Notes under the pieces: model-generated
The model's database searches: none
Seen by the model: only the letters and a program-made list of their open reading frames with translations
What the model was told of the DNA's origin: nothing
Source: an uncultured Roseobacter sp.
GTDB taxonomy: Bacteria; Pseudomonadota; Alphaproteobacteria; Rhodobacterales; Rhodobacteraceae
NCBI GenBank assembly: GCA_947501635.1
Contig: CANMWT010000001.1
Location: 124,001-188,000 of the forward strand
Direction of reading: 5' to 3'
DNA: 64,000 nucleotides
Part shown: piece by piece, positions 1-64,000 of the stretch
Layout: the number at the start of each line of letters is the position of its first letter
How positions within the stretch are numbered: position 1 is the stretch's first letter
Translations under genes and position numbers: made by a program

Positions 1-1569
1 TGCAAGCTCTTGCCCTTCTTTATAGATCACGATGCCGCCCCCGACGGCGCGCAATCGGTTGGCGGCCAGCGCCATTTGCGCGCGGTCTGTGCCCACCACG
101 ATCATATGGTGGCTGTCATGCGCCACGGTCGAGGCCAAAGCCATCGCTCCGGTATAGCCAAAGCCGGACACCAGCGCGTTTGTCACGCCGCCGGTCGCGC
201 GGTGACGTTCCACAAGCGCGATATGCGCGACGTCGCCTGTCGGCTGCACGCGCCCCTCGGTGACGGGCAGTTCGAATTTCAGCGCCTTGGTCGGGGCCTG
301 ATTTTCAACCACGCCTATGACGTTGGCGGTGACATGGTTTGCACCGCGCGGGGCGTCGATAACGAAATCTGCCGCCGTGAGGTCGCGCGCCATCTGCACT
401 GTCTGGCGGGCATGGTCGGGCCAGTCGAGGTGCGGGCAATCGACAAGGCAGTGGCCGTCTTGGGCGACGACCCGCCCGCGGGCGATCACCTGTTCGATGG
501 GCAGGGTCCGCAGATCCGAGGTCAGGATGATATCGGCCCGCCGCCCGGGTGTGATCGACCCGATCTCGCGTTCCAGTCCGAAGTGCGTGGCCGTGTTGAT
601 CGTTGCCATCTGCAGTGCCACCAGCGGGTCGCAGCCACAGTCGATGGCATGGCGCACCACGCGGTTCATATGGCCTTCGCCCACCAGCGTGCCGGAATGG
701 CAGTCATCCGTACACAGGATCATGTTCCGCGGGTCGAGTCCTTTTTCCGTGATCGCGGTGATCTGGCTTTCCACGTCATACCATGCAGAGCCGAGGCGGA
801 TCATGGACCGCATGCCCTGCCGCATGCGCGCGACGGCATCCTCTTGGCAGGTGCCTTCATGATCATCTGCAGGTCCGCCGGCCACATAGCCGGCAAAGGC
901 GGGGCCCAGATCCGGCGATGCGTAGTGACCGCCGACGGTTTTGCCGGCGCGTTGTGTCGCGGCAATCTCGGCCAGCATCTTTGGATCTCCGCCCGAGACG
1001 CCGGGAAAGTTCATCATCTCGCCCAGCCCGATGATCCCCGGCCATGTCATGGCAGTGGCCACGTCTTCTGCGGTGATCTCGAACCCAGTGGTTTCCATGC
1101 CCGGCGCCGACGGCGCGCAGGATGGCATCTGGGTGAAGATATTGACCGGTTGCAGGAGCGCTTCGTCGTGCATCATGCGCACCCCTTCGAGGCCGAGCAC
1201 ATTGGCGATCTCATGCGGGTCGGTGAACATGGTTGTCGTGCCATGGGGGATCACCGCACGGGCGAATTCCGCCGGTGTCAGCATGCCGCTTTCGATATGC
1301 ATATGCCCGTCGCACAGGCCGGGGATCATATAGCGTCCCTCTGCGCGCAGAACGACGGTGTCCGGTCCGGTGCTGTGGGTAGCATCGGGCACAACACAGG
1401 CGATGCGGCCATGGATGATTGCGATATCGTGATTGTCGAGCACTTCGCGGGTATGGACATTGACCCAGCGACCACCCCTAATGACCATATCCGCGGCTTT
1501 GCGGCCGGTGGCTACGGCGATAAGGTCGGCTGCGGCGTCGGGCCACGATGGGATGGAAGCGCGCGTCAT
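1..1569 (-). CDS. ade: Adenine deaminase (partial, C-terminus outside window)
   Basis: Amidohydrolase that deaminates adenine to hypoxanthine for purine salvage. The frame was read on the minus strand and runs open from an ATG at 1569 to the window edge (523 codons, no stop), so the last residues are missing. Visible motifs are the metal-binding HMHIES at about residues 89-94, a PHGTTT segment shortly after, TDDCHS near residue 285 and a VAHDSHHMIVVG segment close to the truncated end; this set is characteristic of the Ade family (usually about 550-600 residues). It is divergent from the VOC gene with only 50 bases between the two starts, so the promoters must overlap. Family assignment is firm; the substrate is inferred from the family. 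Confidence 0.9.
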   Translation of the reverse strand, partial: MTRASIPSWPDAAADLIAVATGRKAADMVIRGGRWVNVHTREVLDNHDIAIIHGRIACVVPDATHSTGPDTVVLRAEGRYMIPGLCDGHMHIESGMLTPAEFARAVIPHGTTTMFTDPHEIANVLGLEGVRMMHDEALLQPVNIFTQMPSCAPSAPGMETTGFEITAEDVATAMTWPGIIGLGEMMNFPGVSGGDPKMLAEIAATQRAGKTVGGHYASPDLGPAFAGYVAGGPADDHEGTCQEDAVARMRQGMRSMIRLGSAWYDVESQITAITEKGLDPRNMILCTDDCHSGTLVGEGHMNRVVRHAIDCGCDPLVALQMATINTATHFGLEREIGSITPGRRADIILTSDLRTLPIEQVIARGRVVAQDGHCLVDCPHLDWPDHARQTVQMARDLTAADFVIDAPRGANHVTANVIGVVENQAPTKALKFELPVTEGRVQPTGDVAHIALVERHRATGGVTNALVSGFGYTGAMALASTVAHDSHHMIVVGTDRAQMALAANRLRAVGGGIVIYKEGQELA

Positions 1570-1619
1570 ATCCTTCCGTGCCACGGGTTATCGCGATGTT
1601 CAAGGCAGGAGCACGTAGA

Positions 1620-2039
1620 ATGGACTATGAAACGGTGTCGGCGGATGATTTCGGCAAGTCTTTGCGCGGGATCGGGCTGAACATGCTTGTACGCGACGTG
1701 CGCCGGACAGCGGCCTTTCTGCAAGAGGTGTTCGAGGTGGGGGTGCACCGGTTGTCTGATGATTTCGCGATTATCACCTACGCAGACGATGTGTTTCAGT
1801 TACACAGCGACGGGACGTATCACGCCAATCCGCTGTTGGGTTTGTTGCCCGAAAACCCGCCGCGTGGGGCGGGGATCGAGGTGCATTTTTACGAAACCGA
1901 TCCGGATGCGGCGCAGCAACGGGCGCTGGCGCGGGGTGCGGTGGTGTTGCAGGCGCCGACGGACAAGCCGCACGGGCTGCGGGAGTGCTATATCCTGTGC
2001 GATGATGGATACGCCTGGATCGCGAGTCGACCCCTTTAA
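1620..2039 (+). CDS. VOC/glyoxalase-fold protein
   Basis: Small (139 aa) single-domain protein of the vicinal oxygen chelate superfamily, with the pattern GLNMLVRDVRRTAAFLQEVF near the N-terminus and an EVHFYETD strand in the second half, as in glyoxalase/bleomycin-resistance/dioxygenase proteins. The ATG at 1620 was chosen because AGGAG lies about 8 bases upstream; an in-frame ATG at 1596 and one at 1548 would overlap the adenine deaminase promoter. Members of this family include lyases, epimerases, dioxygenases and antibiotic-binding proteins, and nothing here decides among them. It is followed after 17 bases by the convergent LysR gene. Confidence 0.75.
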   Translation: MDYETVSADDFGKSLRGIGLNMLVRDVRRTAAFLQEVFEVGVHRLSDDFAIITYADDVFQLHSDGTYHANPLLGLLPENPPRGAGIEVHFYETDPDAAQQRALARGAVVLQAPTDKPHGLRECYILCDDGYAWIASRPL

Positions 2040-2056
2040 GACGCAGGGCATCGCCG

Positions 2057-2929
2057 TCATGTGGTCGGCAGTGCGGGGATGTTCGCGCGGAGCCATGCAA
2101 CGAAAGCCTGGGCCGTGGGGAGCGTCTGGGCCTGTGGTGTCTGGATCAGGTAATAGGCCTCCTGCATGCGGGCGCGGTGGTGGAAGGGCGCTTTGAGTGC
2201 GCCTGTCTCAATCATATGCCCGACTGTTAGGTCATGCCCCAGCGCCAGACCGCCGCCTGCCTGTGCCACAGCAAAGGCCAGTGAATAGGTGGTCGCATAG
2301 GTGACCGGCGGATCGGGCCAGTCGAGCCCCTGTTCTTCGGCCCAGACGGACCACGTGCCCATCATGTTGGAGCAGTCAAAGAGCGGGCTGCGGTGCAGTG
2401 TCTCCAGCGTGACCGGGTCGTCAGGGTGGCACACGGGGTAGTAATGGTCAGACGCCAGAAGCTCTGCGTAGACCCGATCAGAGGGTGGCAGGGAGAAGCG
2501 TATCTCGACATCGGCCCCTTCGGCCATATCCCGCGGCTCCCAAAGTTCGGTGGTAATGGCGAGGCGGATATCAGGGTGCGCGGCCTGAAAGCTGCCGAGG
2601 CGGGGTGCGAGCCAGTGCAGGGCAAATGTCAGGTTGCTTTGTACCCGCAGCACGTTGCTTTCCTTTCGGGTCAGCGCGCGCGTTCCATGCGATAGCGTAC
2701 GGAACGCGTTACGTACCACCGGCAGGTAGCTCAGCCCCGTTTGCGTCAGCTCAAGCGCGCGGGCATGACGGTGAAAGAGCGGGCGGCCCAGATAGCTTTC
2801 CAGCGACTTGATCTGCTGGCTGACGGCGCTTTGGGTCATGTTCAGATCGCGCGCCGCGCCGGTAAAGCTGAGATTGCGGGCCGAGGCTTCGAAGGCGCGG
2901 AGCCAGTTGAGCGGTGGCAGGCTGTCCAT
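2057..2929 (-). CDS. LysR-family transcriptional regulator (GcvA-like)
   Basis: 290-residue LysR regulator. The N-terminal winged helix-turn-helix covers about residues 7-65 with the helix-turn-helix TGAARDLNMTQSAVSQQIK, followed by a substrate-binding domain. PLNWLRAFEASARNLSFTGA is the GcvA-subfamily style of N-terminus. It is divergent from the class II aldolase gene at 3040 with 110 bases between starts, the usual arrangement for a LysR protein controlling the neighbouring operon, so the likely target is the catabolic set at 3040-8923 (inference). The inducer is unknown. Confidence 0.88.
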   Translation of the reverse strand: MDSLPPLNWLRAFEASARNLSFTGAARDLNMTQSAVSQQIKSLESYLGRPLFHRHARALELTQTGLSYLPVVRNAFRTLSHGTRALTRKESNVLRVQSNLTFALHWLAPRLGSFQAAHPDIRLAITTELWEPRDMAEGADVEIRFSLPPSDRVYAELLASDHYYPVCHPDDPVTLETLHRSPLFDCSNMMGTWSVWAEEQGLDWPDPPVTYATTYSLAFAVAQAGGGLALGHDLTVGHMIETGALKAPFHHRARMQEAYYLIQTPQAQTLPTAQAFVAWLRANIPALPTT

Positions 2930-3039
2930 CTATAACTCATCCATAAGTTCAGCTACTGAATAGCCTCCGTTTTTTTCGTTGGTCAAGCGGGGTATTGCAT
3001 GCTGTGATCCGTACAATGTGAAAAAGGGAGAATTGCACG

Positions 3040-3795
3040 ATGTCTGTGACTGAAATGATTCCCAACATGGACCACTGGCAGGAACGGGTGGATATGGCCG
3101 CGGCCTTTCGCTGGACGGTTCGGTTGAACATGCATGAAGCCGTCGCCAATCACTTCAGCCTGGCCATCAACGACGATGGTACGCGCTTTCTGATGAACCC
3201 CAACCAGATGCATTTTTCCCGTATCAAGGCGTCAGACCTGATCGTTGTGGATGCCAATGATCCGGACACTCTGAACGGACCGGATGCGCCTGACCCGACC
3301 GCTTGGGGACTGCATGGCGGGCTGCACCGGCACTGCCCCCATGCACGCTGTGCGATGCATGTGCATTCGCCCTATGCCACCGCTTTGGCCAGTCTGGCCG
3401 ACAGCCGCCTGCCGCCTGTCGATCAGAACGCCTGCATGTTCTTTAACCGTCAGGTGATCGACGAGGCCTATGGCGGGCTGGCTTTTGAGGAGGAGGGCGA
3501 ACGCTGCGCCGCCTTGTTTGACGATCCGAAAAAGAAGGTCATGGTGATGGGAAACCACGGTGTCATGGTGATCGGAGATACCGTGGCAGAGACGTTCAAC
3601 CGGATGTATTATTTCGAACGCGCCTGCATGAACTATTTTCTGGCCCTGCAGACCGGAAAACCGCTTCGGCTTATTCCTGATGAGATCGCTGAAAAAACGG
3701 CTGCCGAAATCGAAAACTATCCCGAGCAGGACATTCGTCATCTGGCGGAGCTGAAGGCTATTCTGGATGAAGAGGGCTCTAGCTATGCCGGGTGA
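3040..3795 (+). CDS. Class II aldolase/adducin family protein
   Basis: 251-residue protein of the class II aldolase/adducin head fold, a zinc-dependent family containing fuculose- and ribulose-phosphate aldolases and epimerases. Probable metal ligands are visible in MHVHSPYA (His107 and His109) and in GNHGVMVIG (His173). The start has GGGAG about 9 bases upstream. It is first in a plus-strand operon; the next gene begins 11 bases before its stop. Many proteobacterial members of this subfamily are annotated only as class II aldolase and act on unknown substrates; the neighbouring acyl-CoA genes suggest a role in side-chain cleavage or epimerisation, which is inference. Confidence 0.8.
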   Translation: MSVTEMIPNMDHWQERVDMAAAFRWTVRLNMHEAVANHFSLAINDDGTRFLMNPNQMHFSRIKASDLIVVDANDPDTLNGPDAPDPTAWGLHGGLHRHCPHARCAMHVHSPYATALASLADSRLPPVDQNACMFFNRQVIDEAYGGLAFEEEGERCAALFDDPKKKVMVMGNHGVMVIGDTVAETFNRMYYFERACMNYFLALQTGKPLRLIPDEIAEKTAAEIENYPEQDIRHLAELKAILDEEGSSYAG

Positions 3796-4774
3796 CGCGG
3801 AAGCCCGCGAAGCCGCGCGCTGGAGCTATCGCCCGCAGGTGCCGCTGGCGCAGAACCCGTTGTTCCAATGGCCGCCGCGACCTTCGGCTATTTTCAGGTG
3901 GTATGCCGCGTTCTGGTTGGAAGTGTCGACCACGACGTTGTGTTTCGTGCTGGCGCTGGTGGCTTATTTCACGATCCTGCCACCGCTGGCAGAGATGCAG
4001 GTGCTGGGCTGGGGCTGGGTTATCAAGGTATGGCTGGCCAATCTCGTCCCGCAGGTGATCTGCGCGGGGACGCTGCACTACTGGCTTATCATGCGCAAAG
4101 GGCAGGGCGACAAAACCAAATATGACCCGCGCGATCAGGCGCGAGACAATGGCACATTCACCTTCGGCAATCAGGTACATGACAACATGTTCTGGCATAT
4201 CGCCAGCGGTATAACCTTGTGGACCGCGGCACAGGTGCTGGTGTTCTGGGCGATGGCAAACGGTTATGCGCCGAGCTTTCTGTTTCCGGACAATCCTGTG
4301 TGGTTTGTCGGGTTTTTCGTGCTGTTGCCGATTTGGTCCAGTTTCCACTTTTACTGGGTGCATCGGCTGTTGCACTGGCCGCCACTTTACAAGCTGGCCC
4401 ATGCGCTGCACCACCGGAATGTGAATGTGGGGCCGTGGTCCGGTATCTCGATGCATCCTGTCGAGCATCTTCTGTTCTACACCAATTTCCTTATTCACTT
4501 TGTTGTGCCGAGCCATCCGCTGCATGTTTTGTTTCACGGCTATGTGCAATCGACGCATCCGGTTTTTTCGCATTCCGGTTTTGAAGAGATTGTCGTTGGC
4601 GACAAGCGGCAGGCGAAGGCGGGTGTTTTCTTTCACCAGCTGCATCACCGTTATTTCGAATGTAATTACGGGACGGTTGAAATGCCCTGGGACCGGTGGT
4701 TTGGCAGCTACCATGACGGGTCGGCGGAGGCTACTGATGAGACCCGTGCGCGCAAAAAGCAGATGTACACCTGA
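3785..4774 (+). CDS. Sterol desaturase/fatty acid hydroxylase superfamily membrane protein
   Basis: 329-residue integral membrane di-iron oxygenase. Hydrophobic segments alternate with histidine clusters typical of the family: HRLLH, HALHH, HPVEH and HQLHH. Such enzymes hydroxylate or desaturate lipids using O2 and an electron donor. ATG 3785 is preferred because a GAAGAGGG sequence lies upstream and the gene then overlaps the aldolase by 11 bases, suggesting translational coupling; an in-frame ATG at 3767 is also possible. Its place between an aldolase and acyl-CoA enzymes is unusual. The substrate could be a fatty acyl chain or a hopanoid/sterol-like lipid and cannot be told from the sequence. 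Confidence 0.82.
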   Translation: MPGDAEAREAARWSYRPQVPLAQNPLFQWPPRPSAIFRWYAAFWLEVSTTTLCFVLALVAYFTILPPLAEMQVLGWGWVIKVWLANLVPQVICAGTLHYWLIMRKGQGDKTKYDPRDQARDNGTFTFGNQVHDNMFWHIASGITLWTAAQVLVFWAMANGYAPSFLFPDNPVWFVGFFVLLPIWSSFHFYWVHRLLHWPPLYKLAHALHHRNVNVGPWSGISMHPVEHLLFYTNFLIHFVVPSHPLHVLFHGYVQSTHPVFSHSGFEEIVVGDKRQAKAGVFFHQLHHRYFECNYGTVEMPWDRWFGSYHDGSAEATDETRARKKQMYT

Positions 4775-4883
4775 TGGTTGCCTGCGGCATTGATGATCTG
4801 ACCCGCTGGACGAGTACACGGCGTCTGGGCAGGACAGCGGGCTAACCCCGTTTTCCTATCCCTTTAGTATCGAGAGGCGCCGC

Positions 4884-6047
4884 ATGACCGCTTACGGATT
4901 GACAGAAGAAAACCAGATGATCGCGGACACCGTCCGCAGCTTTGTTGAAAAAGAGATTTATCCCCACGAAGAGCTGGTGGAGCGCACAGGAGAGGTTCCG
5001 CAGGAGATCGCGCAGGAGATCAAGCGAAAGACGCTGGATCTGGGGTTTTACGCCTGTAACTTTCCCGACAGCGTCGGATGTGCGGGACTGAACCATCTGG
5101 AGTTCGCACTGGTGGAGCGCGAGCTTGGCCGCGGGTCTATGGCACTGACGCATTTCTTCGGCCGCCCCCAGAATATCCTGATGGCCTGCGAAGGAGATCA
5201 GGTCGAGCGTTACCTGATGCCGGCGGTGCGGGGCGAGCGCATGGATGCACTCGCGATGACCGAACCGGGAGCCGGTTCGGACGTGCGCGGTATGAAGTGC
5301 GTTGCAGTGCGTGATGGCGGGGACTGGGTGGTCAACGGGACCAAGCATTTCATCTCGGGGGCGGATCATGCGGACTTTATGATCGTGTTTATTGCGACCG
5401 GCGAAGACCAGACACCAAAAGGACCGAAGAAACGCATCACCGCGTTTCTTGTGGACCGCGAGACTGCGGGTTTCACCGTTCGGGACGGTTATAAATCGGT
5501 GAGCCATCGCGGCTACAAGAACATGATCCTTGATTTCGATGATTGCCGTTTGCCGGATGCGCAGGTCCTGGGCGAGGTGGACGGGGGGTTTGAGGTGATG
5601 AACACCTGGCTTTATGCCACGCGCATCACTGTTGCCGCCATGTCGGTCGGGCGGGCGCGCAGGGTGTTCGACTACGCCCTGAACTATGCGGCCGATCGCG
5701 AGCAGTTCGGTCAGAAGATCGGCAAGTTTCAGGGTGTCAGTTTCCAGTTGGCTGATATGGTGACCGAAATTGACGCGGCGGATCTGCTGACGCTTGCGGC
5801 GGCGGACCGGCTTGACAAGGGGGTGTCTGCGAACCGCGAGATCGCAAGCGCCAAGCTTTATGCCTCGGAGATGCTGGCAAGGGTTACCGATGCGGCGATC
5901 CAGATACATGGTGGTATGGGGTTGATGGATGATTACCCTCTTGAGCGCTTTTGGCGGGATGCGCGGGTGGAGAGGATATGGGACGGGACATCGGAGATAC
6001 AGCGGCACATCATAAGCCGCGATCTGTTGCGGGCCCTGGGCGCGTGA
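4884..6047 (+). CDS. Acyl-CoA dehydrogenase
   Basis: 387-residue FAD-dependent acyl-CoA dehydrogenase that introduces an alpha-beta double bond and passes electrons to ETF. Signature segments are TEPGAGSDV, FISGADHADF, QIHGGMGLMDDYP and the C-terminal IWDGTSEIQR. In the last motif the position that is the catalytic Glu in the classic YEGT motif is Asp (about residue 367), a conservative change worth noting. GAGAGG lies 6 bases before the start. It precedes an NDP-forming acyl-CoA ligase and a CaiD-like hydratase, so the three could activate, dehydrogenate and hydrate one acid. A crotonobetainyl/gamma-butyrobetainyl-CoA dehydrogenase role is possible but unproven. Confidence 0.88.
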   Translation: MTAYGLTEENQMIADTVRSFVEKEIYPHEELVERTGEVPQEIAQEIKRKTLDLGFYACNFPDSVGCAGLNHLEFALVERELGRGSMALTHFFGRPQNILMACEGDQVERYLMPAVRGERMDALAMTEPGAGSDVRGMKCVAVRDGGDWVVNGTKHFISGADHADFMIVFIATGEDQTPKGPKKRITAFLVDRETAGFTVRDGYKSVSHRGYKNMILDFDDCRLPDAQVLGEVDGGFEVMNTWLYATRITVAAMSVGRARRVFDYALNYAADREQFGQKIGKFQGVSFQLADMVTEIDAADLLTLAAADRLDKGVSANREIASAKLYASEMLARVTDAAIQIHGGMGLMDDYPLERFWRDARVERIWDGTSEIQRHIISRDLLRALGA

Positions 6048-6055
6048 GATTTCAT

Positions 6056-6087
6056 GCCTCCGGCGGGGATATTTAGGGACCAAAGAA
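6056..6087 (+). repeat. Dispersed intergenic motif, copy 1
   Basis: The stretch contains a CCTCCGGCGGGG segment followed by GATATTTAGGGACCAAAGAA. The second half closely matches, on the opposite strand, the sequence at 18748-18770. It lies between the acyl-CoA dehydrogenase stop and the ligase start. I recall similar motifs as common between genes in Rhodobacterales; function is not established. Confidence 0.5.
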
Positions 6088-6096
6088 TGCGGTTAG

Positions 6097-8166
6097 GTGT
6101 GCAGGGTGGTGCGTGATCTCAGCCGGTTGCTATGTCCGGCGTCGATTGCAGTTGTGGGGGGCGGAGACTGGTGCCGGCAGGTCGTTCTGCAGTCGCGGAA
6201 GATGGGTTTTGCCGGCGCACTCTATCGTGTGCATCCGGCCTGTGACGTTGTTGAGGGCGTGCAGTCGGTTGCCTGCATTGCTGATTTGCCGCACCCGCCG
6301 GATGCGGTTTTTCTGGGCATCAACCGGCACGCTTCCGTCGCGGCTGTGGGGCAGCTTGCGGCGATGGGTGCGGGAGGTGTTGTGTGTTTCGCTTCGGGGT
6401 TTGCGGAGGCGTTTTCCGAGGACAGTCAGAGCGTTGATTTGCAGCAGGAGCTTGTTCGAGCGGCCGGGGACATGCCGGTTTTGGGGCCGAATTGTTATGG
6501 GTTTGTGAATGCGGTCGACGGTGCATTGTTGTGGCCGGATCAGCATGGGTGCGCACGGGTGGCACGGGGGGTCGCCATTCTGACGCAAAGCTCGAATATT
6601 GCCATCAATCTGACGATGCAAAAGCGCGGGTTGCCGGTGGCCTTTGTGGTGACCTGTGGGAATATGGCGCAGACCGCGCAGGCCGAGATTGCCATGGCAT
6701 TGCTGGACGATCCGCGTGTTACGGCGATTGGCCTGCATGTGGAGGGCTTTGGGGACGTTGCGCTGTGGCACAGGTTGGCGCGCAAGGCCCATGCGCGTGG
6801 TGTTCCCCTGGTGGTCCTGAAGGTCGGGCGGTCGGATCATGCGCAGCGGGCAACGATTTCTCATACAGCTTCTTTGGCGGGCAGCGACGCGGGTGCGGCC
6901 GCATTTCTTGCGCGCTGCGGTGTGCCGCGGGTTCACGATCTGGCCGGGTTTCTGGAAACCCTGATGCTGTTGCATTGCACCGGCGCTTTGCCGAGTGCCG
7001 CTTTGTCGTCTATCAGCTGTTCGGGGGGAGAGGCGTCTTTGGTGGCGGATGTCGCCGTGGCACAGGACGTATTCTTTCCTGCGTTGACGCCGGATCAGAA
7101 AAGCGCCTTGGCTGCGGCTTTGGGCCCGATGGTGGCATTGTCCAACCCGTTGGATTACCACACGTATATCTGGAATGACCTGCCGCGTATGGTGGCGGCC
7201 TGGTTGCCGATGGCAGCCGAGCATATCGGTTTGGTGCTGATACTTCTGGATTATCCGCACACGGACGCCACCGCCTGGGAAAACGCGACGCGGGCGGCGA
7301 TTGCGGTACGCCGGCAAAGTGGCAGATCTGTCGCGGTGGTCGCGACTTTGCCAGAGCTTTTGCCAGAAACTGTTGCGCAAGAGCTTCTGGCCCAGGGTGT
7401 GGCGCCCTTGCATGGCTTGACCGAAGCGCTGGTTGCCGCGGGAGCGGCCGCGCGAGTGGCAGCGCCAGCAGAGCAGCCGCCTTTGGCAATCGGTGCCGAG
7501 GGTCACCCGGTGGTGGTCAGCGAAGCGGAGGCGAAGCGGCGTTTCGCACAGCACGGCGTTTGCGTGCCGCGTGGCGTGGCGGCGCGACGGGGAGAGCTGG
7601 AGCGCGCGGCGGTTGGTCTCACCGGGCCTTTTGCGCTGAAAGCCTTGGGGGTGGCGCATAAATCCGAAGCCAATGCCCTGCGCCTGCACTTGGACGGCCA
7701 CGACCTGGAGGCGGCTGCGGCGGGTATGGCGGGGCAGGCGTTTCTGGTCGAAGAGATGGTGCGGGGCGCTGTCGCTGAGCTTTTGGTTGGTGTTACGCGC
7801 GATCCTGCGCATGGCTACGTGCTGACGGTGGGCGCTGGCGGTCTTTTGACCGAGTTATGGCAGGACAGCGCTTCTGTGCTGGTGCCTGCGGGGCGTGATG
7901 AGGTTGACGCTGCGCTACGCCGCCTGCGCGTGTACCCTTTGTTGACGGGCTACCGCGGTGCGCCCGGTGCTGACATTTCTGCCCTTTTGGATGCGATCAT
8001 GGCGGTTCAGGACTATGTTGTGGCCGATCGGGACGCATTGTACGAAGTAGAGATCAACCCGCTTATGTGTACGCCGCAGGCAGCCTTCGCGGCGGATGCG
8101 CTTGTTGCACGACTTCAGGAGCCACCAAATGCAGGAGAGCCCGATGGACCCGATCAAGACACGTAG
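6097..8166 (+). CDS. NDP-forming acyl-CoA synthetase (acetate-CoA ligase family)
   Basis: About 689 residues. Domain order is an N-terminal CoA-binding Rossmann domain (about 8-135, including GPNCYGF), a succinyl-CoA-ligase-like domain carrying the phosphohistidine loop ISHTASLAGSD (His256), and a C-terminal ATP-grasp domain from about residue 480 with AHKSEAN, GAGGLLTELW and VEINPLM. The family makes acyl-CoA from acid, CoA and ATP, giving ADP and phosphate. The first start is GTG 6097; GTG codons at 6106 and 6109 are equally plausible and the latter gives the common MRDLSRLL start. The downstream hydratase begins inside the 3' end. It probably activates the acid degraded by the operon, in place of the AMP-forming ligase or CoA-transferase of other carnitine clusters (inference). 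Confidence 0.88.
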   Translation: MCRVVRDLSRLLCPASIAVVGGGDWCRQVVLQSRKMGFAGALYRVHPACDVVEGVQSVACIADLPHPPDAVFLGINRHASVAAVGQLAAMGAGGVVCFASGFAEAFSEDSQSVDLQQELVRAAGDMPVLGPNCYGFVNAVDGALLWPDQHGCARVARGVAILTQSSNIAINLTMQKRGLPVAFVVTCGNMAQTAQAEIAMALLDDPRVTAIGLHVEGFGDVALWHRLARKAHARGVPLVVLKVGRSDHAQRATISHTASLAGSDAGAAAFLARCGVPRVHDLAGFLETLMLLHCTGALPSAALSSISCSGGEASLVADVAVAQDVFFPALTPDQKSALAAALGPMVALSNPLDYHTYIWNDLPRMVAAWLPMAAEHIGLVLILLDYPHTDATAWENATRAAIAVRRQSGRSVAVVATLPELLPETVAQELLAQGVAPLHGLTEALVAAGAAARVAAPAEQPPLAIGAEGHPVVVSEAEAKRRFAQHGVCVPRGVAARRGELERAAVGLTGPFALKALGVAHKSEANALRLHLDGHDLEAAAAGMAGQAFLVEEMVRGAVAELLVGVTRDPAHGYVLTVGAGGLLTELWQDSASVLVPAGRDEVDAALRRLRVYPLLTGYRGAPGADISALLDAIMAVQDYVVADRDALYEVEINPLMCTPQAAFAADALVARLQEPPNAGEPDGPDQDT

Positions 8167-8923
8167 CGAAGGTGCTGTACTTGAGGTTACACTGGACCGG
8201 CCCAAGGCCAATGCAATTGACTTGCAAACCTCGCGCCGGATGGGAGAGGTCTTTCGCGATTTTCGTGACACGCCAGAGTTGCGTGTCGCCATCATCACCG
8301 GCGCGGGTGACAAGTTCTTCTGCCCCGGGTGGGACTTGAAGGCGGCGGCGGATGGCGACGAGGTGGACGGAGACTACGGTGTCGGCGGGTTTGGCGGGCT
8401 GCAGGAACTGCGGGGCATGAACAAACCTGTTATCGCTGCGGTCAACGGGATTTGCTGTGGCGGCGGGCTGGAGCTTGCGTTGAGTGCGGATATGATCCTT
8501 GCCGCGGATCATGCAAGCTTTGCCCTGCCGGAGATCCGGTCGGGCACCATTGCCGATGCAGCCTCGGTCAAGCTGCCCAAGCGCATTCCCTACCACGTCG
8601 CGATGGAGCTTTTGCTGACGGGCCGTTGGTTCGATCCGCGAGAGGCGAAGGGGTGGGGGCTGATAAATGAAATCGTGCCACAGGCAGAGTTGATGGACCG
8701 CGCGTGGGCGCTTGCGCGGCTTCTGGCATCGGGCCCGCCGCTCGTCTATGCGGCAATCAAAGAAGTTGTGCGTGAAGCGGAGGATGCCAAGTTTCAGGAT
8801 GTGATGAATCGCATCACCAAACGCCAGCTTACGACGATAGACACGCTTTACAGTTCCGAAGATCAGTTGGAGGGTGCGCAGGCTTTCGCCGAAAAACGCG
8901 ACCCTGTCTGGAAGGGGCGCTAG
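8144..8923 (+). CDS. caiD: Enoyl-CoA hydratase, carnitinyl-CoA dehydratase (CaiD)-like
   Basis: 259-residue crotonase-fold protein. From memory of the E. coli CaiD sequence it shares LEVTLDRPKANAID, VAIITGAGDKFF, GWDLKAAA, KPVIAAVNG and the identical C-terminus FAEKRDPVWKGR, which makes a carnitinyl-CoA dehydratase-type function likely (crotonobetainyl-CoA + water to L-carnitinyl-CoA). Oxyanion-hole and acidic residues typical of crotonases are present in GGGLELALS and FALPEIRSG. ATG 8144 is supported by GGAGAG upstream; it overlaps the ligase gene by 23 bases, implying coupled translation. A general short-chain enoyl-CoA hydratase remains an alternative. Confidence 0.82.
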   Translation: MDPIKTRSEGAVLEVTLDRPKANAIDLQTSRRMGEVFRDFRDTPELRVAIITGAGDKFFCPGWDLKAAADGDEVDGDYGVGGFGGLQELRGMNKPVIAAVNGICCGGGLELALSADMILAADHASFALPEIRSGTIADAASVKLPKRIPYHVAMELLLTGRWFDPREAKGWGLINEIVPQAELMDRAWALARLLASGPPLVYAAIKEVVREAEDAKFQDVMNRITKRQLTTIDTLYSSEDQLEGAQAFAEKRDPVWKGR

Positions 8924-8991
8924 CAAGCGTTTGCCAAGGCCGTGCTGTGCGGGTTATCTGGGCCGGACCCAAGGAAAGACGCCGGAAGCAC

Positions 8992-10242
8992 ATGAAAATA
9001 CTTTTTGTTCACCAGAACATGCCCGGTCAGTACCGAGAGCTGCTGCAGTGGTTGCTGGCGCATCAAAATCATCAGATCGCATTTTTGACGCAGCGTAAGG
9101 CTCCACCCCGTTTTGAGGGTGTGCGCACGGTGATCTACAAGCCGCATCACGTGCCGGCCCAGAAAGCTTATGGTCTGTCCAAAGTCTGGGAGCAGGCGAC
9201 CGGCGCGGGTTTTGGCGCGGCGATGGCCGCTCGTGCGCTTGAGCAGGACCATGGCTTTAAACCTGACATTGTTGTGGGGCATGTGGGCTGGGGTGAGCTT
9301 ACGTTTTTCAAACAGGTCTGGCCGGATGTGCCGATCGTTGGGTTTTTCGAGTATTACTACAGGTTGCATGGGGGGATTGTTGGCTACGACCCGTCTGAAC
9401 CTGTCAGCGAGCACACGCCGTTTTTGCTTGAGGCCCGCAACGCTGTACCTCTGGCCAACATCGAGGTCGTCGATCAAGGCCAGTGTCCGACGCTGTGGCA
9501 GCGGGATCGCTTTCCGGCCAGTTTCCATGACCGGATGTATGTCTGTCATGACGGCATCCGGACCGACAGGCTGCTGCCCGACGCGAAGGCTTCGCTGAAG
9601 TTGTCGCGCCTTCCCGAGCCCGTGACGCGGGAAGATGAAATCGTCACCTATGTGGCGCGCAATCTTGAAACCACCCGAGGGTTTCATGTGTTGATGCGTG
9701 CGCTGCCGCGCATTCTGCGCGAAAGGCCAAAGGCGCGTATCGTCATCGTTGGGGGCAATGATGTGTCCTATGGCGGCAAAAGCAAACATCCCGGCGGGTT
9801 GCGCGCAAAAATGGAGGAGGAAGTAGGCGCTGAGATGGATTGGACCCGCATTCACTTTATCGGGCAGGTTCCCTATTCCGACTTTCAGAGCATTATTCGG
9901 ATAAGCCGGTGTCATATCTATCTGACCATGCCGTTTGTGCTGTCGTGGTCGATGATGGAAGCGATGTCGATGCAGGCGACCATTGTCGCGTCGGATGTGC
10001 TGCCCGTGCGCGAGATGATAACCCATGGCGAAACCGGTTTGCTGGTCGATTTCCACCAACCGGATGCGTTGGCCGCACAGGTGATTGATGTGTTGAGCGA
10101 TCCGCAAGCCTATGCGCATCTGGGTCCTGCGGCACGTGCTTTTGTAACAGACAAGCACGACTTTCTGACGTGCTGCCTTCCTGAACATCTGCGTCAGATC
10201 AATGCGTTGGTGCCTGCCGCAAAGCGGATGGACGTGCCGTAG
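8992..10242 (+). CDS. Glycosyltransferase, group 1 (GT4-like)
   Basis: 416-residue cytoplasmic glycosyltransferase beginning MKILFVHQNMPGQYREL, with a GT4-type C-terminal domain: ETTRGFHVLMRALP, KARIVIVGGND and the sugar-nucleotide-binding region around SMMEAMSMQATIVASDVLPV ending in GETGLLV. ATG 8992 is preferred to the upstream ATG at 8947 because it starts the Rossmann strand directly. It opens a plus-strand polysaccharide block and its TAG overlaps the GTG of the next gene by one base. It likely adds a sugar to a lipid-linked intermediate; donor and acceptor are unknown. Confidence 0.85.
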   Translation: MKILFVHQNMPGQYRELLQWLLAHQNHQIAFLTQRKAPPRFEGVRTVIYKPHHVPAQKAYGLSKVWEQATGAGFGAAMAARALEQDHGFKPDIVVGHVGWGELTFFKQVWPDVPIVGFFEYYYRLHGGIVGYDPSEPVSEHTPFLLEARNAVPLANIEVVDQGQCPTLWQRDRFPASFHDRMYVCHDGIRTDRLLPDAKASLKLSRLPEPVTREDEIVTYVARNLETTRGFHVLMRALPRILRERPKARIVIVGGNDVSYGGKSKHPGGLRAKMEEEVGAEMDWTRIHFIGQVPYSDFQSIIRISRCHIYLTMPFVLSWSMMEAMSMQATIVASDVLPVREMITHGETGLLVDFHQPDALAAQVIDVLSDPQAYAHLGPAARAFVTDKHDFLTCCLPEHLRQINALVPAAKRMDVP

Positions 10243-11093
10243 TGAGCACAGCGCCCATGTCCGTTGTCGTTTTGGGTGCAAATGGGCGCGTCGGCCGTTT
10301 ACTGCGCCCTGTCTGGCCCGAAGGCTGTGCGGCAGTCTGGCAGTCCCGGTCGTCACAAGCGGGATACAGCCGGTGCGATATTCTGGAAGAGCCTTATCTC
10401 CTTGAGCAATTGCTGCAGGGGGCCTCGGCGCTTTTGTGCCTTGCGGGCAGTGCACAGGCGCGCACCAAGGTGGCATTGCGCGACCACAGCCGCCTCGCGC
10501 AGGCCAGCATTGCGGCGGCTGCGCGGGCGGGCGTGACACGGGTTTTGCTAGCGTCCTCGGCGGCGGTCTACGGCAGGGCGCCGTCGTCCGTGTACGAAGA
10601 GACCGTTGGTCTTGATGTGTCAGAGTACGGGCTTGCAAAGCTTGAAATGGAAGAGGCAGCCCTTGCCCTGGGGCAGGCGCAAGGTGTCGAGGTGAGTTGT
10701 CTGCGCATCGGCAACGTTGCGGGAGCGGACGCCATACTGGGCGCCTGGCAACCCGGTTTCTCGCTTGACGTTTTTGACAATGGCACGACGCCCGAACGCA
10801 GCTATATCGGCCCCGAAAGCCTGGCAAAGGTGGTCGTGGCACTGGCTTGTGCGGAACGCGTCGATCCGGTTGTGAATGTGGCCGCCCCACGTGCGACCGC
10901 CATGGGTGATCTTCTGAATGCTGCTGAGTTACCGTGGCAGCCGCGCAGGGCCGGTCCAAATGCCATTGCATCCGTTAGCTTGGCGACAGGAAAGCTTGCA
11001 CGGTATTGCGCGCTGCCGGAACGCGCAGCAGACCCCGCAGTACTGGTGGCCGAATGGCGGCGTGCGTCCGAACCGGCGGGGCGTATCGCATGA
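10242..11093 (+). CDS. NAD-dependent epimerase/dehydratase family protein
   Basis: Extended SDR protein of 283 residues (278 if the ATG at 10257 is used). The nucleotide-binding motif GANGRVGRLL is at the N-terminus, LLASSAAVYG is the catalytic Ser/Thr strand and SEYGLAKLEME gives the YxxxK pair. Such enzymes epimerise, reduce or dehydrate nucleotide sugars. The GTG at 10242 overlaps the previous stop by one base and the next gene starts ATGA over its own stop, so three genes are translationally linked. The sugar nucleotide is unknown. Confidence 0.8.
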   Translation: MSTAPMSVVVLGANGRVGRLLRPVWPEGCAAVWQSRSSQAGYSRCDILEEPYLLEQLLQGASALLCLAGSAQARTKVALRDHSRLAQASIAAAARAGVTRVLLASSAAVYGRAPSSVYEETVGLDVSEYGLAKLEMEEAALALGQAQGVEVSCLRIGNVAGADAILGAWQPGFSLDVFDNGTTPERSYIGPESLAKVVVALACAERVDPVVNVAAPRATAMGDLLNAAELPWQPRRAGPNAIASVSLATGKLARYCALPERAADPAVLVAEWRRASEPAGRIA

Positions 11094-11725
11094 ACTGGCA
11101 GAAACGGCTGATGGATGTGTTCTTTACTTCTTTGCTTGTTGTGATCCTCGGACCGGTGATGATCTATCTGTGCGTCTACATTCTGTTCAAGCAGGGCCGC
11201 CCGATCTTTTATGCCTCCGAGCGGATGAAGACGCCCCAGCAGTCATTCAGGCTGTGGAAGTTCCGGACCATGACCGTCGTCGCGGACGACAAGGGTGTCA
11301 CCGGTGGACATAAAACGCAGCGCATTACGCCGACAGGGGCTTGGTTGCGGTCAAAGCGGTTGGATGAATTTCCACAGCTTTGGAACCTGCTGAAGGGAGA
11401 TCTGAGCTTTGTCGGCCCGCGCCCGCCTTTGCGCGAATATGTTGACCGCTATCCCGAACTTTATGCGCAGGTGTTGAAATCCCGACCCGGCGTGACCGGT
11501 CTGGCGACACTGAGATTCCACAGGCATGAGGAAAAACTGCTCTCGCGGTGCACAAATGATGACGAAGCCGATGCTATTTACACACAGGTTTGTATTCCCC
11601 GAAAAGGACGGCTTGATTTGATCTACCAAAAGCATCAAAGCATATGTTACGATTTTGATCTGGTTTTTGAGACGATTGGCAATCTCTTTCGTTCCAGGAA
11701 CCATCCAAAAAAACGTCGTAATTGA
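11090..11725 (+). CDS. Undecaprenyl-phosphate sugar phosphotransferase (bacterial sugar transferase)
   Basis: 211-residue member of the WcaJ/PglC/RfbP C-terminal domain family that loads the first sugar-1-phosphate onto undecaprenyl phosphate. It has one N-terminal membrane segment (about residues 8-32), then LWKFRTMTVV, RLDEFPQLWNLLKGDLSFVG and GPRPPLREYV, all hallmark motifs, including the RxxxDEFPQ region. It is a short PglC-like form without the extra N-terminal membrane domain. The ATG overlaps the preceding TGA. With the downstream CapD-type dehydratase the initiating sugar could be a 4,6-dideoxy amino sugar (inference). Confidence 0.9.
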   Translation: MNWQKRLMDVFFTSLLVVILGPVMIYLCVYILFKQGRPIFYASERMKTPQQSFRLWKFRTMTVVADDKGVTGGHKTQRITPTGAWLRSKRLDEFPQLWNLLKGDLSFVGPRPPLREYVDRYPELYAQVLKSRPGVTGLATLRFHRHEEKLLSRCTNDDEADAIYTQVCIPRKGRLDLIYQKHQSICYDFDLVFETIGNLFRSRNHPKKRRN

Positions 11726-11863
11726 CGTGCGTTGGCAGGCACCAGAATAGAAACGTGAAAACAGACGTCGAGCGTATAAGTGATAATTTAAGGCAGCGGT
11801 GTCATACCTGTGCCGTGTCGTTCCCGAGTGCTCTTGCCGCTCAAAAACCGGAAGAGCATCTTG

Positions 11864-13768
11864 ATGCGCATTCTTAGAAGTATCCTTAGCCTGACACAGT
11901 CGCAAAAGCGCCTGATTATACTTGGTTGCGATTGCCTGTTCGTCGTGGCTGCAGCGTTTTGTGCCTTGTCGCTTGTCGATATCTCTGCCGATCAGGCAGG
12001 CGGGCCGGTGTCTTATCTGATGGTGCTACCCTATGTCGTTGCGGTTGGCGCATTGGCCAGTTGGGCAGTCGGACTGAATGAAATGCGCATTCAACACACA
12101 GAAACGGGTGCCGCAGGCCCCACGGCTGTGGTTGCCGCGGTGCTGGTGCTGGCCTCTGCCGGGGTCTGTGCTTTGGTTGGGCTGTCTTATCCGGCGGGCC
12201 TGCACATCGTGCTTGGCATGGGGTATTTTCTGTTTTCCCTGATTGGCCGGATGGCCCTGTTTCAACTGCTTTTGCTTGCGTATCGCGCGTCGTCGAGCCG
12301 TACGCGTGTTCTGATTTATGGAGCCGGTAGTTCCGGCAAGCAGATCGCCCTCGCGTTGCGTCATCACGCGTCGCTGGAGCCGGTGGCTTTCGTGGACGAC
12401 AACGTCACGCTGCAAAACCTCAAGATCGCACGCTTGCCTGTACTCTCGCCGCTGCGCATTGAACAACTGGTGCACGACCTCAAGATTGAGCGCGTCGTCA
12501 TTGCAGCCCCGTCCATGGGGCAGGCCAAGCAGACACAATTGGTCAGAAAGCTCGACACCCTTGGCGTCGAGGTGCATTCGCTGCCGTCATTCGCGCAATT
12601 GATTGGTGAGATGCCACTGCTGGACAAGCTCAAGCCGGCGTCTGCCCGTGTTTTGCTGGGGCGCGACGAAGTGAACGAAAGCTGGCAACTGACGCGCAAC
12701 TGTTATCAGAACCGCACAATTCTGATCACCGGGGCCGGTGGCTCGATCGGTGCAGAACTGTGCCGTCAAGTCTTGCAACTGGCGCCGGAAAAACTGGTGT
12801 TGTTCGAGCTTAGCGAACTGGCGCTCTACACAGTTTTGCAAGAAATGGAAGCGCTGGCTGACGGGCTTGGCATTGAGGTGGTGGGCGTATTGGGCTCTGT
12901 CACCGAAGCGCGCCATGTGCGCCGTCTGATGCAGGACCACAGCATTGACGTTGTACTGCATGCCGCGGCTTACAAACATGTGCCACTGGTTGAGGACAAT
13001 CCACTGGCCGGGCTGGTCAACAACGTTCTGGGCACCCAGACGCTGGTGCAACAGTCCATTCAGGCGGGCGTGGAGCGTTTCATTCTGATTTCGTCAGACA
13101 AAGCGGTGCGGCCGACCAATGTCATGGGCGCGTCCAAGCGGCTGGCAGAATGCGTGGTCCATGACGCGACCTTTCAAGTGGCCGGACAGGGGACGCCTAT
13201 TTTCGCGGCGGTTCGCTTTGGCAATGTCCTTGGCTCTTCAGGGTCGGTTGTGCCTCTGTTTCAGGAGCAGGTCAGCCGTGGCGGGCCGATCACCGTCACG
13301 GATCCGCGCATGATGCGGTATTTCATGACGGTACAGGAAGCGGTGCGTCTGGTGCTGCGCAGCGGATCGATTGCCGAGGGTGGTGAAACCTTTGTTCTGG
13401 ATATGGGCAATCCGCTGTCGATCAAGCAACTGGCGCGGCAGGTTGTCGAAAACGCGGGATACACGGTGCGCGACGCGGCAAACCCCACGGGCGATATTGA
13501 AATTGCGATTACCGGCGCGCGTCCGGGCGAAAAGCTGGTCGAAGAGTTATCCCTGAGCAATGATTTGCGCGCGACAGATCACCCCAAAATTTTCGCCACG
13601 GAAGAAGAGACGCCAGACCCGCAGGAAACGGCGCAAGTGTTGCGCAAACTGCGCGAGGCGCTGGTCGCAAGCGATGAGGATATGGCGCGTCGGATCGCGA
13701 TGACATTCGTTGAAACGGCCGCCGGCGACACGCCCGATGGTCAGCCGGAACAGTCAAGGACCGCATAG
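11864..13768 (+). CDS. Polysaccharide biosynthesis nucleoside-diphosphate-sugar dehydratase (CapD/WbpM family)
   Basis: 634-residue membrane-anchored enzyme. The first about 150 residues hold roughly four hydrophobic segments, then a CoA-binding-like Rossmann domain (LIYGAGSSGKQIA), then the SDR catalytic domain with ITGAGGSIGAELCRQ, AAAYKHVPLVEDNP, SSDKAVRPTNVMGASKR and DPRMMRYFM. These match UDP-GlcNAc 4,6-dehydratases of the WbpM/PglF type, which make the keto sugar precursor of bacillosamine or FucNAc. GGAAGAG lies 7 bases before ATG 11864. It stands 138 bases after the sugar transferase and is probably part of the same module. Confidence 0.88.
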   Translation: MRILRSILSLTQSQKRLIILGCDCLFVVAAAFCALSLVDISADQAGGPVSYLMVLPYVVAVGALASWAVGLNEMRIQHTETGAAGPTAVVAAVLVLASAGVCALVGLSYPAGLHIVLGMGYFLFSLIGRMALFQLLLLAYRASSSRTRVLIYGAGSSGKQIALALRHHASLEPVAFVDDNVTLQNLKIARLPVLSPLRIEQLVHDLKIERVVIAAPSMGQAKQTQLVRKLDTLGVEVHSLPSFAQLIGEMPLLDKLKPASARVLLGRDEVNESWQLTRNCYQNRTILITGAGGSIGAELCRQVLQLAPEKLVLFELSELALYTVLQEMEALADGLGIEVVGVLGSVTEARHVRRLMQDHSIDVVLHAAAYKHVPLVEDNPLAGLVNNVLGTQTLVQQSIQAGVERFILISSDKAVRPTNVMGASKRLAECVVHDATFQVAGQGTPIFAAVRFGNVLGSSGSVVPLFQEQVSRGGPITVTDPRMMRYFMTVQEAVRLVLRSGSIAEGGETFVLDMGNPLSIKQLARQVVENAGYTVRDAANPTGDIEIAITGARPGEKLVEELSLSNDLRATDHPKIFATEEETPDPQETAQVLRKLREALVASDEDMARRIAMTFVETAAGDTPDGQPEQSRTA

Positions 13769-13818
13769 CCACCGGGTGCAGGCTTGCCGCTTGCGGACAA
13801 CTGAGGCAGATTGCAGCG

Positions 13819-14682
13819 ATGTCATCCAGCTCCCGCTCACTTCTTTCCTTTGGCCACGGTTACAGTGCAAGCGCTCTCGCGGCGCTGCTGGTGCCGCAGG
13901 GCTGGCGGGTGACCGGCACAACCCGCAGTCCTGAGAAGGCCGAACGCATCGCCAGAACAGGCGCGACCGCCGTGATCTGGCCGGGGGGCGATATCTCGGA
14001 ACATCTCGCGCAGGCTGATGCCTTACTGATCTCGGCGGCGCCGGGACCTGACGGAGACCCCGTACTGGCGCAATGCAAACAAGAGATTGCAACCCGCGCG
14101 GCGCAGTTTTCATGGGTGGGTTATCTGTCGACGACCGGTGTCTATGGGGATCATGCAGGCGGCTGGGTGGATGAGACAACCCCGCTTACCCCGAGTACGA
14201 AGCGTGGACAAGCGCGGGTGGCGGCCGAAGCTTCCTGGCAGGACATTCCGGGTCTTGCGCTGCATATCTTCCGGCTCGCCGGCATCTATGGTCCCGGGCG
14301 GGGTCCTTTCGCAAAGGTCCGCGCCGGCACGGCCCGTCGCATCATCAAACCCGGTCAGGTCTTTTCACGCATCCACGTAGAGGACATTGCACAGGTGCTC
14401 GACGCTTCTCTGCAGCGCCCGAGGCCGGGGGCGATATACAATCTGTGCGATGATGACCCCGCGCCACCTCAGGATGTGATCGGCTATGCGGCCGAGCTGT
14501 TAGGCCTGCCGTTACCCCCTGCAGAAGACTTTAAAACCGCCGATATGACGCAGATGGCCCGCAGCTTTTACGCCGAAAGCAAAAAAGTGCGAAACGATCT
14601 GATAAAGAAGGAACTGGGCGTAAAGCTGAAGTATCCCGACTATAAAACGGGTTTGCAGTCAATGCTGGACGATGGCGAATGA
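13819..14682 (+). CDS. SDR/NAD-dependent epimerase-like protein (YeeZ-like)
   Basis: 287-residue protein with an N-terminal nucleotide-binding strand LLSFGHGYSASALAALL, then VGYLSTTGVYGDHAGG (Ser/Thr and Tyr of the extended SDR class) and FRLAGIYGPGRGPF. This is the atypical SDR group represented by E. coli YeeZ, whose physiological substrate is not known. The next gene starts ATGA over its stop, so the two are coupled. Despite its closeness to the polysaccharide block, the spacing and coupling put it with the cyclodeaminase homologue. Confidence 0.75.
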   Translation: MSSSSRSLLSFGHGYSASALAALLVPQGWRVTGTTRSPEKAERIARTGATAVIWPGGDISEHLAQADALLISAAPGPDGDPVLAQCKQEIATRAAQFSWVGYLSTTGVYGDHAGGWVDETTPLTPSTKRGQARVAAEASWQDIPGLALHIFRLAGIYGPGRGPFAKVRAGTARRIIKPGQVFSRIHVEDIAQVLDASLQRPRPGAIYNLCDDDPAPPQDVIGYAAELLGLPLPPAEDFKTADMTQMARSFYAESKKVRNDLIKKELGVKLKYPDYKTGLQSMLDDGE

Positions 14683-15626
14683 CGCGGATCGTGACCGAGG
14701 ACGCATTGCGCGACGTCATAGGATATGACCAAGAGGCACTTGGGCAAGTAGCACAGGGCTATCGCTGGTTGCAGGAGCGCGAAATCTCCATGCCGCCGGT
14801 CTTTCACATAGATATTGATGCCCAAAGCGCTGTGGACGTGAAAGGGGCCTATGTGTCTGGTCTGAATGCCTTTGCACTCAAAATGGCCTCGGGTTTTTAT
14901 GCCAACGCGGATGTCGGTCTGCCCACTAGCAGTAGTGTAATCCTTGTCATCAGTGCGCAGACCGGTTTTTGCGAGGCCGTGTTTCTGGACAACGGGTACC
15001 TGATGAACCTGCGCACCGCGCTGGCTGGTGCTGTTGCTGCGGATCACCTTGCGCGCCGCGACATTGAGAGTGTCGGCATTGTCGGTACAGGGGTTCAGGC
15101 GCGTGCGCAGCTGCAGGCGCTGACGCTGGTGCGGGAGTTCAAACAGGTGTTGGTTTGGGGGCGTGACCCGGAGAAGGCGGAGCACTGTGCCTCGGATATC
15201 GCTTTGATGACCGATGCCACGGTGATCGCGTCGTCCGACCTGCCCGCGGTCACGTCGCAAAGCGACATTCTGGTGACAACCACCCAAACCAGCACACCGC
15301 TGATCGAAGCCGACTGGCTGCGCGCGGGAACCCATGTCACCGCGATGGGATCGGACTTGCCCGGCAAGCAGGAGTTGTCCGCGGATGTTTTGAGACGGGC
15401 CGAAGTCGTTGTCTGCGACAGCGTTGCGCAATGCGATATCGGCGGCGAGCTTCAGCATGTGTCGCATACAGCGTTGAAAAGCGCGCCGGTCGAACTTTCG
15501 GCAGTCGTCTGTGATCCCGCTGTCGGGCGACGCGCGGATACAGATATAACGATTTGCGATATGACCGGTCTCGGCGTTTTGGATACGGCCATTTCGCTGG
15601 CGGCTCTTGCCAGGCTGCAGGTCTAG
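14679..15626 (+). CDS. Ornithine cyclodeaminase/mu-crystallin family protein
   Basis: 315-residue NAD(P)-dependent enzyme. The Rossmann motif is [17 protein letters not shown], preceded by [15 protein letters not shown] and [20 protein letters not shown], which are typical of the family (ornithine cyclodeaminase, alanine dehydrogenase of archaea, pyrroline-2-carboxylate and ectoine-pathway reductases). [16 protein letters not shown] is also conserved. The specific reaction cannot be read from sequence; a ketimine reductase or ectoine-type EutC role is possible. It overlaps the upstream gene by 4 bases and is convergent with dxs, whose stop overlaps by 4 bases. Confidence 0.82.
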
Positions 15627-17551
15627 GCGCGCGCCTCGCCGATCTGTGCGACACCCAAAACGGTTAGCACTTTGGCTTCGATATCCGCTGCATTCATCCC
15701 GGCCACCGCGTACATATCCGCAGGGCTGGCCTGATCAATAAAGATATCGGGCAGCACCATTGAGCGGAATTTGAGCCCGTTGTCGAACACGGCTTCATCC
15801 GCCAACAGCTGTGCGACATGACTGCCGAAACCACCGACGGCCCCTTCTTCGATGGTGATCAACGCCTCGTGCTCGGCAGCAAGCTGCAGGATCATCTCGC
15901 GGTCCAGGGGTTTGGCAAATCGTGCGTCTGCAATGGTGGGGGTGATCCCGCGGGCTGCTAGCGCTTCAGCGGCTTTTTCCACCTCGGCCAGCCGGGTGCC
16001 AAAAGACAAAAGTGCCACGCGCGCGCCCGCACGGATGATGCGCCCCTTGCCGATCTCCAGCGGGGTGCCGCGCTCTGGCATGTCGACGCCAACGCCCTCT
16101 CCGCGCGGAAAACGGAAGGCAATCGGGCCGCTGTCGTGCGCCGCGGCAGTTGCGACCATATGCTTCAGTTCCGCCTCATCCGCGGCGGCCATCACAACAA
16201 AGCCGGGCAGGTTTGCCAGATAGGCGATGTCGAAAGAACCCGCATGCGTGGCGCCGTCCGCCCCAACCAGCCCCGCACGGTCTATGGCAAAGCGTACCGG
16301 AAGCCGCTGGATCGCCACATCATGCACAACCTGATCGTATCCGCGCTGCAGGAACGTGGAATACATCGCACAGAACGGCCGCAAACCGCCAGCGGCCAGT
16401 GCCGCCGAGAAGGTGACGCCATGCTGCTCTGCAATGCCTACATCAAAGCATCGGCTCGGATATCTTTCTGCAAAGAGGTTCAGGCCGGTGCCATCCGGCA
16501 TGGCTGCAGTGACGGCGCATATCCTGTCATCTTCCGCGGCTTCCTGTAGCAGGCTTTCGGCAAAGACCTTTGTGTAGCTGGGCGCGTTCGAAGGGGCTTT
16601 CTTTTGCTCGCCGGTGACAACGTCAAATTTGGCGGTTGCATGTCCGCGGTCGCGCGCGTTCTCAGCAGGCGCATAGCCCTTGCCCTTTTTGGTCAGAACA
16701 TGGATCAGGATCGGCCCCGTCGCCCGCGCCTTTACTGTCCTCAAAAGTGGTAAAAGCTGGTCCATGTCGTGCCCGTCAATTGGCCCGATGTAAGAAAACC
16801 CGAGCTCTTCGAACAACGTGCCGCCCATGGCCATGCCTTTAAGCATGTCCTTGGCACGCCTGGCGCCTTCGCGAAAGGGTTCCGGCAGCAGGCTGACCGC
16901 ACCTTTGGCCGCCGCCTTGAAGTCCTGAAAAGGCTCCTCGGCATACAGACGGCTGAGATACGAAGACATCGCACCCACCGGCGGCGCAATCGACATTTCA
17001 TTGTCGTTCAGGATCACGATGAGGCGTTTCTTGAGATGACCGGCGTTGTTCATCGCCTCATAAGCCATGCCCGCGCTCAATGATCCGTCGCCGATGACAG
17101 CGATCGCGTCGCCCAGCCCCTCCGGCACCACACCGCCAAGATCGCGCGCCACTGCAAATCCTAAAGCAGCGGAGATAGAGGTCGAGCTATGTGCTGCGCC
17201 AAACGGATCGTAAGGGCTCTCGCTGCGCTTGGTGAACCCGCTCAACCCATCGCGCATCCGCAGGGTGCGTATCCGGTCGCGACGCTCGGTAAGTATCTTG
17301 TGAGGATAGCATTGGTGCCCCACATCCCAGATGACCTTGTCGCGCGGCGTATCGAACACCGCATGCAGCGCCACGGTTAATTCCACAACGCCCAGACCCG
17401 CGCCCAAATGACCGCCTGTCACGGAAACCGCTGAAACCGTTTCAGTGCGCAGTTCATGTGCCAGCTGTGTCAGCTGCTTGTCTGTCAACCGCTTGAGATC
17501 AGCTGGACGACGTATCTCGTCAAGCAGCGGGGTCTGGGGTGTATGCGTCAT
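15623..17551 (-). CDS. dxs: 1-deoxy-D-xylulose-5-phosphate synthase
   Basis: 642-residue thiamine-diphosphate enzyme condensing pyruvate and glyceraldehyde-3-phosphate, the first step of the MEP isoprenoid pathway. N-terminal features include [28 protein letters not shown] and the TPP motif [18 protein letters not shown]; the transketolase-type pyrimidine domain has DVGIAEQH, and the C-terminal domain follows. Length is normal for the family. It is the last gene of xseB-ispA-dxs, 9 bases after ispA, a common alphaproteobacterial order that supplies precursors for quinones, carotenoids and bactoprenol. Confidence 0.96.
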
Positions 17552-17560
17552 CCTGAATTC

Positions 17561-18430
17561 CTAATGCGCGCGCTTGACAACGAAGCGCGCGGCCTCTTGT
17601 AAGGCCTGCGCCTCATCTCCGTAAGCGGCCAGGCTGTCGCAGGCCTCATCGACCAAATCAACCGCACGCTGTCGGGCAGCGTCCAGCCCCATCAAAGACA
17701 CAAAAGTCGCCTTACCGGCCTGCGCGTCCTTGCCCACGGCCTTACCAACGATAGCGCTGTCGCCGGTCACGTCCAGAATGTCATCGGCAATCTGAAACGC
17801 GAGGCCCAAGGCACGGGCATAACCGGCAAGCGCCGTCGTATCGGCCTGCGCCATGCGCCCACCGGCCGTGGCGGACCACTCAATCAACGCACCCGTCTTG
17901 CCACGCTGCAACGCGGTAATCTCCTCAAGCGTCAGTGGCTCGGTTGCCGTCTCCGCCGCAATATCCAGAGCTTGCCCCATGACCATGCCGGCCGCACCGC
18001 TGGCCCGTGCAAGGCTCAGGACCAAATCCGCCATCACCCCACCGGCAAAACCCTGCTCCGGCCGCGCCACCAATTCAAAAGCCAGTGTCTGCAGGGCATC
18101 TCCCGCCAACACCGCCGTCGCCTCATCCCACTTTTTATGTACAGTAGGCTGACCGCGCCGCAGATCGTCGTCATCCATGCAAGGCAAATCATCATGCACC
18201 AGACTATAGGCATGAAGCGCCTCGATGGCGCAGGCGCCCCAGATGGCCTGACCAGATGGGATCCCGTGCAGCCGCGCACTTTCCAGAACAAGAAAACCGC
18301 GCAACCGTTTGCCGCCATGGGTCGCATGCGCCATGGCCGCCACAACAGGCAAAGGCAGATAAGATCCCAGTACCAAATCAAAATGCGTCTGAATGGCCGC
18401 AGCCGACGCTGTCCGCCGTTGCTCAAACAC
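17561..18430 (-). CDS. ispA: Farnesyl diphosphate synthase (geranyltranstransferase)
   Basis: 289-residue trans-prenyltransferase. The first aspartate-rich motif is DDLPCMDDDDLRRG and the second DDILD, both intact. HGGKRLRGFLVLE is the substrate-binding region. It condenses IPP with DMAPP and GPP to farnesyl-PP. It sits between xseB (3 bases) and dxs (9 bases) in one operon. Confidence 0.94.
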   Translation of the reverse strand: MFEQRRTASAAAIQTHFDLVLGSYLPLPVVAAMAHATHGGKRLRGFLVLESARLHGIPSGQAIWGACAIEALHAYSLVHDDLPCMDDDDLRRGQPTVHKKWDEATAVLAGDALQTLAFELVARPEQGFAGGVMADLVLSLARASGAAGMVMGQALDIAAETATEPLTLEEITALQRGKTGALIEWSATAGGRMAQADTTALAGYARALGLAFQIADDILDVTGDSAIVGKAVGKDAQAGKATFVSLMGLDAARQRAVDLVDEACDSLAAYGDEAQALQEAARFVVKRAH

Positions 18431-18433
18431 GCC

Positions 18434-18676
18434 TTACAAACCTTCGACGGGCTTCGCCCCCGTCGCGCTCCCCTCAGCATCAAGCGTGATGGCCGCAACC
18501 TTCTCTTCCGCTTCCTTGAGCTTTTCTTCACACCGTTTTTTCAGTGCCGCGCCGCGTTCATAAAGTGCGATACTTTCATCCAGCGCCACATCGCCGCGCT
18601 CAAGCTGCCCCAGAACTTTCTCCAGCTCGCTCATCGCCTGTTCAAAATTCATCTCGGTGACAGGGGTCTCGGTCAT
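18434..18676 (-). CDS. xseB: Exodeoxyribonuclease VII small subunit
   Basis: 80-residue protein with the XseB pattern FEQAMSELEKVLGQLERGDV, then LDESIALYERGAALKKRCEE, a two-helix hairpin that binds XseA. It is the first gene of xseB-ispA-dxs, the usual proteobacterial order. xseA is not in this window, as is typical. The promoter must lie in 18677-18812, which also holds the dispersed motif and a strong stem-loop. Confidence 0.93.
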   Translation of the reverse strand: MTETPVTEMNFEQAMSELEKVLGQLERGDVALDESIALYERGAALKKRCEEKLKEAEEKVAAITLDAEGSATGAKPVEGL

Positions 18677-18747
18677 TTCATCATTTCCTGGCGTAAAACT
18701 GCACAGACCTTACTGGCAATGCGCGCCACGTGCCAGAGCACAGAGCG

Positions 18748-18770
18748 TTTCTTTGGTCCAAAAATATCCT
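18748..18770 (-). repeat. Dispersed intergenic motif, copy 2
   Basis: Read on the minus strand this is GAGGATATTTTTGGACCAAAGAAA, matching the second half of the copy at 6056-6087 with small differences. It follows directly after the stem-loop at 18778-18798 in the direction of petR transcription, so motif and hairpin may form one unit. Confidence 0.5.
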
Positions 18771-18777
18771 CGGGGGT

Positions 18778-18798
18778 CCGGGGGCAGACAGCCCCCGG
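18778..18798 (-). terminator. Stem-loop after petR-like gene, likely terminator
   Basis: Perfect 8-bp stem CCGGGGGC / GCCCCCGG with a 5-base loop, 15 bases after the petR-like stop (minus strand). A run of five T follows within the dispersed motif about 18 bases further on, so termination is likely but not textbook. Confidence 0.55.
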
Positions 18799-18812
18799 CT
18801 GGCCAAGACTGC

Positions 18813-19514
18813 TCAATCGGGGGCCAGCATGTAACCCGCACCACGCACAGTCTGCAGATAGCGCGGTTGCTTGGGGTCCGATTCTATTTTCCGGCGCAAC
18901 CGGGTGATCTGCACATCAACCGCCCGCTCCTGTGCCTGACCACGGTCCCGCCCCAGTTCCTCAACCAGCTTCGCGCGGCTGATCGCCTCATGACAACTGC
19001 CCGAGAAAATCTTCATCAGTTGCATCTCGGTTGCCGTCAGCCGCACCAGATCCTCGCCCTGCCACATTTCACCGCGCTCCATATCATAGCGGATCGGACC
19101 AAGCGTCAGCACCTTCGGTGTCGCCTCGTCCATCGGGGTTTCGGGCACACGTCGCAATATCGCATTGATGCGCAGCAATAGCTCTTTAGGCTCGAAAGGT
19201 TTTGCAAGATAGTCGTCGGCTCCTGCCTCCAGACCTTCGATGCGGTTGTTGGTGTCGCCCTTCGCGGTTAGCAGCAAAACAGGCACCGGATTGTCCGCGC
19301 GCAACGCGCGTGTAAAGGCGATGCCATCCTCGCCCGGCATCATGACATCCAGAACGATCAGGTCAAAATCCAATCCCGACAGAATGCGCCGGGCATGGGC
19401 GGCATCGCGTGCGGCTGTGACCAGAAAGCCGTTGCGCATCAGAAATTTCTGTAAAAGGGTCCTGATCCGTTCGTCGTCGTCGACGATCAACAGGTGCGCA
19501 TCAAAATCACTCAT
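18813..19514 (-). CDS. petR: OmpR-family response regulator, PetR-like
   Basis: 233 residues: receiver domain (about 7-120) with acidic pocket VDDDE, phosphoacceptor Asp56 in LDVMMPGEDG, LLTAKGD and YLAKPFEPKELLLR, then a C-terminal winged helix (about 135-230) with RAVDVQITRLRRKIE and TVRGAGYML. The pairing with a MarR-type gene just upstream (4-base overlap) is the petP-petR arrangement known from Rhodobacter capsulatus, where petR affects expression of the cytochrome bc1 operon. Here petABC lies about 9 kb away. No sensor kinase is adjacent. The symbol rests on gene order and family. Confidence 0.8.
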   Translation of the reverse strand: MSDFDAHLLIVDDDERIRTLLQKFLMRNGFLVTAARDAAHARRILSGLDFDLIVLDVMMPGEDGIAFTRALRADNPVPVLLLTAKGDTNNRIEGLEAGADDYLAKPFEPKELLLRINAILRRVPETPMDEATPKVLTLGPIRYDMERGEMWQGEDLVRLTATEMQLMKIFSGSCHEAISRAKLVEELGRDRGQAQERAVDVQITRLRRKIESDPKQPRYLQTVRGAGYMLAPD

Positions 19515-20023
19515 GATCCGGTATCCTTCAGCCGCATGTAGGCGTAGCGCATTTCCGGGTCCATCATTGCTTCCAGCACCTTGCGGAAACCCGCGACAGA
19601 CTCGGGCCCGGCCTCCCGGAAAGCCATGCGCATTCGCGAACGCTGAGCATCTGAAAGTTTTTGCTCCAGTGCTTCTCCGTCTGCAGTCAAAAACAAGTGC
19701 CTTTCGCGTTTGTCGAGCTTGCCGACCCTGCTTTCGACCAAACCATCTTCAATCAGCGTACGCAATACACGGTTCAGCGATTGTTTGGTGACGCCAAGAA
19801 TGCTCAGCAGATTGTTGACCGTGGTGCCGGGGGCGCGTTTTATGAAATGCACGGCGCGATGATGTGCCCGGCCATAGGCCAGGTCGGCCAGAATGCGATC
19901 CGGATCAGCGGTAAATCCGCGATAGGCGAAAAACATCGCCTCGATCCCCTGCCGCAGCTGTTCGTCGGTTAAAAACAGCAGGTTCTCGCCGCTGTGGACA
20001 GGTCCTGTTCTCCCGTCTGCCAT
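19511..20023 (-). CDS. petP: MarR-family transcriptional regulator, PetP-like
   Basis: 170-residue MarR-type winged-helix regulator; the DNA-binding region includes TTVNNLLSILGVTKQSLNRV and the wing KLDKRERHLFLTADGE. ATG 20023 is chosen; an in-frame TTG at 20035 would add four residues. It overlaps the response-regulator gene by 4 bases, matching petP-petR of Rhodobacter. A palindrome at 20063-20081 in its upstream region may be an operator for autoregulation (inference). Confidence 0.78.
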   Translation of the reverse strand: MADGRTGPVHSGENLLFLTDEQLRQGIEAMFFAYRGFTADPDRILADLAYGRAHHRAVHFIKRAPGTTVNNLLSILGVTKQSLNRVLRTLIEDGLVESRVGKLDKRERHLFLTADGEALEQKLSDAQRSRMRMAFREAGPESVAGFRKVLEAMMDPEMRYAYMRLKDTGS

Positions 20024-20062
20024 GAAACGCCCCAATTTTACCGATCACATTATGGGCAGCTT

Positions 20063-20081
20063 ATGTCAGTGTTGTTGACAT
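20063..20081. promoter_or_regulatory. Inverted repeat in petP-ilvE intergenic region
   Basis: ATGTCA-N7-TGACAT, a perfect 6-bp inverted repeat 40 bases upstream of the petP-like start and 112 bases upstream of ilvE. MarR proteins bind palindromes of this size, so it could be an operator for the adjacent PetP-like protein; this is inference from position. Confidence 0.4.
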
Positions 20082-20192
20082 TCCAAGGGCGAAGAGATAT
20101 CGAATCGCAGGTTTTGCGCAATATTATGACCGGATCGGACTTAACTGCGCAACTTTTGGAAATATGGCTTTGGCATCAGGGAAGGAAAGACC

Positions 20193-21062
20193 ATGGCAGG
20201 CGCTTACAACGACCGGGACGGACACATCTGGATGGACGGCAAAATGGTGGATTGGCGCGAGGCTAATGTGCACATCCTGACCCATGCCATGCACTACGCA
20301 TCCTCAGTCTTTGAGGGTGAACGCGCCTATGGCGGCAAGATTTTCAAAAGCCGCGCACATTCCGAGCGCCTGAAGCGGTCCGCCGAGATGATCGATTTCG
20401 ACATTCCCTACACTGTCGACGAGATCGAAGCGGCCAAGAACGACGTGCTGAAAGCATCAGGCCTCAAAGACGCTTATGTTCGCGCGATTGCATGGCGCGG
20501 TGCCGGTGAGGACATGGGCGTCGCCTCCGCAAAGAACCCCGTCCGCATGGCCATTGCAGCCTGGGAGTGGGGCGCATACTACGGCGACGCCAAGATGAAG
20601 GGGGCCAAGCTTGATATCTCCAAATGGAAACGCCCCAGCCCCGAAACGATCCCCAGCCACGCCAAGGCGGCCGGGCTTTACATGATCTGCACCATGTCAA
20701 AACATGCCGCCGAGGCCAAAGGGTGTTCGGATGCTATGATGTTTGACTACCGTGGCTATGTTGCGGAAGCGACCGGTGCGAATATCTTCTTTGTGAAAGA
20801 CGGCGAGGTGCATACTCCGGACCCTGACTGCTTTCTTAACGGGATCACCCGCCAGACCGTGATCGGCATGCTCAAAGACCGTCAGGTCAAGGTGCATGAA
20901 CGCCATATCATGCCCGAGGAACTGGAAGGTTTCGAGCAGTGCTGGCTGACCGGTACAGCGGCCGAAGTCACGCCCGTCGGCCAGATCGGCGACTACAACT
21001 TCGAAGTGGGTGCGCTGACCCGGGATGTGGCGGAAAGCTACGAGAAACTGGTGCGCAGCTGA
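20193..21062 (+). CDS. ilvE: Branched-chain amino acid aminotransferase
   Basis: 289-residue class IV PLP aminotransferase that makes or degrades leucine, isoleucine and valine. HAMHYASSVFEGERAY and the probable PLP lysine in IPSHAKAAGLY (Lys158) are visible, as are YVAEATGANIFFV and LNGITRQTVI. AAGGAAAG precedes the ATG. It is divergent from petP-petR; a small NTF2-like gene follows after 6 bases. Family is firm and the BCAA substrate likely. Confidence 0.92.
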   Translation: MAGAYNDRDGHIWMDGKMVDWREANVHILTHAMHYASSVFEGERAYGGKIFKSRAHSERLKRSAEMIDFDIPYTVDEIEAAKNDVLKASGLKDAYVRAIAWRGAGEDMGVASAKNPVRMAIAAWEWGAYYGDAKMKGAKLDISKWKRPSPETIPSHAKAAGLYMICTMSKHAAEAKGCSDAMMFDYRGYVAEATGANIFFVKDGEVHTPDPDCFLNGITRQTVIGMLKDRQVKVHERHIMPEELEGFEQCWLTGTAAEVTPVGQIGDYNFEVGALTRDVAESYEKLVRS

Positions 21063-21068
21063 CCTTCT

Positions 21069-21428
21069 GTGGACTACGCAGCTTTTGCCACAGAGTGGGA
21101 GGCGGCGTGGAACGCCCATGCGCTGGACCGCATCCTCGCCCATTACAGCGAGGATGTGGTGTTTCGCTCACATAAAGCGATGCGTTTGGTCGGACAGGGC
21201 GAGTTGCGCGGCCGCGCGGCCCTGCGGGCCTATTGGGCCAAAGCGCTCGACGCGCAGCCTGACCTGTCTTTTGTGGTTGTGGATGTGTTTCACGGCCACG
21301 GTATGGTGGTCATCACCTATCGCAACCAGAACAACGTGCTTGCAGCTGAAACGCTCCGTTTCGGGCTCGACGGCTTGATTGTCGAGGCCTCAGCCTGTCA
21401 CAGCAGGGGGCCGTCGGGCGTGTTTTGA
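21069..21428 (+). CDS. NTF2/SnoaL-like small protein
   Basis: 119-residue cone-fold protein recognised by AFATEWEAAWNAHALDRILA, the YSEDVVFRS strand and ELRGRAALRAYW, a pattern of the SnoaL/nuclear transport factor 2 superfamily. The start is a GTG 6 bases after ilvE with a weak ribosome site, so translation probably depends on ilvE. Members are isomerases, hydrolases or ligand binders, and function here is unknown. Confidence 0.75.
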   Translation: MDYAAFATEWEAAWNAHALDRILAHYSEDVVFRSHKAMRLVGQGELRGRAALRAYWAKALDAQPDLSFVVVDVFHGHGMVVITYRNQNNVLAAETLRFGLDGLIVEASACHSRGPSGVF

Positions 21429-21471
21429 CGCGTTTTTGGCTGGCGTTGCGGGCGCGCGCTCCGATAGCTGG

Positions 21472-22446
21472 TCAGGGCGTTCCGGATGGCGGCACATTTG
21501 GTTTTGACTTGCTACGGTCCAATCCCAGTTGCCGTTCACGCCAGATGATAAGGACACCGCCCGCGATCACCAGGCTCGCGCCCAGAACAATTGCCCCTGT
21601 CGGAACTTCTCCAAAGGCCACATAGCCGATCAGGCTGGCGAAAATCATCGACGCATAGTCGAAAGGTGCCAGCATTGACGCGCTGCCAAAGCGGTAGGAC
21701 GCCGTGACCATGATCTGTGCCACGCCACCGATTAACCCCGACAGCACAAGTACAGCCAGCACCCACATCGCAGGAGAGGTCCATTCCAGTGCGGCAAGGC
21801 CGGTGGCCCAGCCCAGCGGCAGGGTCAGAAGCGCGAGTGTGCTTGCCGTCATTGAAAAGTAGAAAACGATCGCCGCTGTTGTATCGGTCTGGACCAGCCG
21901 CCGCACGTGGATTTGCACCATCGCCCGCAGGATTGATGCAACAAGCACCATAATCGCGCCGAGCGTGGCGCCTGTGGTGAGGTCTGCACTGCCGACGGAC
22001 AACCGTGGCGCAATCACGATACTGACGCCGACAAGCCCGAGTGCGACTGCTGACAGCCGGACGATCCGAACACGTTCCCCCAGAAAAAGGGCCGCGAACA
22101 GCACTGCAAACATAGGCGTGGCATAGCCAATCGCGGTGACCTCCGGCAGCGGTAGAAGGCCGAGCCCTGCAAATGTCAGCCCCATGGCCGAGGTGCCGAA
22201 GATGCCACGCCAGACGTGCCCCATCAGGTTTGATGGCACCAGTCCTTCGCGTACCTGCCCGCGTTGCCAGAGCCACGCCATGATGACGGGCAGGGCAAAG
22301 AAAGACCGGAAAAAGACTGCCTGACCGGGGGGCACATGTTCGGACGCGACCTTGATAAGTGCGGCCATGACCATGAACAAAAACACTGCCATAAGCTTGA
22401 GCGTGATTGCCAAGCCGGGTTTGTTTTGCCTGAGATCCTGAGCCAT
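21472..22446 (-). CDS. EamA/DMT-family transporter
   Basis: 324-residue inner-membrane protein with about ten hydrophobic segments in two homologous EamA halves, beginning LKLMAVFLFMVMAALIK and with the second half starting near GATLGAIMVLVASILRAMVQ. Proteins of this drug/metabolite transporter family usually export amino acids or metabolites, or import nucleotide precursors. It is 45 bases downstream of aroC on the same strand but is probably unrelated to it in function. Substrate unknown. Confidence 0.85.
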   Translation of the reverse strand: MAQDLRQNKPGLAITLKLMAVFLFMVMAALIKVASEHVPPGQAVFFRSFFALPVIMAWLWQRGQVREGLVPSNLMGHVWRGIFGTSAMGLTFAGLGLLPLPEVTAIGYATPMFAVLFAALFLGERVRIVRLSAVALGLVGVSIVIAPRLSVGSADLTTGATLGAIMVLVASILRAMVQIHVRRLVQTDTTAAIVFYFSMTASTLALLTLPLGWATGLAALEWTSPAMWVLAVLVLSGLIGGVAQIMVTASYRFGSASMLAPFDYASMIFASLIGYVAFGEVPTGAIVLGASLVIAGGVLIIWRERQLGLDRSKSKPNVPPSGTP

Positions 22447-22491
22447 GCCGTCTCTCTGCGCCTTGCCGCAGAAAAGATCAAGCAGCGCGGG

Positions 22492-23595
22492 TCAACTGCC
22501 GATGACGCCCTGGTTTACGCCGATCTGACCACGATGCAGTAACAGATGATCCAGCAAGACGCAGGCCATCATCGCTTCGCCCACGGGGACCGCACGGATG
22601 CCGACGCAAGGGTCGTGGCGACCCTTGGTGATAATCTCGGTGTCTTCGCCCGTTTTGGTGATCGTCTTGCGTGTTGTCAGTATGCTTGACGTCGGTTTGA
22701 CCGCGAAGCGGACGACCACATCCTGTCCTGTGCTGATGCCCCCCAATATGCCCCCCGCGTGGTTCGAGGAATAGACCGGGCCGTCGGGGCCCATCGAAAT
22801 CTCATCGGCGTTCAGTTCCCCGGTCAGCATAGCCGCAGACATCCCCTCGCCGATCTCGACGCCTTTCACGGCGTTGATACTCATCATCGCCGCGGCCAGA
22901 TCGGTATCCAGCTTGCCATAGACCGGTGCGCCGAGGCCCGCGGGGACACCGCGCGCCGTGACTTCGATAACAGCGCCCACAGAACTGCCCGACTTTCGCA
23001 GCCCGTCGAGATAGGTCGCCCAGTCGCTGGCGGCCTGTGCATCAGGTGTCCAGAAGGGGTTGGCGTCGATCTGGTCCCAGTCAAACCGGTCGCGGTCGAT
23101 CTCATGGCTGCCCATGCGCGTCATGTACCCTCTGATTTCAAGCCGCGGTGCCAGAACCTTCAGCGCTTCGCGTGCAAGTCCGCCCGCCGCCACGCGCGCT
23201 GCTGTTTCGCGCGCTGATGAACGCCCGCCGCCACGGTAGTCGCGAACGCCATACTTCTGGAAATAGGTGATGTCTGCGTGGCCGGGGCGGAATTTGTCTT
23301 TGATGTCACCGTAGTCTTTCGAGCGCTGGTCCGTGTTCTCGATCATCAGTTGCACCGGTGTACCGGTGGTCACACCTTCGAAGGTGCCGGAAAGGATTTT
23401 GACCTCGTCGGCTTCGCGCCTTTGGGTTGTGTATTTGTTCTGGCCGGGTTTGCGTTTGTCCAACCAGTGCTGGATCATACTTTCGTCAATCGCAACACCC
23501 GGTGGGCAGCCGTCCACCGTGGCACCCAGGGCGGGCCCGTGGCTTTCACCCCATGTGGTGACGCGGAAAAGATGGCCAAAACTGTTCATCGACAT
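22492..23595 (-). CDS. aroC: Chorismate synthase
   Basis: 367-residue enzyme converting EPSP to chorismate with reduced FMN, the last common step of aromatic amino acid synthesis. The three family signatures are visible: [26 protein letters not shown] and [20 protein letters not shown] 23595 is supported by AGGAG about 8 bases upstream; the ATG at 23589 also fits, while the longer frame to 23670 lacks support. It is divergent from the TPP-riboswitch operon. Confidence 0.96.
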
Positions 23596-23691
23596 CGGGA
23601 TGCTCCTTTGAGACAGGTGCTTAGCTGCGCGGGGCGTGCGCCTCAAGCCCTTATCGCTTGCCATTCCCACGCCAGCGTACTACGTCCGTAT

Positions 23692-23779
23692 GTACCTCGG
23701 GGGGCCTTTTAGGCTGAGATGCACCGTCTGTGCGGACCCGTAGAACCTGAACCGGTTAGAACCGGCGGAGGGAAGGTGA
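23692..23779 (+). ncRNA. TPP riboswitch (thi-box)
   Basis: Upstream of thiB. The aptamer core is recognisable: CTCGGGGGGCC, then GGCTGAGATG, GACCCGTAGAACCTGA, then CCGGTTAGAACCGG and CGGAGGGAAG, matching the conserved THI element. The terminal P1 helix is formed by ACCT at 23694 and AGGT at 23774. About 50 bases separate it from the thiB start; no obvious U-tract terminator follows, so control is probably at translation initiation (inference). Confidence 0.95.
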
Positions 23780-23827
23780 GCGTATCATCCTCTTTCGCCG
23801 TTCGACGCATTTTGAAAGGGATTGAAC

Positions 23828-24808
23828 ATGCGTAGAACTCTTATTGCTGCTGGCATTGCATTGGCAACACAGGCAGGGGCGGACACGCCCGTGCTGACCG
23901 TTTATGCGGGCGACTACTTTACGTCTGAGTGGGGCCCGGGCCCTATCATCGAAACCGAATTCGAGAAACTCTGCGAATGTGATCTGCAGTGGTCGACGGG
24001 TGATCTTTTGCCACGGCTGCTGCTGGAAGGGGAGCGGACCAAGGCCGATGTGGTTATTGGCCTCACGTCGGATGTGACTGCTCGGGCACGTGCGACCGAG
24101 CTGTTCACGGTGCACGGTCAGGACAACAGTGCCTTGACGCTGCCGATCGACTGGACGGATGACACCTTCCTTCCGTTCAACTATGGCCACACGGCTTTTA
24201 TCTACAATGAGACCACAATGGATGCGCCCCCGGCTTCGTTCGATGCGTTGCTGGAAATGCCCGACGATGTGAAAATCGTGATACAGGACCCGCGCACGTC
24301 GATCTCTGGTCTGGCGCTGGTTTTGTGGGTGCAGGCAGTCTACGGCGAGCGATCTGCTGACGTGTGGGCAAAGCTCGCCCCGAAAATTCTGACCGTGACC
24401 AAGGACTGGTCGGCAAGCTACGGTCTTTTCACCGATGGCGAAGCAGACATGGTGTTAAGCTACACGACATCTCCGGCCTACCACATGTTCGCCGAGGAGG
24501 ATTTCACCAAGAAGGCGGCGATCTTCCCCGAAGGCCACTACTTCATGGTCGAGACGGTGGGCAAGATCGCGGCGACCGATCAGCCGGAACTGGCTGACAA
24601 ATTCATGGCCTACGTCATGTCGCGGGACTTCCAGGCGATGATCCCCACGGCAAACTGGTCACTGCCGTCAGCGCTGCCGCAGTCCGACTGGCCCGAAGGC
24701 TGGTCCGAACTGCCCCTGCCGGAGAAGGTTCTCTTCTACTCGGAAACCGAAGCGGCTGCGCTTCAGGCAGAGGCCATCGAGACATGGCGCAACGCGCTCA
24801 GCCAATAA
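23828..24808 (+). CDS. thiB: Thiamine ABC transporter, periplasmic binding protein
   Basis: 326-residue exported solute-binding protein (signal peptide MRRTLIAAGIALATQAGA). The mature part begins LTVYAGDYFTSEWGPG and contains TKADVVIGL, FLPFNYGHTAFIY and GEADMVLSYTTSPAYH, features of the TbpA/ThiB family that captures thiamine and its phosphates. AAGGG precedes ATG 23828. It is first gene after the TPP riboswitch and overlaps thiP by 25 bases. Confidence 0.93.
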   Translation: MRRTLIAAGIALATQAGADTPVLTVYAGDYFTSEWGPGPIIETEFEKLCECDLQWSTGDLLPRLLLEGERTKADVVIGLTSDVTARARATELFTVHGQDNSALTLPIDWTDDTFLPFNYGHTAFIYNETTMDAPPASFDALLEMPDDVKIVIQDPRTSISGLALVLWVQAVYGERSADVWAKLAPKILTVTKDWSASYGLFTDGEADMVLSYTTSPAYHMFAEEDFTKKAAIFPEGHYFMVETVGKIAATDQPELADKFMAYVMSRDFQAMIPTANWSLPSALPQSDWPEGWSELPLPEKVLFYSETEAAALQAEAIETWRNALSQ

Positions 24809-26340
24809 GTGGCAGTGCAGGAGCCGTTGCGGGCAGCTTTGTTATCGCAGCGGTTCTGGCTGCTTTTGTAGGGATTGCCCTGCGCGCCGAACCCGGCGCA
24901 GGGCTGGGGCCTGCCGAATGGCAGGCCGTCCGTTTTACAGTAGTTCAGGCCGCCCTGTCTGCGCTGATCTCTGTTTTGCTGGCCGTACCGTTGGCGCGCG
25001 CGCTGGCGCGCCGTCAGATGCCGGGGCGTCGGATGCTGATTACGCTGTTGGGCGCTCCGTTTATCTTGCCGGTCATCGTGGCCGTTCTGGGTTTGCTTGC
25101 CATCTTTGGGCGCAATGGTTGGGTTAACCTCGCGCTGGACGCCTTAGGTTTGCCCACTGTATCGATCTACGGGTTGCATGGCGTGGTTCTGGCGCATGTG
25201 TTTTTCAATTTGCCGTTGGCGACACGGCTGCTTCTGCAGGGTTGGCAGAGCATTCCCGCCGAGAGGTTCCGGCTAGCTGCACAGCTTGATCTGCCCCCTT
25301 GGATGGTGTTTCGCAGTCTCGAAATGCCGATGCTTTTGCGCATTCTTCCCGGTGCGGCGGCCCTGATTTTTGTGATTTGCCTGACCAGCTTTGCCGTTGC
25401 GCTGACGTTGGGTGGCGGGCCACGGGCCACGACAATTGAACTGGCAATCTATCAGGCGTTCCGTTTTGATTTTGACTTGGCGAAGGCCGCGTGGTTGTCG
25501 GTTGTGCAGCTTGTGCTGGCTGGCGGGGCGGCTGGCATTGCACTTTGGATGATCCCGCAGATTCCGCTGACCGGCGGGCTGGACCGCCCCGTCCGGCGTT
25601 GGGATGCAAAAGGTGGGGGTCAACGGGTGTTGGATGTGCTGGCAATTCTGCTGGGCTCCGCGTTTTTGCTGCTGCCGCTTGTCTCTGTCGCCCTGTCCGG
25701 CCTAGCGGGGCTGGAGGCAGTTCCGGCATCCGTGTGGCGATCAGCGGGGGTGTCGCTGTGGGTCGCTGGGCTGAGTGTTTGCGTCCTTTTGATCCTCGCG
25801 CTGCCGCTTGCCGGCTGGATCGCGACCCGCGCGCGCGGCAGTGTCGAGGCAATCGGCCTTCTGGGGTTATCCGCTTCGCCCCTGATGATCGGGACAGGCT
25901 GGTTCATCCTGATAAATCCCATTGCTGATCCGGTCAGTCTGTCCTTGCCGGTTACCGCTGTGGTGAATGCATTGATGGCTTTGCCCTTTGCGCTGCGCAT
26001 ACTTGTACCCGTGCTGCGCGAGACGCTCGACAGTCAGGGCAGGCTTTGCCTGACGCTTGGGATGCAGGGGTGGGCGGCTTGGGTCTGGGTGTTGTTGCCC
26101 CGCGCGCGACCGCAGATCGGTTTTGCCGCCGGGTTGACAGGTGCTTTGTCGGTTGGTGATCTTGGTGTTATTGCCCTTTTTGCAGACCCTGACCGGACAA
26201 CGCTGCCTTTGCAGATGTACCGCCTGATGGGGGCCTATCAGACAGAGGCGGCGGCCGGCGCGGCGTTGATTCTGCTGTCGATGGCGCTGGCGATCTTTTG
26301 GCTCTGCGACAAAGGGGGGCGGTACAGTGCTCACGCTTGA
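24784..26340 (+). CDS. thiP: Thiamine ABC transporter permease
   Basis: 518-residue inner-membrane protein with two fused permease halves, each with an EAA-type loop, for example ERFRLAAQLDLPPWMVFRSL in the first half and SQGRLCLTLGMQGWAAWVWV in the second. This fused form is typical of ThiP. It overlaps thiB and thiQ, consistent with one riboswitch-controlled transcript. Confidence 0.92.
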   Translation: MAQRAQPISGSAGAVAGSFVIAAVLAAFVGIALRAEPGAGLGPAEWQAVRFTVVQAALSALISVLLAVPLARALARRQMPGRRMLITLLGAPFILPVIVAVLGLLAIFGRNGWVNLALDALGLPTVSIYGLHGVVLAHVFFNLPLATRLLLQGWQSIPAERFRLAAQLDLPPWMVFRSLEMPMLLRILPGAAALIFVICLTSFAVALTLGGGPRATTIELAIYQAFRFDFDLAKAAWLSVVQLVLAGGAAGIALWMIPQIPLTGGLDRPVRRWDAKGGGQRVLDVLAILLGSAFLLLPLVSVALSGLAGLEAVPASVWRSAGVSLWVAGLSVCVLLILALPLAGWIATRARGSVEAIGLLGLSASPLMIGTGWFILINPIADPVSLSLPVTAVVNALMALPFALRILVPVLRETLDSQGRLCLTLGMQGWAAWVWVLLPRARPQIGFAAGLTGALSVGDLGVIALFADPDRTTLPLQMYRLMGAYQTEAAAGAALILLSMALAIFWLCDKGGRYSAHA

Positions 26341-27022
26341 CGGGCTACACATACGTCAGGGCAGTTTTGAACTGAAGGCCGATCTGAGCATTGGTCAAGG
26401 TCGCAAGGTTGCAGTGATCGGCCCGTCAGGGGCCGGCAAGTCGACTTTGCTGGGAGCCTTGGGCGGATTTGTCGATATCGTTGCGGGCCGCATGATCTGT
26501 GCCGGCGAGGACATGGCCAAGGCGCCGCCAGGCGCGCGACCGATCGCAATGCTGTTTCAGGACAACAACATGTTTCCGCATCTGACCATCCGGCAGAACG
26601 TCGGGTTGGGCCTGCGCTCCAACCTGCGGCTGAGCGCCAAAGATGAGCAGCAGGTGCAGACAGCGATTGACCGTGTCGGCCTGAGCGGTCTGGAGGGGCG
26701 CAGGCCCGCAGCCCTGTCCGGAGGGCAGCAAAGCCGCGCGGCACTGGCCCGCGTTCTGGTTCAGAACAAACCGCTTTTGCTGCTGGATGAACCTTTCGCG
26801 GCGCTTGGACCAGCGTTGCGGCAAGAAATGCTTGATCTGGTGAAAGATCTGGTTGCCGAAACGGGTGCGACGCTTCTGATGGTCACCCACGCGCCCGAAG
26901 ACGTGGCACGCATTGCCGACGATGTGGTCTTTGTTGACGAGGGTCGCGCGCAGGCGCCGGTTCCGGCGGCGGAGCTCATGGCAAACCCGCCGCCGGCGTT
27001 GCGGGCCTATCTAGGCAGCTGA
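26327..27022 (+). CDS. thiQ: Thiamine ABC transporter ATP-binding protein
   Basis: 231-residue ABC ATPase: Walker A GPSGAGKST, Q-loop in MLFQDNNMFPHLT, signature LSGGQQSRAALARVLV and Walker B LLLLDEPFAAL. The NNMFPHLT segment is characteristic of ThiQ. The GTG start at 26327 overlaps thiP by 14 bases. It is convergent with ribH and the two 3' ends overlap by 12 bases. Confidence 0.92.
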   Translation: MLTLDGLHIRQGSFELKADLSIGQGRKVAVIGPSGAGKSTLLGALGGFVDIVAGRMICAGEDMAKAPPGARPIAMLFQDNNMFPHLTIRQNVGLGLRSNLRLSAKDEQQVQTAIDRVGLSGLEGRRPAALSGGQQSRAALARVLVQNKPLLLLDEPFAALGPALRQEMLDLVKDLVAETGATLLMVTHAPEDVARIADDVVFVDEGRAQAPVPAAELMANPPPALRAYLGS

Positions 27023-27463
27023 TGCCGACCGCTGCGGTAAGGCGTCGCGCGCCTTGACGATACCCAGCGCCGCTTGGGCGGCTTCGCGCCCTTTGGTGAC
27101 AAAATGCGCGCGGTATATGCCGGTGTGGTGGTCCGTCTCCTGGTAGTGGTGCGGTGTCAGCGACACCGACAGGACAGGAACGCCAGTATCCAGTCCGGCG
27201 CGCATCAGCCCGTCCACCACCGATTGCGCCACAAAATCGTGGCGGTAGATGCCGCCGTCGACGACGAATGCAGCACAGATGACAGCGTCATAGGCCCCGC
27301 TGGCCGCCAGATCACGGGCCATCAACGGCATCTCGAAGGCACCTGGCACGTCGTAAACGTCGATCTGGGACATTGGAATGATTTCAGTAAAGCCATCATA
27401 GGCGCGGTCCACGATATCAGCGTGCCACTGCGCTTTGACAAAGGCGTAACGGGTGTGTGTCAT
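27011..27463 (-). CDS. ribH: 6,7-dimethyl-8-ribityllumazine synthase (RibH2-like)
   Basis: 150-residue lumazine synthase, the penultimate step of riboflavin synthesis. Visible motifs are IPMSQIDVYDVPGAFEMP, AVICAAFVVDGGIYRHDFV and GLMRAGLDTGVPVLSVSLTP. The lack of an N-terminal extension and the HHYQETDHH segment resemble the RibH2 type described in Brucella and rhizobia. ATG 27463 has AGGAG upstream. It is controlled by an FMN riboswitch on the same strand and stands alone, with no other rib genes nearby. Convergent with thiQ. Confidence 0.92.
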   Translation of the reverse strand: MTHTRYAFVKAQWHADIVDRAYDGFTEIIPMSQIDVYDVPGAFEMPLMARDLAASGAYDAVICAAFVVDGGIYRHDFVAQSVVDGLMRAGLDTGVPVLSVSLTPHHYQETDHHTGIYRAHFVTKGREAAQAALGIVKARDALPQRSASAA

Positions 27464-27515
27464 TTTGATCTCCTTTACATGGTCAGACACGTCCACCCAA
27501 GGCGATCACGACTGC

Positions 27516-27538
27516 GCACGGCCCTTCGGGCCGCGTGC
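27516..27538 (-). promoter_or_regulatory. Stem-loop between FMN riboswitch and ribH
   Basis: GC-rich hairpin (GGCCC / GGGCC core with flanking GCAC / GTGC) just after the aptamer in transcription direction. No T run follows, so it may be part of the expression platform acting on translation or transcription; the mechanism is not clear. Confidence 0.5.
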
Positions 27539-27544
27539 AAGCGC

Positions 27545-27681
27545 ATTCTCTTTCATCCGGACTGTAACCGTCGGCTCCGGCCTTGCACCGGATCTGCTGA
27601 CACCCCGAAACGGGGCCGCTCGCGGGCTCGCAGACGATGCCTGCATACCGCCGGTGGGGAATTCCGCCCCGCCCTGAGAAT
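27545..27681 (-). ncRNA. FMN riboswitch (RFN element)
   Basis: On the minus strand the conserved RFN blocks occur in order: AGGGCGGGGCGGAATTCCCC, ACCGGCGGTATG, GCCCGCGAGC, GTCAGCAGATCCGGTG, CCGGAGCCGACGGTTACAGT and CCGGATGAAAGAGAAT. The closing helix pairs ATTCTC (27681-27676) with GAGAAT (27550-27545). It lies about 80 bases upstream of ribH and would repress it when FMN is abundant. Confidence 0.96.
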
Positions 27682-27748
27682 AGCGGCAACTTGCCAAGTC
27701 AGGCAAAACCCTGCAAGACCGAAAGCGACACAAAGCAAGGGCAAAACG

Positions 27749-28375
27749 ATGCACCCAAACCCGGTTTTTCACACACAAGAGGCGGCACAGAACCTTGCCT
27801 ATGCACGGGCGCGCGCCTTTGGCATTCTGGCCGTGAATGCCGATGACGGGCCGCTTTTGTCTCATATCCCCTTCCTTGTTGACGAAGACGGCAAGTCGAT
27901 CTGGCTGCATCTTGTGCGCTCAAACCCTATCGTGCGGCAGTTGCAGGAACCTCGGCATGCACGAATCGCCGTATCCGGCCCGGACAGCTATGTTTCGCCG
28001 GACTGGTACGGCGTGCACGACCAGGTTCCGACGTGGAACTACATCGCTGTCCATGTCACCGGTATGCTTGAACTGCGCCCACAGGCCGAGTTGCACGGCA
28101 TCCTCGACCGCCAGTCCGCTTTGTTCGAAGACCGTCTTGCTCCAAAGGCGCCGTGGACAAGCGATAAAATGTCGGAAGGCGTGATGGACCGCATGATGCG
28201 CGCGATCGTCCCCTGCAGGATGATTGTGGCAGGCGTCGACGGGACGTGGAAGCTGAACCAGAACAAGCCAGACCCCGTGCGCGAAAGCGCGGCGGAGCAC
28301 GTGGAGGCGTATGGTCTTGGCACGGACGTTCGGGTTCTCGCCGCTCTGATGCGCGGTGCGGATGGACAGCAATAG
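27749..28375 (+). CDS. FMN-binding negative transcriptional regulator family (PaiB-like)
   Basis: 208-residue protein of the PaiB/FMN-binding split-barrel family: NPVFHTQEAAQNLAYARA at the N-terminus, GPLLSHIPFLVDEDGKSIWL, then YVSPDWYGVHDQVPTWNYIA and ETWKLNQ-like VDGTWKLNQNKPDPVR, which are family hallmarks. ATG 27749 has AAGG about 8 bases upstream. The name derives from Bacillus PaiB, but most members are probably flavin- or heme-binding proteins of unknown role. The gene lies divergent to the FMN riboswitch, perhaps by chance. Confidence 0.85.
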   Translation: MHPNPVFHTQEAAQNLAYARARAFGILAVNADDGPLLSHIPFLVDEDGKSIWLHLVRSNPIVRQLQEPRHARIAVSGPDSYVSPDWYGVHDQVPTWNYIAVHVTGMLELRPQAELHGILDRQSALFEDRLAPKAPWTSDKMSEGVMDRMMRAIVPCRMIVAGVDGTWKLNQNKPDPVRESAAEHVEAYGLGTDVRVLAALMRGADGQQ

Positions 28376-28417
28376 GCACTCTGTTAGTGTCGCGTGTAAA
28401 CCGTAAGGACACATGCC

Positions 28418-29023
28418 ATGAAACTCTTTCATTCCCCCGCTTCACCCTACGTGCGCAAAGTCGTCGTCATGCTGCACGAATTGGAAAAAACCGATGCGGT
28501 CACCTTCGAGACAGTTGCGACAACCGCTTTCGCTTCGGATGAGGCCCTCAAGGTGGCCAACCCTTTGGCCAAACTGCCTGCCTTGCAGCGCGATGATGGT
28601 GTGACGCTTTATGACAGCCGCGTCATAACAGGTTATCTGAATGAACTTTTTGATGGCGGCCTTTATCCGCAAGGCAGCGGCAGATGGGAAAACCTGACCC
28701 TTGAGGCGACCGGCGACGGCATCATGGATTCAGCTGTTTCAATGGCCTATGAGCTGCGCTTGCGTCCGCCTGCAGAGCAGTCCGAAGCTTGGGTCGAGGC
28801 ACAGTGGGACAAGATCGACCGTGCGCTTTCTGTTCTGAACGCGCGCTGGATGAGCCACCTGTCCGGGCCGCTGACCATGGCACATATCTCGGTCGGCTGT
28901 GCGCTGTCATACCTTGATTTCCGCCATGATGCGCGGCAATGGCGACAAGGGCGCGAGGCTTTGGCGACGTGGCATGCGGCCTTCGATTCGCGTCCGTCAA
29001 TGCTGGCGACAAGGCCGGCCTAA
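28418..29023 (+). CDS. Glutathione S-transferase family protein
   Basis: 201 residues: N-terminal thioredoxin-like domain beginning MKLFHSPASPYVRKVVVMLHE, with LPALQRDDGVTLYDSRVITGYL as the glutathione-binding strand-turn (the conserved D-S pair), followed by an all-helical domain. Substrate unknown. It follows the PaiB-like gene by 42 bases and could be co-transcribed. Confidence 0.88.
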   Translation: MKLFHSPASPYVRKVVVMLHELEKTDAVTFETVATTAFASDEALKVANPLAKLPALQRDDGVTLYDSRVITGYLNELFDGGLYPQGSGRWENLTLEATGDGIMDSAVSMAYELRLRPPAEQSEAWVEAQWDKIDRALSVLNARWMSHLSGPLTMAHISVGCALSYLDFRHDARQWRQGREALATWHAAFDSRPSMLATRPA

Positions 29024-29179
29024 GTCTCAAAAGCGCCAACAATTTTACGAATCCTTCAGGAAAGCGGGCTAGTTGCGTCAGGACGCCGCAACCTGCGACG
29101 GTTTGCGCGTACAAGGTCACTGGACTGGGGCCACCCGCAGCGCTAAATACGCGTCTGAGCTAGGTTGCGTCGTGCGCGA

Positions 29180-29207
29180 CCAATTCACTATTGGCCGGTA
29201 TCCGGCC
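29180..29207. promoter_or_regulatory. Two overlapping inverted repeats before petA
   Basis: CCAAT-N5-ATTGG (29180-29194) overlaps GGCCGG-TAT-CCGGCC (29193-29207), ending 19 bases before the petA start. They may be an operator or a 5' leader structure of the petABC transcript; no bound protein can be named. Confidence 0.4.
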
Positions 29208-29226
29208 CATGAAATGGAGTAAACCT

Positions 29227-29787
29227 GTGTCGCATGCAGAAGATACCGAGGGCACCCGGCGGGATTTCCTTTACTACGCCACCGCTGGTGCTGGCGCGGT
29301 GACCGCAGGGGCCGCAATCTGGCCTTTGGTCAACCAAATGAACCCTTCCGCGGATGTGCGCGCGCTTGCGTCGATCCGTGTTGATATCAGTGGCATCGAA
29401 CCTGGCACCCAGTTGACCGTTAAATGGTTGGGCAAGCCGGTCTTTATCCGCCGTCGTACAGAAGACGAGATCGCGGCCGCACGGGACGTGGACGTTTCCA
29501 CCTTGCCGGACGGGTCTGCTGAAAATGCCAACATTGCCGCAGGCTCGGATGCCTCGGACGAAAACCGCGCGCTCGATGAAACCGGTGAATGGCTTGTTAT
29601 GATGGGCGTTTGTACGCACCTTGGCTGTGTGCCTCTGGGCGACGCAGGCGATTTTGGCGGTTGGTTCTGCCCCTGCCACGGTTCGCACTATGACACTTCA
29701 GGCCGTATCCGCAGAGGCCCTGCACCCAGCAACCTGCCGGTGCCGGTCGCGGAATTCGTCGACGAAACAACAATTAAGCTAGGCTAA
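29227..29787 (+). CDS. petA: Ubiquinol-cytochrome c reductase, Rieske iron-sulfur subunit
   Basis: 186-residue subunit of the cytochrome bc1 complex. The N-terminus has a Tat-type segment [16 protein letters not shown] that remains as the membrane anchor. The [2Fe-2S] cluster ligands are in CTHLGC and CPCHGSHYD. The GTG at 29227 is chosen for its GGAG 8 bases upstream and the normal family length; the ATG at 29191 would add 12 residues. It heads petA-petB-petC (fbcFBC). Confidence 0.95.
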
Positions 29788-29799
29788 GGGAGACAAAAG

Positions 29800-31143
29800 A
29801 TGGGTGGAATTCCTCACGACCATTACGAACCAAAAGCCGGTTGGGAAAAGGGTCTGGCAAAACGTCTTCCGATCGTTGGGTTGATGTATGACACGCTGAT
29901 GATCCCGACACCTAAGAACCTGAACTGGATGTGGATCTGGGGCATCGTGCTGACGTTTGTTCTGGTGCTGCAGATCGTGACAGGCATTGTTCTGGTGATG
30001 CACTACACGCCGCATGTGGATTACGCGTTCTCGTCGGTCGAGCACATCATGCGTAACGTGAACGGTGGCTATATGCTGCGCTACCTGCACCAAAACGGCG
30101 CTTCGCTGTTCTTTGTTGCGGTCTACGCGCATATCTTCCGCGGTCTCTACTACGGGTCTTACAAGGCCCCACGTGAGATCACTTGGATCATCGGTATGCT
30201 GATTTATCTGCTCATGATGGGCACAGCCTTTATGGGCTACGTTCTGCCTTGGGGTCAGATGTCTTTCTGGGGCGCGACTGTTATCACAGGCCTCTTTGGT
30301 GCTATCCCCTTCATCGGTGAAGCGCTGCAGACATGGCTGCTGGGTGGGCCCGCGGTAGATAACGCGACGCTGAACCGCTTCTTCTCGCTGCACTACTTGC
30401 TGCCCTTCGTCATTCTGGGCCTCGTCATCGTGCATATCTGGGCTTTCCATACTACCGGGAACAACAACCCCACGGGCGTGGAAGTGCGCCGGACGTCCAA
30501 GGAAGAGGCCGAGAAAGACACGCTGCCGTTCTGGCCCTATTTCGTCATGAAAGACTTGTTTGCGCTGGCCGTCATCATGGCTGTCTTCTTTGCGATCGTC
30601 GGGTTCATGCCAAACTACCTTGGCCACCCTGATAACTACATTGAAGCAAACGCGCTGGCGACACCTGCACACATCGTTCCGGAATGGTACTTCCTGCCGT
30701 TCTACGCGATCCTGCGGGCCTTCACCGACGAAGTTTGGGTGGTTCAAATCGCGTCCTTTGTGACCGGTGGCATCATCGATGCGAAGTTCTTCGGCGTGAT
30801 TGCCATGTTCGGCGCGATTGCCGTTATGGCGCTGGCACCCTGGCTGGACACATCGTCGGTGCGCTCCGCGCGCTACCGCCCCATGCTCAAGTGGTGGTTT
30901 GCCCTGCTGGTCGTGGACTTCTTCGTCCTCATGTGGGTCGGTGCCATGCCAGCGGAAGAGCCATACAACACCATCTCGCTGATCGCGTCCACGTACTGGT
31001 TCGCCTACTTCCTGGTGATCCTGCCACTTCTTGGCGTCATCGAGAAACCACTTGCGCGGCCTGCGACGATTGAAGAGGACTTCAACGCGCACAAAGCGGC
31101 TAAAGCTGGTAGCGGCGAAGCTGCCGCCACCCCGGCTGAGTAA
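29800..31143 (+). CDS. petB: Ubiquinol-cytochrome c reductase, cytochrome b
   Basis: 447-residue eight-helix membrane protein carrying both b-type hemes. Axial histidine pairs are visible in [20 protein letters not shown] and in [10 protein letters not shown] with VIVHIWAFH, and the quinol-oxidation motif PEWY is present in [15 protein letters not shown]. It is a full-length cytochrome b (not split b6/subunit IV), as in Rhodobacter. GGGAG precedes the ATG; 12 bases separate it from petA. Confidence 0.97.
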
Positions 31144-31151
31144 AGGAACGG

Positions 31152-31946
31152 ATGATCATGTTCAGAACACTTGCACTTAGCGCTGTGGCAGCTTTCGGGT
31201 TTGCCACAGCAGGTATCGCCGCAGGCGCCTATGACACGCATATCGAGGATTTCGATTTCTCGTTCGAGGGCCCCTTCGGCACCTATGACCAAAACCAGTT
31301 GCAACGCGGACTTCAGGTTTACACCGAAGTTTGCTCTGCCTGCCACGGGTTGAAATTCGTACCCTACCGCTCGCTCTCGGAAGATGGTGGTGTTGGCATG
31401 CCTGAGGATCAGGTACGGGCCTACGCGGCGCAATTCGAAGTTTTCGATGAAGAGATCGACGATTTCCGCCCGGCCGCACCCGCTGACCATTTCGGAGAAT
31501 CGGGTCTTGATAACGCACCGGACCTGAGCCTCATGGCGAAGGCGCGCGCAGGTTTCCACGGGCCTTACGGTTTGGGGATCAACCAGCTCTTCAAGGGCAT
31601 CGGTGGACCTGAATACATTGCGTCATTGCTGACCGGTTATACAGGTGAAGAAAAAGAAGAAGCAGGCGTTGTGCTCTACGAGAATACAGCCTTCCCTGGC
31701 GGCTGGATTGCAATGGGCCCGCCGCTTGAAGATGAACTGGTGGAATATGCCGACGGTCATGCAAACGACCTGCATCACCTGGCCGAGGACGTTTCCGCAT
31801 TCCTGATGTGGACAGCAGAGCCGAAGATGATGGCGCGCAAGCAAGCGGGCTTTGTCGGTGTGTTGTTCCTGACCATTTTGTCGGTTCTGCTTTACCTGAC
31901 AAACAAGCGTATCTGGGCACCTGTCAAAGGCAAAAAGACAGCCTGA
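31152..31946 (+). CDS. petC: Ubiquinol-cytochrome c reductase, cytochrome c1
   Basis: 264-residue c-type cytochrome. It has an N-terminal signal peptide ending near [13 protein letters not shown], heme motif CSACHG, a probable Met ligand region [13 protein letters not shown] and a C-terminal membrane anchor [18 protein letters not shown]. It passes electrons from the Rieske centre to soluble or membrane cytochrome c. ATG 31152 or the ATG two codons later could be used. A strong hairpin follows the stop. Confidence 0.96.
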
Positions 31947-31972
31947 TATCGGCCTGCATCGCAGCAATGAAA

Positions 31973-32004
31973 TAACCCCCCGTGCAGTGATGCGCGGGGG
32001 GTTA
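31973..32004 (+). terminator. Terminator of petABC
   Basis: Stem TAACCCCCCGTGC / GCGCGGGGGGTTA with one G-T pair and a 6-base loop, 26 bases after the petC stop. It is very stable but has no clear U run afterwards, so it may also serve as a 3' stabilising structure. Confidence 0.75.
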
Positions 32005-32350
32005 ATCGTCTGCACCTCAAAAATCGAGGCAAATGACAGACCCTGGGGAGAGTCGAAAACAGAGTGAAAGCATCCAGACGGGTATTTGGCAGCCAAAGGC
32101 ATTCTAAGACCCAAAAGGAGTTAAAACACTCTTTCCTTTGGTATCAATAACTTGCTAACCGCTAGAGAGCCCGAGCCCCGAGCTCTCCACTTCATACCAG
32201 TTCTTCAATACATCCACTGTAGTCTGTGTTGCTTTGTGGTGTATGTGATCTTGTTCACATAACGGCACGTTTTCTGTGATTTCCCGATCGACCATACACC
32301 TTGGAGTAGAGAGGTATCTGCAGTGGACAAGCAGTCCTCTCTGCCGGTCT
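32005..32350. other. Gene-poor stretch after petABC
   Basis: No protein-coding gene can be supported here. A weak 46-codon minus-strand frame (32292 to 32155) has no convincing ribosome site. The stretch contains the perfect CRP-type palindrome at 32244-32259. A small RNA is possible but nothing shows it directly. Confidence 0.5.
32244..32259. promoter_or_regulatory. CRP-type operator, site 1
   Basis: TGTGA-N6-TCACA, extendable to TATGTGA-N6-TCACATA, a perfect match to the E. coli CRP consensus. A Crp-family gene lies at 32625-33299 and its recognition helix carries the RE pair expected to read TGTGA. The regulated transcript is unclear. Confidence 0.6.
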
Positions 32351-32500
32351 TTACAGTCTGTCGTGCGTATCGTTGACCATTGATTGTGCCACGCGAAATT
32401 CACGGTCGGTTTCGATAAGCCATGAAATGACAGTTTTGACAGGCGATGTCTTGGACGATGTCTTTGAGTGTTCGGGTCTTTTGATCGTATCGCGTTCCAT
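32351..32500 (-). CDS. Possible small protein (49 aa)
   Basis: Short frame beginning MERDTIKRPEHSKTSSKTSP and ending VNDTHDRL, basic at the N-terminus, with no recognised family. Support comes from an AAAGGA ribosome site 8 bases before ATG 32500, a CRP-type palindrome about 100 bases upstream and the absence of any other gene here. The same region also holds an open frame on the plus strand. Unrecognised; coding status uncertain. Confidence 0.4.
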   Translation of the reverse strand: MERDTIKRPEHSKTSSKTSPVKTVISWLIETDREFRVAQSMVNDTHDRL

Positions 32501-32600
32501 GCTGTTTATCCTTTGTGTGCCAGCCCCGGTTGGCGGGGTCTTTGAGAGAGGACATGTGCCCTTTGATGCTCTCAATATGCCCACAAATCGAATCACAGTC

Positions 32601-32616
32601 TGTGAAGCGTTTCACA
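32601..32616. promoter_or_regulatory. CRP-type operator, site 2
   Basis: TGTGA-N6-TCACA, again a perfect CRP consensus, 9 bases beyond the crp-like stop codon and about 100 bases upstream of the small ORF start at 32500. It could activate the small ORF or a small RNA. As it can fold into a hairpin it might instead act as part of a terminator, although no T run follows. Confidence 0.55.
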
Positions 32617-32624
32617 TGACCAAA

Positions 32625-33299
32625 TTAAATTTGGTGCAAATCGGCCATAACCTGAAGCGCGTTCCGGTCGATGACTTTCACGCCCCCGCGCGAGGCATCA
32701 ATAACGCCCGCGCGTTTCCACAAGGAAAGTGTTTTGGAAACAGCCTCGCGCGTCGCCCCCACAAATTCGGCCAGTTCTGCCTGCGACAGGGTTAGCAGCG
32801 ACAGATGTTCCGAACCGTCAATGGTCAGGTACAGAATTTTGCGCGCCAACCGTGCGGGCATTGGCAGGAACACCTGCTCGTTTAACTGGCTGCTCATCCA
32901 ACGCATGCGCTCACCTGCAAGTTGGATCATATCGATGCCCAGACCGGGTGCTTTGCGGATAGCAGCAAGAACATCAGCGTTTTTTACGCCGCGCACGCGC
33001 GACGGTTCCAGCGCGGTAACGGTTGCTGTGCGCGTGCCCGGATCAAAAAGCGCGATCTCACCAAAAAGAGCGCCCGGCCGCATGACATCCAGAGAAAGCT
33101 TGCGCCCTTCGCGCGAGATAATGCTGAATTCAAGCGTGCCCGTCATGATTGCATAAAGCGCATCGCCGGGATCACCCTGTTCAAACAAGACTTCGCCTTC
33201 GTCCAGTTCGACTTCGGTCGCGACCGAGTTGAGGAGGGTTAAAAGGTCCTGAGAGGCATGGGCCAAAAAGCCTGTTTTGGGCAGCTCAATGGTTTCCAT
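32625..33299 (-). CDS. Crp/Fnr-family transcriptional regulator (Crp-type)
   Basis: 224 residues: cyclic-nucleotide-binding-like domain (about 15-125; FEQGDPGDALYAIMTGTLEF and GALFGEIALFDPGTRTATV), dimer helix, then a helix-turn-helix with TLSQAELAEFVGATREAVSK. There are no N-terminal cysteines for an FNR iron-sulfur cluster, so oxygen sensing of the FNR kind is unlikely. The effector-loop GEIALFDPGTRTATV resembles the CRP cAMP pocket (E and R-T/S), so cAMP is plausible. Two CRP-type sites lie just downstream. Targets unknown. Confidence 0.85.
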   Translation of the reverse strand: METIELPKTGFLAHASQDLLTLLNSVATEVELDEGEVLFEQGDPGDALYAIMTGTLEFSIISREGRKLSLDVMRPGALFGEIALFDPGTRTATVTALEPSRVRGVKNADVLAAIRKAPGLGIDMIQLAGERMRWMSSQLNEQVFLPMPARLARKILYLTIDGSEHLSLLTLSQAELAEFVGATREAVSKTLSLWKRAGVIDASRGGVKVIDRNALQVMADLHQI

Positions 33300-33510
33300 C
33301 CGACGTACTCCTGATCCGTTTATTGCGACCGACAGTCAATCTGACCGTTTTCATATTACAAACAACAACGCGGCGACGTTTAACAGCAACACCAGATTGC
33401 CAGTCTGATGGGAAATTTTGCACTCTGCAAGGGGGCGCCTGCACGCGAACCGGCACGTGCGGTTTCTGCAGTCATTCTGCATGATTACAAACCTTGCCGG
33501 TACGCCCGGT

Positions 33511-34764
33511 TCAGGCGGTCAGCTGTGTGCCTGAGGCGCCTTTGATGCGCACAGGCACGATGCTGCCTTCAGGCAAAGGTTCGGCAAACAAAACTTCGGT
33601 GAATTGTTCTGTACGCCCCATCGTCGGGCTTTCCATCAGAACCCTGTGGGCGCGGCCGATCTGCTGGGCAAGATGCTTTTGTACCTGCGTCTCACCGGTT
33701 GCGCGCAACCGTGCCGCACGCGAGCGCACCACCGCCCCGTCAACCGCGGGCATGCGCGCTGCCGGAGTGCCCTTGCGTGCAGAAAATGGAAACACATGCA
33801 GCCACGTGAGATCGCATTCCTGAACCAGCGCCAGCGCATTTTCGAACATCGCTTCGGTCTCGGTTGGAAACCCGGCAATGATGTCCGCGCCGAATGTGAT
33901 GTCGGGGCGCATTTTTCGCGCCTCCTGACATAAGCGGATTGCATCGTCACGCAGGTGGCGGCGTTTCATCCTTTTAAGGATCATGTCGTCGCCGTGTTGT
34001 AGGGACAGGTGCAGATGAGGCATTAGCCGCGGTTCTGTTGCGATGGCCTGCATCAGGTTTTCGTCCACCTCGATGCTGTCGATCGAACTGATGCGCAACC
34101 GCGGCAGATCCGGTACCAGTTTGAGAATGCGCATCACCAGATCACCCAGCTTTGGCGTCGCCGGCAAATCCGCGCCCCAGCTGGTCAGATCGACACCTGT
34201 CAACACCACTTCATTAAAGCCTTTATCCACGAGACGTTTGATCTGCTCTACGACAACACCCGCGGGCACCGAACGTGAGTTTCCCCGTCCATACGGAATA
34301 ATGCAGAAGGTACAGCGATGATCGCAGCCGTTTTGAACCTGTACATACGCCCGGCTGCGCGTACCAAAGCCGTCAATCAGGTGGCCCGCAGTTTCGGTGA
34401 CCGACATGATGTCATCGACCTGTACGGCCTCGGACTGGCCAATAAAATCCGCGGCAAGTCCCCGCCACGTGTTGCCCTGCATTTTTTCGGTATTCCCGAT
34501 GACGGCGTCGACTTCGGGCATGGCGGTGAAAGTTTCGGGCTCTGTCTGAGCAGCGCAGCCAGTGACGATCAGGCGCGCCTCCGGGTTTTCACGGCGCATT
34601 TTGCGGATGGTTGAGCGTGCTTTGCGCACAGCCTCTGCCGTGACCGCGCAGGTATTCACCACCACGGCATTCTCCAGACCTGCCTCGGCAGCGAGTTCCT
34701 TCATCGCTTCGGTCTCATAGGCATTCAGGCGGCAGCCCAGCGTGGAAAACTTTGGCGTATTCAT
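33511..34764 (-). CDS. mtaB: tRNA (t6A37)-C2-methylthiotransferase
   Basis: 417-residue radical-SAM methylthiotransferase. The N-terminal domain has cluster cysteines in [17 protein letters not shown] and VTGCAAQ; the radical-SAM motif CxxxCxxC is in [20 protein letters not shown], and a TRAM-like tail follows. MtaB converts t6A37 to ms2t6A37 in tRNAs reading ANN codons. The ATG at 34764 overlaps the dapF stop (ATGA), so translation is coupled; a longer frame to 34833 is unsupported. Confidence 0.92.
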
Positions 34765-35603
34765 GAGATGGAATCCAGAAAGGCGCGCGTCAGACTGCCG
34801 TTGAATACATGCGTGGTTTGGCCGGTCATCCACACACCATCGTCTTTCCAGTCGACAGATAGCGTACCACCATCAAGGTCCAGTCTTACACTGCGCGATG
34901 TCAGGCCCCGCCGCGCGGCGGCCACCGCAGTGGCACAGCTTGATGACCCGGAGGCAAGCGTCAGACCCACACCGCGTTCCCAGACCCGCATCCGGATGTG
35001 ATCGGGCCCGATGACTTGGGCAAACTGCACGTTGGTACGTTCGGGATACAGCGGATGATGCTCCAGTGCGGCACCGCGCTGTTCGACGTCGACGGCGTTG
35101 ATATCTTCGACAAAGAAGGTGCAATGCGGGTTACCCATTCCTGTCGCTGTCGGCGCGCCTTCGATCGGCAGTTCCAGCGTATCCATTTCAGTGGAAAGCG
35201 GTATTTCGTCCCAGTGCAGCTGTGGGTGGCCCATATTGACGGAAGTCAGGCCGTCGCCTAGGTCTCGTGCCTGAAGAGCGCCACGCTCTGTTGACAACAC
35301 AAGCTCTGCCTGCCCTGTCTCATCCATGACATACCGCGCGATACAGCGCGTCGCGTTGCCGCACGCGCCCGAGGTTGAACCATCCGAATTGAAAAACGTA
35401 AGACGCACACCTTCCCCGTCTTTTTCAATCACGGCGAGCTGGTCAAAACCGACGCCGCGGTGGCGGTCACCAAGCGCGCGGGCAAGTGTTTCAGAAACAG
35501 TGATTTTTCGCGCGCGCGCGTCCAGAACGACAAAGTCGTTTCCAAGCCCGTGCATCTTCATAAAGGGCAAATCAGTTTCGTCAGAGTAGCGCATTGCGGC
35601 CAT
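34761..35603 (-). CDS. dapF: Diaminopimelate epimerase
   Basis: About 280-residue enzyme converting LL- to meso-diaminopimelate for lysine and peptidoglycan. Seen: [33 protein letters not shown] (first catalytic Cys in GACGN) and [11 protein letters not shown] (second Cys). In many homologues the last motif reads CGTGA or SGTGT, so the serine-rich form is a mild variation. Starts at 35603 or 35594 are both reasonable; the TTG at 35621 is less likely. Overlaps mtaB by 4 bases. Confidence 0.94.
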
Positions 35604-35699
35604 ATAAGCTGATGCCGACAAACTATCCAGTAGAAGGCTGCAAAAACACTGATTTGGGGTTGACCCGATGGACCCACCTTTCTAAGTACACCTCCTAGT

Positions 35700-35775
35700 G
35701 GGCCGTTAGCTCAGTTGGTAGAGCAACTGACTTTTAATCAGTGGGTCGCAGGTTCGAATCCTGCACGGCTCACCA
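35700..35775 (+). tRNA. tRNA-Lys (TTT anticodon)
   Basis: Complete cloverleaf: acceptor GGGCCGT pairs with ACGGCTC, anticodon loop CTTTTAA with TTT, T-loop TTCGAAT, discriminator A and encoded CCA. 76 bases. No integrase or attachment duplication was seen nearby. Confidence 0.97.
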
Positions 35776-35863
35776 CTAATGTTGAAAAGTTTCAGCAGCT
35801 TGGCGCGTGACGCAACGATACGCGCGCAGTTACATCCGTCGTACGTCACAGTTACTCTTGTGC

Positions 35864-36949
35864 TTATCCTGTAGGGATCAGGACAATTTTGCCGGTGTGC
35901 TTCTTTTCTTGAAAATCCCGTTGCGCGTCGGCGATACGGTCAAGCGGATAGGTCGCAGACAGCAGGGGCCTGATCTGACCAGAGTCGATATAGGAAATAA
36001 GGTTTGGAAAAACCGGTTCGTCCCATGCGGTGCAACCGATCAAGGTGATGTCTTTTAAATACATATCGCGCATGTCCAATTCGACGAGCGGCCCCGCGAT
36101 CGCCCCCGATGAGACATACCGCCCGCCGCGTACCAGCACCTGCAACATTTTTCCAAAGCCTTCGCCCGCAACATTGTCAATGACCACATCAACGCTTTCT
36201 TTGCCTACAAAGGACACTGGATCATCCTCGCGGGTCAGCACAATATCCGCACCAATCTGTGCCACTGCATCGCGCTTGTCCATGCTGGTTATGGCAATGG
36301 CCTCGGCACCCCGACGCTTGACCAACTGAAGCAGTGCCGATCCGACACCACCCGACGCACCGGGCACCAAAACACGCATGCCTTTCTTGACACCGGCACG
36401 GTGAATCATGTTTTCCGCGGTGCCATAGGCGCAGGGAATTGTCGCAAGCTCCGCAGCGCTCCAGTCACAGTTCACGGAAAAGACCTCTTGCTCGGGTACT
36501 TTCACAAACTGCGCAAAAGCGCCGTCAATATCCGATCCCATCCAGATACAGTCCATCCTGTCAAACCCATGAGTTCGCATGCACGGGCGGACCAATACGC
36601 GCTGACCGATCCGGGCTTGCTCCCCGTTCGGGCCTACTGCGACGACCTGGCCACAGCAATCGGTGCCCTGAATGAACGGAAAAGGCGTGGCTTTGTTCCA
36701 CCCTCCGTCCGGACGGTCGCCCGACTTGCTGGTCGTGTCCGTCCCTTGCGTAACCGATGCAGAGTACCACCCCAAACGTGTATTGATTTCGGTGTTGTTC
36801 ACACCAGCGGCCAGCACCTTCAACAACACCTCGCCGGGTCCTGGCACCGGAACAAGAACGGATTTATACTCCAGCTTGTCATATCCGCCCGTTCCGGTGG
36901 TGACCACGGCCATCATCTGCTGTTCGGGGGTAATCTCTTTACCTGACAT
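35864..36949 (-). CDS. Zinc-binding-type alcohol dehydrogenase / quinone oxidoreductase family protein
   Basis: 361-residue MDR-superfamily protein. N-terminal GroES-like part has GEVLLKVLAAGVNNTEINTR and GTDCCGQVVAVG; the cofactor domain has VLVPGASGGVGSALLQLVKR, the NAD(P)H-binding glycine motif. The usual catalytic zinc ligands are not evident, placing it nearer the quinone oxidoreductase/crotonyl-CoA reductase-like group. ATG 36949 has GGAGAAG upstream. It is separated from tRNA-Lys by 88 bases and oriented opposite to it. Substrate unknown. Confidence 0.82.
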   Translation of the reverse strand: MSGKEITPEQQMMAVVTTGTGGYDKLEYKSVLVPVPGPGEVLLKVLAAGVNNTEINTRLGWYSASVTQGTDTTSKSGDRPDGGWNKATPFPFIQGTDCCGQVVAVGPNGEQARIGQRVLVRPCMRTHGFDRMDCIWMGSDIDGAFAQFVKVPEQEVFSVNCDWSAAELATIPCAYGTAENMIHRAGVKKGMRVLVPGASGGVGSALLQLVKRRGAEAIAITSMDKRDAVAQIGADIVLTREDDPVSFVGKESVDVVIDNVAGEGFGKMLQVLVRGGRYVSSGAIAGPLVELDMRDMYLKDITLIGCTAWDEPVFPNLISYIDSGQIRPLLSATYPLDRIADAQRDFQEKKHTGKIVLIPTG

Positions 36950-37087
36950 TGGGGCTTCTCCGGCGCGTTTCATCCTTATTCCAGCCTAAAGTGTAGAGGC
37001 GTGGGTGTCTTCCGAAACGGTGCGGAAGGAGTACGAATAAAGCACGCAGAACCCGGTGGCCCTACCAGGCACTTCAGAACAGCGCGG

Positions 37088-38587
37088 TCAGTCTAGTTGC
37101 GCGCAGTGAATGCCAAAACGCTCCGCCGTGCGATCCAGCGTTGCACGGCACTGCGCGACGTTCTGTGCTGCGTTTGTCTTCATATGCACAAGACCAGCGA
37201 GCCGGCGCGGCAGCGGATACCAGCGATCAAGATCAAGCCCACAACGGTCCAAAAGCATCAACGGCAGGGTTTGCACGCTGATCGCCTGATTCATGTAAGC
37301 CTGTGCCGCCGATGCCCCGACCCATGCCTTGCGGTTCTGACGAAACAGCGCTTCGTGATCCATGCTGTAAAAACCCTGACCCCTCAGGGCGTCACGGTAC
37401 AGTAAATGCGTCGCGAAAAAGCCGACGACACTTGTTAAAAAGTGCCATCCGTCACGGGGGTTGATGTGCATGACGGTGTTGCCGGGCGACAGAAAATCAT
37501 GCGCTTCTGCCAACTCTTTGCTGCGAAAGAAACTGCCCGTACAATTGACCACAATGCTGCCCGCGGGAATGTCTTGCATTTGCCCGTCACGCAACCGAAG
37601 TTGCTGACCATTTGCGGTTTTCTCGATGTCTGACAAGTATCCGGGCAGAGTTTGCGCCAGTGTTTTGTCAATGCGATCTCTTTCTTCTTCTGACTGCAGG
37701 CCATAAAGGAACACGCCGTTGTCGGTCTTCGTATCAGATGCGAGTTGCGATCGGATGAAGGCCATCGTCTCATCTTCGTTTGTGCCGTCAAATTGTTCGG
37801 CGAGGTCAAGAAACAAGCGCGAGATCAACCGCCCTGATGTCCATCTTTCTGTTCCCGTTGGCAGGTATTTGGTCCGGTTCAAAAACAATGTGCCGGGGCC
37901 TTTGACCAAGACGATTTTGCGGTGTGGGTTCTCAGCAGCAACCGACAGGATTGTGTCCATACCGGTTTTGCCGCCGCCAATCACATAGACCGGCGCGTCG
38001 GGATGTGCAGCCAGTGTCTTTGTCAGTTCCTGCGGTATGATGGAAACAACGCTATCCGAAGAGAAGTGCAGGGGCTTTGTGACTTCATAGTTCAGGCCTG
38101 AGGCGTAGATTACCCTGTTTGCGCGTACCATTTGCGTCTGATCTGTTTGATCTGCGGGGTGCCAGATAACCTCGGCGTGATAGCCGGCGTCGGTCTTTAC
38201 TTCATTACAGCTTGTAACCGTCACTCCGAAACGCGTCTGAAGGTTAACGGCTTCGCTGATCGGTCCGAGCGATTTCGCAAGATGCGTTTGCACCTCGTTG
38301 CGTGCGGCAAGATAAGCTGCCGGTTTACGCCAGTCCCATTTCAGATTGCCCACGGTAAACATTGGATGCGGCTGGTGAAGGCGTACATAGTCGTAAGCGG
38401 TGTTCCACATGCCGCCGGCTGCCACCTTGCGGTCCAGTAACAGAACTTTGGCACCTTTCGGCAGATACTCGGTCGCGGCAAAAAGCGCGTTGAGCCCGGC
38501 GATCCCGGCACCAACTACGACAAGCTCATAGGTGTCGTTGGAGATCTGTGTGGTTGCTTCTGATCGGGTCGAGATTTGGTCGAGCAT
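37088..38587 (-). CDS. Flavin-containing monooxygenase-like FAD/NAD(P)-dependent oxidoreductase
   Basis: 499 residues with two dinucleotide-binding motifs: ELVVVGAGIAGLNALFAATE near the N-terminus for FAD and VYVIGGGKTGMDTILSVA mid-sequence for NAD(P)H. The architecture resembles FMO/Baeyer-Villiger enzymes, but I do not see the FxGxxxHxxxY fingerprint, so monooxygenase activity is uncertain. ATG 38587 begins just before the FAD domain; the frame to 38722 is unsupported. Downstream of an MddA-like gene pair on the same strand, it might act on a sulfur or nitrogen compound (inference). Confidence 0.75.
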   Translation of the reverse strand: MLDQISTRSEATTQISNDTYELVVVGAGIAGLNALFAATEYLPKGAKVLLLDRKVAAGGMWNTAYDYVRLHQPHPMFTVGNLKWDWRKPAAYLAARNEVQTHLAKSLGPISEAVNLQTRFGVTVTSCNEVKTDAGYHAEVIWHPADQTDQTQMVRANRVIYASGLNYEVTKPLHFSSDSVVSIIPQELTKTLAAHPDAPVYVIGGGKTGMDTILSVAAENPHRKIVLVKGPGTLFLNRTKYLPTGTERWTSGRLISRLFLDLAEQFDGTNEDETMAFIRSQLASDTKTDNGVFLYGLQSEEERDRIDKTLAQTLPGYLSDIEKTANGQQLRLRDGQMQDIPAGSIVVNCTGSFFRSKELAEAHDFLSPGNTVMHINPRDGWHFLTSVVGFFATHLLYRDALRGQGFYSMDHEALFRQNRKAWVGASAAQAYMNQAISVQTLPLMLLDRCGLDLDRWYPLPRRLAGLVHMKTNAAQNVAQCRATLDRTAERFGIHCAQLD

Positions 38588-38730
38588 GTTCAAATTTTCC
38601 CAAGAACGCGGTCGCCTCGGAAACCGGGCGATCCGTGTCGTTTGCCTGTCCTCAGGAGGCGGCGAAATGCGGGCAGTTGTCAATTGCAAATGCAGTTCGG
38701 GCGACGCCTTGCGCCTGCTCAACCTTGGTG

Positions 38731-39126
38731 TCAGACGTTTGCGATCCGTAAAATCACAAAGCCGGCCACAGCAATATGGGCAAGTGTGATAGCTACCGAG
38801 AAGCCATGCAAACGCTTGAACCTGCCCTTGTCGGCATTGTCGGTCGCAGCATTTATCGCGGGCATCAGAACCTGTCTCGCATAGATCGTTGTGCCTGACA
38901 CAGCGCCAAGCGCGAACGCGGCAAGAGGGTCGGCTACTGCCAGCAAGCCCGCAGCCAGCAGCGACGTCACAAACACGAAAATATAGAAGTGCGGAAAGGC
39001 TTTGCGGATCAGCGGCCCTGCTGTTTCCGCTGGTAAGGACGTGAAGAGAAATGCGGCAAACCCGAAGGAATAGAGCAGCGTGCCACCAAACAGGAGTGCA
39101 GTTGTCAGCAAGGCAAGTTCAGCCAT
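38731..39126 (-). CDS. Small membrane protein (DUF4149-like)
   Basis: 131-residue protein with about four hydrophobic segments: ALLTTALLFGGTLLYSFGFA, FYIFVFVTSLLAAGLLAV, LAAFALGAVSGTTIYARQVL and a C-terminal ITLAHIAVAGFVILRI. The NADKGRFKRLHGFSV segment is typical of the DUF4149/TMEM205-type family, whose role is unknown. Its start overlaps the preceding methyltransferase gene by 8 bases, so the two are probably used together. Confidence 0.7.
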   Translation of the reverse strand: MAELALLTTALLFGGTLLYSFGFAAFLFTSLPAETAGPLIRKAFPHFYIFVFVTSLLAAGLLAVADPLAAFALGAVSGTTIYARQVLMPAINAATDNADKGRFKRLHGFSVAITLAHIAVAGFVILRIANV

Positions 39127-39937
39127 CTTTTCCTCGTTTTGGCAAGCGTGGCAGCGCATAGGGCACACGGTTACGGTAGGTGTCGAAACGGTCGCCATAG
39201 CGGGCGGCAAAACGGCGCTCTTTCAGCCTTGGCGCCAGAAGGCAGTAGGCGGTGAGGCACAGCGCCACGGCCAGTTGGTCCGGTGTCCAGACCGGAACCG
39301 TCCAGAGGGTCAGTGCAAAGGCCACGTAGATCGGTTGCCTTATGACCCGGAAAAGGCCGGTCGTGGGCATATCCGGGAACACGGGTCTGATGTTTTGCAA
39401 AAGCGACATCCAGCCCAACGCGCCCGATTGCACTTCGGCACCTGCGTCAAAGCTGGCTTTCATCAGCAGCGCCCATGCCGCGGCATAGAGTGTGCACATC
39501 AACACAAACCCGGTGCCGGTCGCTTGCCACCAGATAACGCCACTAGGTGTCCAAAGGGCGAAAAGAGCAAGAAGTTGCAGCGATGCAATCGTGGCATAGG
39601 TCGTGGTTGAAAGCGTGTTACCATGCGGTTTGGGGGCCAGTCTTGACAAAAAGCCGCGGCCCTTTGCCGTCAACAGAACTGAATGCACCAGCGGAAACTG
39701 AAGCAGCAAAAGCGCGTTGGTGGCAAGGTGCCACGGTTCTGGCACACGCCCCAGACTGCGGGACATGCCAAAGTACATGCCGACGATCATAGCTGCTACC
39801 GCGGTGGCAAACACGGTATGGCAGATCATTCCATAGCCGAGCGCCATAGCGATCCGGTGCCGCCCCGGGGGTGGCCTGAAAATGCCTGCGACAAGCGACA
39901 GCAGTCGTTGCAATGGGTAAATGTGATCCTGCGCCAT
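39119..39937 (-). CDS. Membrane methyltransferase, isoprenylcysteine/MddA-like
   Basis: 272-residue protein with about six hydrophobic segments. The C-terminal half carries the isoprenylcysteine/phospholipid methyltransferase pattern TTGLFRVIRQPIYVAFALTL, a WTVP segment, then KERRFAARYGDRFDTYRNRV with YALP. Methanethiol S-methyltransferase (MddA), which makes dimethyl sulfide with SAM, belongs to this group and shares the R-Q/H-P-I-Y and W-T-P features as I recall them. NnrU-like or general ICMT proteins are the alternatives. ATG 39937 is chosen; the frame to 40057 would run into the ureohydrolase. Confidence 0.7.
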   Translation of the reverse strand: MAQDHIYPLQRLLSLVAGIFRPPPGRHRIAMALGYGMICHTVFATAVAAMIVGMYFGMSRSLGRVPEPWHLATNALLLLQFPLVHSVLLTAKGRGFLSRLAPKPHGNTLSTTTYATIASLQLLALFALWTPSGVIWWQATGTGFVLMCTLYAAAWALLMKASFDAGAEVQSGALGWMSLLQNIRPVFPDMPTTGLFRVIRQPIYVAFALTLWTVPVWTPDQLAVALCLTAYCLLAPRLKERRFAARYGDRFDTYRNRVPYALPRLPKRGKDG

Positions 39938-40029
39938 GCACGGCGATCTAGCTGCAGTGGTGGCGCAGTCAAAAGCAAAGTGCGATCTGTCGCAGGCAGG
40001 TGCTGCCAGGGTCCTGCTGCTTGGGCGGT

Positions 40030-40989
40030 TCAGCTTTGATGGGGAACCATACAACACAGCATTTCAAACATCAGCGACACGCCCAGGAAGGCCGTACCAC
40101 CCGATGCATCAAAGGGCGGTGACACCTCGACAAGGTCAGCACCCGCGATATTGACGCCCTGCAACAGCCGCGCCACCAGCATGGCTTGAAACGAGTTCGG
40201 ACCCCCGACCTCGGGTGTGCCGGTTCCAGGCGCAAAGGCCGGGTCCACAAAATCGATGTCGTAAGAAATGTAAGTCGGCCGGCTGCCAACAATGTCCCGT
40301 GCTTCGGCCAGAACATCCTCGGGCCCGCGCGCTTGGAACTCTTCGATCGGGATCACCCGGATTCCAACTGCTTGGGCGAAGTCGCGGTCTTCTGTGTCGT
40401 AGGCGGAGCCGCGGATACCGATCTGTACAACCCGTTTTGGATCAAGCAGCCCTTCTTCAACCGCACGTCTGAAAGGCGTACCGTGGGTATATAGCGTGCC
40501 GCCGAAATAGGAATTGAAGAGATCCGTGTGACTGTCGAAGTGAATCATACCCAATGGATGCGCCTTGCCCAGAGACCGCAGCACCGGCAGCGAACATAGA
40601 TGATCGCCGCCCGCGGTCAGGGGAATTATGTCGGCTGCTACCAGCTTGTCGTAAAAGGCGGTAATCCGATCCATCGTGTCGGCGATATCTGCAGGGTTGG
40701 GCGGCACATCCCCCAAGTCTGCGCAATTCGCCGCTTCGAATGGGCGCACACCTGTGGCCCCGTTTTGCGCGCGTATCATTGTCGACATATCGCGCAATTG
40801 CCTTGGGCCGTGACGCGGGCCGGGCCGGTTGGTCGTTCCGCTATCCCACGGAATTCCGACAAGTCCGATGTCGACTTGTGCAAGGCGAGAATCTTCAAGG
40901 CTGACGTGCGGCAGCCGCATGAAGGTGGGCACACCCGCAAAACGCGGCAAGTCGAAACCCGATACAGGGTGAAAGAAGGGGTCGCTCAT
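40030..40989 (-). CDS. Ureohydrolase (agmatinase/guanidinobutyrase family)
   Basis: 319-residue binuclear-metal hydrolase that removes urea from a guanidino compound. Metal-ligand motifs are intact: GGDHLCSLP, HFDSHTDLF and SYDIDFVDPAFAPGTGTPEV. The N-terminal segment PRFAGVPTFMRLP resembles guanidinobutyrase/guanidinopropionase rather than classic arginase. ATG 40989 is the start. It is last of three minus-strand genes behind a 2OG-Fe(II) oxygenase and is divergent from an ABC importer of polyamine type, suggesting a guanidino or amidino substrate (inference). Agmatine or guanidine itself cannot be excluded. Confidence 0.85.
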   Translation of the reverse strand: MSDPFFHPVSGFDLPRFAGVPTFMRLPHVSLEDSRLAQVDIGLVGIPWDSGTTNRPGPRHGPRQLRDMSTMIRAQNGATGVRPFEAANCADLGDVPPNPADIADTMDRITAFYDKLVAADIIPLTAGGDHLCSLPVLRSLGKAHPLGMIHFDSHTDLFNSYFGGTLYTHGTPFRRAVEEGLLDPKRVVQIGIRGSAYDTEDRDFAQAVGIRVIPIEEFQARGPEDVLAEARDIVGSRPTYISYDIDFVDPAFAPGTGTPEVGGPNSFQAMLVARLLQGVNIAGADLVEVSPPFDASGGTAFLGVSLMFEMLCCMVPHQS

Positions 40990-41067
40990 AATCGGCTCCG
41001 ATGCAATAGGAATTGCGCGCAGTTTGCCTGACACCACAGGGACGATGCAAATGCTTTGCAACGTGCA

Positions 41068-41532
41068 TCAGGCGTTGAACGCGGCGCCATTGCTTACCCA
41101 CTCGGTGGCATAGTCTGGTGGCAGAAAGGGCGCAAGCCATGCGCCGAACGCCGTATTGAAAGCATCCAGGTTCTCAAGGCGCTGAGGGCCCTCGCACATC
41201 CACGTGACGATCTTTCCTGTGCCGCGAGTACCAATTTCGGGGAACAGATAAGCGCAGCCTGCATACGCATCCGTAGGGTCGCGGATGATCCAGGAGAAAG
41301 AACGCTTGGCGGTGAACTCGCGGTCATGCCAGCACAGGTCAATCAGATTGTCCGCGCGCGTGACATTCGCAGGCCATGCATCACCGAACAGCCCCGACAA
41401 CACCGGCTCTGACGCTTTGATCGCGGCAAAATCTTCATCGACTTCAGCTCCGGACAAGGGGGTAAGCGTGAAGGCACCCACCATTGCCCTGCGTGGCAGG
41501 GTCGTGTTTTGAAAGTCCGGATGTGGGACCAC
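41068..41532 (-). CDS. GNAT-like protein
   Basis: 154 residues with an N-acetyltransferase-like layout: SGAEVDEDFAAIKAS early, the strands KRSFSWIIRDPTDAYAGCAY and GTGKIVTWMCEG, then DAFNTAFGAWLAPFLPPDY. I do not see a clear acetyl-CoA-binding Q/RxxGxG/A loop, so enzymatic activity is doubtful. The start is GTG 41532, 6 bases after the oxygenase stop, or ATG 41487. Tight spacing places it in the oxygenase-ureohydrolase operon. Confidence 0.55.
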   Translation of the reverse strand: MVPHPDFQNTTLPRRAMVGAFTLTPLSGAEVDEDFAAIKASEPVLSGLFGDAWPANVTRADNLIDLCWHDREFTAKRSFSWIIRDPTDAYAGCAYLFPEIGTRGTGKIVTWMCEGPQRLENLDAFNTAFGAWLAPFLPPDYATEWVSNGAAFNA

Positions 41533-41537
41533 GTGCG

Positions 41538-42608
41538 TTAAATCTCTTTGGCTTCGCGTTTGAAAGGGTTTTCTTCCGGAACGTCGAATTCAAGCACCAT
41601 CTCACCTTTATCACGGGCCTCGGCCATATAGCGGAATGCATTGACGGACATGCGCATCAAGTGATCCCCAGCCTTCATGGGCGGGTATTTTTCAAGCGTT
41701 TCCGGTGTTCGGAACTTCTCCAGCGGCTGCACGATTGTATGGTAATCAAGCCCAAAGAACAGCGGCATTGAATAGCGCTCCTGTCCGATGTTTGTGACGC
41801 GATGCTGCGTCGATTTGAACTGCCCGCCCGACCATGTCTCGAAGATATCGCCGATGTTGACCACGAAACATCCTGGCAGGGGTGGCGCTTCGATCCAGAC
41901 ATCATCAGCGTTCATCACCTGCAGGCCGGCGCTGCCCGTGAGCAGAATGGTAAAGCATTCAAAGTCGGAATGCGCGGCGATGCCGACCAGTTCTTTTGTG
42001 GCGGGCATGTCGTTTTCGAGATAGCGCAGCAGCCTAAGTTGGGAGGTCGGGTAGGTAATATGCTGCGTCAGTTCTTCAGTATCCACGCCCAGTTCAAGCG
42101 CCAGCGCGTCAAGCAGTCGAAGGCCGAGGTTGAACGCAGCATCGTAGTATCCCGCAACGGTGTCTTTCCAGCCGGGGATGTCGGGCCAGATGTTGGGGCC
42201 TGTCATACGCCACTGCGCCAGATAATCGGGATGATCTGCGGGTGCCTCATAGGACATATCCCACGCCTCATTGAAATTGATGGATTTCGGAAAATCGGAA
42301 CCATTTTCCTCAAATGGCACATAGCCACGGTGGTGCGTCGTAAAGCCTGACCAATACTTCATTTTGAAGCTGCGGGGCTTTTCATGAAACGCCTTGGAGG
42401 CCGCAAAAAGATCGTCGATCTGATCTTGCGGGATGCCATGGTTGGTTATGTAGAAGAAGCCGGATGTGCGCGCGGCCTCGCCGAGCTTTTCAGCCACCTT
42501 CGCCTTGTCCTCCGGGTCACCGGTAAACAGACCGCCCAGATCGACGACAGGCAGATTCGCGTCTTCGATCGTTAATGCACGCTGGTCGGCAGAAATATTG
42601 GATCGCAT
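41538..42608 (-). CDS. 2-oxoglutarate/Fe(II)-dependent oxygenase, isopenicillin N synthase family
   Basis: 356 residues: N-terminal non-haem dioxygenase region (LPVVDLGGLFTGDPEDKAKV, SGFFYITNHGIP) and a C-terminal double-stranded beta helix. The iron facial triad is visible as HSDFE (His, Asp) and TQHRV (distal His), with RYSMPLFF supplying the 2OG-binding Arg-x-Ser. AGGGAC precedes ATG 42608. Members include plant-type hydroxylases, ethylene-forming enzyme and homoarginine hydroxylases. It is divergent from the ABC importer with 236 bases between starts and co-oriented with a ureohydrolase, so a hydroxylation of an imported guanidino or amine compound is an attractive guess. Confidence 0.85.
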   Translation of the reverse strand: MRSNISADQRALTIEDANLPVVDLGGLFTGDPEDKAKVAEKLGEAARTSGFFYITNHGIPQDQIDDLFAASKAFHEKPRSFKMKYWSGFTTHHRGYVPFEENGSDFPKSINFNEAWDMSYEAPADHPDYLAQWRMTGPNIWPDIPGWKDTVAGYYDAAFNLGLRLLDALALELGVDTEELTQHITYPTSQLRLLRYLENDMPATKELVGIAAHSDFECFTILLTGSAGLQVMNADDVWIEAPPLPGCFVVNIGDIFETWSGGQFKSTQHRVTNIGQERYSMPLFFGLDYHTIVQPLEKFRTPETLEKYPPMKAGDHLMRMSVNAFRYMAEARDKGEMVLEFDVPEENPFKREAKEI

Positions 42609-42844
42609 CTTCAGGTCCCTTTTGTTGGTGTCTGAAATCTGACTTGGAACGGGCCTGCAGGGATACATGAGACGACTATAAAATCTCACTCCGACCCCCT
42701 GAATGCGCAAAAAACAGTCAAATTTGCAGTTAATTGCCGAAAATCGGGCGCAAAGACTCACGCAGGCGTATCGATGCAGCGCAGCATTTCGGCGGGTACT
42801 GACCGGGCAGGTCACCTGAGAACGTTAAAATGTGGGAGATACGC

Positions 42845-43927
42845 ATGACCAAAATGAACCGACGCACCCTGTTGAAATCGGCCAGCGGAATTGCCGGTGT
42901 GGCAGCGGCATCCAGTGTGCTGGGCACGCCGCTGATCGCACAGACGCGCAGCCTCAAGATAGGCTCATACGGCGGATACTTCGAAAACAGCTTTAAGGAG
43001 TTCGTCTATCCCGCCTTTACCGAGGCAACGGGGATCACGGTGGAAAGCGTTACGCAACCGAACTCCACCGACTGGCTGGTATCGATGCAACAGGCGACCG
43101 CTGCCGGCAACGTACCGGCGGATCTGTCTCTGTATGCGCGCGACACACTTATCAAAGCGTCCCGTATCGGTGGCCTTCTTGCGCCGCTTGATCCCAAGAA
43201 GATGCCGGCCACGTCCAATCTTGACGGGTACTTTGTGTTCGAAGACACGACCGGTGCCATCGGCGTGGGGGCCATGTCGTGGTTCACCGCGATGGTCATC
43301 AACCCTGACGAGGTCGATGCACCCGAAAGCTGGGCGGAATTCTGGGACAGTTCAAAATTCGAGGCGAGCCTGGGTCTGTCCAAGAACTACAATTCGCACT
43401 TCCTTGATATTGTAGCGGCCACGTTCTTTGATGGCGAAGCCACTCTGCTCGAGAAGGATGGTGTTGTATCGGTGATTGAAAAAGCGGCCGAGATCAAACC
43501 GAACGTGGCGCTTTGGTGGTCAGCAGAAAGCCAGATGGAGCAGTCGATGAAAAACGGCGACATCATCGGCGGCCAGTACTACCTGGATGTGGCCAACCTG
43601 ATGGCGCTCGACGGCTTTGCGATCCAACCGGTCTTCCCGAAAGAGGGCAACCCGCAGGACTATGGGTCATGGTGTTTGTCCGCGATATCAGAAAAAGCGG
43701 ACGAAGCGGCAGAGTTCATCAACTTCTCATCTGATCCGGCAACACAGGCATTGATGTCACGCAAAATCGGAACTGCTCCGTTGGTCGACAAATCCAAGAC
43801 CGATCTTACCGATGATGAATTCGCGTTCGTTTCGGGCACGCCGTCGATCAAACCGGCATATGAAGCGTATCTGGACAACGAGACCTTCATCAAAGAGACT
43901 TGGGAAAAAATGCTCGCCGGAGCGTGA
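42845..43927 (+). CDS. ABC transporter, extracellular solute-binding protein (PotD-type)
   Basis: 360 residues with a twin-arginine signal MTKMNRRTLLKSASGIAG, followed by LKIGSYGGYFENSFKEFVYP, the usual start of spermidine/putrescine-type (family 1) binding proteins. GGGAG 7 bases upstream supports ATG 42845; the ATG at 42830 is less likely. First of a four-gene importer. The ligand cannot be read from sequence; polyamine-, guanidine- or betaine-like compounds are typical of this subfamily. Confidence 0.88.
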   Translation: MTKMNRRTLLKSASGIAGVAAASSVLGTPLIAQTRSLKIGSYGGYFENSFKEFVYPAFTEATGITVESVTQPNSTDWLVSMQQATAAGNVPADLSLYARDTLIKASRIGGLLAPLDPKKMPATSNLDGYFVFEDTTGAIGVGAMSWFTAMVINPDEVDAPESWAEFWDSSKFEASLGLSKNYNSHFLDIVAATFFDGEATLLEKDGVVSVIEKAAEIKPNVALWWSAESQMEQSMKNGDIIGGQYYLDVANLMALDGFAIQPVFPKEGNPQDYGSWCLSAISEKADEAAEFINFSSDPATQALMSRKIGTAPLVDKSKTDLTDDEFAFVSGTPSIKPAYEAYLDNETFIKETWEKMLAGA

Positions 43928-43930
43928 GAC

Positions 43931-44994
<1,064 letters not shown>

Positions 44995-44998
<4 letters not shown>

Positions 44999-45969
44999 CG
45001 CTTGTCAGTGACACGCAAGCCGCGGTAGTGCACCCAAAACCACAGAGCGCACGGTTCACCGTCAGCGTACCTGCGGTGGTTCTCTGGACCGTGATCTTGT
45101 TTCTGTGTCTGACGCCGTTCCTATTGGTACTTGCTATTTCCTTCGGCCAGAAGATCGAGGGAGCCAGTTGGGAATGGGCCTTCACTTTCGCCAACTACGA
45201 GCGTGTCTTCGTCGGGGCCAACTGGCCCGAGGAGTTCACGGCACTCTACCTGCAGCGGCTCTACTATTCGCTGTTTTATGCTGTCATCGCGGCGCTCCTC
45301 GCAATTCTGACTGCCTTTCCGTTTACCTATCTGATGACGCGTCTGTCGCGACGTGCGCAAAGCGCGTGGCTGGTTTTTATCCTCTCCAGCTTGTCGCTGT
45401 CAGAGGTGTTCATCGTCATGGGGTGGGATGTTTTGCTGTCCAACCGGTCGGGCCTGCCTATGGTTTTCAAGGAAACGGGCCTGACGGACTGGCTCAAGGC
45501 AAACGGCTATTTTGAAACGATGCGCGAATGGGGGCTTGCCAACCCGCGCAACGTAAAATTCAAAACGTCGGTTTTTGCTACAGTGCTGACCATGGCTTAT
45601 CTCGTCTGGCCGTATGCGGTGATCCTGTTGTATCCGCCTTTGTCCCGTCTTGACCGTAGTATGATCGAAGCTTCGCAAACAATGGGCGCAGGGCCATGGA
45701 CGGTGATGCGTACCGTAATCCTTCCTACAATGCGCCTGCCTCTGCTGGGCGCGACGCTGCTGCTGTTTGTGTTCCTGCTTGGGGTCTATGTCGCGGTGAC
45801 GGTCTTTGCCGAACCGGCAAAACAGACAATGGCCGTGTCCGTCTATGAGGCAGTGCGTGGCAATACGCTTAACGCGCCCTTCGGTTCTGCGCAGGCGGTG
45901 GTATTGTTGTGCACGGCCGCGATCTTTCTGGTCGCGGGTCAATGGATCAGCAGGAAATCAGCTCCATGA
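44995..45969 (+). CDS. ABC transporter permease (PotB-type)
   Basis: 324-residue inner-membrane permease with about six hydrophobic segments. The EAA loop ATPase contact is MIEASQTMGAGPWTVMRTVI followed by LPTMRLPLLG. The start ATG overlaps the ATPase stop (ATGA) and its own stop overlaps the second permease. Confidence 0.92.
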
Positions 45970-46769
45970 TACTACGCGTGATCTCCCACGTCTTCATGGC
46001 GCTTTCAGCTGTTATGCTCGCGTTGCCAATTGTCGTTGTCTCGGGCGCTGCGCTGAATTCCGGACGGTCGATGTTCTTCCCGCCAAGGGAACCGACGCTG
46101 GACCGTTTCTACGAATTCTTTGTCTCCGAACCGGTCTGGGTAAACGCGATGACCAACTCGATTATCGTAGCCTTCTGCAGCGCCGCATTGGCGGTGCTTC
46201 TGGCATGGCCGTTGGCTTACGGTCTTTGGGCGCGGGGCAGTCGCGCGTCAAAGTTTCTGGCAGGTCTGGGGTCCATGCCTTTTGCACTGCCGCCGATTGT
46301 TTTTGGCGTTGGTCTTGGTTTTTTGTGGAGTTTTACCGGAGTTCTCGGCTCGCTCTGGGCAGGTGTCGTGAGCCATGCCGCTCTATTTGTTGCGCTGCCC
46401 GTCGTCACCATTTCTATCGGTTTACAGTCGATTGACCGCGCGCATCTGGATGCGGCCGCCACGCTGGGCGCAACGCGCACCGTGGCCTTTCGCACCGTCA
46501 TTTTGCCGCAAACACTGCCCTATACCGTTTCGGGTTTTTTCTTTGCGCTTGTGCTGAGCTTCAATGAGTTTATCGTGATGTTCTTTGTCTCAGCCTCCTC
46601 ATATGCGACCGTGACGCTGCAAATCTTCAACTCATTGCGAAACGGCTACACACCGACGATGGCGGTTGCTGCAATCACCTTCATTACCGTTTCCATCGTC
46701 GTTTTTGCGGCGATTGCCCGTTGGGGAGACCTGCCCCGGCTAATGGGGGCGGAACCGGCCAAAAACTGA
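45966..46769 (+). CDS. ABC transporter permease (PotC-type)
   Basis: 267-residue permease with an EAA loop HLDAAATLGATRTVAFRTVI and LPQTLPYTVSG. ATG 45966 overlaps the preceding stop by 4 bases; the frame from 45909 would overlap further and is not needed. Completes the importer, 23 bases before the isochorismatase-like gene. Confidence 0.91.
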   Translation: MILRVISHVFMALSAVMLALPIVVVSGAALNSGRSMFFPPREPTLDRFYEFFVSEPVWVNAMTNSIIVAFCSAALAVLLAWPLAYGLWARGSRASKFLAGLGSMPFALPPIVFGVGLGFLWSFTGVLGSLWAGVVSHAALFVALPVVTISIGLQSIDRAHLDAAATLGATRTVAFRTVILPQTLPYTVSGFFFALVLSFNEFIVMFFVSASSYATVTLQIFNSLRNGYTPTMAVAAITFITVSIVVFAAIARWGDLPRLMGAEPAKN

Positions 46770-46792
46770 TCCACAGCAAGGGAGCTTACATC

Positions 46793-47410
46793 ATGCCACG
46801 CCAACCCACATTCGTAGGACAGACAGTTCTGATTGTCGTCGATATCCAAAAGGGTGCATTTCTGGACCGCTCGAACGCAGGCATTCCGACGATGCCTGAC
46901 TATTTTGACAATATGGCCCGTGCTCGGCGTGTTGTGGATGCAGCACATGACGCGGGCATTCCCGTGGTGTTCTTTCAGGAGATCCACCGCCGCGACATGA
47001 TCGACTACGGTCGAGAGCTGGACGGCTCCGAAGGTGTCCATTGTCTGGAGGGTGAACCCGGCACGCCGGTTGCCAGCGAGGAAATGGACATGCGGCCGAC
47101 CGACTACTTTATTCACAAGCGGCGTTACTCTTGTTTCTTCGGCACTGAACTCGAGATTTTGCTGAAAGGGCTCAAGGCCGAAACACTGATCCTGATCGGG
47201 GGGATGACGGACGTTTGTGTGCACTACACATTCGTGGATGGTCACCAGCATGACTACTACTGCCGTGTTGTGTCTGACAGTGTGGGCGGTACATCGGACG
47301 CGGCCCATCAGGCATCGCTGAACGCGATGGAGTATCTTCAGGAAGGGGCGGTTCAGACGACGGATGAAATCGTGGCAAAGTTGGCAGGTCTCAAGAGCGA
47401 GGCTGCTTGA
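46793..47410 (+). CDS. Isochorismatase-family cysteine hydrolase
   Basis: 205-residue hydrolase. The catalytic triad is visible: Asp in LIVVDIQKGAFLD, Lys in FIHKRRYSCFFGT and Cys in GGMTDVCVHYTFVDG. The family hydrolyses amide or ureido bonds (nicotinamidase, N-carbamoylsarcosine amidase, ureidoacrylate hydrolase RutB, biuret hydrolase). AGGGAG precedes the ATG. Being next to an importer and near a ureohydrolase, an amide or carbamoyl substrate is likely; the specific one is unknown. Confidence 0.88.
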   Translation: MPRQPTFVGQTVLIVVDIQKGAFLDRSNAGIPTMPDYFDNMARARRVVDAAHDAGIPVVFFQEIHRRDMIDYGRELDGSEGVHCLEGEPGTPVASEEMDMRPTDYFIHKRRYSCFFGTELEILLKGLKAETLILIGGMTDVCVHYTFVDGHQHDYYCRVVSDSVGGTSDAAHQASLNAMEYLQEGAVQTTDEIVAKLAGLKSEAA

Positions 47411-48141
47411 CGGATCTGGCGGATCTGCAAGGGCACTGGCGGCGGGCGTGGATCAAAGCGCCCGGTCACTACGATGAGCACACACATGTTCATTGGATGC
47501 AGTGCGGGCAGGCCTATGCAGATATCCGCATTCCAGCCGATCTGCCCGACCTAACAGGCGTACAGGCGCTGTCTGAACTTGATCCGGCTTTGCTTCTGGG
47601 GCTGATGTCCAGCGAAGGCTTTGCCGGCACGATTGCCGTGAAAGCGTCAGTCTGCACATGGGCGCGGCGGATCAACTGGCACGGAACCCCCACCGGAGTT
47701 GATGCAGGCTATATGTCTTTTGACGCAGATGGCGCGCTGGTCGAGGATGGCGTGCATGCAGAGTATCAGGAGCTTTGGCTGCGAGAGGATGACCCGCCCG
47801 TGCGCGCCGATGTGTTTCAGTCCGGTGATGCGGAAGGGGTCCTTTTGTCATCGCCATCGCGTTTCGTCCTGGCGTATGGCAAAATCGATGCCCCGGCATC
47901 CGCGCCTTTGACACAGGCATTGACCGAAGGGTATGTGCCAGAGGCGCTGAGCATGCATTTTGCATCGGTTTACGCACTTGGGCGCTGGGAAGGCACGGTG
48001 GGGATCGCAGAAAAATGCACCAATCCGCTTATGAACAGGGCGTCGATTCTTCATCTTGCGGATCAGAGCTTGGAGCTAAACCTCATGCACTTTGACGGGT
48101 CATGGCGCAGCACGCGCGCCACGACCACGCGGGCAAGCTAG
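47407..48141 (+). CDS. Unrecognised protein, 244 aa
   Basis: I do not recognise a family. The start is TTG 47407, overlapping the previous TGA (TTGA), so translation depends on the isochorismatase-like gene. It is acidic, has no signal peptide or membrane segment, and begins DLQGHWRRAWIKAPGHYDEH with THVHWMQCGQAYADIRIP after it, then WARRINWHGTP and YALGRWEGTVGI; the alternating strands suggest a beta-barrel of lipocalin-like type. The stop overlaps the convergent metallo-hydrolase by 4 bases. Its tight coupling suggests a role in the imported compound's catabolism. Confidence 0.8.
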   Translation: MTDLADLQGHWRRAWIKAPGHYDEHTHVHWMQCGQAYADIRIPADLPDLTGVQALSELDPALLLGLMSSEGFAGTIAVKASVCTWARRINWHGTPTGVDAGYMSFDADGALVEDGVHAEYQELWLREDDPPVRADVFQSGDAEGVLLSSPSRFVLAYGKIDAPASAPLTQALTEGYVPEALSMHFASVYALGRWEGTVGIAEKCTNPLMNRASILHLADQSLELNLMHFDGSWRSTRATTTRAS

Positions 48142-48923
48142 CGCGACTGCCAAAGCTCTAGGTAGTGATCGATGATCTGAGCAAGGCGTGCAGCGCCAAA
48201 TGCCGGATCATGTCCGCCGTGTACGATCTGAACAGGCAGGCTGCGGATGCGGGCGAGTGTCGCTTTATACGCGTCAATATCGGCATCAGGCCCCTCGTAA
48301 ATCAGCGGCCCGTCATAGACGGCATCGGCACCAAACAACGTGCCACTGGCCGCATGCCACAGCCCGATTTGTCCTGGTGAATGGCCGGGCAGGTGCAAAA
48401 CCTCGGCTTGCCAGTCTCCCAAGTCGACGTAGGCGCCGTCTTTTATGGTTTGCGTGGCCGGGGCGGGTGGTATGGCGTAGCTGTGCAGATCATATGCGTC
48501 GTAGGGCAACGCATCGACCAGATAAGGCCACAGCGGCGGATACCCCGCATCGGCGAAAAGTTGAACAAATCGCTGCGGGATGTCGGCACTGTCTAGCGAG
48601 TAGGGCGACGGCTTTGCCAGTTCAGCTGCTTCAATCGGGTGCACAAGGCGGTGCGAAAACTCATGCGCTGCGCCGATGTGGTCCACATGCGTATGCGTCG
48701 AAAAGCAAATGACAGGCTTGGTCGGATCGGGGCGCAAATGATCGACAATGGGCCGTAACGGCGCAATCCCCATGCCGCTATCGATCAACAGGTCCGCATC
48801 GCGGCCCAACACAAGGTGCATGTTCGCAGAAAAAATCGGGTGAACATGCGGTTCGGTTATGAGGTGCGTGCGGTCGTCAAGCTGCGTACTGTGATACCAC
48901 TGATCTGCTACGGGAAGTGTCAT
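48138..48923 (-). CDS. Metallo-beta-lactamase-fold hydrolase
   Basis: 261 residues with the metal motif STHTHVDHIGAAHEF (HxHxDH), HLPGHSPGQIGLWH and LFGADAVYDGPL giving further ligands, and a final His in VHGGHDPAF. Members hydrolyse esters, lactones, thioesters or nucleic acids. It is convergent with the unrecognised gene and its start is 95 bases from the next LysR stop. It may belong functionally to the importer block, but its strand puts it under other control. Confidence 0.85.
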   Translation of the reverse strand: MTLPVADQWYHSTQLDDRTHLITEPHVHPIFSANMHLVLGRDADLLIDSGMGIAPLRPIVDHLRPDPTKPVICFSTHTHVDHIGAAHEFSHRLVHPIEAAELAKPSPYSLDSADIPQRFVQLFADAGYPPLWPYLVDALPYDAYDLHSYAIPPAPATQTIKDGAYVDLGDWQAEVLHLPGHSPGQIGLWHAASGTLFGADAVYDGPLIYEGPDADIDAYKATLARIRSLPVQIVHGGHDPAFGAARLAQIIDHYLELWQSR

Positions 48924-49017
48924 GTCGCCACCCTAGCACGGGCTTTCCCTTATCCCACTCCGATACTCTGGTTTTTTGCCTGCGTCGCGACCTCGTTGCT
49001 TGAAAGAGAGGCGGTCG

Positions 49018-49896
49018 CTAGGGCGTGTCACTCGTCAGCCAGCGAACAAAAGTCTGCTGCAGCGCTTCATGGGGTGATGGTTTGACGGCCAGATAGTATC
49101 CCTCTTCGGCCGCCAGACTGGGTAACGGTAAGGCGACAAGACTGCCACGCTCTATACCGGTCCGTGTTACCTGACAGTGGCTTAGGGCCACACCGGCACC
49201 CGACGCGGCCAGATCGGCGGAAAGCCCGTGGGTGTCCACAAAAACCGTCGGTGCGATTGCGGTGCCCAGCTTGGCCTTTCGGGCAAGGTCGGGCCAGCCA
49301 GCAGTGATGCCGACCGGCTGTATCAGGGGATGCTCTGCAAGGTTTTCCGCGCGGATCACAGGCCCAAGGCGACGGGCGATGTGCGGCGCCGCGACCGCGT
49401 GTAGATGTGACGGCTCCATCAGGGTGGCGTCCCGCCCCACTACCTGCCTGCGGCCAAAGCGGATTTCGATATCCGCATTCGTCGACGCAAAATCATCCGG
49501 CCAGATCGTTGTTGCCAGTTGCACGGCGATATCGGGCTGTTCGGCGAGAAACCCCGCCAACCGCGGCGCGATTACCCATTGTGCAATGCTCACACTAGTG
49601 GCGATCGACAGTTTCGGGCGCGTCGTGGCGGGCAAAAAGCGTTCCGTTGCCTGTTCAAGCTGCGCCATGGCCGCAGCCACATCCGGCACCAGCAACCGCC
49701 CCGCCTGTGTCAGCGCAAGGCTGCGATGCCCGCGGACAAACAGTGGCGTACCCAGCTTGTCTTCCAGCGCGCGGACATTCTGGCTGATTGCGGATTGCGT
49801 GAACCCGAGCTCTTGCGCGGCAAGCGTAAAGCTTAGATGGCGGGCGGTCGCGTCAAAAGCGCGGAACCACGTAATCGGCGGCAGAGGTTTTTTCAT
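49018..49896 (-). CDS. LysR-family transcriptional regulator (GcvA-like)
   Basis: 292-residue LysR protein starting at ATG 49896 (MKKPLPPITWFRAFDATARH). Helix-turn-helix LAAQELGFTQSAISQNVRAL, followed by an inducer-binding domain. It is divergent from the operon at 50000 with 103 bases between starts, the usual layout for its target. It resembles the regulator at 2057 in style but is a different protein. Confidence 0.88.
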   Translation of the reverse strand: MKKPLPPITWFRAFDATARHLSFTLAAQELGFTQSAISQNVRALEDKLGTPLFVRGHRSLALTQAGRLLVPDVAAAMAQLEQATERFLPATTRPKLSIATSVSIAQWVIAPRLAGFLAEQPDIAVQLATTIWPDDFASTNADIEIRFGRRQVVGRDATLMEPSHLHAVAAPHIARRLGPVIRAENLAEHPLIQPVGITAGWPDLARKAKLGTAIAPTVFVDTHGLSADLAASGAGVALSHCQVTRTGIERGSLVALPLPSLAAEEGYYLAVKPSPHEALQQTFVRWLTSDTP

Positions 49897-49999
49897 ACCA
49901 GCACTTAACATTAGCAATACTTATGTTGTCACGTCATTTTCTTTTGTTTGTCGTGGCTCTTTTTGCTCCGTATCCTCGCGCGAGCGAAAAGAGGAAGCG

Positions 50000-50599
50000 A
50001 TGACCCCCGAAATCCGAAAAATCGTAAGCTACCGCGAAGACACGCTGATCGAAGGCCATAAGCCGGCGTCTGCGCCGTGGGAAATGTTTGCAGTCGCAGC
50101 GGTCGTCAAAAACCCCTGGGCGGGCCGGTTCGAAGAGGACCTTGGACCGGTTATCCGGTCCTTCGGGCCGACATTGGGTGCCACGCTGACTGAGCGCATC
50201 ACGCGAATGGCTGGCAACGGTGACCGGATCGAGGCTTTCGGGAAGGCCGGTGTAGTTGGGTTGGACGGCGAGATCGAACATGCCTCCGGCCTTATCCATA
50301 CGCTGAGGTTTGGAAATCACTTCCGCGAAGCGGTTGGCGCGAAGTCATATCTGGCCTTCACCAACATCCGGGGTGGTGCAAACTGCGCCATCCAGATCCC
50401 GCTGATGGACAAGAATGATGCCGGGCGCCGTTCGCATTACCTGACCATCCAGTTTGCGGTCCCTGACGCGCCGCGCGCGGATGAGATTGTCGTCGCACTG
50501 GGTGCCGCGACCGGCGGTCGACCGCACCACCGTATCGGAGACCGATATCAGGATCTCAAGGATCTGGGCCATGATCTGGACAACCCGGCCGCGGTTTGA
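50000..50599 (+). CDS. Amino acid synthesis family protein (PF06684, formerly DUF1185)
   Basis: 199 residues: EIRKIVSYREDTLIEGHKPA, AVAAVVKNPWAGRFEEDLGP and LVRGG-like AFTNIRGGANCAIQIPLMD are recognised features of this family. Known structures of PF06684 show a Bacillus chorismate mutase-like fold and the function is unproven. GAGGAAGC precedes the ATG. It is first of the LysR-divergent operon; the hydrolase gene starts inside its 3' end. Confidence 0.8.
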   Translation: MTPEIRKIVSYREDTLIEGHKPASAPWEMFAVAAVVKNPWAGRFEEDLGPVIRSFGPTLGATLTERITRMAGNGDRIEAFGKAGVVGLDGEIEHASGLIHTLRFGNHFREAVGAKSYLAFTNIRGGANCAIQIPLMDKNDAGRRSHYLTIQFAVPDAPRADEIVVALGAATGGRPHHRIGDRYQDLKDLGHDLDNPAAV

Positions 50600-51386
50600 A
50601 GGCGCGGGGGCGCTTGGATATTTCGCGCAAGGCGCAGGGTCCGCGTTGGTCCTGATCCATGGGGTGGGTCTGCGTGCTGAGGCATGGGCGGCCGTGCTGC
50701 CGATGCTGGCGCGCGATCATCAGGTGATTTGTGTGGATATGCCCGGTCACGGCACATCCCCCTTGAACGGAGCCGCGACGCTAGACGATTTCGTGGCAAG
50801 GCTGACAGAATTCATTGATACGCTCGACGGCCCTGTCCGGCTGGCAGGCCATTCGATGGGCGCATTGATCAGCGCGTGCGTTGCTGCACAACGGCCGAAC
50901 CGGATTGAGGCGATGGTGGGGTTGAACACCGTCTACAAGCGCCCAGTCGCCGCAACCCGCGCCGTGCGCGCCCGCGCAACAAACCTCGCCAGTGCAGAAG
51001 GCCTTGATCCAACGCCGACGCTGGATCGATGGTTCGGCCAAAACCCCCAAGCTGTCGACGCGGAATGCGCCCGGGCCTGTCGTGACTGGCTCACAGGTGG
51101 TTGCCGGCAAGGGTACGCGACGGCCTACCGAATCTTTGCGCAGGAAGACGGCCCTGCAGAAAGCGACCTGCGGGGCCTTCAGTGTCGCGCGCTGTTTCTG
51201 ACCGGTGAAAACGACCCAAATTCCACGCCCGCCATGTCGCAGGCGCTGGCGGCCACGGTGGCACATGGCCGGGCCTGTGTCATCGAAGGGGCCGCTCATA
51301 TGGTCCCTATGACACACGCACAGCAGGTTGCCGCCTGTATGTCAGATTTCTTTACCCAACCGCATCCCGATCAGAAAGGTTCTTAG
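50571..51386 (+). CDS. Alpha/beta hydrolase
   Basis: 271-residue alpha/beta-hydrolase fold protein. Oxyanion region VLIHGVGL, nucleophile elbow AGHSMGALISA (Ser), acid in TGENDPNSTP and catalytic His in EGAAHMVPM. Such enzymes cleave esters, lactones, amides or carbamates (RutD is one). It overlaps the PF06684 gene by 29 bases and ends 1 base before the monooxygenase gene. Confidence 0.88.
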   Translation: MIWTTRPRFEGAGALGYFAQGAGSALVLIHGVGLRAEAWAAVLPMLARDHQVICVDMPGHGTSPLNGAATLDDFVARLTEFIDTLDGPVRLAGHSMGALISACVAAQRPNRIEAMVGLNTVYKRPVAATRAVRARATNLASAEGLDPTPTLDRWFGQNPQAVDAECARACRDWLTGGCRQGYATAYRIFAQEDGPAESDLRGLQCRALFLTGENDPNSTPAMSQALAATVAHGRACVIEGAAHMVPMTHAQQVAACMSDFFTQPHPDQKGS

Positions 51387-51387
51387 T

Positions 51388-52422
51388 ATGGAGTTCTCTC
51401 TTTTTGCCCATATGGAACGGCTTAACCCCGAACAGCCGCACGATACGCTTTACCAGGATTTTCTGGGCCTGTGCAAAATGGCGGATGAGGGGGGGATGCG
51501 CGCGCTATGGACGGGTGAACATCACGGTATGGAATTCACCATCGCACCCAATCCCTTCACGACGCTTGCGGATGTGGCCCATCACACCAAGAACCTTCGG
51601 CTGGGCACAGGCACTGTGATCGTACCGTTCTGGCATCCGATCAAACTGGCTGGCGAAGCGGCGATGACAGACCTCATGACAGGCGGACGATTGGAAATCG
51701 GAGCGGCCCGCGGTGCCTACAGCTACGAGTATGAGCGTATGATGCCGGGCATGGATGCATGGGATGCCGGGCAGCGTATGCGGGAAACCTTGCCTCTGTT
51801 GCAAAAGCTTTGGCAGGGGGACTGCGCGCATGAGGGGACCTACTACAGCTTCCCCGAGACGACGACAGCGCCGAAACCTGCACAAGCCGACGGGCCGCCG
51901 ATCTGGGTGGCGGCACGCGATCCCAACAGCCATGAGTTTGCCGTGCACAATGGGTTTCATGTGCAGGTGACACCGCTTTGGCAGGGTATGGAAGAGATCA
52001 CGACACTCATGGGGCGTTTCAACGCGGCATGTGACAGCTATTCCGGAAAGCGCCCAAAAATCATGCTTTTGCACCACACTTACGTAGCCAAGGACGCGGA
52101 GGATTCCGCGCAGGCAGCACAGGCATTCAGTCGGTACTACAACTATTTCGGCGCGTGGTTCCAGAACAAGCGCCCCGTGCGTCAGGGCCTGATCGAAGAC
52201 ATCAGCGCGGAAGACATGGCCGCCAACAAAATGATGGCACCTGAGAACATGGCACGTGATTTGACAATCGGCACGGCGCAGGATGTGATTGACCGGATCA
52301 AGCGGTACGAGGATCTGGGGTATGACGAGTATTCATTCTGGATCGACAGCGGCATGACAACGGAACGAAAACGCGCTTCTCTTGCACGTTTCATCGATGA
52401 TGTGATGCCCGCGTTTGCCTAA
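51388..52422 (+). CDS. LLM-class flavin-dependent oxidoreductase (luciferase-like)
   Basis: 344-residue TIM-barrel flavin enzyme. Recognised from ALWTGEHHGMEFTIAPNP, LRLGTGTVIVPFWHPIKLAG, MTGGRLEIGAARGAYSYEYE and GTAQDVIDRIKRYEDLGYD. Members use reduced FMN or F420 to oxygenate substrates, RutA being the ring-opening uracil case. No flavin reductase is in this operon, so one elsewhere must supply FMNH2. AAGG lies upstream of ATG 51388. Confidence 0.88.
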   Translation: MEFSLFAHMERLNPEQPHDTLYQDFLGLCKMADEGGMRALWTGEHHGMEFTIAPNPFTTLADVAHHTKNLRLGTGTVIVPFWHPIKLAGEAAMTDLMTGGRLEIGAARGAYSYEYERMMPGMDAWDAGQRMRETLPLLQKLWQGDCAHEGTYYSFPETTTAPKPAQADGPPIWVAARDPNSHEFAVHNGFHVQVTPLWQGMEEITTLMGRFNAACDSYSGKRPKIMLLHHTYVAKDAEDSAQAAQAFSRYYNYFGAWFQNKRPVRQGLIEDISAEDMAANKMMAPENMARDLTIGTAQDVIDRIKRYEDLGYDEYSFWIDSGMTTERKRASLARFIDDVMPAFA

Positions 52423-52453
52423 GCTTCACCTGTCCGAATTAGAGGAGCCACCC

Positions 52454-53935
52454 ATGTCTGATTTGCCGCATTATGCGCTTTACGTGGCGGGCCGCTGGCG
52501 TGCCGGCAGTGCCGGTCAGGTGATGCATAGCATAAACCCCGCAACGGGCGCGCCTTGGGCCACGTTCGATTGCGCCGCATCAGAAGATATTGCCGATGCT
52601 GTTGGCGCGGCGCGCGCCGCACTCGACGATCCGGCTTGGCGGGATATGACGCAGACCGCGCGGGGAAAGCTTTTGTACCGGCTGGCTGACCTTATTGCTG
52701 ACAGCGCGGCACATTTGGGCAGCATAGAAACCACCGACAGCGGAAAACTTGCCGCCGAAACCAGAGCGCAAACCGGCTATGTAGCTGATTATTATCGCTA
52801 TTACGCCGGATTGGCTGACAAGATCGAAGGTGCTGTTTTGCCCATCGACAAGCCGGATATGCATGTCTACACGCAGCGCCTGCCCATTGGTGTGGTTGCG
52901 GCGGTCGTGCCCTGGAACGCGCAGATGTTTCTGGCCGCAACCAAAGTGGCCCCCGCACTGGCAGCCGGATGTAGCGTTATCATCAAGGCATCCGAGATGG
53001 CTCCCGCTCCGATGCTGGAGTTTGCCAAGCTGATCGAAGCGGCCGGCTTTCCGGCAGGCGTTGTATCAGTGGTGACAGGCGATGCAGTGAACTGTGCGAT
53101 CCCGCTGACACGGCATCCTGATGTTGACAGGATTGCCTTTACCGGTGGGCCCGAAGCCGCCCGTCATGTCGTGCGCAATTCCGCCGAAAGCTTTGCCGTG
53201 ACGACACTGGAGTTGGGCGGCAAATCTCCCATTCTGGTGTTTGATGATGCGGATGTCGAAGCTGCGGCAAACGGGTTGATCGCGGGTAACTTCGGTGCGT
53301 CCGGACAGTCTTGCGTTGCGGGCACACGCGGCTTTGTTCAGCGCGGCATTTACGACCGTGTCGTGCGCGCTGTCACCGAAAAATCCGCAGGGCTCATCGT
53401 GGGTGACCCGCATGACGCGGCCACGCACCTCGGCCCCTTGTGCACCACCGCTCAAATCATGCGTATCGAAGAAACTCTGACAGCAGCACAAGTGCAGGGC
53501 GCGCGTGTCGCCTTTGGCGGGGCCCGTGTGGCCGGGCTGGATGGCAATTACTTTCAACCTACGCTGGTGCTTGCCGACAACGCCGCAACAGAGACGATGA
53601 AGGTCGAGATGTTCGGACCGGTGATGACGCTGATGCCGTTCGATACCGAAGATGAGGCCATTGCACTTGCCAACGACAGTGACTTTGGTCTTGGGTCGGG
53701 TGTTTTCACTCAAAACGTTGCCCGTGCGCATCGGGTCTCGCGCCGGGTCCGTTCGGGAATAACTTGGGTGAATACCTACCGCGCGATCTCTCCCATTGCG
53801 CCCTTTGGCGGCTTCAACCAGTCCGGCTATGGTCGTGAAGCGGGGCGCGAGGCGATCCTCGACTATACAAGGGTGAAAACCACGTGGATCGACACGTCCA
53901 ACACGCCGATGGCCAATCCTTTTGTGATGCGCTAG
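52454..53935 (+). CDS. Aldehyde dehydrogenase family protein
   Basis: 493-residue NAD(P)-dependent enzyme. General base Glu in ELGGKSPILVF, catalytic Cys in GQSCVAGTRGF, cofactor site FTGGPEAARHVV, and VPWNAQMFLAATKVAPAL. GAGGAG precedes ATG 52454. Last gene of the operon, convergent with pxpA, overlapping by 4 bases. It likely oxidises the aldehyde produced upstream (inference). Confidence 0.92.
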   Translation: MSDLPHYALYVAGRWRAGSAGQVMHSINPATGAPWATFDCAASEDIADAVGAARAALDDPAWRDMTQTARGKLLYRLADLIADSAAHLGSIETTDSGKLAAETRAQTGYVADYYRYYAGLADKIEGAVLPIDKPDMHVYTQRLPIGVVAAVVPWNAQMFLAATKVAPALAAGCSVIIKASEMAPAPMLEFAKLIEAAGFPAGVVSVVTGDAVNCAIPLTRHPDVDRIAFTGGPEAARHVVRNSAESFAVTTLELGGKSPILVFDDADVEAAANGLIAGNFGASGQSCVAGTRGFVQRGIYDRVVRAVTEKSAGLIVGDPHDAATHLGPLCTTAQIMRIEETLTAAQVQGARVAFGGARVAGLDGNYFQPTLVLADNAATETMKVEMFGPVMTLMPFDTEDEAIALANDSDFGLGSGVFTQNVARAHRVSRRVRSGITWVNTYRAISPIAPFGGFNQSGYGREAGREAILDYTRVKTTWIDTSNTPMANPFVMR

Positions 53936-54705
53936 CTGCTGGTTCGCCCGTCAAACTGCGTCACGGTTACGTCTGCCGCTTCGAGGGCTGACCGCACGGA
54001 CTGCGCGATTTGCACCGCGGTAGGGGTGTCTCCGTGCAAGCAGATGGTATCGATGGCCGCGTCGATCCGTTTGCCGGAGCCGGTGATGATGGCACCTTCC
54101 CTGACCATTTCGACCATACGGGCACCAGCCAGTTCCGGATCGTGGATCACAGCGCCGGGCAGGCTGCGGTCGACCAGCGTCGCATCGTCGTTATAGGCGC
54201 GGTCCGCGAAAATCTCACCGGCGTAGGTACATCCCAAAGCGCGTGCCGCCGCCTCTTGTGCGGTGGCGGATAGCACCATGACGATCAGATCAGGCGCAAC
54301 AGACAGCGCGGCCTCGAAGAGGTCGCTTGCCAGTTGTTCGTCCTCTGATGCCATGTTGGCCATGGCGCCGTGCAGTTTGAGGTGCCGCACTTCTGCTCCG
54401 ATGGAGCGCGCAACACCCACAGAGGCGGCAACCTGATAGCGGACGGAGTTTTGTAGAGAGGCACGCGGTACAGACATCCGTCTGCGCCCGAACCCCTGAA
54501 TATCGGCAAAGCCGGGATGCGCCCCAATGCCGACGCCATTGCGCATCGCCGTGCGCATCGTCGCAACCATCACGTCGGGGTCTCCGGCATGTGCGCCGCA
54601 GGCGATATTTGCGGACGTCACGGTTTTCAACAGGCTGTCGTCATCGCCCATTTTCCAAGGGCCGAAGCTTTCGCCCATATCGGCATTTAGGTCCACGCGG
54701 ATCAT
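53932..54705 (-). CDS. pxpA: 5-oxoprolinase subunit PxpA (LamB/YcsF family)
   Basis: 257-residue protein; DLNADMGESFGPW and NIACGAHAGDPDVM, then GAHPGFADIQGFGRRRM are the conserved family segments, with VKLHG-like HLKLHGAMANMA and ICLHGDTP. PxpA with PxpB and PxpC forms the prokaryotic ATP-dependent 5-oxoprolinase that returns pyroglutamate to glutamate. AGGAG supports ATG 54705. Last of dadA-pxpB-pxpC-pxpA. Confidence 0.93.
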   Translation of the reverse strand: MIRVDLNADMGESFGPWKMGDDDSLLKTVTSANIACGAHAGDPDVMVATMRTAMRNGVGIGAHPGFADIQGFGRRRMSVPRASLQNSVRYQVAASVGVARSIGAEVRHLKLHGAMANMASEDEQLASDLFEAALSVAPDLIVMVLSATAQEAAARALGCTYAGEIFADRAYNDDATLVDRSLPGAVIHDPELAGARMVEMVREGAIITGSGKRIDAAIDTICLHGDTPTAVQIAQSVRSALEAADVTVTQFDGRTSS

Positions 54706-54727
54706 ACCTTTTCTCCTTCTGAAGGTA

Positions 54728-55741
54728 TTAAGTTTCGGCGGTTGCGGAGATGACACCGCTTACCAACTGATACCCAAGCAGATCCGCAATGTCGCGCGGA
54801 TCACGGACCAAAGGCGCTACTTTCGAGGGCAGCGCCTTGAGCGACGCACGCGTCGCGCGCTCAATCTCCCGGGCTTGGTCGGCTGTGATGAAGCGAAAGC
54901 GCAGCGGCGCACCGGCTGCGGCCTGCGCCACGCGCGGCAGATCGCTTGCGATGACGGTGCCGATGCGGGGATAGCCGCCGGTGGTCTGGCATTCACACAT
55001 AAGCACATAAGGTGCACCATCACCCGTGATCTGGATGTCCCCCTCGATGATGACTTCGGACACAATGCTCAGCCCACCCTGCGCGAAAAAGCCTTCTCCG
55101 TCGTATGCCATGCGAACGCCCTGCCTGTTGCCGCGCGCGTCGCGTTCAAAGGCGGTTTGGCCGAACCGTTCGAGGGTTTCATCCGAGAACTGCTCGGTTT
55201 GGACAGATGCCATGATACGTAGCTCTCCTCCTTCAAGCCGGGGATCGGGATCAATATAGTATCCGGCACGGTCCGCCGCAGCACCGCACAGGGCGAGGGC
55301 ATCACCCGCCTTGAGCAATGCGCCTACTCCGGCGGTCAGATGGCTGGAACGCGCGCCCATGTTCAACGGTGCATCAAAACCACCTGCCACTGACAGATAG
55401 CCATAAGTGCCCTTCTGTGCGCCGCCAATTTTGAGTGCGGCGCCAGCCGGAAGGGCATGGCTGGCGTTCCAGACCACGCGCGCACCATCAATATCTGCCG
55501 TCATCTCCGCACCGGTCAGCGCAATAACCGTATCGACATCGGACTGGAATGTACCGCCCATCCCCGTCATCTCGATGGCCGCCAGCGCCGGGTTTTGCCC
55601 CAGCAGGGCAGCCCCTTCGTGCAGCGCCAGAATATCGGCGGCACCGCCACGGGTCAGCCCATATGCAAGGTATCCGTGCCGCCCGAGATCCTGTAGCGAA
55701 AGGGCAGGGCCACAGGAAAGGATTTTCAGATGGCCATTCAT
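54728..55741 (-). CDS. pxpC: 5-oxoprolinase subunit PxpC (biotin-dependent carboxyltransferase-like)
   Basis: 337 residues with LSLQDLGRHGYLAYGLTRGG at the N-terminus, VIALTGAEMTADIDGARV, GTYGYLSVAGGFDAPLNMGA and MCECQTTGGYPRIGTV, as in the KipA/urea-amidolyase C-terminal-like family. Its ATG overlaps pxpB by 4 bases and it ends 22 bases before pxpA. Confidence 0.92.
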   Translation of the reverse strand: MNGHLKILSCGPALSLQDLGRHGYLAYGLTRGGAADILALHEGAALLGQNPALAAIEMTGMGGTFQSDVDTVIALTGAEMTADIDGARVVWNASHALPAGAALKIGGAQKGTYGYLSVAGGFDAPLNMGARSSHLTAGVGALLKAGDALALCGAAADRAGYYIDPDPRLEGGELRIMASVQTEQFSDETLERFGQTAFERDARGNRQGVRMAYDGEGFFAQGGLSIVSEVIIEGDIQITGDGAPYVLMCECQTTGGYPRIGTVIASDLPRVAQAAAGAPLRFRFITADQAREIERATRASLKALPSKVAPLVRDPRDIADLLGYQLVSGVISATAET

Positions 55742-56475
55742 GTGATGGCCTCCCGTTCCGCGCCGCCGTTACCCGAACTGTCTCGGGAGATGATCTCTTG
55801 CAATGCATGTCTGTCGACCTGCGGGAATAACAGCTCGTCCCCCGGCGTCAGGGCAAAAGGCTGATCCGTGTTCTGCCGGAATGTGCGAAAGGCTGTCTGA
55901 CCGACGTGGCGCCACCCTGTGGGCGTTGCATTCGTGAAAACCACCAGCTGCCGGATCGCCACGACCAACGCACCGGATGGCACACTTTTGGTAAGCCCCT
56001 GCTGGCGTGGAATGTTCCACACCTCGTCCAACTCGCCAAGGTACGGTTGGCCGGGCGCAAAGCCAATCGTCAGAACCCGCACGCGCGTCGTCGACAACTG
56101 CCGGATCGCTTCGTCCGGATCAAGACCTGCAACAGCAGCAGCTTCTTCGAGTTGTGGTGCAAGATCCGTGCCATAGACCGTCGGCACATGCCACAAGGTC
56201 CGTCCCTCCGGTAGCGCTGCAGCATACCAATCCTGCCGTGCAACCAGTGCGCTCAGCCTGTCCACCAGAACTGTCGCGTCCGTGGTCACCAGATCGGCAA
56301 CAACATAGACCGAGACCAGCGACATCGAGGTTTCCTGAACCTCAGGCCAGTCTTCGGCGTCCACAGCAGCACGAAAGGCAAGAGCTGCGCGGTTGGCGGG
56401 TCCGTTCATGGCATCGGCAAAGGTGACCAAAACACCCGACAGACCGACAGTTCTTATTCTTGGAAAATCGGTCAT
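55738..56475 (-). CDS. pxpB: 5-oxoprolinase subunit PxpB (allophanate hydrolase subunit 1-like)
   Basis: 245 residues of the KipI/AHS1 family: VYGTDLAPQLEEAAAVAGLD, VRVLTIGFAPGQPYLGELDE (F-x-P-G-x-x-Y-L/M-G pattern) and ALTPGDELLFPQVDR. Coupled by 4-base overlaps to dadA upstream and pxpC downstream, so all four genes are one translational unit. Confidence 0.92.
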   Translation of the reverse strand: MTDFPRIRTVGLSGVLVTFADAMNGPANRAALAFRAAVDAEDWPEVQETSMSLVSVYVVADLVTTDATVLVDRLSALVARQDWYAAALPEGRTLWHVPTVYGTDLAPQLEEAAAVAGLDPDEAIRQLSTTRVRVLTIGFAPGQPYLGELDEVWNIPRQQGLTKSVPSGALVVAIRQLVVFTNATPTGWRHVGQTAFRTFRQNTDQPFALTPGDELLFPQVDRHALQEIISRDSSGNGGAEREAIT

Positions 56476-57710
56476 CCAAACCTCTGAGGGGCGTAGGGGC
56501 CAAGGTCCATGTTTGGCGACTGGTCCGTGATCAATCCAGCGATCAGCCGCCCGGTCTTGGGACCACTGGTCAGCCCCACGTGCTGATGGCCGAAAGCCGT
56601 GAAAACATGTGTCTTCCCGATCTCGCCGATCAAGGGCAGGCTGTCACTGGGCGATGGCCGGAACCCGAGCCATTCTACCTCGCCCGTCGCGGTCAACGAC
56701 GGGAAAGTCTCGCGCGCCTTGCGCCGCAGCAAGGCCAGCGGCGCCTTGGAGCGTTTGGGTGACAGACTTCCCAACTCGACAATGCCGGCGCAGCGTAGCC
56801 CTTGTGCCATTGGCGTTGCCACAAACATGCCCGAAGCAACCATTGTCGGACGCAGCGGGCCGCCCGTGGCATCTTCGTAGATGACATGGTAGCCGCGCTC
56901 TGTCTCCAAGGGCACGTTCAGGCCAAGCTTCTTCATCAGTGGTTTTGACCACACACCGGTGGCGAGCACCGCGTCGTCACAGGCGATCCGGCCCTGTGTT
57001 GTTTCCACCCCGCTCAACCGACCGCCGCTCAGGTCAAAGTCTTTGACGTCGGCCTGGCGGATCACTCCGCCCATCCCCTCAAAAGCCGCAGCAAGCGCAC
57101 GGACATAACCGCCGGGGTCCTTGACGAAACCGTGCTCCTTTAACGCCGCGAGCATACCTATGCGATCACTTATGTTGGGTTCATAGTCGCGCACATCGGT
57201 GCCTTCGATGATCTGTGGCACAAAGCCTGCCTCGCGACGCAGCGCCCATGCGTAGCGTTGCGCCTCAAAATCAGATCGCTTTTCGAAGGCATAGCAATAG
57301 TCGGTCTCCGTGATCCAATCCGACAGCCCCAGATCGTTCGCGAGTGATTTGTGTTGCTCGACACTATCGCTGAGAAGCGGTGTCAGGGCGCGGGCAATCC
57401 GCCGCGTATCAGTGTCATTTGCATTGCTCAGAAATCGGACCAGCCACGGTGCAAGCTTGGGCAGGTAAAGCCAGCGCAGGTAAAGCGGAAAGTTCGGATC
57501 CATCAGATACCCCGGCGCTTTTTTCAAAAGCCCTGGTGTCGTCACCGGCACCACCGCTGCGGCAGCGAGTATGCCAGCGTTGCCGTGCGAGGTGCCTTCG
57601 CCCGGGCCCTGCCGGTCCACAAGGGTGACCTGCGCGCCGGATCGCATCAGCCAAATCGCCGTTGAAACACCGACAATACCTGCACCGATGACAAGTACGT
57701 GCCGCTTCAT
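56472..57710 (-). CDS. D-amino acid dehydrogenase (DadA-like FAD oxidoreductase)
   Basis: 412-residue FAD enzyme. N-terminal dinucleotide motif VLVIGAGIVGVSTAIWLM and the DadA-type SHGNAGILAA, with C-terminal FTAFGHQHVGLTSGPKTGRL. The family oxidises D-amino acids (or D-hydroxyproline) to 2-keto acids, feeding electrons to the membrane chain. ATG 57710 is preferred because it starts the FAD strand. First gene before pxpBCA, suggesting a combined D-amino acid/5-oxoproline pathway. Confidence 0.85.
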   Translation of the reverse strand: MKRHVLVIGAGIVGVSTAIWLMRSGAQVTLVDRQGPGEGTSHGNAGILAAAAVVPVTTPGLLKKAPGYLMDPNFPLYLRWLYLPKLAPWLVRFLSNANDTDTRRIARALTPLLSDSVEQHKSLANDLGLSDWITETDYCYAFEKRSDFEAQRYAWALRREAGFVPQIIEGTDVRDYEPNISDRIGMLAALKEHGFVKDPGGYVRALAAAFEGMGGVIRQADVKDFDLSGGRLSGVETTQGRIACDDAVLATGVWSKPLMKKLGLNVPLETERGYHVIYEDATGGPLRPTMVASGMFVATPMAQGLRCAGIVELGSLSPKRSKAPLALLRRKARETFPSLTATGEVEWLGFRPSPSDSLPLIGEIGKTHVFTAFGHQHVGLTSGPKTGRLIAGLITDQSPNMDLGPYAPQRFG

Positions 57711-57876
57711 CTGTGTAGGCTTTCGATGTTGGTACGCAGTTGCATTCGGGCCTTTCGACACATCATCCGAGAAAAAGTTGCCCTGCCGCGCGACGTTCAG
57801 GGGCCGGACCAGATCAAACTATTTGCATCGGGTCGAGAATGTCCATGCTTGGCGTGCGGTCTGATTGTGAAAAGCG

Positions 57877-59088
57877 TCAGGCGCGCAGCCAGCCTTCCTC
57901 GAACGCTATTTTGCTCACCCCGGCAAGCCGTACCAAGCGCCCCAGTTCAGCTTCGAATGCGCAATGGCGTGCTTTCCCCCAGCGTACACCCGCCTCGGGC
58001 CACAGCGCTTTGACGCGCAAGGTGTCGGCGTCACGGAAAGCTTTCATGTCAACGCGGGCGATGATCCTGTCTTTTTCCATCACCGGAAAGACGTAGTAGC
58101 CGTATTTCCGCTTGGCTTCGGGCACGAAAATCTCGATCCGGTAGTCAAAACCGAACAAACGCTCGGCGCGCTTGCGATCGCGCAGCGCCGGGTCAAACGG
58201 GCTGAGAACTCGCAACCTTGCTGTTGGGGCCTGCTCAAGGCTGAAATCATTGCCAAGTCCGGGACGCGCGTAGCAGGCGCGCAGGCTGCCATCAACGCAG
58301 GTGATGTGCACCGGCTCCAAACGGCCTTGCGCCAGCTCTTGCGCGCACCAGTCTTTTGCCTCTGCAAGGGTGACGTGATCCCAAAAGGCGGCCAGTTCGG
58401 CGGGAGTTGCAAAGCCAAGGCGTGTCAGTGCCTCGGCGCAACACCAGTTGATCGTCTGCGCCTCATGGTCGTCCGGCAAGGCCAGATTGCACAAAGCTTT
58501 GTCGATGACCCGTTCGGTCAGATCATAGCGTTTGCGAAACCCGTCGCGCCCCACCACGCATAAGACACCGCTGCGCCACAGGTACTCCAGCGCTGTTTTC
58601 GACGGATGCCAATCCCACCAGCCGCCGGAGCTGCGCTTCTCGCTTGTGCCGACATCTGATGAACATAAGGGGCCCTGCTCACGAATCTGGTCAATGACCG
58701 TCTGGAACTGTTTTTCAAAACCGTCACGTCGCCAGTTGCGCCATTGCGCGCGTAGCTTTTGCGCATCGCGTTGGCGGCGCAATTCCCACCACGGGTAGTA
58801 CTGCATCGGCACTACCGCCGCGTCATGCGTCCAATGTTCGAAAAGAGCGCGATCTTTTTCATAGAGCGTCTTGAGAGCTTTGGGCCTGTAGCGCGGCCTG
58901 CGCGCAAACAGGATCAGATCATGCGCACGTGCCACGGTGTTGATACTGTCGAGTTGTACGAACCCTAGCCTTTCGATGACGCCCAGCAGTGCGCTACCAG
59001 TCGCGTCCCCCGCGGGCGTCTCAAGAAGCGCATGGCGGTCCAGAAAGACGGCTCTCGCTTCGCGATTGCTCAGCGTGCGGGTGTTCAT
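57877..59088 (-). CDS. Winged-helix DNA glycosylase, YcaQ/AlkX family
   Basis: 403-residue HTH_42 (DUF1006) protein. The catalytic-type motif Q-L-D is visible in LGFVQLDSINTVARAHDL, near residue 45, as in the YcaQ (AlkX) branch that unhooks interstrand crosslinks and removes alkylated bases. Other seen features: ARRPRYRPKAL, HDAAVVPMQYYPWW and FDPALRDRKRAERLFGFDYR. The ATG at 59088 is used; TTG 59094 overlaps the LacI stop. Close coupling with a LacI regulator is odd for a repair gene. Confidence 0.85.
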   Translation of the reverse strand: MNTRTLSNREARAVFLDRHALLETPAGDATGSALLGVIERLGFVQLDSINTVARAHDLILFARRPRYRPKALKTLYEKDRALFEHWTHDAAVVPMQYYPWWELRRQRDAQKLRAQWRNWRRDGFEKQFQTVIDQIREQGPLCSSDVGTSEKRSSGGWWDWHPSKTALEYLWRSGVLCVVGRDGFRKRYDLTERVIDKALCNLALPDDHEAQTINWCCAEALTRLGFATPAELAAFWDHVTLAEAKDWCAQELAQGRLEPVHITCVDGSLRACYARPGLGNDFSLEQAPTARLRVLSPFDPALRDRKRAERLFGFDYRIEIFVPEAKRKYGYYVFPVMEKDRIIARVDMKAFRDADTLRVKALWPEAGVRWGKARHCAFEAELGRLVRLAGVSKIAFEEGWLRA

Positions 59089-59090
59089 CC

Positions 59091-60128
59091 TCAACCGCGC
59101 CGGCGCAGTGTTTCACCATATGTGATTTTGGGTGCGAGGGTGATCTGCTGGGGCGTTTGTGGTTCGGCATCTTCAGGAAGTGCGCTGCGGTCGACGATGA
59201 TCTGCGCAGCGGCCTGCCCGATTTCGAACCGGCAGGCATCCATCGTGGCAAGTTGCCGTGGTAGGCCCGCAAGCAATTCCACGCCGTTAAAGCCGGCCAG
59301 ACCGATCTGCCCGGGGACATCCACGCCCTGATCCATCAGCCACAGCATGCCGCCCGCGCCGATCATGTCGTTTGAATAGTAAAGAAAGTCCAGATCGGGT
59401 GACCGCTCTAACATCGCTTGCGTCATTTCCCGGCCCTTGGCCAAAGCGGAGCCACCGTTGTAAAACTCTCGATCTTCGATTTCGATTCCCGCATGTGTCA
59501 GCCCTTCGGTAAAACCTTCGAACCTTTTTCTTGCTCGGTGATCCAGCGGCATTTTGGTGCCCAGAAATCCGATCCGCGTATACCCTTGCTTTACAATCGC
59601 TTCGGCCATCTTGCGACCCGCCCGCCGGTGCGAAATACCAACCATCGCATCAACGGGGTTGCCGTCAGTATCCATGATCTCGACCACCGGAATGCCAGCA
59701 TTGCGCAGCATGGCCTGGGTTGCGTCGGTGTGCTCCAGGCCGGCAATAATCACACCCGAGGGGCGCCATGACAGCATCTCATAGAGGACTTGCTCTTCTT
59801 TTTCGGGCAGATAGTCGGTAACACCTACGACCGGCTGCAAAGGCGTGTCGTCAAATGTCTTGTTCACACCTGTCAGTACTTCGGGAAATACCATGTTCGA
59901 CAGAGACGGTATTATAACAGCCACCAGATTGACCCGCTGCGAGGCCAGCGACCCCGCGATCTGGTTCGGCACATAGCCCAGTGTTTTCGCTGCTGTCAGT
60001 ACCTTTTCGCGTGTGGCTGCCGAAACATCGCCGCGATTTCGCAGAACCCTGCTTACGGTCATTTCAGAGACCCCGCAGGCTTCGGATACGTCGCGAAGGG
60101 TCAGGGGGCGATGCTTTGGTCTGGTCAC
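59091..60128 (-). CDS. LacI-family transcriptional regulator (GntR-type)
   Basis: 345 residues: N-terminal LacI helix-turn-helix LRDVSEACGVSEMTVSRVLR, hinge helix KTLGYVPNQIAGSLAS, then a periplasmic-binding-protein-like effector domain starting VNLVAVIIPSLSNMVFPEV. It resembles gluconate repressor GntR of proteobacteria. No sugar-use genes are adjacent, so its targets lie elsewhere or beyond this window. The downstream YcaQ-like gene is nearly overlapping. Confidence 0.9.
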   Translation of the reverse strand: MTRPKHRPLTLRDVSEACGVSEMTVSRVLRNRGDVSAATREKVLTAAKTLGYVPNQIAGSLASQRVNLVAVIIPSLSNMVFPEVLTGVNKTFDDTPLQPVVGVTDYLPEKEEQVLYEMLSWRPSGVIIAGLEHTDATQAMLRNAGIPVVEIMDTDGNPVDAMVGISHRRAGRKMAEAIVKQGYTRIGFLGTKMPLDHRARKRFEGFTEGLTHAGIEIEDREFYNGGSALAKGREMTQAMLERSPDLDFLYYSNDMIGAGGMLWLMDQGVDVPGQIGLAGFNGVELLAGLPRQLATMDACRFEIGQAAAQIIVDRSALPEDAEPQTPQQITLAPKITYGETLRRRG

Positions 60129-60153
60129 TGTGAAATCCTGTTCTTTCGATTGA

Positions 60154-60162
60154 TGTTAGCGC
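60154..60162. promoter_or_regulatory. LacI-type operator half-site
   Basis: TGTTAGCGC, a good half of a LacI/GntR-type palindrome, 26 bases upstream of the LacI-family start. The second half (ACGACA) matches poorly. Possible autoregulation site. Confidence 0.3.
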
Positions 60163-60250
60163 ACGACAGTACCCCCTATCAAGCGTTCAGAATACCGCTG
60201 GATATAAAGCGATGACACAGCGCGAAACCTGCGCTACTCATGCGCCGTGC

Positions 60251-60327
60251 GGTCCCGTGGCTCAACTGGATAGAGCAGCCCCCTCCTAAGGGGCAGGTTG
60301 CAGGTTCGAATCCTGCCGGGATCGCCA
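60251..60327 (+). tRNA. tRNA-Arg (CCT anticodon)
   Basis: 77-base cloverleaf: acceptor GGTCCCG pairs with CGGGATC, anticodon stem GCCCC/GGGGC with loop CTCCTAA (anticodon CCT, decoding AGG), T-loop TTCGAAT and encoded CCA. The stretch 60129-60250 upstream holds the LacI promoter and nothing else that I can support; 60328-60485 holds only the leader of the next gene. Confidence 0.96.
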
Positions 60328-60485
60328 TTTTCGGGCCGGGCGTGGGCTGGTTGCGCGCGTTACATCGCGTGACCGTGAGCCGCTTTGATGATCTTTCCCC
60401 TTATTGTTTCAGCCACGCCGTTTATATTGTCTTGCATGCGGCGGGACATGTTTCGGCGCGGCAGTGTGTGGAAAGGTAAAAAAAG

Positions 60486-60824
60486 ATGAACAAATTTATT
60501 GTCAAAGTGGCACTGGCGGCTTTGGTCGTAGCGCTATCCGGCGCTGCGGGCGCCGCACAGGCGCAAAGCACGACTACGCTGGGCTTGAGTTCGTCATGGT
60601 ACAACACCTACGCGGATGATCGCGCCCACGGACCCAAGCCGCGCCCGCACAAAAGTCATGCTGGTGAAGGCAAAGCCTACAAAAAACACGATGCGGACAA
60701 GAAGAAACACGTACTGGGCACACCGCACAAAAGATATTTCAAAAATACGAAGCGCCGGCATTACATGTACCGAACGGCGCCCCGGCGCAATGTGCGCGGC
60801 TATGCAAATGCGCCCTGGAACTGA
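60486..60824 (+). CDS. Small secreted basic protein, unrecognised
   Basis: 112 residues. A clear signal peptide (MNKFIVKVALAALVVALSGA, cleavage likely after AQA near residue 26) precedes a very Lys/His/Arg-rich mature part with clusters such as KAYKKHDADKKKHV and KNTKRRHYMYR. AAAGG lies upstream of the ATG. I know no family; a periplasmic or surface polycation is suggested. It lies between two tRNA genes. Confidence 0.7.
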   Translation: MNKFIVKVALAALVVALSGAAGAAQAQSTTTLGLSSSWYNTYADDRAHGPKPRPHKSHAGEGKAYKKHDADKKKHVLGTPHKRYFKNTKRRHYMYRTAPRRNVRGYANAPWN

Positions 60825-60843
60825 CAATCGGCCGTCTGGGCTT

Positions 60844-60920
60844 TGGTCGGGCTGAGAGGATTCGAACCTCCGACCCCCTGCTCCCGAAGCAGGTGCGCTA
60901 CCAGGCTGCGCCACAGCCCG
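60844..60920 (-). tRNA. tRNA-Pro (CGG anticodon)
   Basis: 77 bases on the minus strand: acceptor CGGGCTG pairs with CAGCCCG, anticodon stem CCTGC/GCAGG with loop TTCGGGA (anticodon CGG), T-loop TTCGAAT, encoded CCA. It is convergent with the small secreted protein gene, 19 bases away. Confidence 0.96.
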
Positions 60921-61030
60921 ACCCTGTCCCGACAAATACGACGAGATCCTCTGAGGAGCAATAAGCCCGTGCGAAGGCACCACGCCAAGTAGTCGGAAAC
61001 CGAAGTAGTCCGGCAGTGTGTCCTATGCCT

Positions 61031-62137
61031 TCAGAGGCTTTCGTCCAGTGCGGCGAGGATCGCGTCGCCCATCTCGGTTGTACTGATCGGGCGGCCGCCC
61101 TCTGCCCCCATGAGATCAGCTGTGCGCGCGCCACCTGCAAGAACCGCCTCGATCGCGTTTTCAAGCCGTGTGGCTTCCGCGCCCTGATCGAATGAATACC
61201 GCAGCGCCATCGCAAAGCTCAGCACGCAGGCAATCGGGTTGGCCTTGCCTTGCCCGGTAATATCCGGAGCAGAGCCGTGCACGGGTTCATACAGCGCTTT
61301 CGGCCGCCCGTTTGCTGCCGGTGCGCCAAGACTGGCCGAGGGAAGCATGCCCAGCGAACCCGTCAGCATCGCCGCGCAATCCGACAGGATATCACCAAAG
61401 AGGTTGTCGGTCAGGATGACGTCGAACTGCTTGGGCGCACGCACCAACTGCATGGCGCCATTGTCTGCATACATGTGGCTAAGTTCGACATCCGGGTAGT
61501 CTTCGTCGTGCACTTTCTGCACCACCTCGCGCCAAAGTATGCCGCTTTCCATCACATTGGCCTTCTCCATCGAGCAGACCTTGTTGTTGCGCCGCCGTGC
61601 AAGCTCGAACGCGGAGCGTGCAACACGGTCGATTTCGCTTTCGGTGTAGCGCTGGGTGTTGATCCCGACACGTTCGTTGCCTTCCTCGAAAATGCCGCGC
61701 GGCTCACCGAAATAGACGCCCGAAGTCAGCTCGCGGACGATCATGATGTCGAGCCCGGCAACCACGTCTTTCTTGAGCGAGGAGAAATCAGCGAGCGCAT
61801 CAAAACACTGCGCCGGACGCAGGTTCGAGAACAGGTCCATCTCTTTGCGCAGACGCAGCAAGCCGCGTTCAGGTTTCACACTGAAATCCAGATCGTCGTA
61901 CTTTGGCCCTCCCACAGCGCCAAGCAGTACGGCGTCTACTTCCAGCGCTTTGGCCATCGTGTCATCATGCAGCGGTGTGCCATGCGCGTCGTAGGCGGCA
62001 CCCCCGACAAGATCTTCGCTGACGTCAAACTGCATGCCGCGGTTGTCGCCGAACCACGCGATCACGCGCTTGACCTGTTCCATCACTTCGGGGCCGATGC
62101 CGTCACCGGGAAGGATCAAAAGGGATGGGTTGGCCAT
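61031..62137 (-). CDS. leuB: 3-isopropylmalate dehydrogenase
   Basis: 368-residue NAD-dependent decarboxylating dehydrogenase of leucine synthesis. Begins [20 protein letters not shown]; also seen are [48 protein letters not shown] (metal-binding aspartates) and [18 protein letters not shown]. Full family length. Stands between tRNA-Pro and the EEP gene on the minus strand. Confidence 0.96.
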
Positions 62138-62214
62138 GGTGGGTCTCCTGCATGAAATTTACAGCTGCGGCCTACCCTGCAGCATGCGCGGGGTCAAGCG
62201 GCTGGGGCGGATGG

Positions 62215-63399
62215 CTACCGCGCCAGATCGACCCAGACCAGCCTGTGGCGGCTGGCAATCGCTGCCGTTTCGCCCGGTGCGCCTGACGGCCAGTACACGC
62301 CCGTGCCGATGACACGCCACTCGGCAGAAGGCAGCACGTAGTCCACGCGCATGTTCCCCGGCACCGGATCATCCCAGTCCACTGTGTCGAACGGGTCGCC
62401 TGTCAGCGCTTGGCTGCCTTCACTTTTCGGTTCGGGGTCTTGCAGGCGCGGGTCAGTCAGAACCCGCCTGATGGCTTCCTTTATGCCCTCGCCTTCGTCG
62501 GGGTCCTGATTGAAATCGCCCAAAAGAACAAAACTGTCTGTTGCCGCGGGTCCGAAAGCACCATCCAGAAACTTCAGCCAGAATGTGATCTCGTCATGGT
62601 TGCGCCGGCCGTTGCGGTCCTCTGGGCCGTCAAAGACGGGGGGCGTTGCGTGAAAGGTCAAAAGATCGACACGGCCCAAGTTCGGGACATCGACAGGCAC
62701 CACCCAGTGACCTGTCGTGGGCAAGCGCTGGATGCTTTGTGCGTCCTCCGAAGGGAAGGGCGCGCCACCTGCCGTCGGCAGCAGTGCACCCGGAAAGTCG
62801 CGCCACAGCAGGGCGGTAAAGTCTTGTACCTCGTCGGTGCGGATCGGATAGCGGGACAATACGGCCATGCCGCCCTGACCCCAAAATCGGCCATAACCTT
62901 GAGCATCGCGTGGCTCGGCCCGGCGTCCGTTGCCGTCCATGTCGAAGGGCGTCGCCATACCGGTGTTTGGCCGGCTGAAAAAAGCATATGGGTAATCAAG
63001 CCCGGCATTGCGCAACAACGTGGTGAATGCCGCGATTGCGCGTCCGGTCAGATCGTAGTCAAAGCCCTGCAAAGAGACGATGTCGGGCTTCGTCTGTGCG
63101 AGAACCTCAACCACCGCTGCTACTTGCGGGTCTTCGCCGCGTAGAATGTCGCGCAGCAACAGGCCGGGCCCGTCACGCTGCAATTCGGTATTGAATGTCG
63201 CGATCCGCAGCGGCTCGGCCACAGCGGCGAAAGACCAAAGACACAGCGAAAGGACTGCTAGTAGGCGGCCTGATACTCGCGCTCTTCCTCGGCCGCGGCT
63301 GCGTTCGCATAGGCGCGGCGGCGTTTTGCCTCGATCAGATCGGCCACACGTTTCATCGCGATGCCGCGCATGATCATGCTGGCAGGAAGAAAGGCCCAT
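62215..63399 (-). CDS. Endonuclease/exonuclease/phosphatase-family protein, probably exported
   Basis: EEP-fold protein: RIATFNTELQR, DIVSLQGFDYD, GGMAVLSRYPI, FHATPPVFD, LLGDFNQDPDEG and, near the end, RVDYVLPSAEW with SRHRLVWVDL, giving the metal and catalytic residues of the DNase I-like superfamily. A signal-peptide-like stretch LLAVLSLCLWSFAAVAEP occurs at about residues 46-63, but no ATG, GTG or TTG lies in frame just before it; the only upstream in-frame start is ATG 63399, inside the preceding gene. The true start is therefore unclear. Probably an extracellular nuclease or phosphatase. Confidence 0.8.
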   Translation of the reverse strand: MGLSSCQHDHARHRDETCGRSDRGKTPPRLCERSRGRGRARVSGRLLAVLSLCLWSFAAVAEPLRIATFNTELQRDGPGLLLRDILRGEDPQVAAVVEVLAQTKPDIVSLQGFDYDLTGRAIAAFTTLLRNAGLDYPYAFFSRPNTGMATPFDMDGNGRRAEPRDAQGYGRFWGQGGMAVLSRYPIRTDEVQDFTALLWRDFPGALLPTAGGAPFPSEDAQSIQRLPTTGHWVVPVDVPNLGRVDLLTFHATPPVFDGPEDRNGRRNHDEITFWLKFLDGAFGPAATDSFVLLGDFNQDPDEGEGIKEAIRRVLTDPRLQDPEPKSEGSQALTGDPFDTVDWDDPVPGNMRVDYVLPSAEWRVIGTGVYWPSGAPGETAAIASRHRLVWVDLAR

Positions 63400-64000
63400 G
63401 CTGTCACAGTCCAGATCAGGGTTTGCGGGTTTTGCAGTGTGATCGGGTCTAGCAGATCAGAGGTTGTCTTGACCACAGCGGGGATGAGAAACGGCAGTAA
63501 AAATCCGAACGCAATGTTGAAACGCGCGTCACGACGCAGGCGGACCAAGACGTCGCCGCCTGCTGTGGGGTCAAAGAGCGGCAGGTTGACCCAAACATTG
63601 AAGGGTCCGTTACGCACAGGCCAGCCCCCGATGCGGACGACCATGGCAAAAACGACCAGCGTCAGAAGCGAGATCATGTAAGCAAGGCCCGCAGCTACCC
63701 GCACATCGGAGATTGCTTCCATGGACACATGTGTCGGCAGCATCAACACGACCAGCCGCACGGGTGAATAGGGGAAATCAATTGTGTTACCGACGATTTG
63801 CCCAATCGAGGCAAGCCCTTCGGTCAATGCGGATGAATCCGTCTTACCCTTGGCAATCGCGGTCAGCACGAAGACGGTGACGAATAGCGCAACAAAGCGG
63901 ACACGGTTGAAAGGGGGAGCGTCGCGGAATTCTACAATACTGGGAGCGTTCGAATTGTATTCGACAAAGGTCAGGAAGGCTGCGAGCAACGCGACCAGAA
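63258..64000 (-). CDS. Membrane protein, partial (5' end outside window)
   Basis: Open frame that runs to the window edge without an upstream stop, so the N-terminus is missing. At least three to four hydrophobic segments are visible (VRFVALFVTVFVLTAIA, AAGLAYMISLLTLVVFAMVV, FNIAFGFLLPFLIPAVV and TLIWTVTAWAFLPASMIM), with VEYNSNAPSIVEFRDAPPFN near the start and a charged tail DLIEAKRRRAYANAAAAEEE. I do not recognise a named family. Its 3' end overlaps the EEP gene. Confidence 0.7.
   Translation of the reverse strand, partial: LVALLAAFLTFVEYNSNAPSIVEFRDAPPFNRVRFVALFVTVFVLTAIAKGKTDSSALTEGLASIGQIVGNTIDFPYSPVRLVVLMLPTHVSMEAISDVRVAAGLAYMISLLTLVVFAMVVRIGGWPVRNGPFNVWVNLPLFDPTAGGDVLVRLRRDARFNIAFGFLLPFLIPAVVKTTSDLLDPITLQNPQTLIWTVTAWAFLPASMIMRGIAMKRVADLIEAKRRRAYANAAAAEEEREYQAAY

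What the first reader, a model, noticed from the sequence alone, without database searches (positions are those of the whole stretch)
40030..48141. Undescribed-looking catabolic island: 2OG oxygenase, ureohydrolase, importer, isochorismatase hydrolase
Divergent operons combine a PotABCD-type importer (42845-46769) with an isochorismatase-fold hydrolase and an unrecognised protein on one side, and an IPNS-family 2OG-Fe(II) oxygenase, a GNAT-like protein and a ureohydrolase on the other. All catalytic motifs look intact. The set suggests uptake of a guanidino or amide compound, hydroxylation of it, and release of urea or ammonia. I know of no described pathway with this gene set.
Basis: partly seen in the sequence, partly recalled or inferred. 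Interest (0 to 1): 0.72.

Follow-up and report, generated by a model that had tools for sequence, protein, structure and literature searches.

The report
Bacterial gene set freeing guanidine
A conserved set of genes in Roseobacter-type and some other bacteria appears to import a guanidine-bearing compound, oxidise it and split it to release guanidine, which may be one natural source of the guanidine that many bacteria sense and eat.

Summary
The genes are real and their order is conserved: 58 loci in other genomes, mostly Rhodobacterales, some Hyphomicrobiales and Gammaproteobacteria. The core is the 2OG oxygenase, divergent from importer, isochorismatase-fold hydrolase and the "unrecognised" protein, usually with a metallo-hydrolase. 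The window's ureohydrolase is not core. New result: the unrecognised protein is a homologue of MgdL, the N-(hydroxymethyl)guanidine lyase published in October 2025; catalytic D and R and nine further residues are invariant in 22 of 22 rows. The oxygenase is a separate clade next to MgdH, the methylguanidine hydroxylase that works with MgdL. Guanidine importer genes lie beside 24 of 58 clusters; 48 of 49 searched cluster genomes carry a Gd-I riboswitch (44 of 248 in the family). Two genomes hold both MgdH and this oxygenase but one lyase between them. Best reading: dedicated import and oxidative cleavage of an N-substituted guanidine, handing free guanidine to known guanidine-degrading enzymes. 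The oxygenase differs from MgdH at 39 clade-wise positions, so the substrate is probably not plain methylguanidine, perhaps a guanidino acid. The isochorismatase-fold, metallo- and GNAT-like proteins stay unexplained. No activity was tested.

The parts
41538..42608 (-). 2OG-Fe(II) oxygenase (OG2), a separate clade next to methylguanidine hydroxylase MgdH
   Evidence: Pfam DIOX_N + 2OG-FeII_Oxy; query that found the 58 loci; H213, D215, E217, H269, R278 invariant in OG2 and MgdH-like rows; tree; AF2 mean pLDDT 92.6
47407..48141 (+). MgdL-family lyase (UNK9), predicted to split an N-(hydroxyalkyl)guanidine
   Evidence: homologues beside MgdH-like genes and guanidine-type importer genes; R13 D23 V28 W30 Q32 D39 R41 W85 E113 E122 W124 invariant in 22 of 22 rows; 53 of 58 loci, four of the five absences at contig ends
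42845..43927 (+). ABC importer solute-binding protein (PotD-like superfamily)
   Evidence: Pfam SBP_bac_8; weak matches to solved mannopine-binding, GABA-sensor and PotD chains; 58 of 58 loci
43931..44998 (+). ABC importer ATPase
   Evidence: ABC_tran + TOBE_2; 58 of 58
44995..45969 (+). ABC importer permease 1
   Evidence: BPD_transp_1; 57 of 58
45909..46769 (+). ABC importer permease 2
   Evidence: BPD_transp_1; 56 of 58
46793..47410 (+). isochorismatase-fold (cysteine) hydrolase, substrate unknown; accessory
   Evidence: Pfam Isochorismatase; 54 of 58; missing from L063 and L074 although UNK9 and the permeases are there; 31% to the protein taken as guanylurea hydrolase of P. mendocina MET
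48138..48923 (-). metallo-beta-lactamase-fold hydrolase, probably accessory (aldehyde or thioester clean-up is a guess)
   Evidence: Lactamase_B; 46 of 58 at >=45%; a 41% relative beside the MgdH-like gene in L107; an 'N-acyl homoserine lactonase family protein' is annotated 2.9 kb from one in L125 (relation to this gene not tested)
41068..41532 (-). small GNAT-like protein of unknown role, 5 bp downstream of OG2
   Evidence: 35 of 58 loci, downstream of OG2; weak Acetyltransf_3 in relatives
40030..40989 (-). ureohydrolase of the 3-guanidinopropionase (GpuA) type; local addition, not core
   Evidence: best solved match 3nip 390 bits, 3nio 318, 7esr 155; Tyr at the GpuA Y157 place by my count on that alignment; 77% relative in L063, 46-49% in 8 more of 58

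Best explanation
The unit is a guanidine-releasing pathway with its own importer. The ABC importer takes up an N-substituted guanidine. The 2OG oxygenase hydroxylates the carbon next to a guanidino nitrogen, giving a hemiaminal. The MgdL-family lyase splits the hemiaminal into free guanidine and an aldehyde. Guanidine is then degraded by the organism's separate, Gd-I-riboswitch-linked operon (guanidine hydrolase GdmH, or guanidine carboxylase in some relatives). Because the oxygenase differs from MgdH at clade-wide positions, including an Arg (R319) where MgdH-like enzymes have a small residue, the substrate is probably a larger N-alkylguanidine than methylguanidine, perhaps a guanidino acid such as guanidinoacetate or 3-guanidinopropionate. 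In the window organism an added GpuA-like ureohydrolase would give urea from the same kind of compound. Shown: homologies, gene order, riboswitch co-occurrence, residue conservation. Inferred: all reactions, the substrate, the direction of transport. Unknown: the roles of the isochorismatase-fold, metallo- and GNAT-like proteins.
For: Lyase: UNK9 matches in 16 of 398 phylum genomes at E<=0.01, own genome included, several weak. I fetched 12 contexts from 11 of these genomes. Eight hold an OG2 homologue (L107, L108, L109, L114-L118) and each of the eight has a lyase-like hit close by, six at E<=1e-4 and two weak (L117, L118). Seven of the eight, all but L117, hold at least one guanidine-type importer gene. 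L114 shows the published operon order (importer, UAAP1, UAAP2, Gd-II, urea/guanidine carboxylase, oxygenase, lyase), and its lyase has D49 and R51, the residues mutated in PMC12508155; UNK9 has D39 and R41 there. Guanidine link: 48 of 49 searched cluster genomes have a Gd-I match, 46 over the cut-off; in the family at large 44 of 248, 40 over it. Within those 248, 9 of 11 UNK9-positive genomes against 35 of 237 others, Fisher p 3.5e-6. Guanidine-type importer genes within 10 kb in 24 of 58 loci, 15 of them with a visible GdmH; L062 has the carboxylase route. Own genome: Gd-I just 5' of importer and GdmH on another contig. Lyase sharing: 23 of 23 chosen genomes have exactly one lyase match; Roseibium (L131) has MgdH in its Gd-I operon but its lyase in the OG2 cluster, Pelagimonas (L132, L075) the reverse. 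Different oxygenase: 39 positions separate 59 OG2 from 8 MgdH-like rows, R319 in 58 of 59 against Ala in 8 of 8; clade 100/100.
Against: No activity, growth or binding data. The window cluster carries no Gd riboswitch. One cluster genome of 49 has no Gd-I match. The invariant lyase residues are the same in OG2-type and Mgd-type rows, which fits the same product, N-(hydroxymethyl)guanidine, as well as a different one. R319 is not unique: the distant L122 row also has it and one OG2 row (L050) has Gln; the MgdH-like side is not always Ala (Ser in L126 and L127, Val in L132). Four of the 12 lyase contexts (L110-L113) show no oxygenase of this type in 18 kb. One family genome (L022) keeps importer and UNK9 without OG2 nearby. 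The isochorismatase-fold, metallo- and GNAT-like proteins are not explained.
Confidence: 0.75

Rival explanations
1. The substrate is methylguanidine itself: OG2 is simply the rhodobacterial MgdH, with a different importer, releasing formaldehyde and guanidine.
For: Invariant lyase residues identical in the 54 OG2-type and 10 Mgd-type rows; lyase apparently shared between OG2 and MgdH in two genomes; a metallo-hydrolase that could serve aldehyde disposal accompanies OG2 in 48 of 58 loci and the MgdH-like gene in L107.
Against: 39 clade-wise differences; OG2 forms its own 100/100 clade; two of 49 genomes keep an MgdH (54% and 62% to that of L114) as well, which would be redundant.
Confidence: 0.3
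2. OG2 hydroxylates arginine or homoarginine, like the ethylene-forming enzyme or plant homoarginine-6-hydroxylases.
Against: Those products decay spontaneously according to PMC12508155 and passages of PMC12329707, so a dedicated lyase would not be needed; identity to EFE is 22-24%.
Confidence: 0.07
3. The isochorismatase-fold hydrolase opens the pathway by cutting a guanylureido compound (for example the red-algal gongrine or gigartinine), and OG2 plus lyase finish the guanidine-bearing fragment.
For: The family includes guanylurea hydrolase (PMC9800807 passages); gongrine and gigartinine are guanylurea-containing acids of red algae (PMC13208526, search listing with start of abstract only).
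Against: Only 31% identity to the guanylurea hydrolase used as yardstick; gene missing from L063 and L074.
Confidence: 0.1
4. One reading: the ureohydrolase is the key step and urea the main product.
For: GpuA-type enzyme directly downstream in the window; related ureohydrolases near the cluster in L063, L046, L066, L067, L069, L071, L078.
Against: No such gene at 45% identity in 49 of 58 loci, within flanks of at most 10 kb.
Confidence: 0.08

Closest known systems
MgdH/MgdL methylguanidine demethylation, Vreelandella boliviensis (PMC12508155)
   Same: 2OG oxygenase plus homologous lyase with the same catalytic D-x-R; genomic tie to guanidine degradation.
   Different: OG2 is a separate clade with changed residues; own divergent operon without a riboswitch; PotABCD-like importer plus isochorismatase-fold, metallo- and GNAT-like genes.
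Ni-dependent guanidine hydrolase GdmH operon (Synechocystis; that 7oi1/7esr are this enzyme is recalled)
   Same: Present in the window's genome on another contig just behind a Gd-I riboswitch and visible next to the cluster in 15 of 58 loci.
   Different: It consumes guanidine; the window's own ureohydrolase is not closest to GdmH (155 bits against 390 for 3nip).
Ethylene-forming enzyme and plant homoarginine-6-hydroxylase
   Same: IPNS-like 2OG oxygenases that free guanidine from an N-alkylguanidine.
   Different: No partner lyase or importer is mentioned in the passages read; 22-24% identity to EFE.
Guanylurea hydrolase GuuH
   Same: Isochorismatase-fold family, guanidine metabolism.
   Different: 31% identity to the P. 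mendocina MET protein.
3-guanidinopropionase GpuA (3nip)
   Same: Closest solved relative of the window's ureohydrolase.
   Different: Only a local addition to the cluster.

Membership tests
MgdL (N-(hydroxymethyl)guanidine lyase) | sequence homology to MgdL | tested here: met
   UNK9 finds the L114 lyase at E 1.3e-9 and others down to 6e-23. L114 stands in for V. boliviensis by operon order; the V. boliviensis sequence itself was not held.
MgdL (N-(hydroxymethyl)guanidine lyase) | catalytic Asp49 and Arg51 plus acidic and Trp guanidine-binding residues | tested here: met
   D39, R41, D23, E113, E122, W30, W85, W124 in 22 of 22 rows and 54 + 10 rows. Which acid and Trp bind guanidine is not given by number in the text read.
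MgdL (N-(hydroxymethyl)guanidine lyase) | beta-barrel fold | tested here: inconclusive
   AF2 model is mostly beta strands, mean pLDDT 96.5; coordinates not available to check a barrel; top fold match 3rby, TM 0.48.
MgdL (N-(hydroxymethyl)guanidine lyase) | lyase activity | not testable with these tools
   needs assay
MgdH (methylguanidine hydroxylase) | falls inside the MgdH-like clade | tested here: not met
   own 100/100 clade, joined by the long plasmid row L122; MgdH-like rows elsewhere (91/72), all under a 99/99 node (long branches flagged, midpoint root)
MgdH (methylguanidine hydroxylase) | member of a Gd-riboswitch guanidine operon | tested here: not met
   no Gd riboswitch in the window; guanidine-type importer genes lie within 10 kb in 24 of 58 loci
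MgdH (methylguanidine hydroxylase) | turnover of methylguanidine | not testable with these tools
   needs assay
2OG-Fe(II) oxygenase, IPNS-like | HxD...H metal triad, 2OG-binding Arg, jelly-roll fold | tested here: met
Guanylurea hydrolase GuuH | close to a tested GuuH | tested here: not met
   31% to L121:20653-21288, which I take to be GuuH-MET from the paper's description of pMET-2; L110-L112 proteins reach 60-64%
3-guanidinopropionase (window ureohydrolase) | closest to GpuA, Tyr at position 157 where GbuA has Met161 | tested here: met
   alignment, positions by my count; that these residues set specificity is recalled, not from a call
PotABCD spermidine/putrescine importer | passes the PotD model | tested here: not met
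   29.6 bits, cut-off 582

The most novel reading that the evidence does not exclude
The cluster is a dedicated pathway for a guanidino acid or similar compound (for example guanidinoacetate, creatine, taurocyamine or an algal guanylureido acid): imported, hydroxylated next to the guanidino nitrogen and split by a lyase into guanidine and an aldehyde acid. It would be an unreported source of the free guanidine to which Gd-I riboswitches respond.
Probability: 0.45. Interest if true: 0.8.

Novelty: new variant of a known kind. Interest (0 to 1): 0.65.

Why it matters
Four riboswitch classes sense guanidine (PMC12508155), yet a 2025 review (PMC12186494, passages) calls its natural source an open question, with few producing enzymes known. 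Here a gene set found in 58 loci of other genomes predicts a specific producing route, names the two enzymes, and ties it to guanidine riboswitches in 48 of 49 genomes searched. It also gives a likely function to a protein without a Pfam hit at E<=0.001, and makes the question testable with two purified proteins and a panel of guanidino compounds.

Tried and rejected
Riboswitch over the window cluster: none in Rfam at gathering scores. Shared regulatory motif between OG2 and the solute-binding protein: the most widespread exact 10-mer occurs in 6 of the 56 intergenic regions compared; only exact 10-mers were tried; dropped. Conserved extra neighbours: among reading frames of 100 aa or more that match none of the query genes, no family occurs in more than 7 of 58 loci. 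Guanylurea hydrolase for the isochorismatase-fold protein: rejected at 31%. Plasmid homologues of UNK9: none at E<=0.001. Solved structures related to the lyase by sequence: best E 0.39, not credible. EFE-based pocket mapping: only range-level, since no model coordinates lie in the Python box (listing), so the Arg316/R319 link stays a guess. Search for methylguanidine in seawater: none of the ten papers listed mentions methylguanidine.
Full report
What is there. The window lies in a Rhodobacteraceae-type genome (nearest oxygenases: Tritonibacter litoralis and Roseobacter sp. WL0113, 89%). Two divergent operons meet at 42609-42844. To the left run the 2OG oxygenase (OG2), a small GNAT-like protein and a ureohydrolase; to the right a solute-binding protein, an ATPase, two permeases, an isochorismatase-fold hydrolase and a 244 aa protein without a Pfam hit (UNK9). 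A metallo-beta-lactamase-fold gene (48138-48923) follows on the other strand and belongs to the conserved unit.

Conservation. UNK9 matches 11 of 248 genomes of the same family, own genome included. Of the other 10, 8 hold the OG2-importer-UNK9 cluster; L022 has the importer and UNK9 without OG2 nearby, and L027 only a weak UNK9 match. A scan with the oxygenase alignment gave 58 loci across Rhodobacterales, Roseibium, a Rhodobiaceae bin, Granulosicoccus and a Chromatiales bin. Counts of 58: OG2 58 (by construction), solute-binding protein and ATPase 58; permeases 57 and 56; isochorismatase-fold protein 54; UNK9 53; metallo-hydrolase 46 at >=45% (48 at a looser limit); GNAT-like protein 35; ureohydrolase at 45% or more 9. 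Some absences are contig ends (L043, L056, L061, L084). With contig to spare, UNK9 is missing from L075, the isochorismatase-fold protein from L063 and L074, and the metallo-hydrolase from L039, L044, L075, L077, L081 and L083.

The lyase. UNK9 matches 16 of 398 phylum genomes at E<=0.01, own genome included and several weak. I fetched 12 contexts from 11 of them. Eight hold an OG2 homologue (L107, L108, L109, L114-L118; the gene in L117 is split), each with a lyase-like hit close by: six at E<=1e-4, two weak (L117, L118). Seven of the eight hold at least one gene of a guanidine-type importer. Four contexts (L110-L113) show no OG2 homologue. Gd-I or Gd-II riboswitches occur in 8 of the 12 (L110-L116, L118) and not in L107, L108, L109, L117. 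L114 reproduces the published order: importer, UAAP1, UAAP2, Gd-II riboswitch, urea/guanidine carboxylase, oxygenase, hypothetical protein. In PMC12508155 (parts 1-4 of 7 read) the oxygenase is methylguanidine hydroxylase MgdH and the hypothetical protein the N-(hydroxymethyl)guanidine lyase MgdL, with D49 and R51 essential. The L114 lyase has D49 and R51 and UNK9 has D39 and R41; eleven positions are invariant in all 22 aligned rows. With the 53 cluster copies plus the window against 10 outside copies the same residues hold. The AF2 model is confident and mostly beta strands. Its only Foldseek match under 0.001 is yeast HRI1 (3rby), and the Pfam HRI1 model touches 11 of 22 members, best E 2e-5, 12.1 bits for the window protein against a cut-off of 27.

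The oxygenase. OG2 has the 2OG-oxygenase fold and residues. It shares E101 and an HxDxE (E217) with MgdH-like proteins; of the more distant rows three have Gly at the last place (L124, L129, L130) and two Glu (L122, L128). In the tree OG2 is a 100/100 clade; with the long row L122 it stands beside the MgdH-like rows (91/72), all under a 99/99 node; the root is a midpoint and long branches were flagged. Comparing 59 OG2 with 8 MgdH-like rows (from 7 loci; the split L117 gene left out), 39 positions differ clade-wise, among them W86/Y, E100/G, N102/E, T136/L, S214/T and R319/A. Rows outside that count vary at 319: Ser in L126 and L127, Arg in L122, Val in the L132 MgdH. Which of the 39 line the pocket was not measured. 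R319 lies on the C-terminal helix, within a few residues of where range-level alignment puts EFE Arg316, reported to bind L-arginine; this is suggestive only.

The guanidine link. Gd-I riboswitches are in 48 of 49 searched cluster genomes, 46 over the cut-off (50 of 58 loci were sent, one not held). In the family at large it is 44 of 248, 40 over the cut-off. Inside that set, 9 of 11 UNK9-positive genomes against 35 of 237 others (p 3.5e-6; genomes are related, so p is only a guide, and I take the 248 to be the same, since the handles agree). Guanidine-type importer genes lie within 10 kb in 24 of 58 loci (permease at >=50%), on either side of the cluster. Fifteen of the 24 show a GdmH; L062 has the carboxylase route and L047 one of its genes at the locus end. 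The window's own genome keeps its Gd-I riboswitch, importer and GdmH on another contig (GdmH 553 bits to 7esr).

Lyase sharing. Two of 49 cluster genomes also hold an oxygenase more than 50% identical to the MgdH of L114; many have further paralogues at 29-42%, not counted. In Roseibium aggregatum (L131) that MgdH sits in the guanidine operon with no lyase there, and the genome's only lyase match is in the OG2 cluster. In a Pelagimonas bin (L132) the only lyase match sits beside MgdH, and the OG2 cluster (L075) has none. All 23 genomes that I chose for this have exactly one lyase match at E<=0.001. This suggests that both oxygenases make a product the same lyase handles, while keeping both oxygenases suggests different substrates.

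Accessory genes. The ureohydrolase of the window is GpuA-like with Tyr at the position that is Met in GbuA (my count); L063 shares its motif, L046, L066, L067, L069 and L071 have another, and L035 and L037 carry a GbuA-like one about 8 kb away; L078 was not read. The isochorismatase-fold protein is 31% identical to the presumed guanylurea hydrolase of P. mendocina MET and 58% to two proteins on roseobacter plasmids. Their roles, and those of the metallo-hydrolase and the GNAT-like protein, are not known.

Verdict. A new variant of the MgdH/MgdL kind: same two-step chemistry (inferred), different oxygenase clade, own importer. In the papers searched I found no description of this cluster; the library holds only open-licence papers and no preprints.

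Noticed in passing
L110 8869-9618, L111 8898-9662, L112 9106-9870, L113 8799-9563: Lyase-like genes in loci with a Gd-I riboswitch but without an oxygenase of this type in the fetched 18 kb; L110-L112 also hold a guanylurea-hydrolase-like gene (60-64% to the presumed GuuH-MET). What the lyase does there is unexplained.
   Followed up: partly
window 47407-48141: The MgdL/UNK9 family resembles yeast HRI1 in predicted fold (3rby, E 5.9e-5, TM 0.48) and faintly in sequence, a possible remote link to an uncharacterised yeast protein.
   Followed up: partly
L117 3621-13823: In the same genome as the MgdH operon of L114, a split OG2-like gene with a weak lyase-like hit lies near a Pot-type importer and a ureohydrolase 51% identical to the window's. 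It may be a distant version of this system.
   Followed up: partly
L120 3757-11193: Roseovarius plasmid: a 58% relative of the isochorismatase-fold protein in a run with an ABC importer, two ornithine cyclodeaminases, SugE and RidA.
   Followed up: no
L125 2321-13002: Paraburkholderia plasmid with an MgdH-like oxygenase (57% to L114) near a lactonase-family protein, UAAP1/2, urea carboxylase and allophanate hydrolase.
   Followed up: partly
window 27541-27685 (-) and 23688-23790 (+): FMN and TPP riboswitches, ordinary.
   Followed up: no
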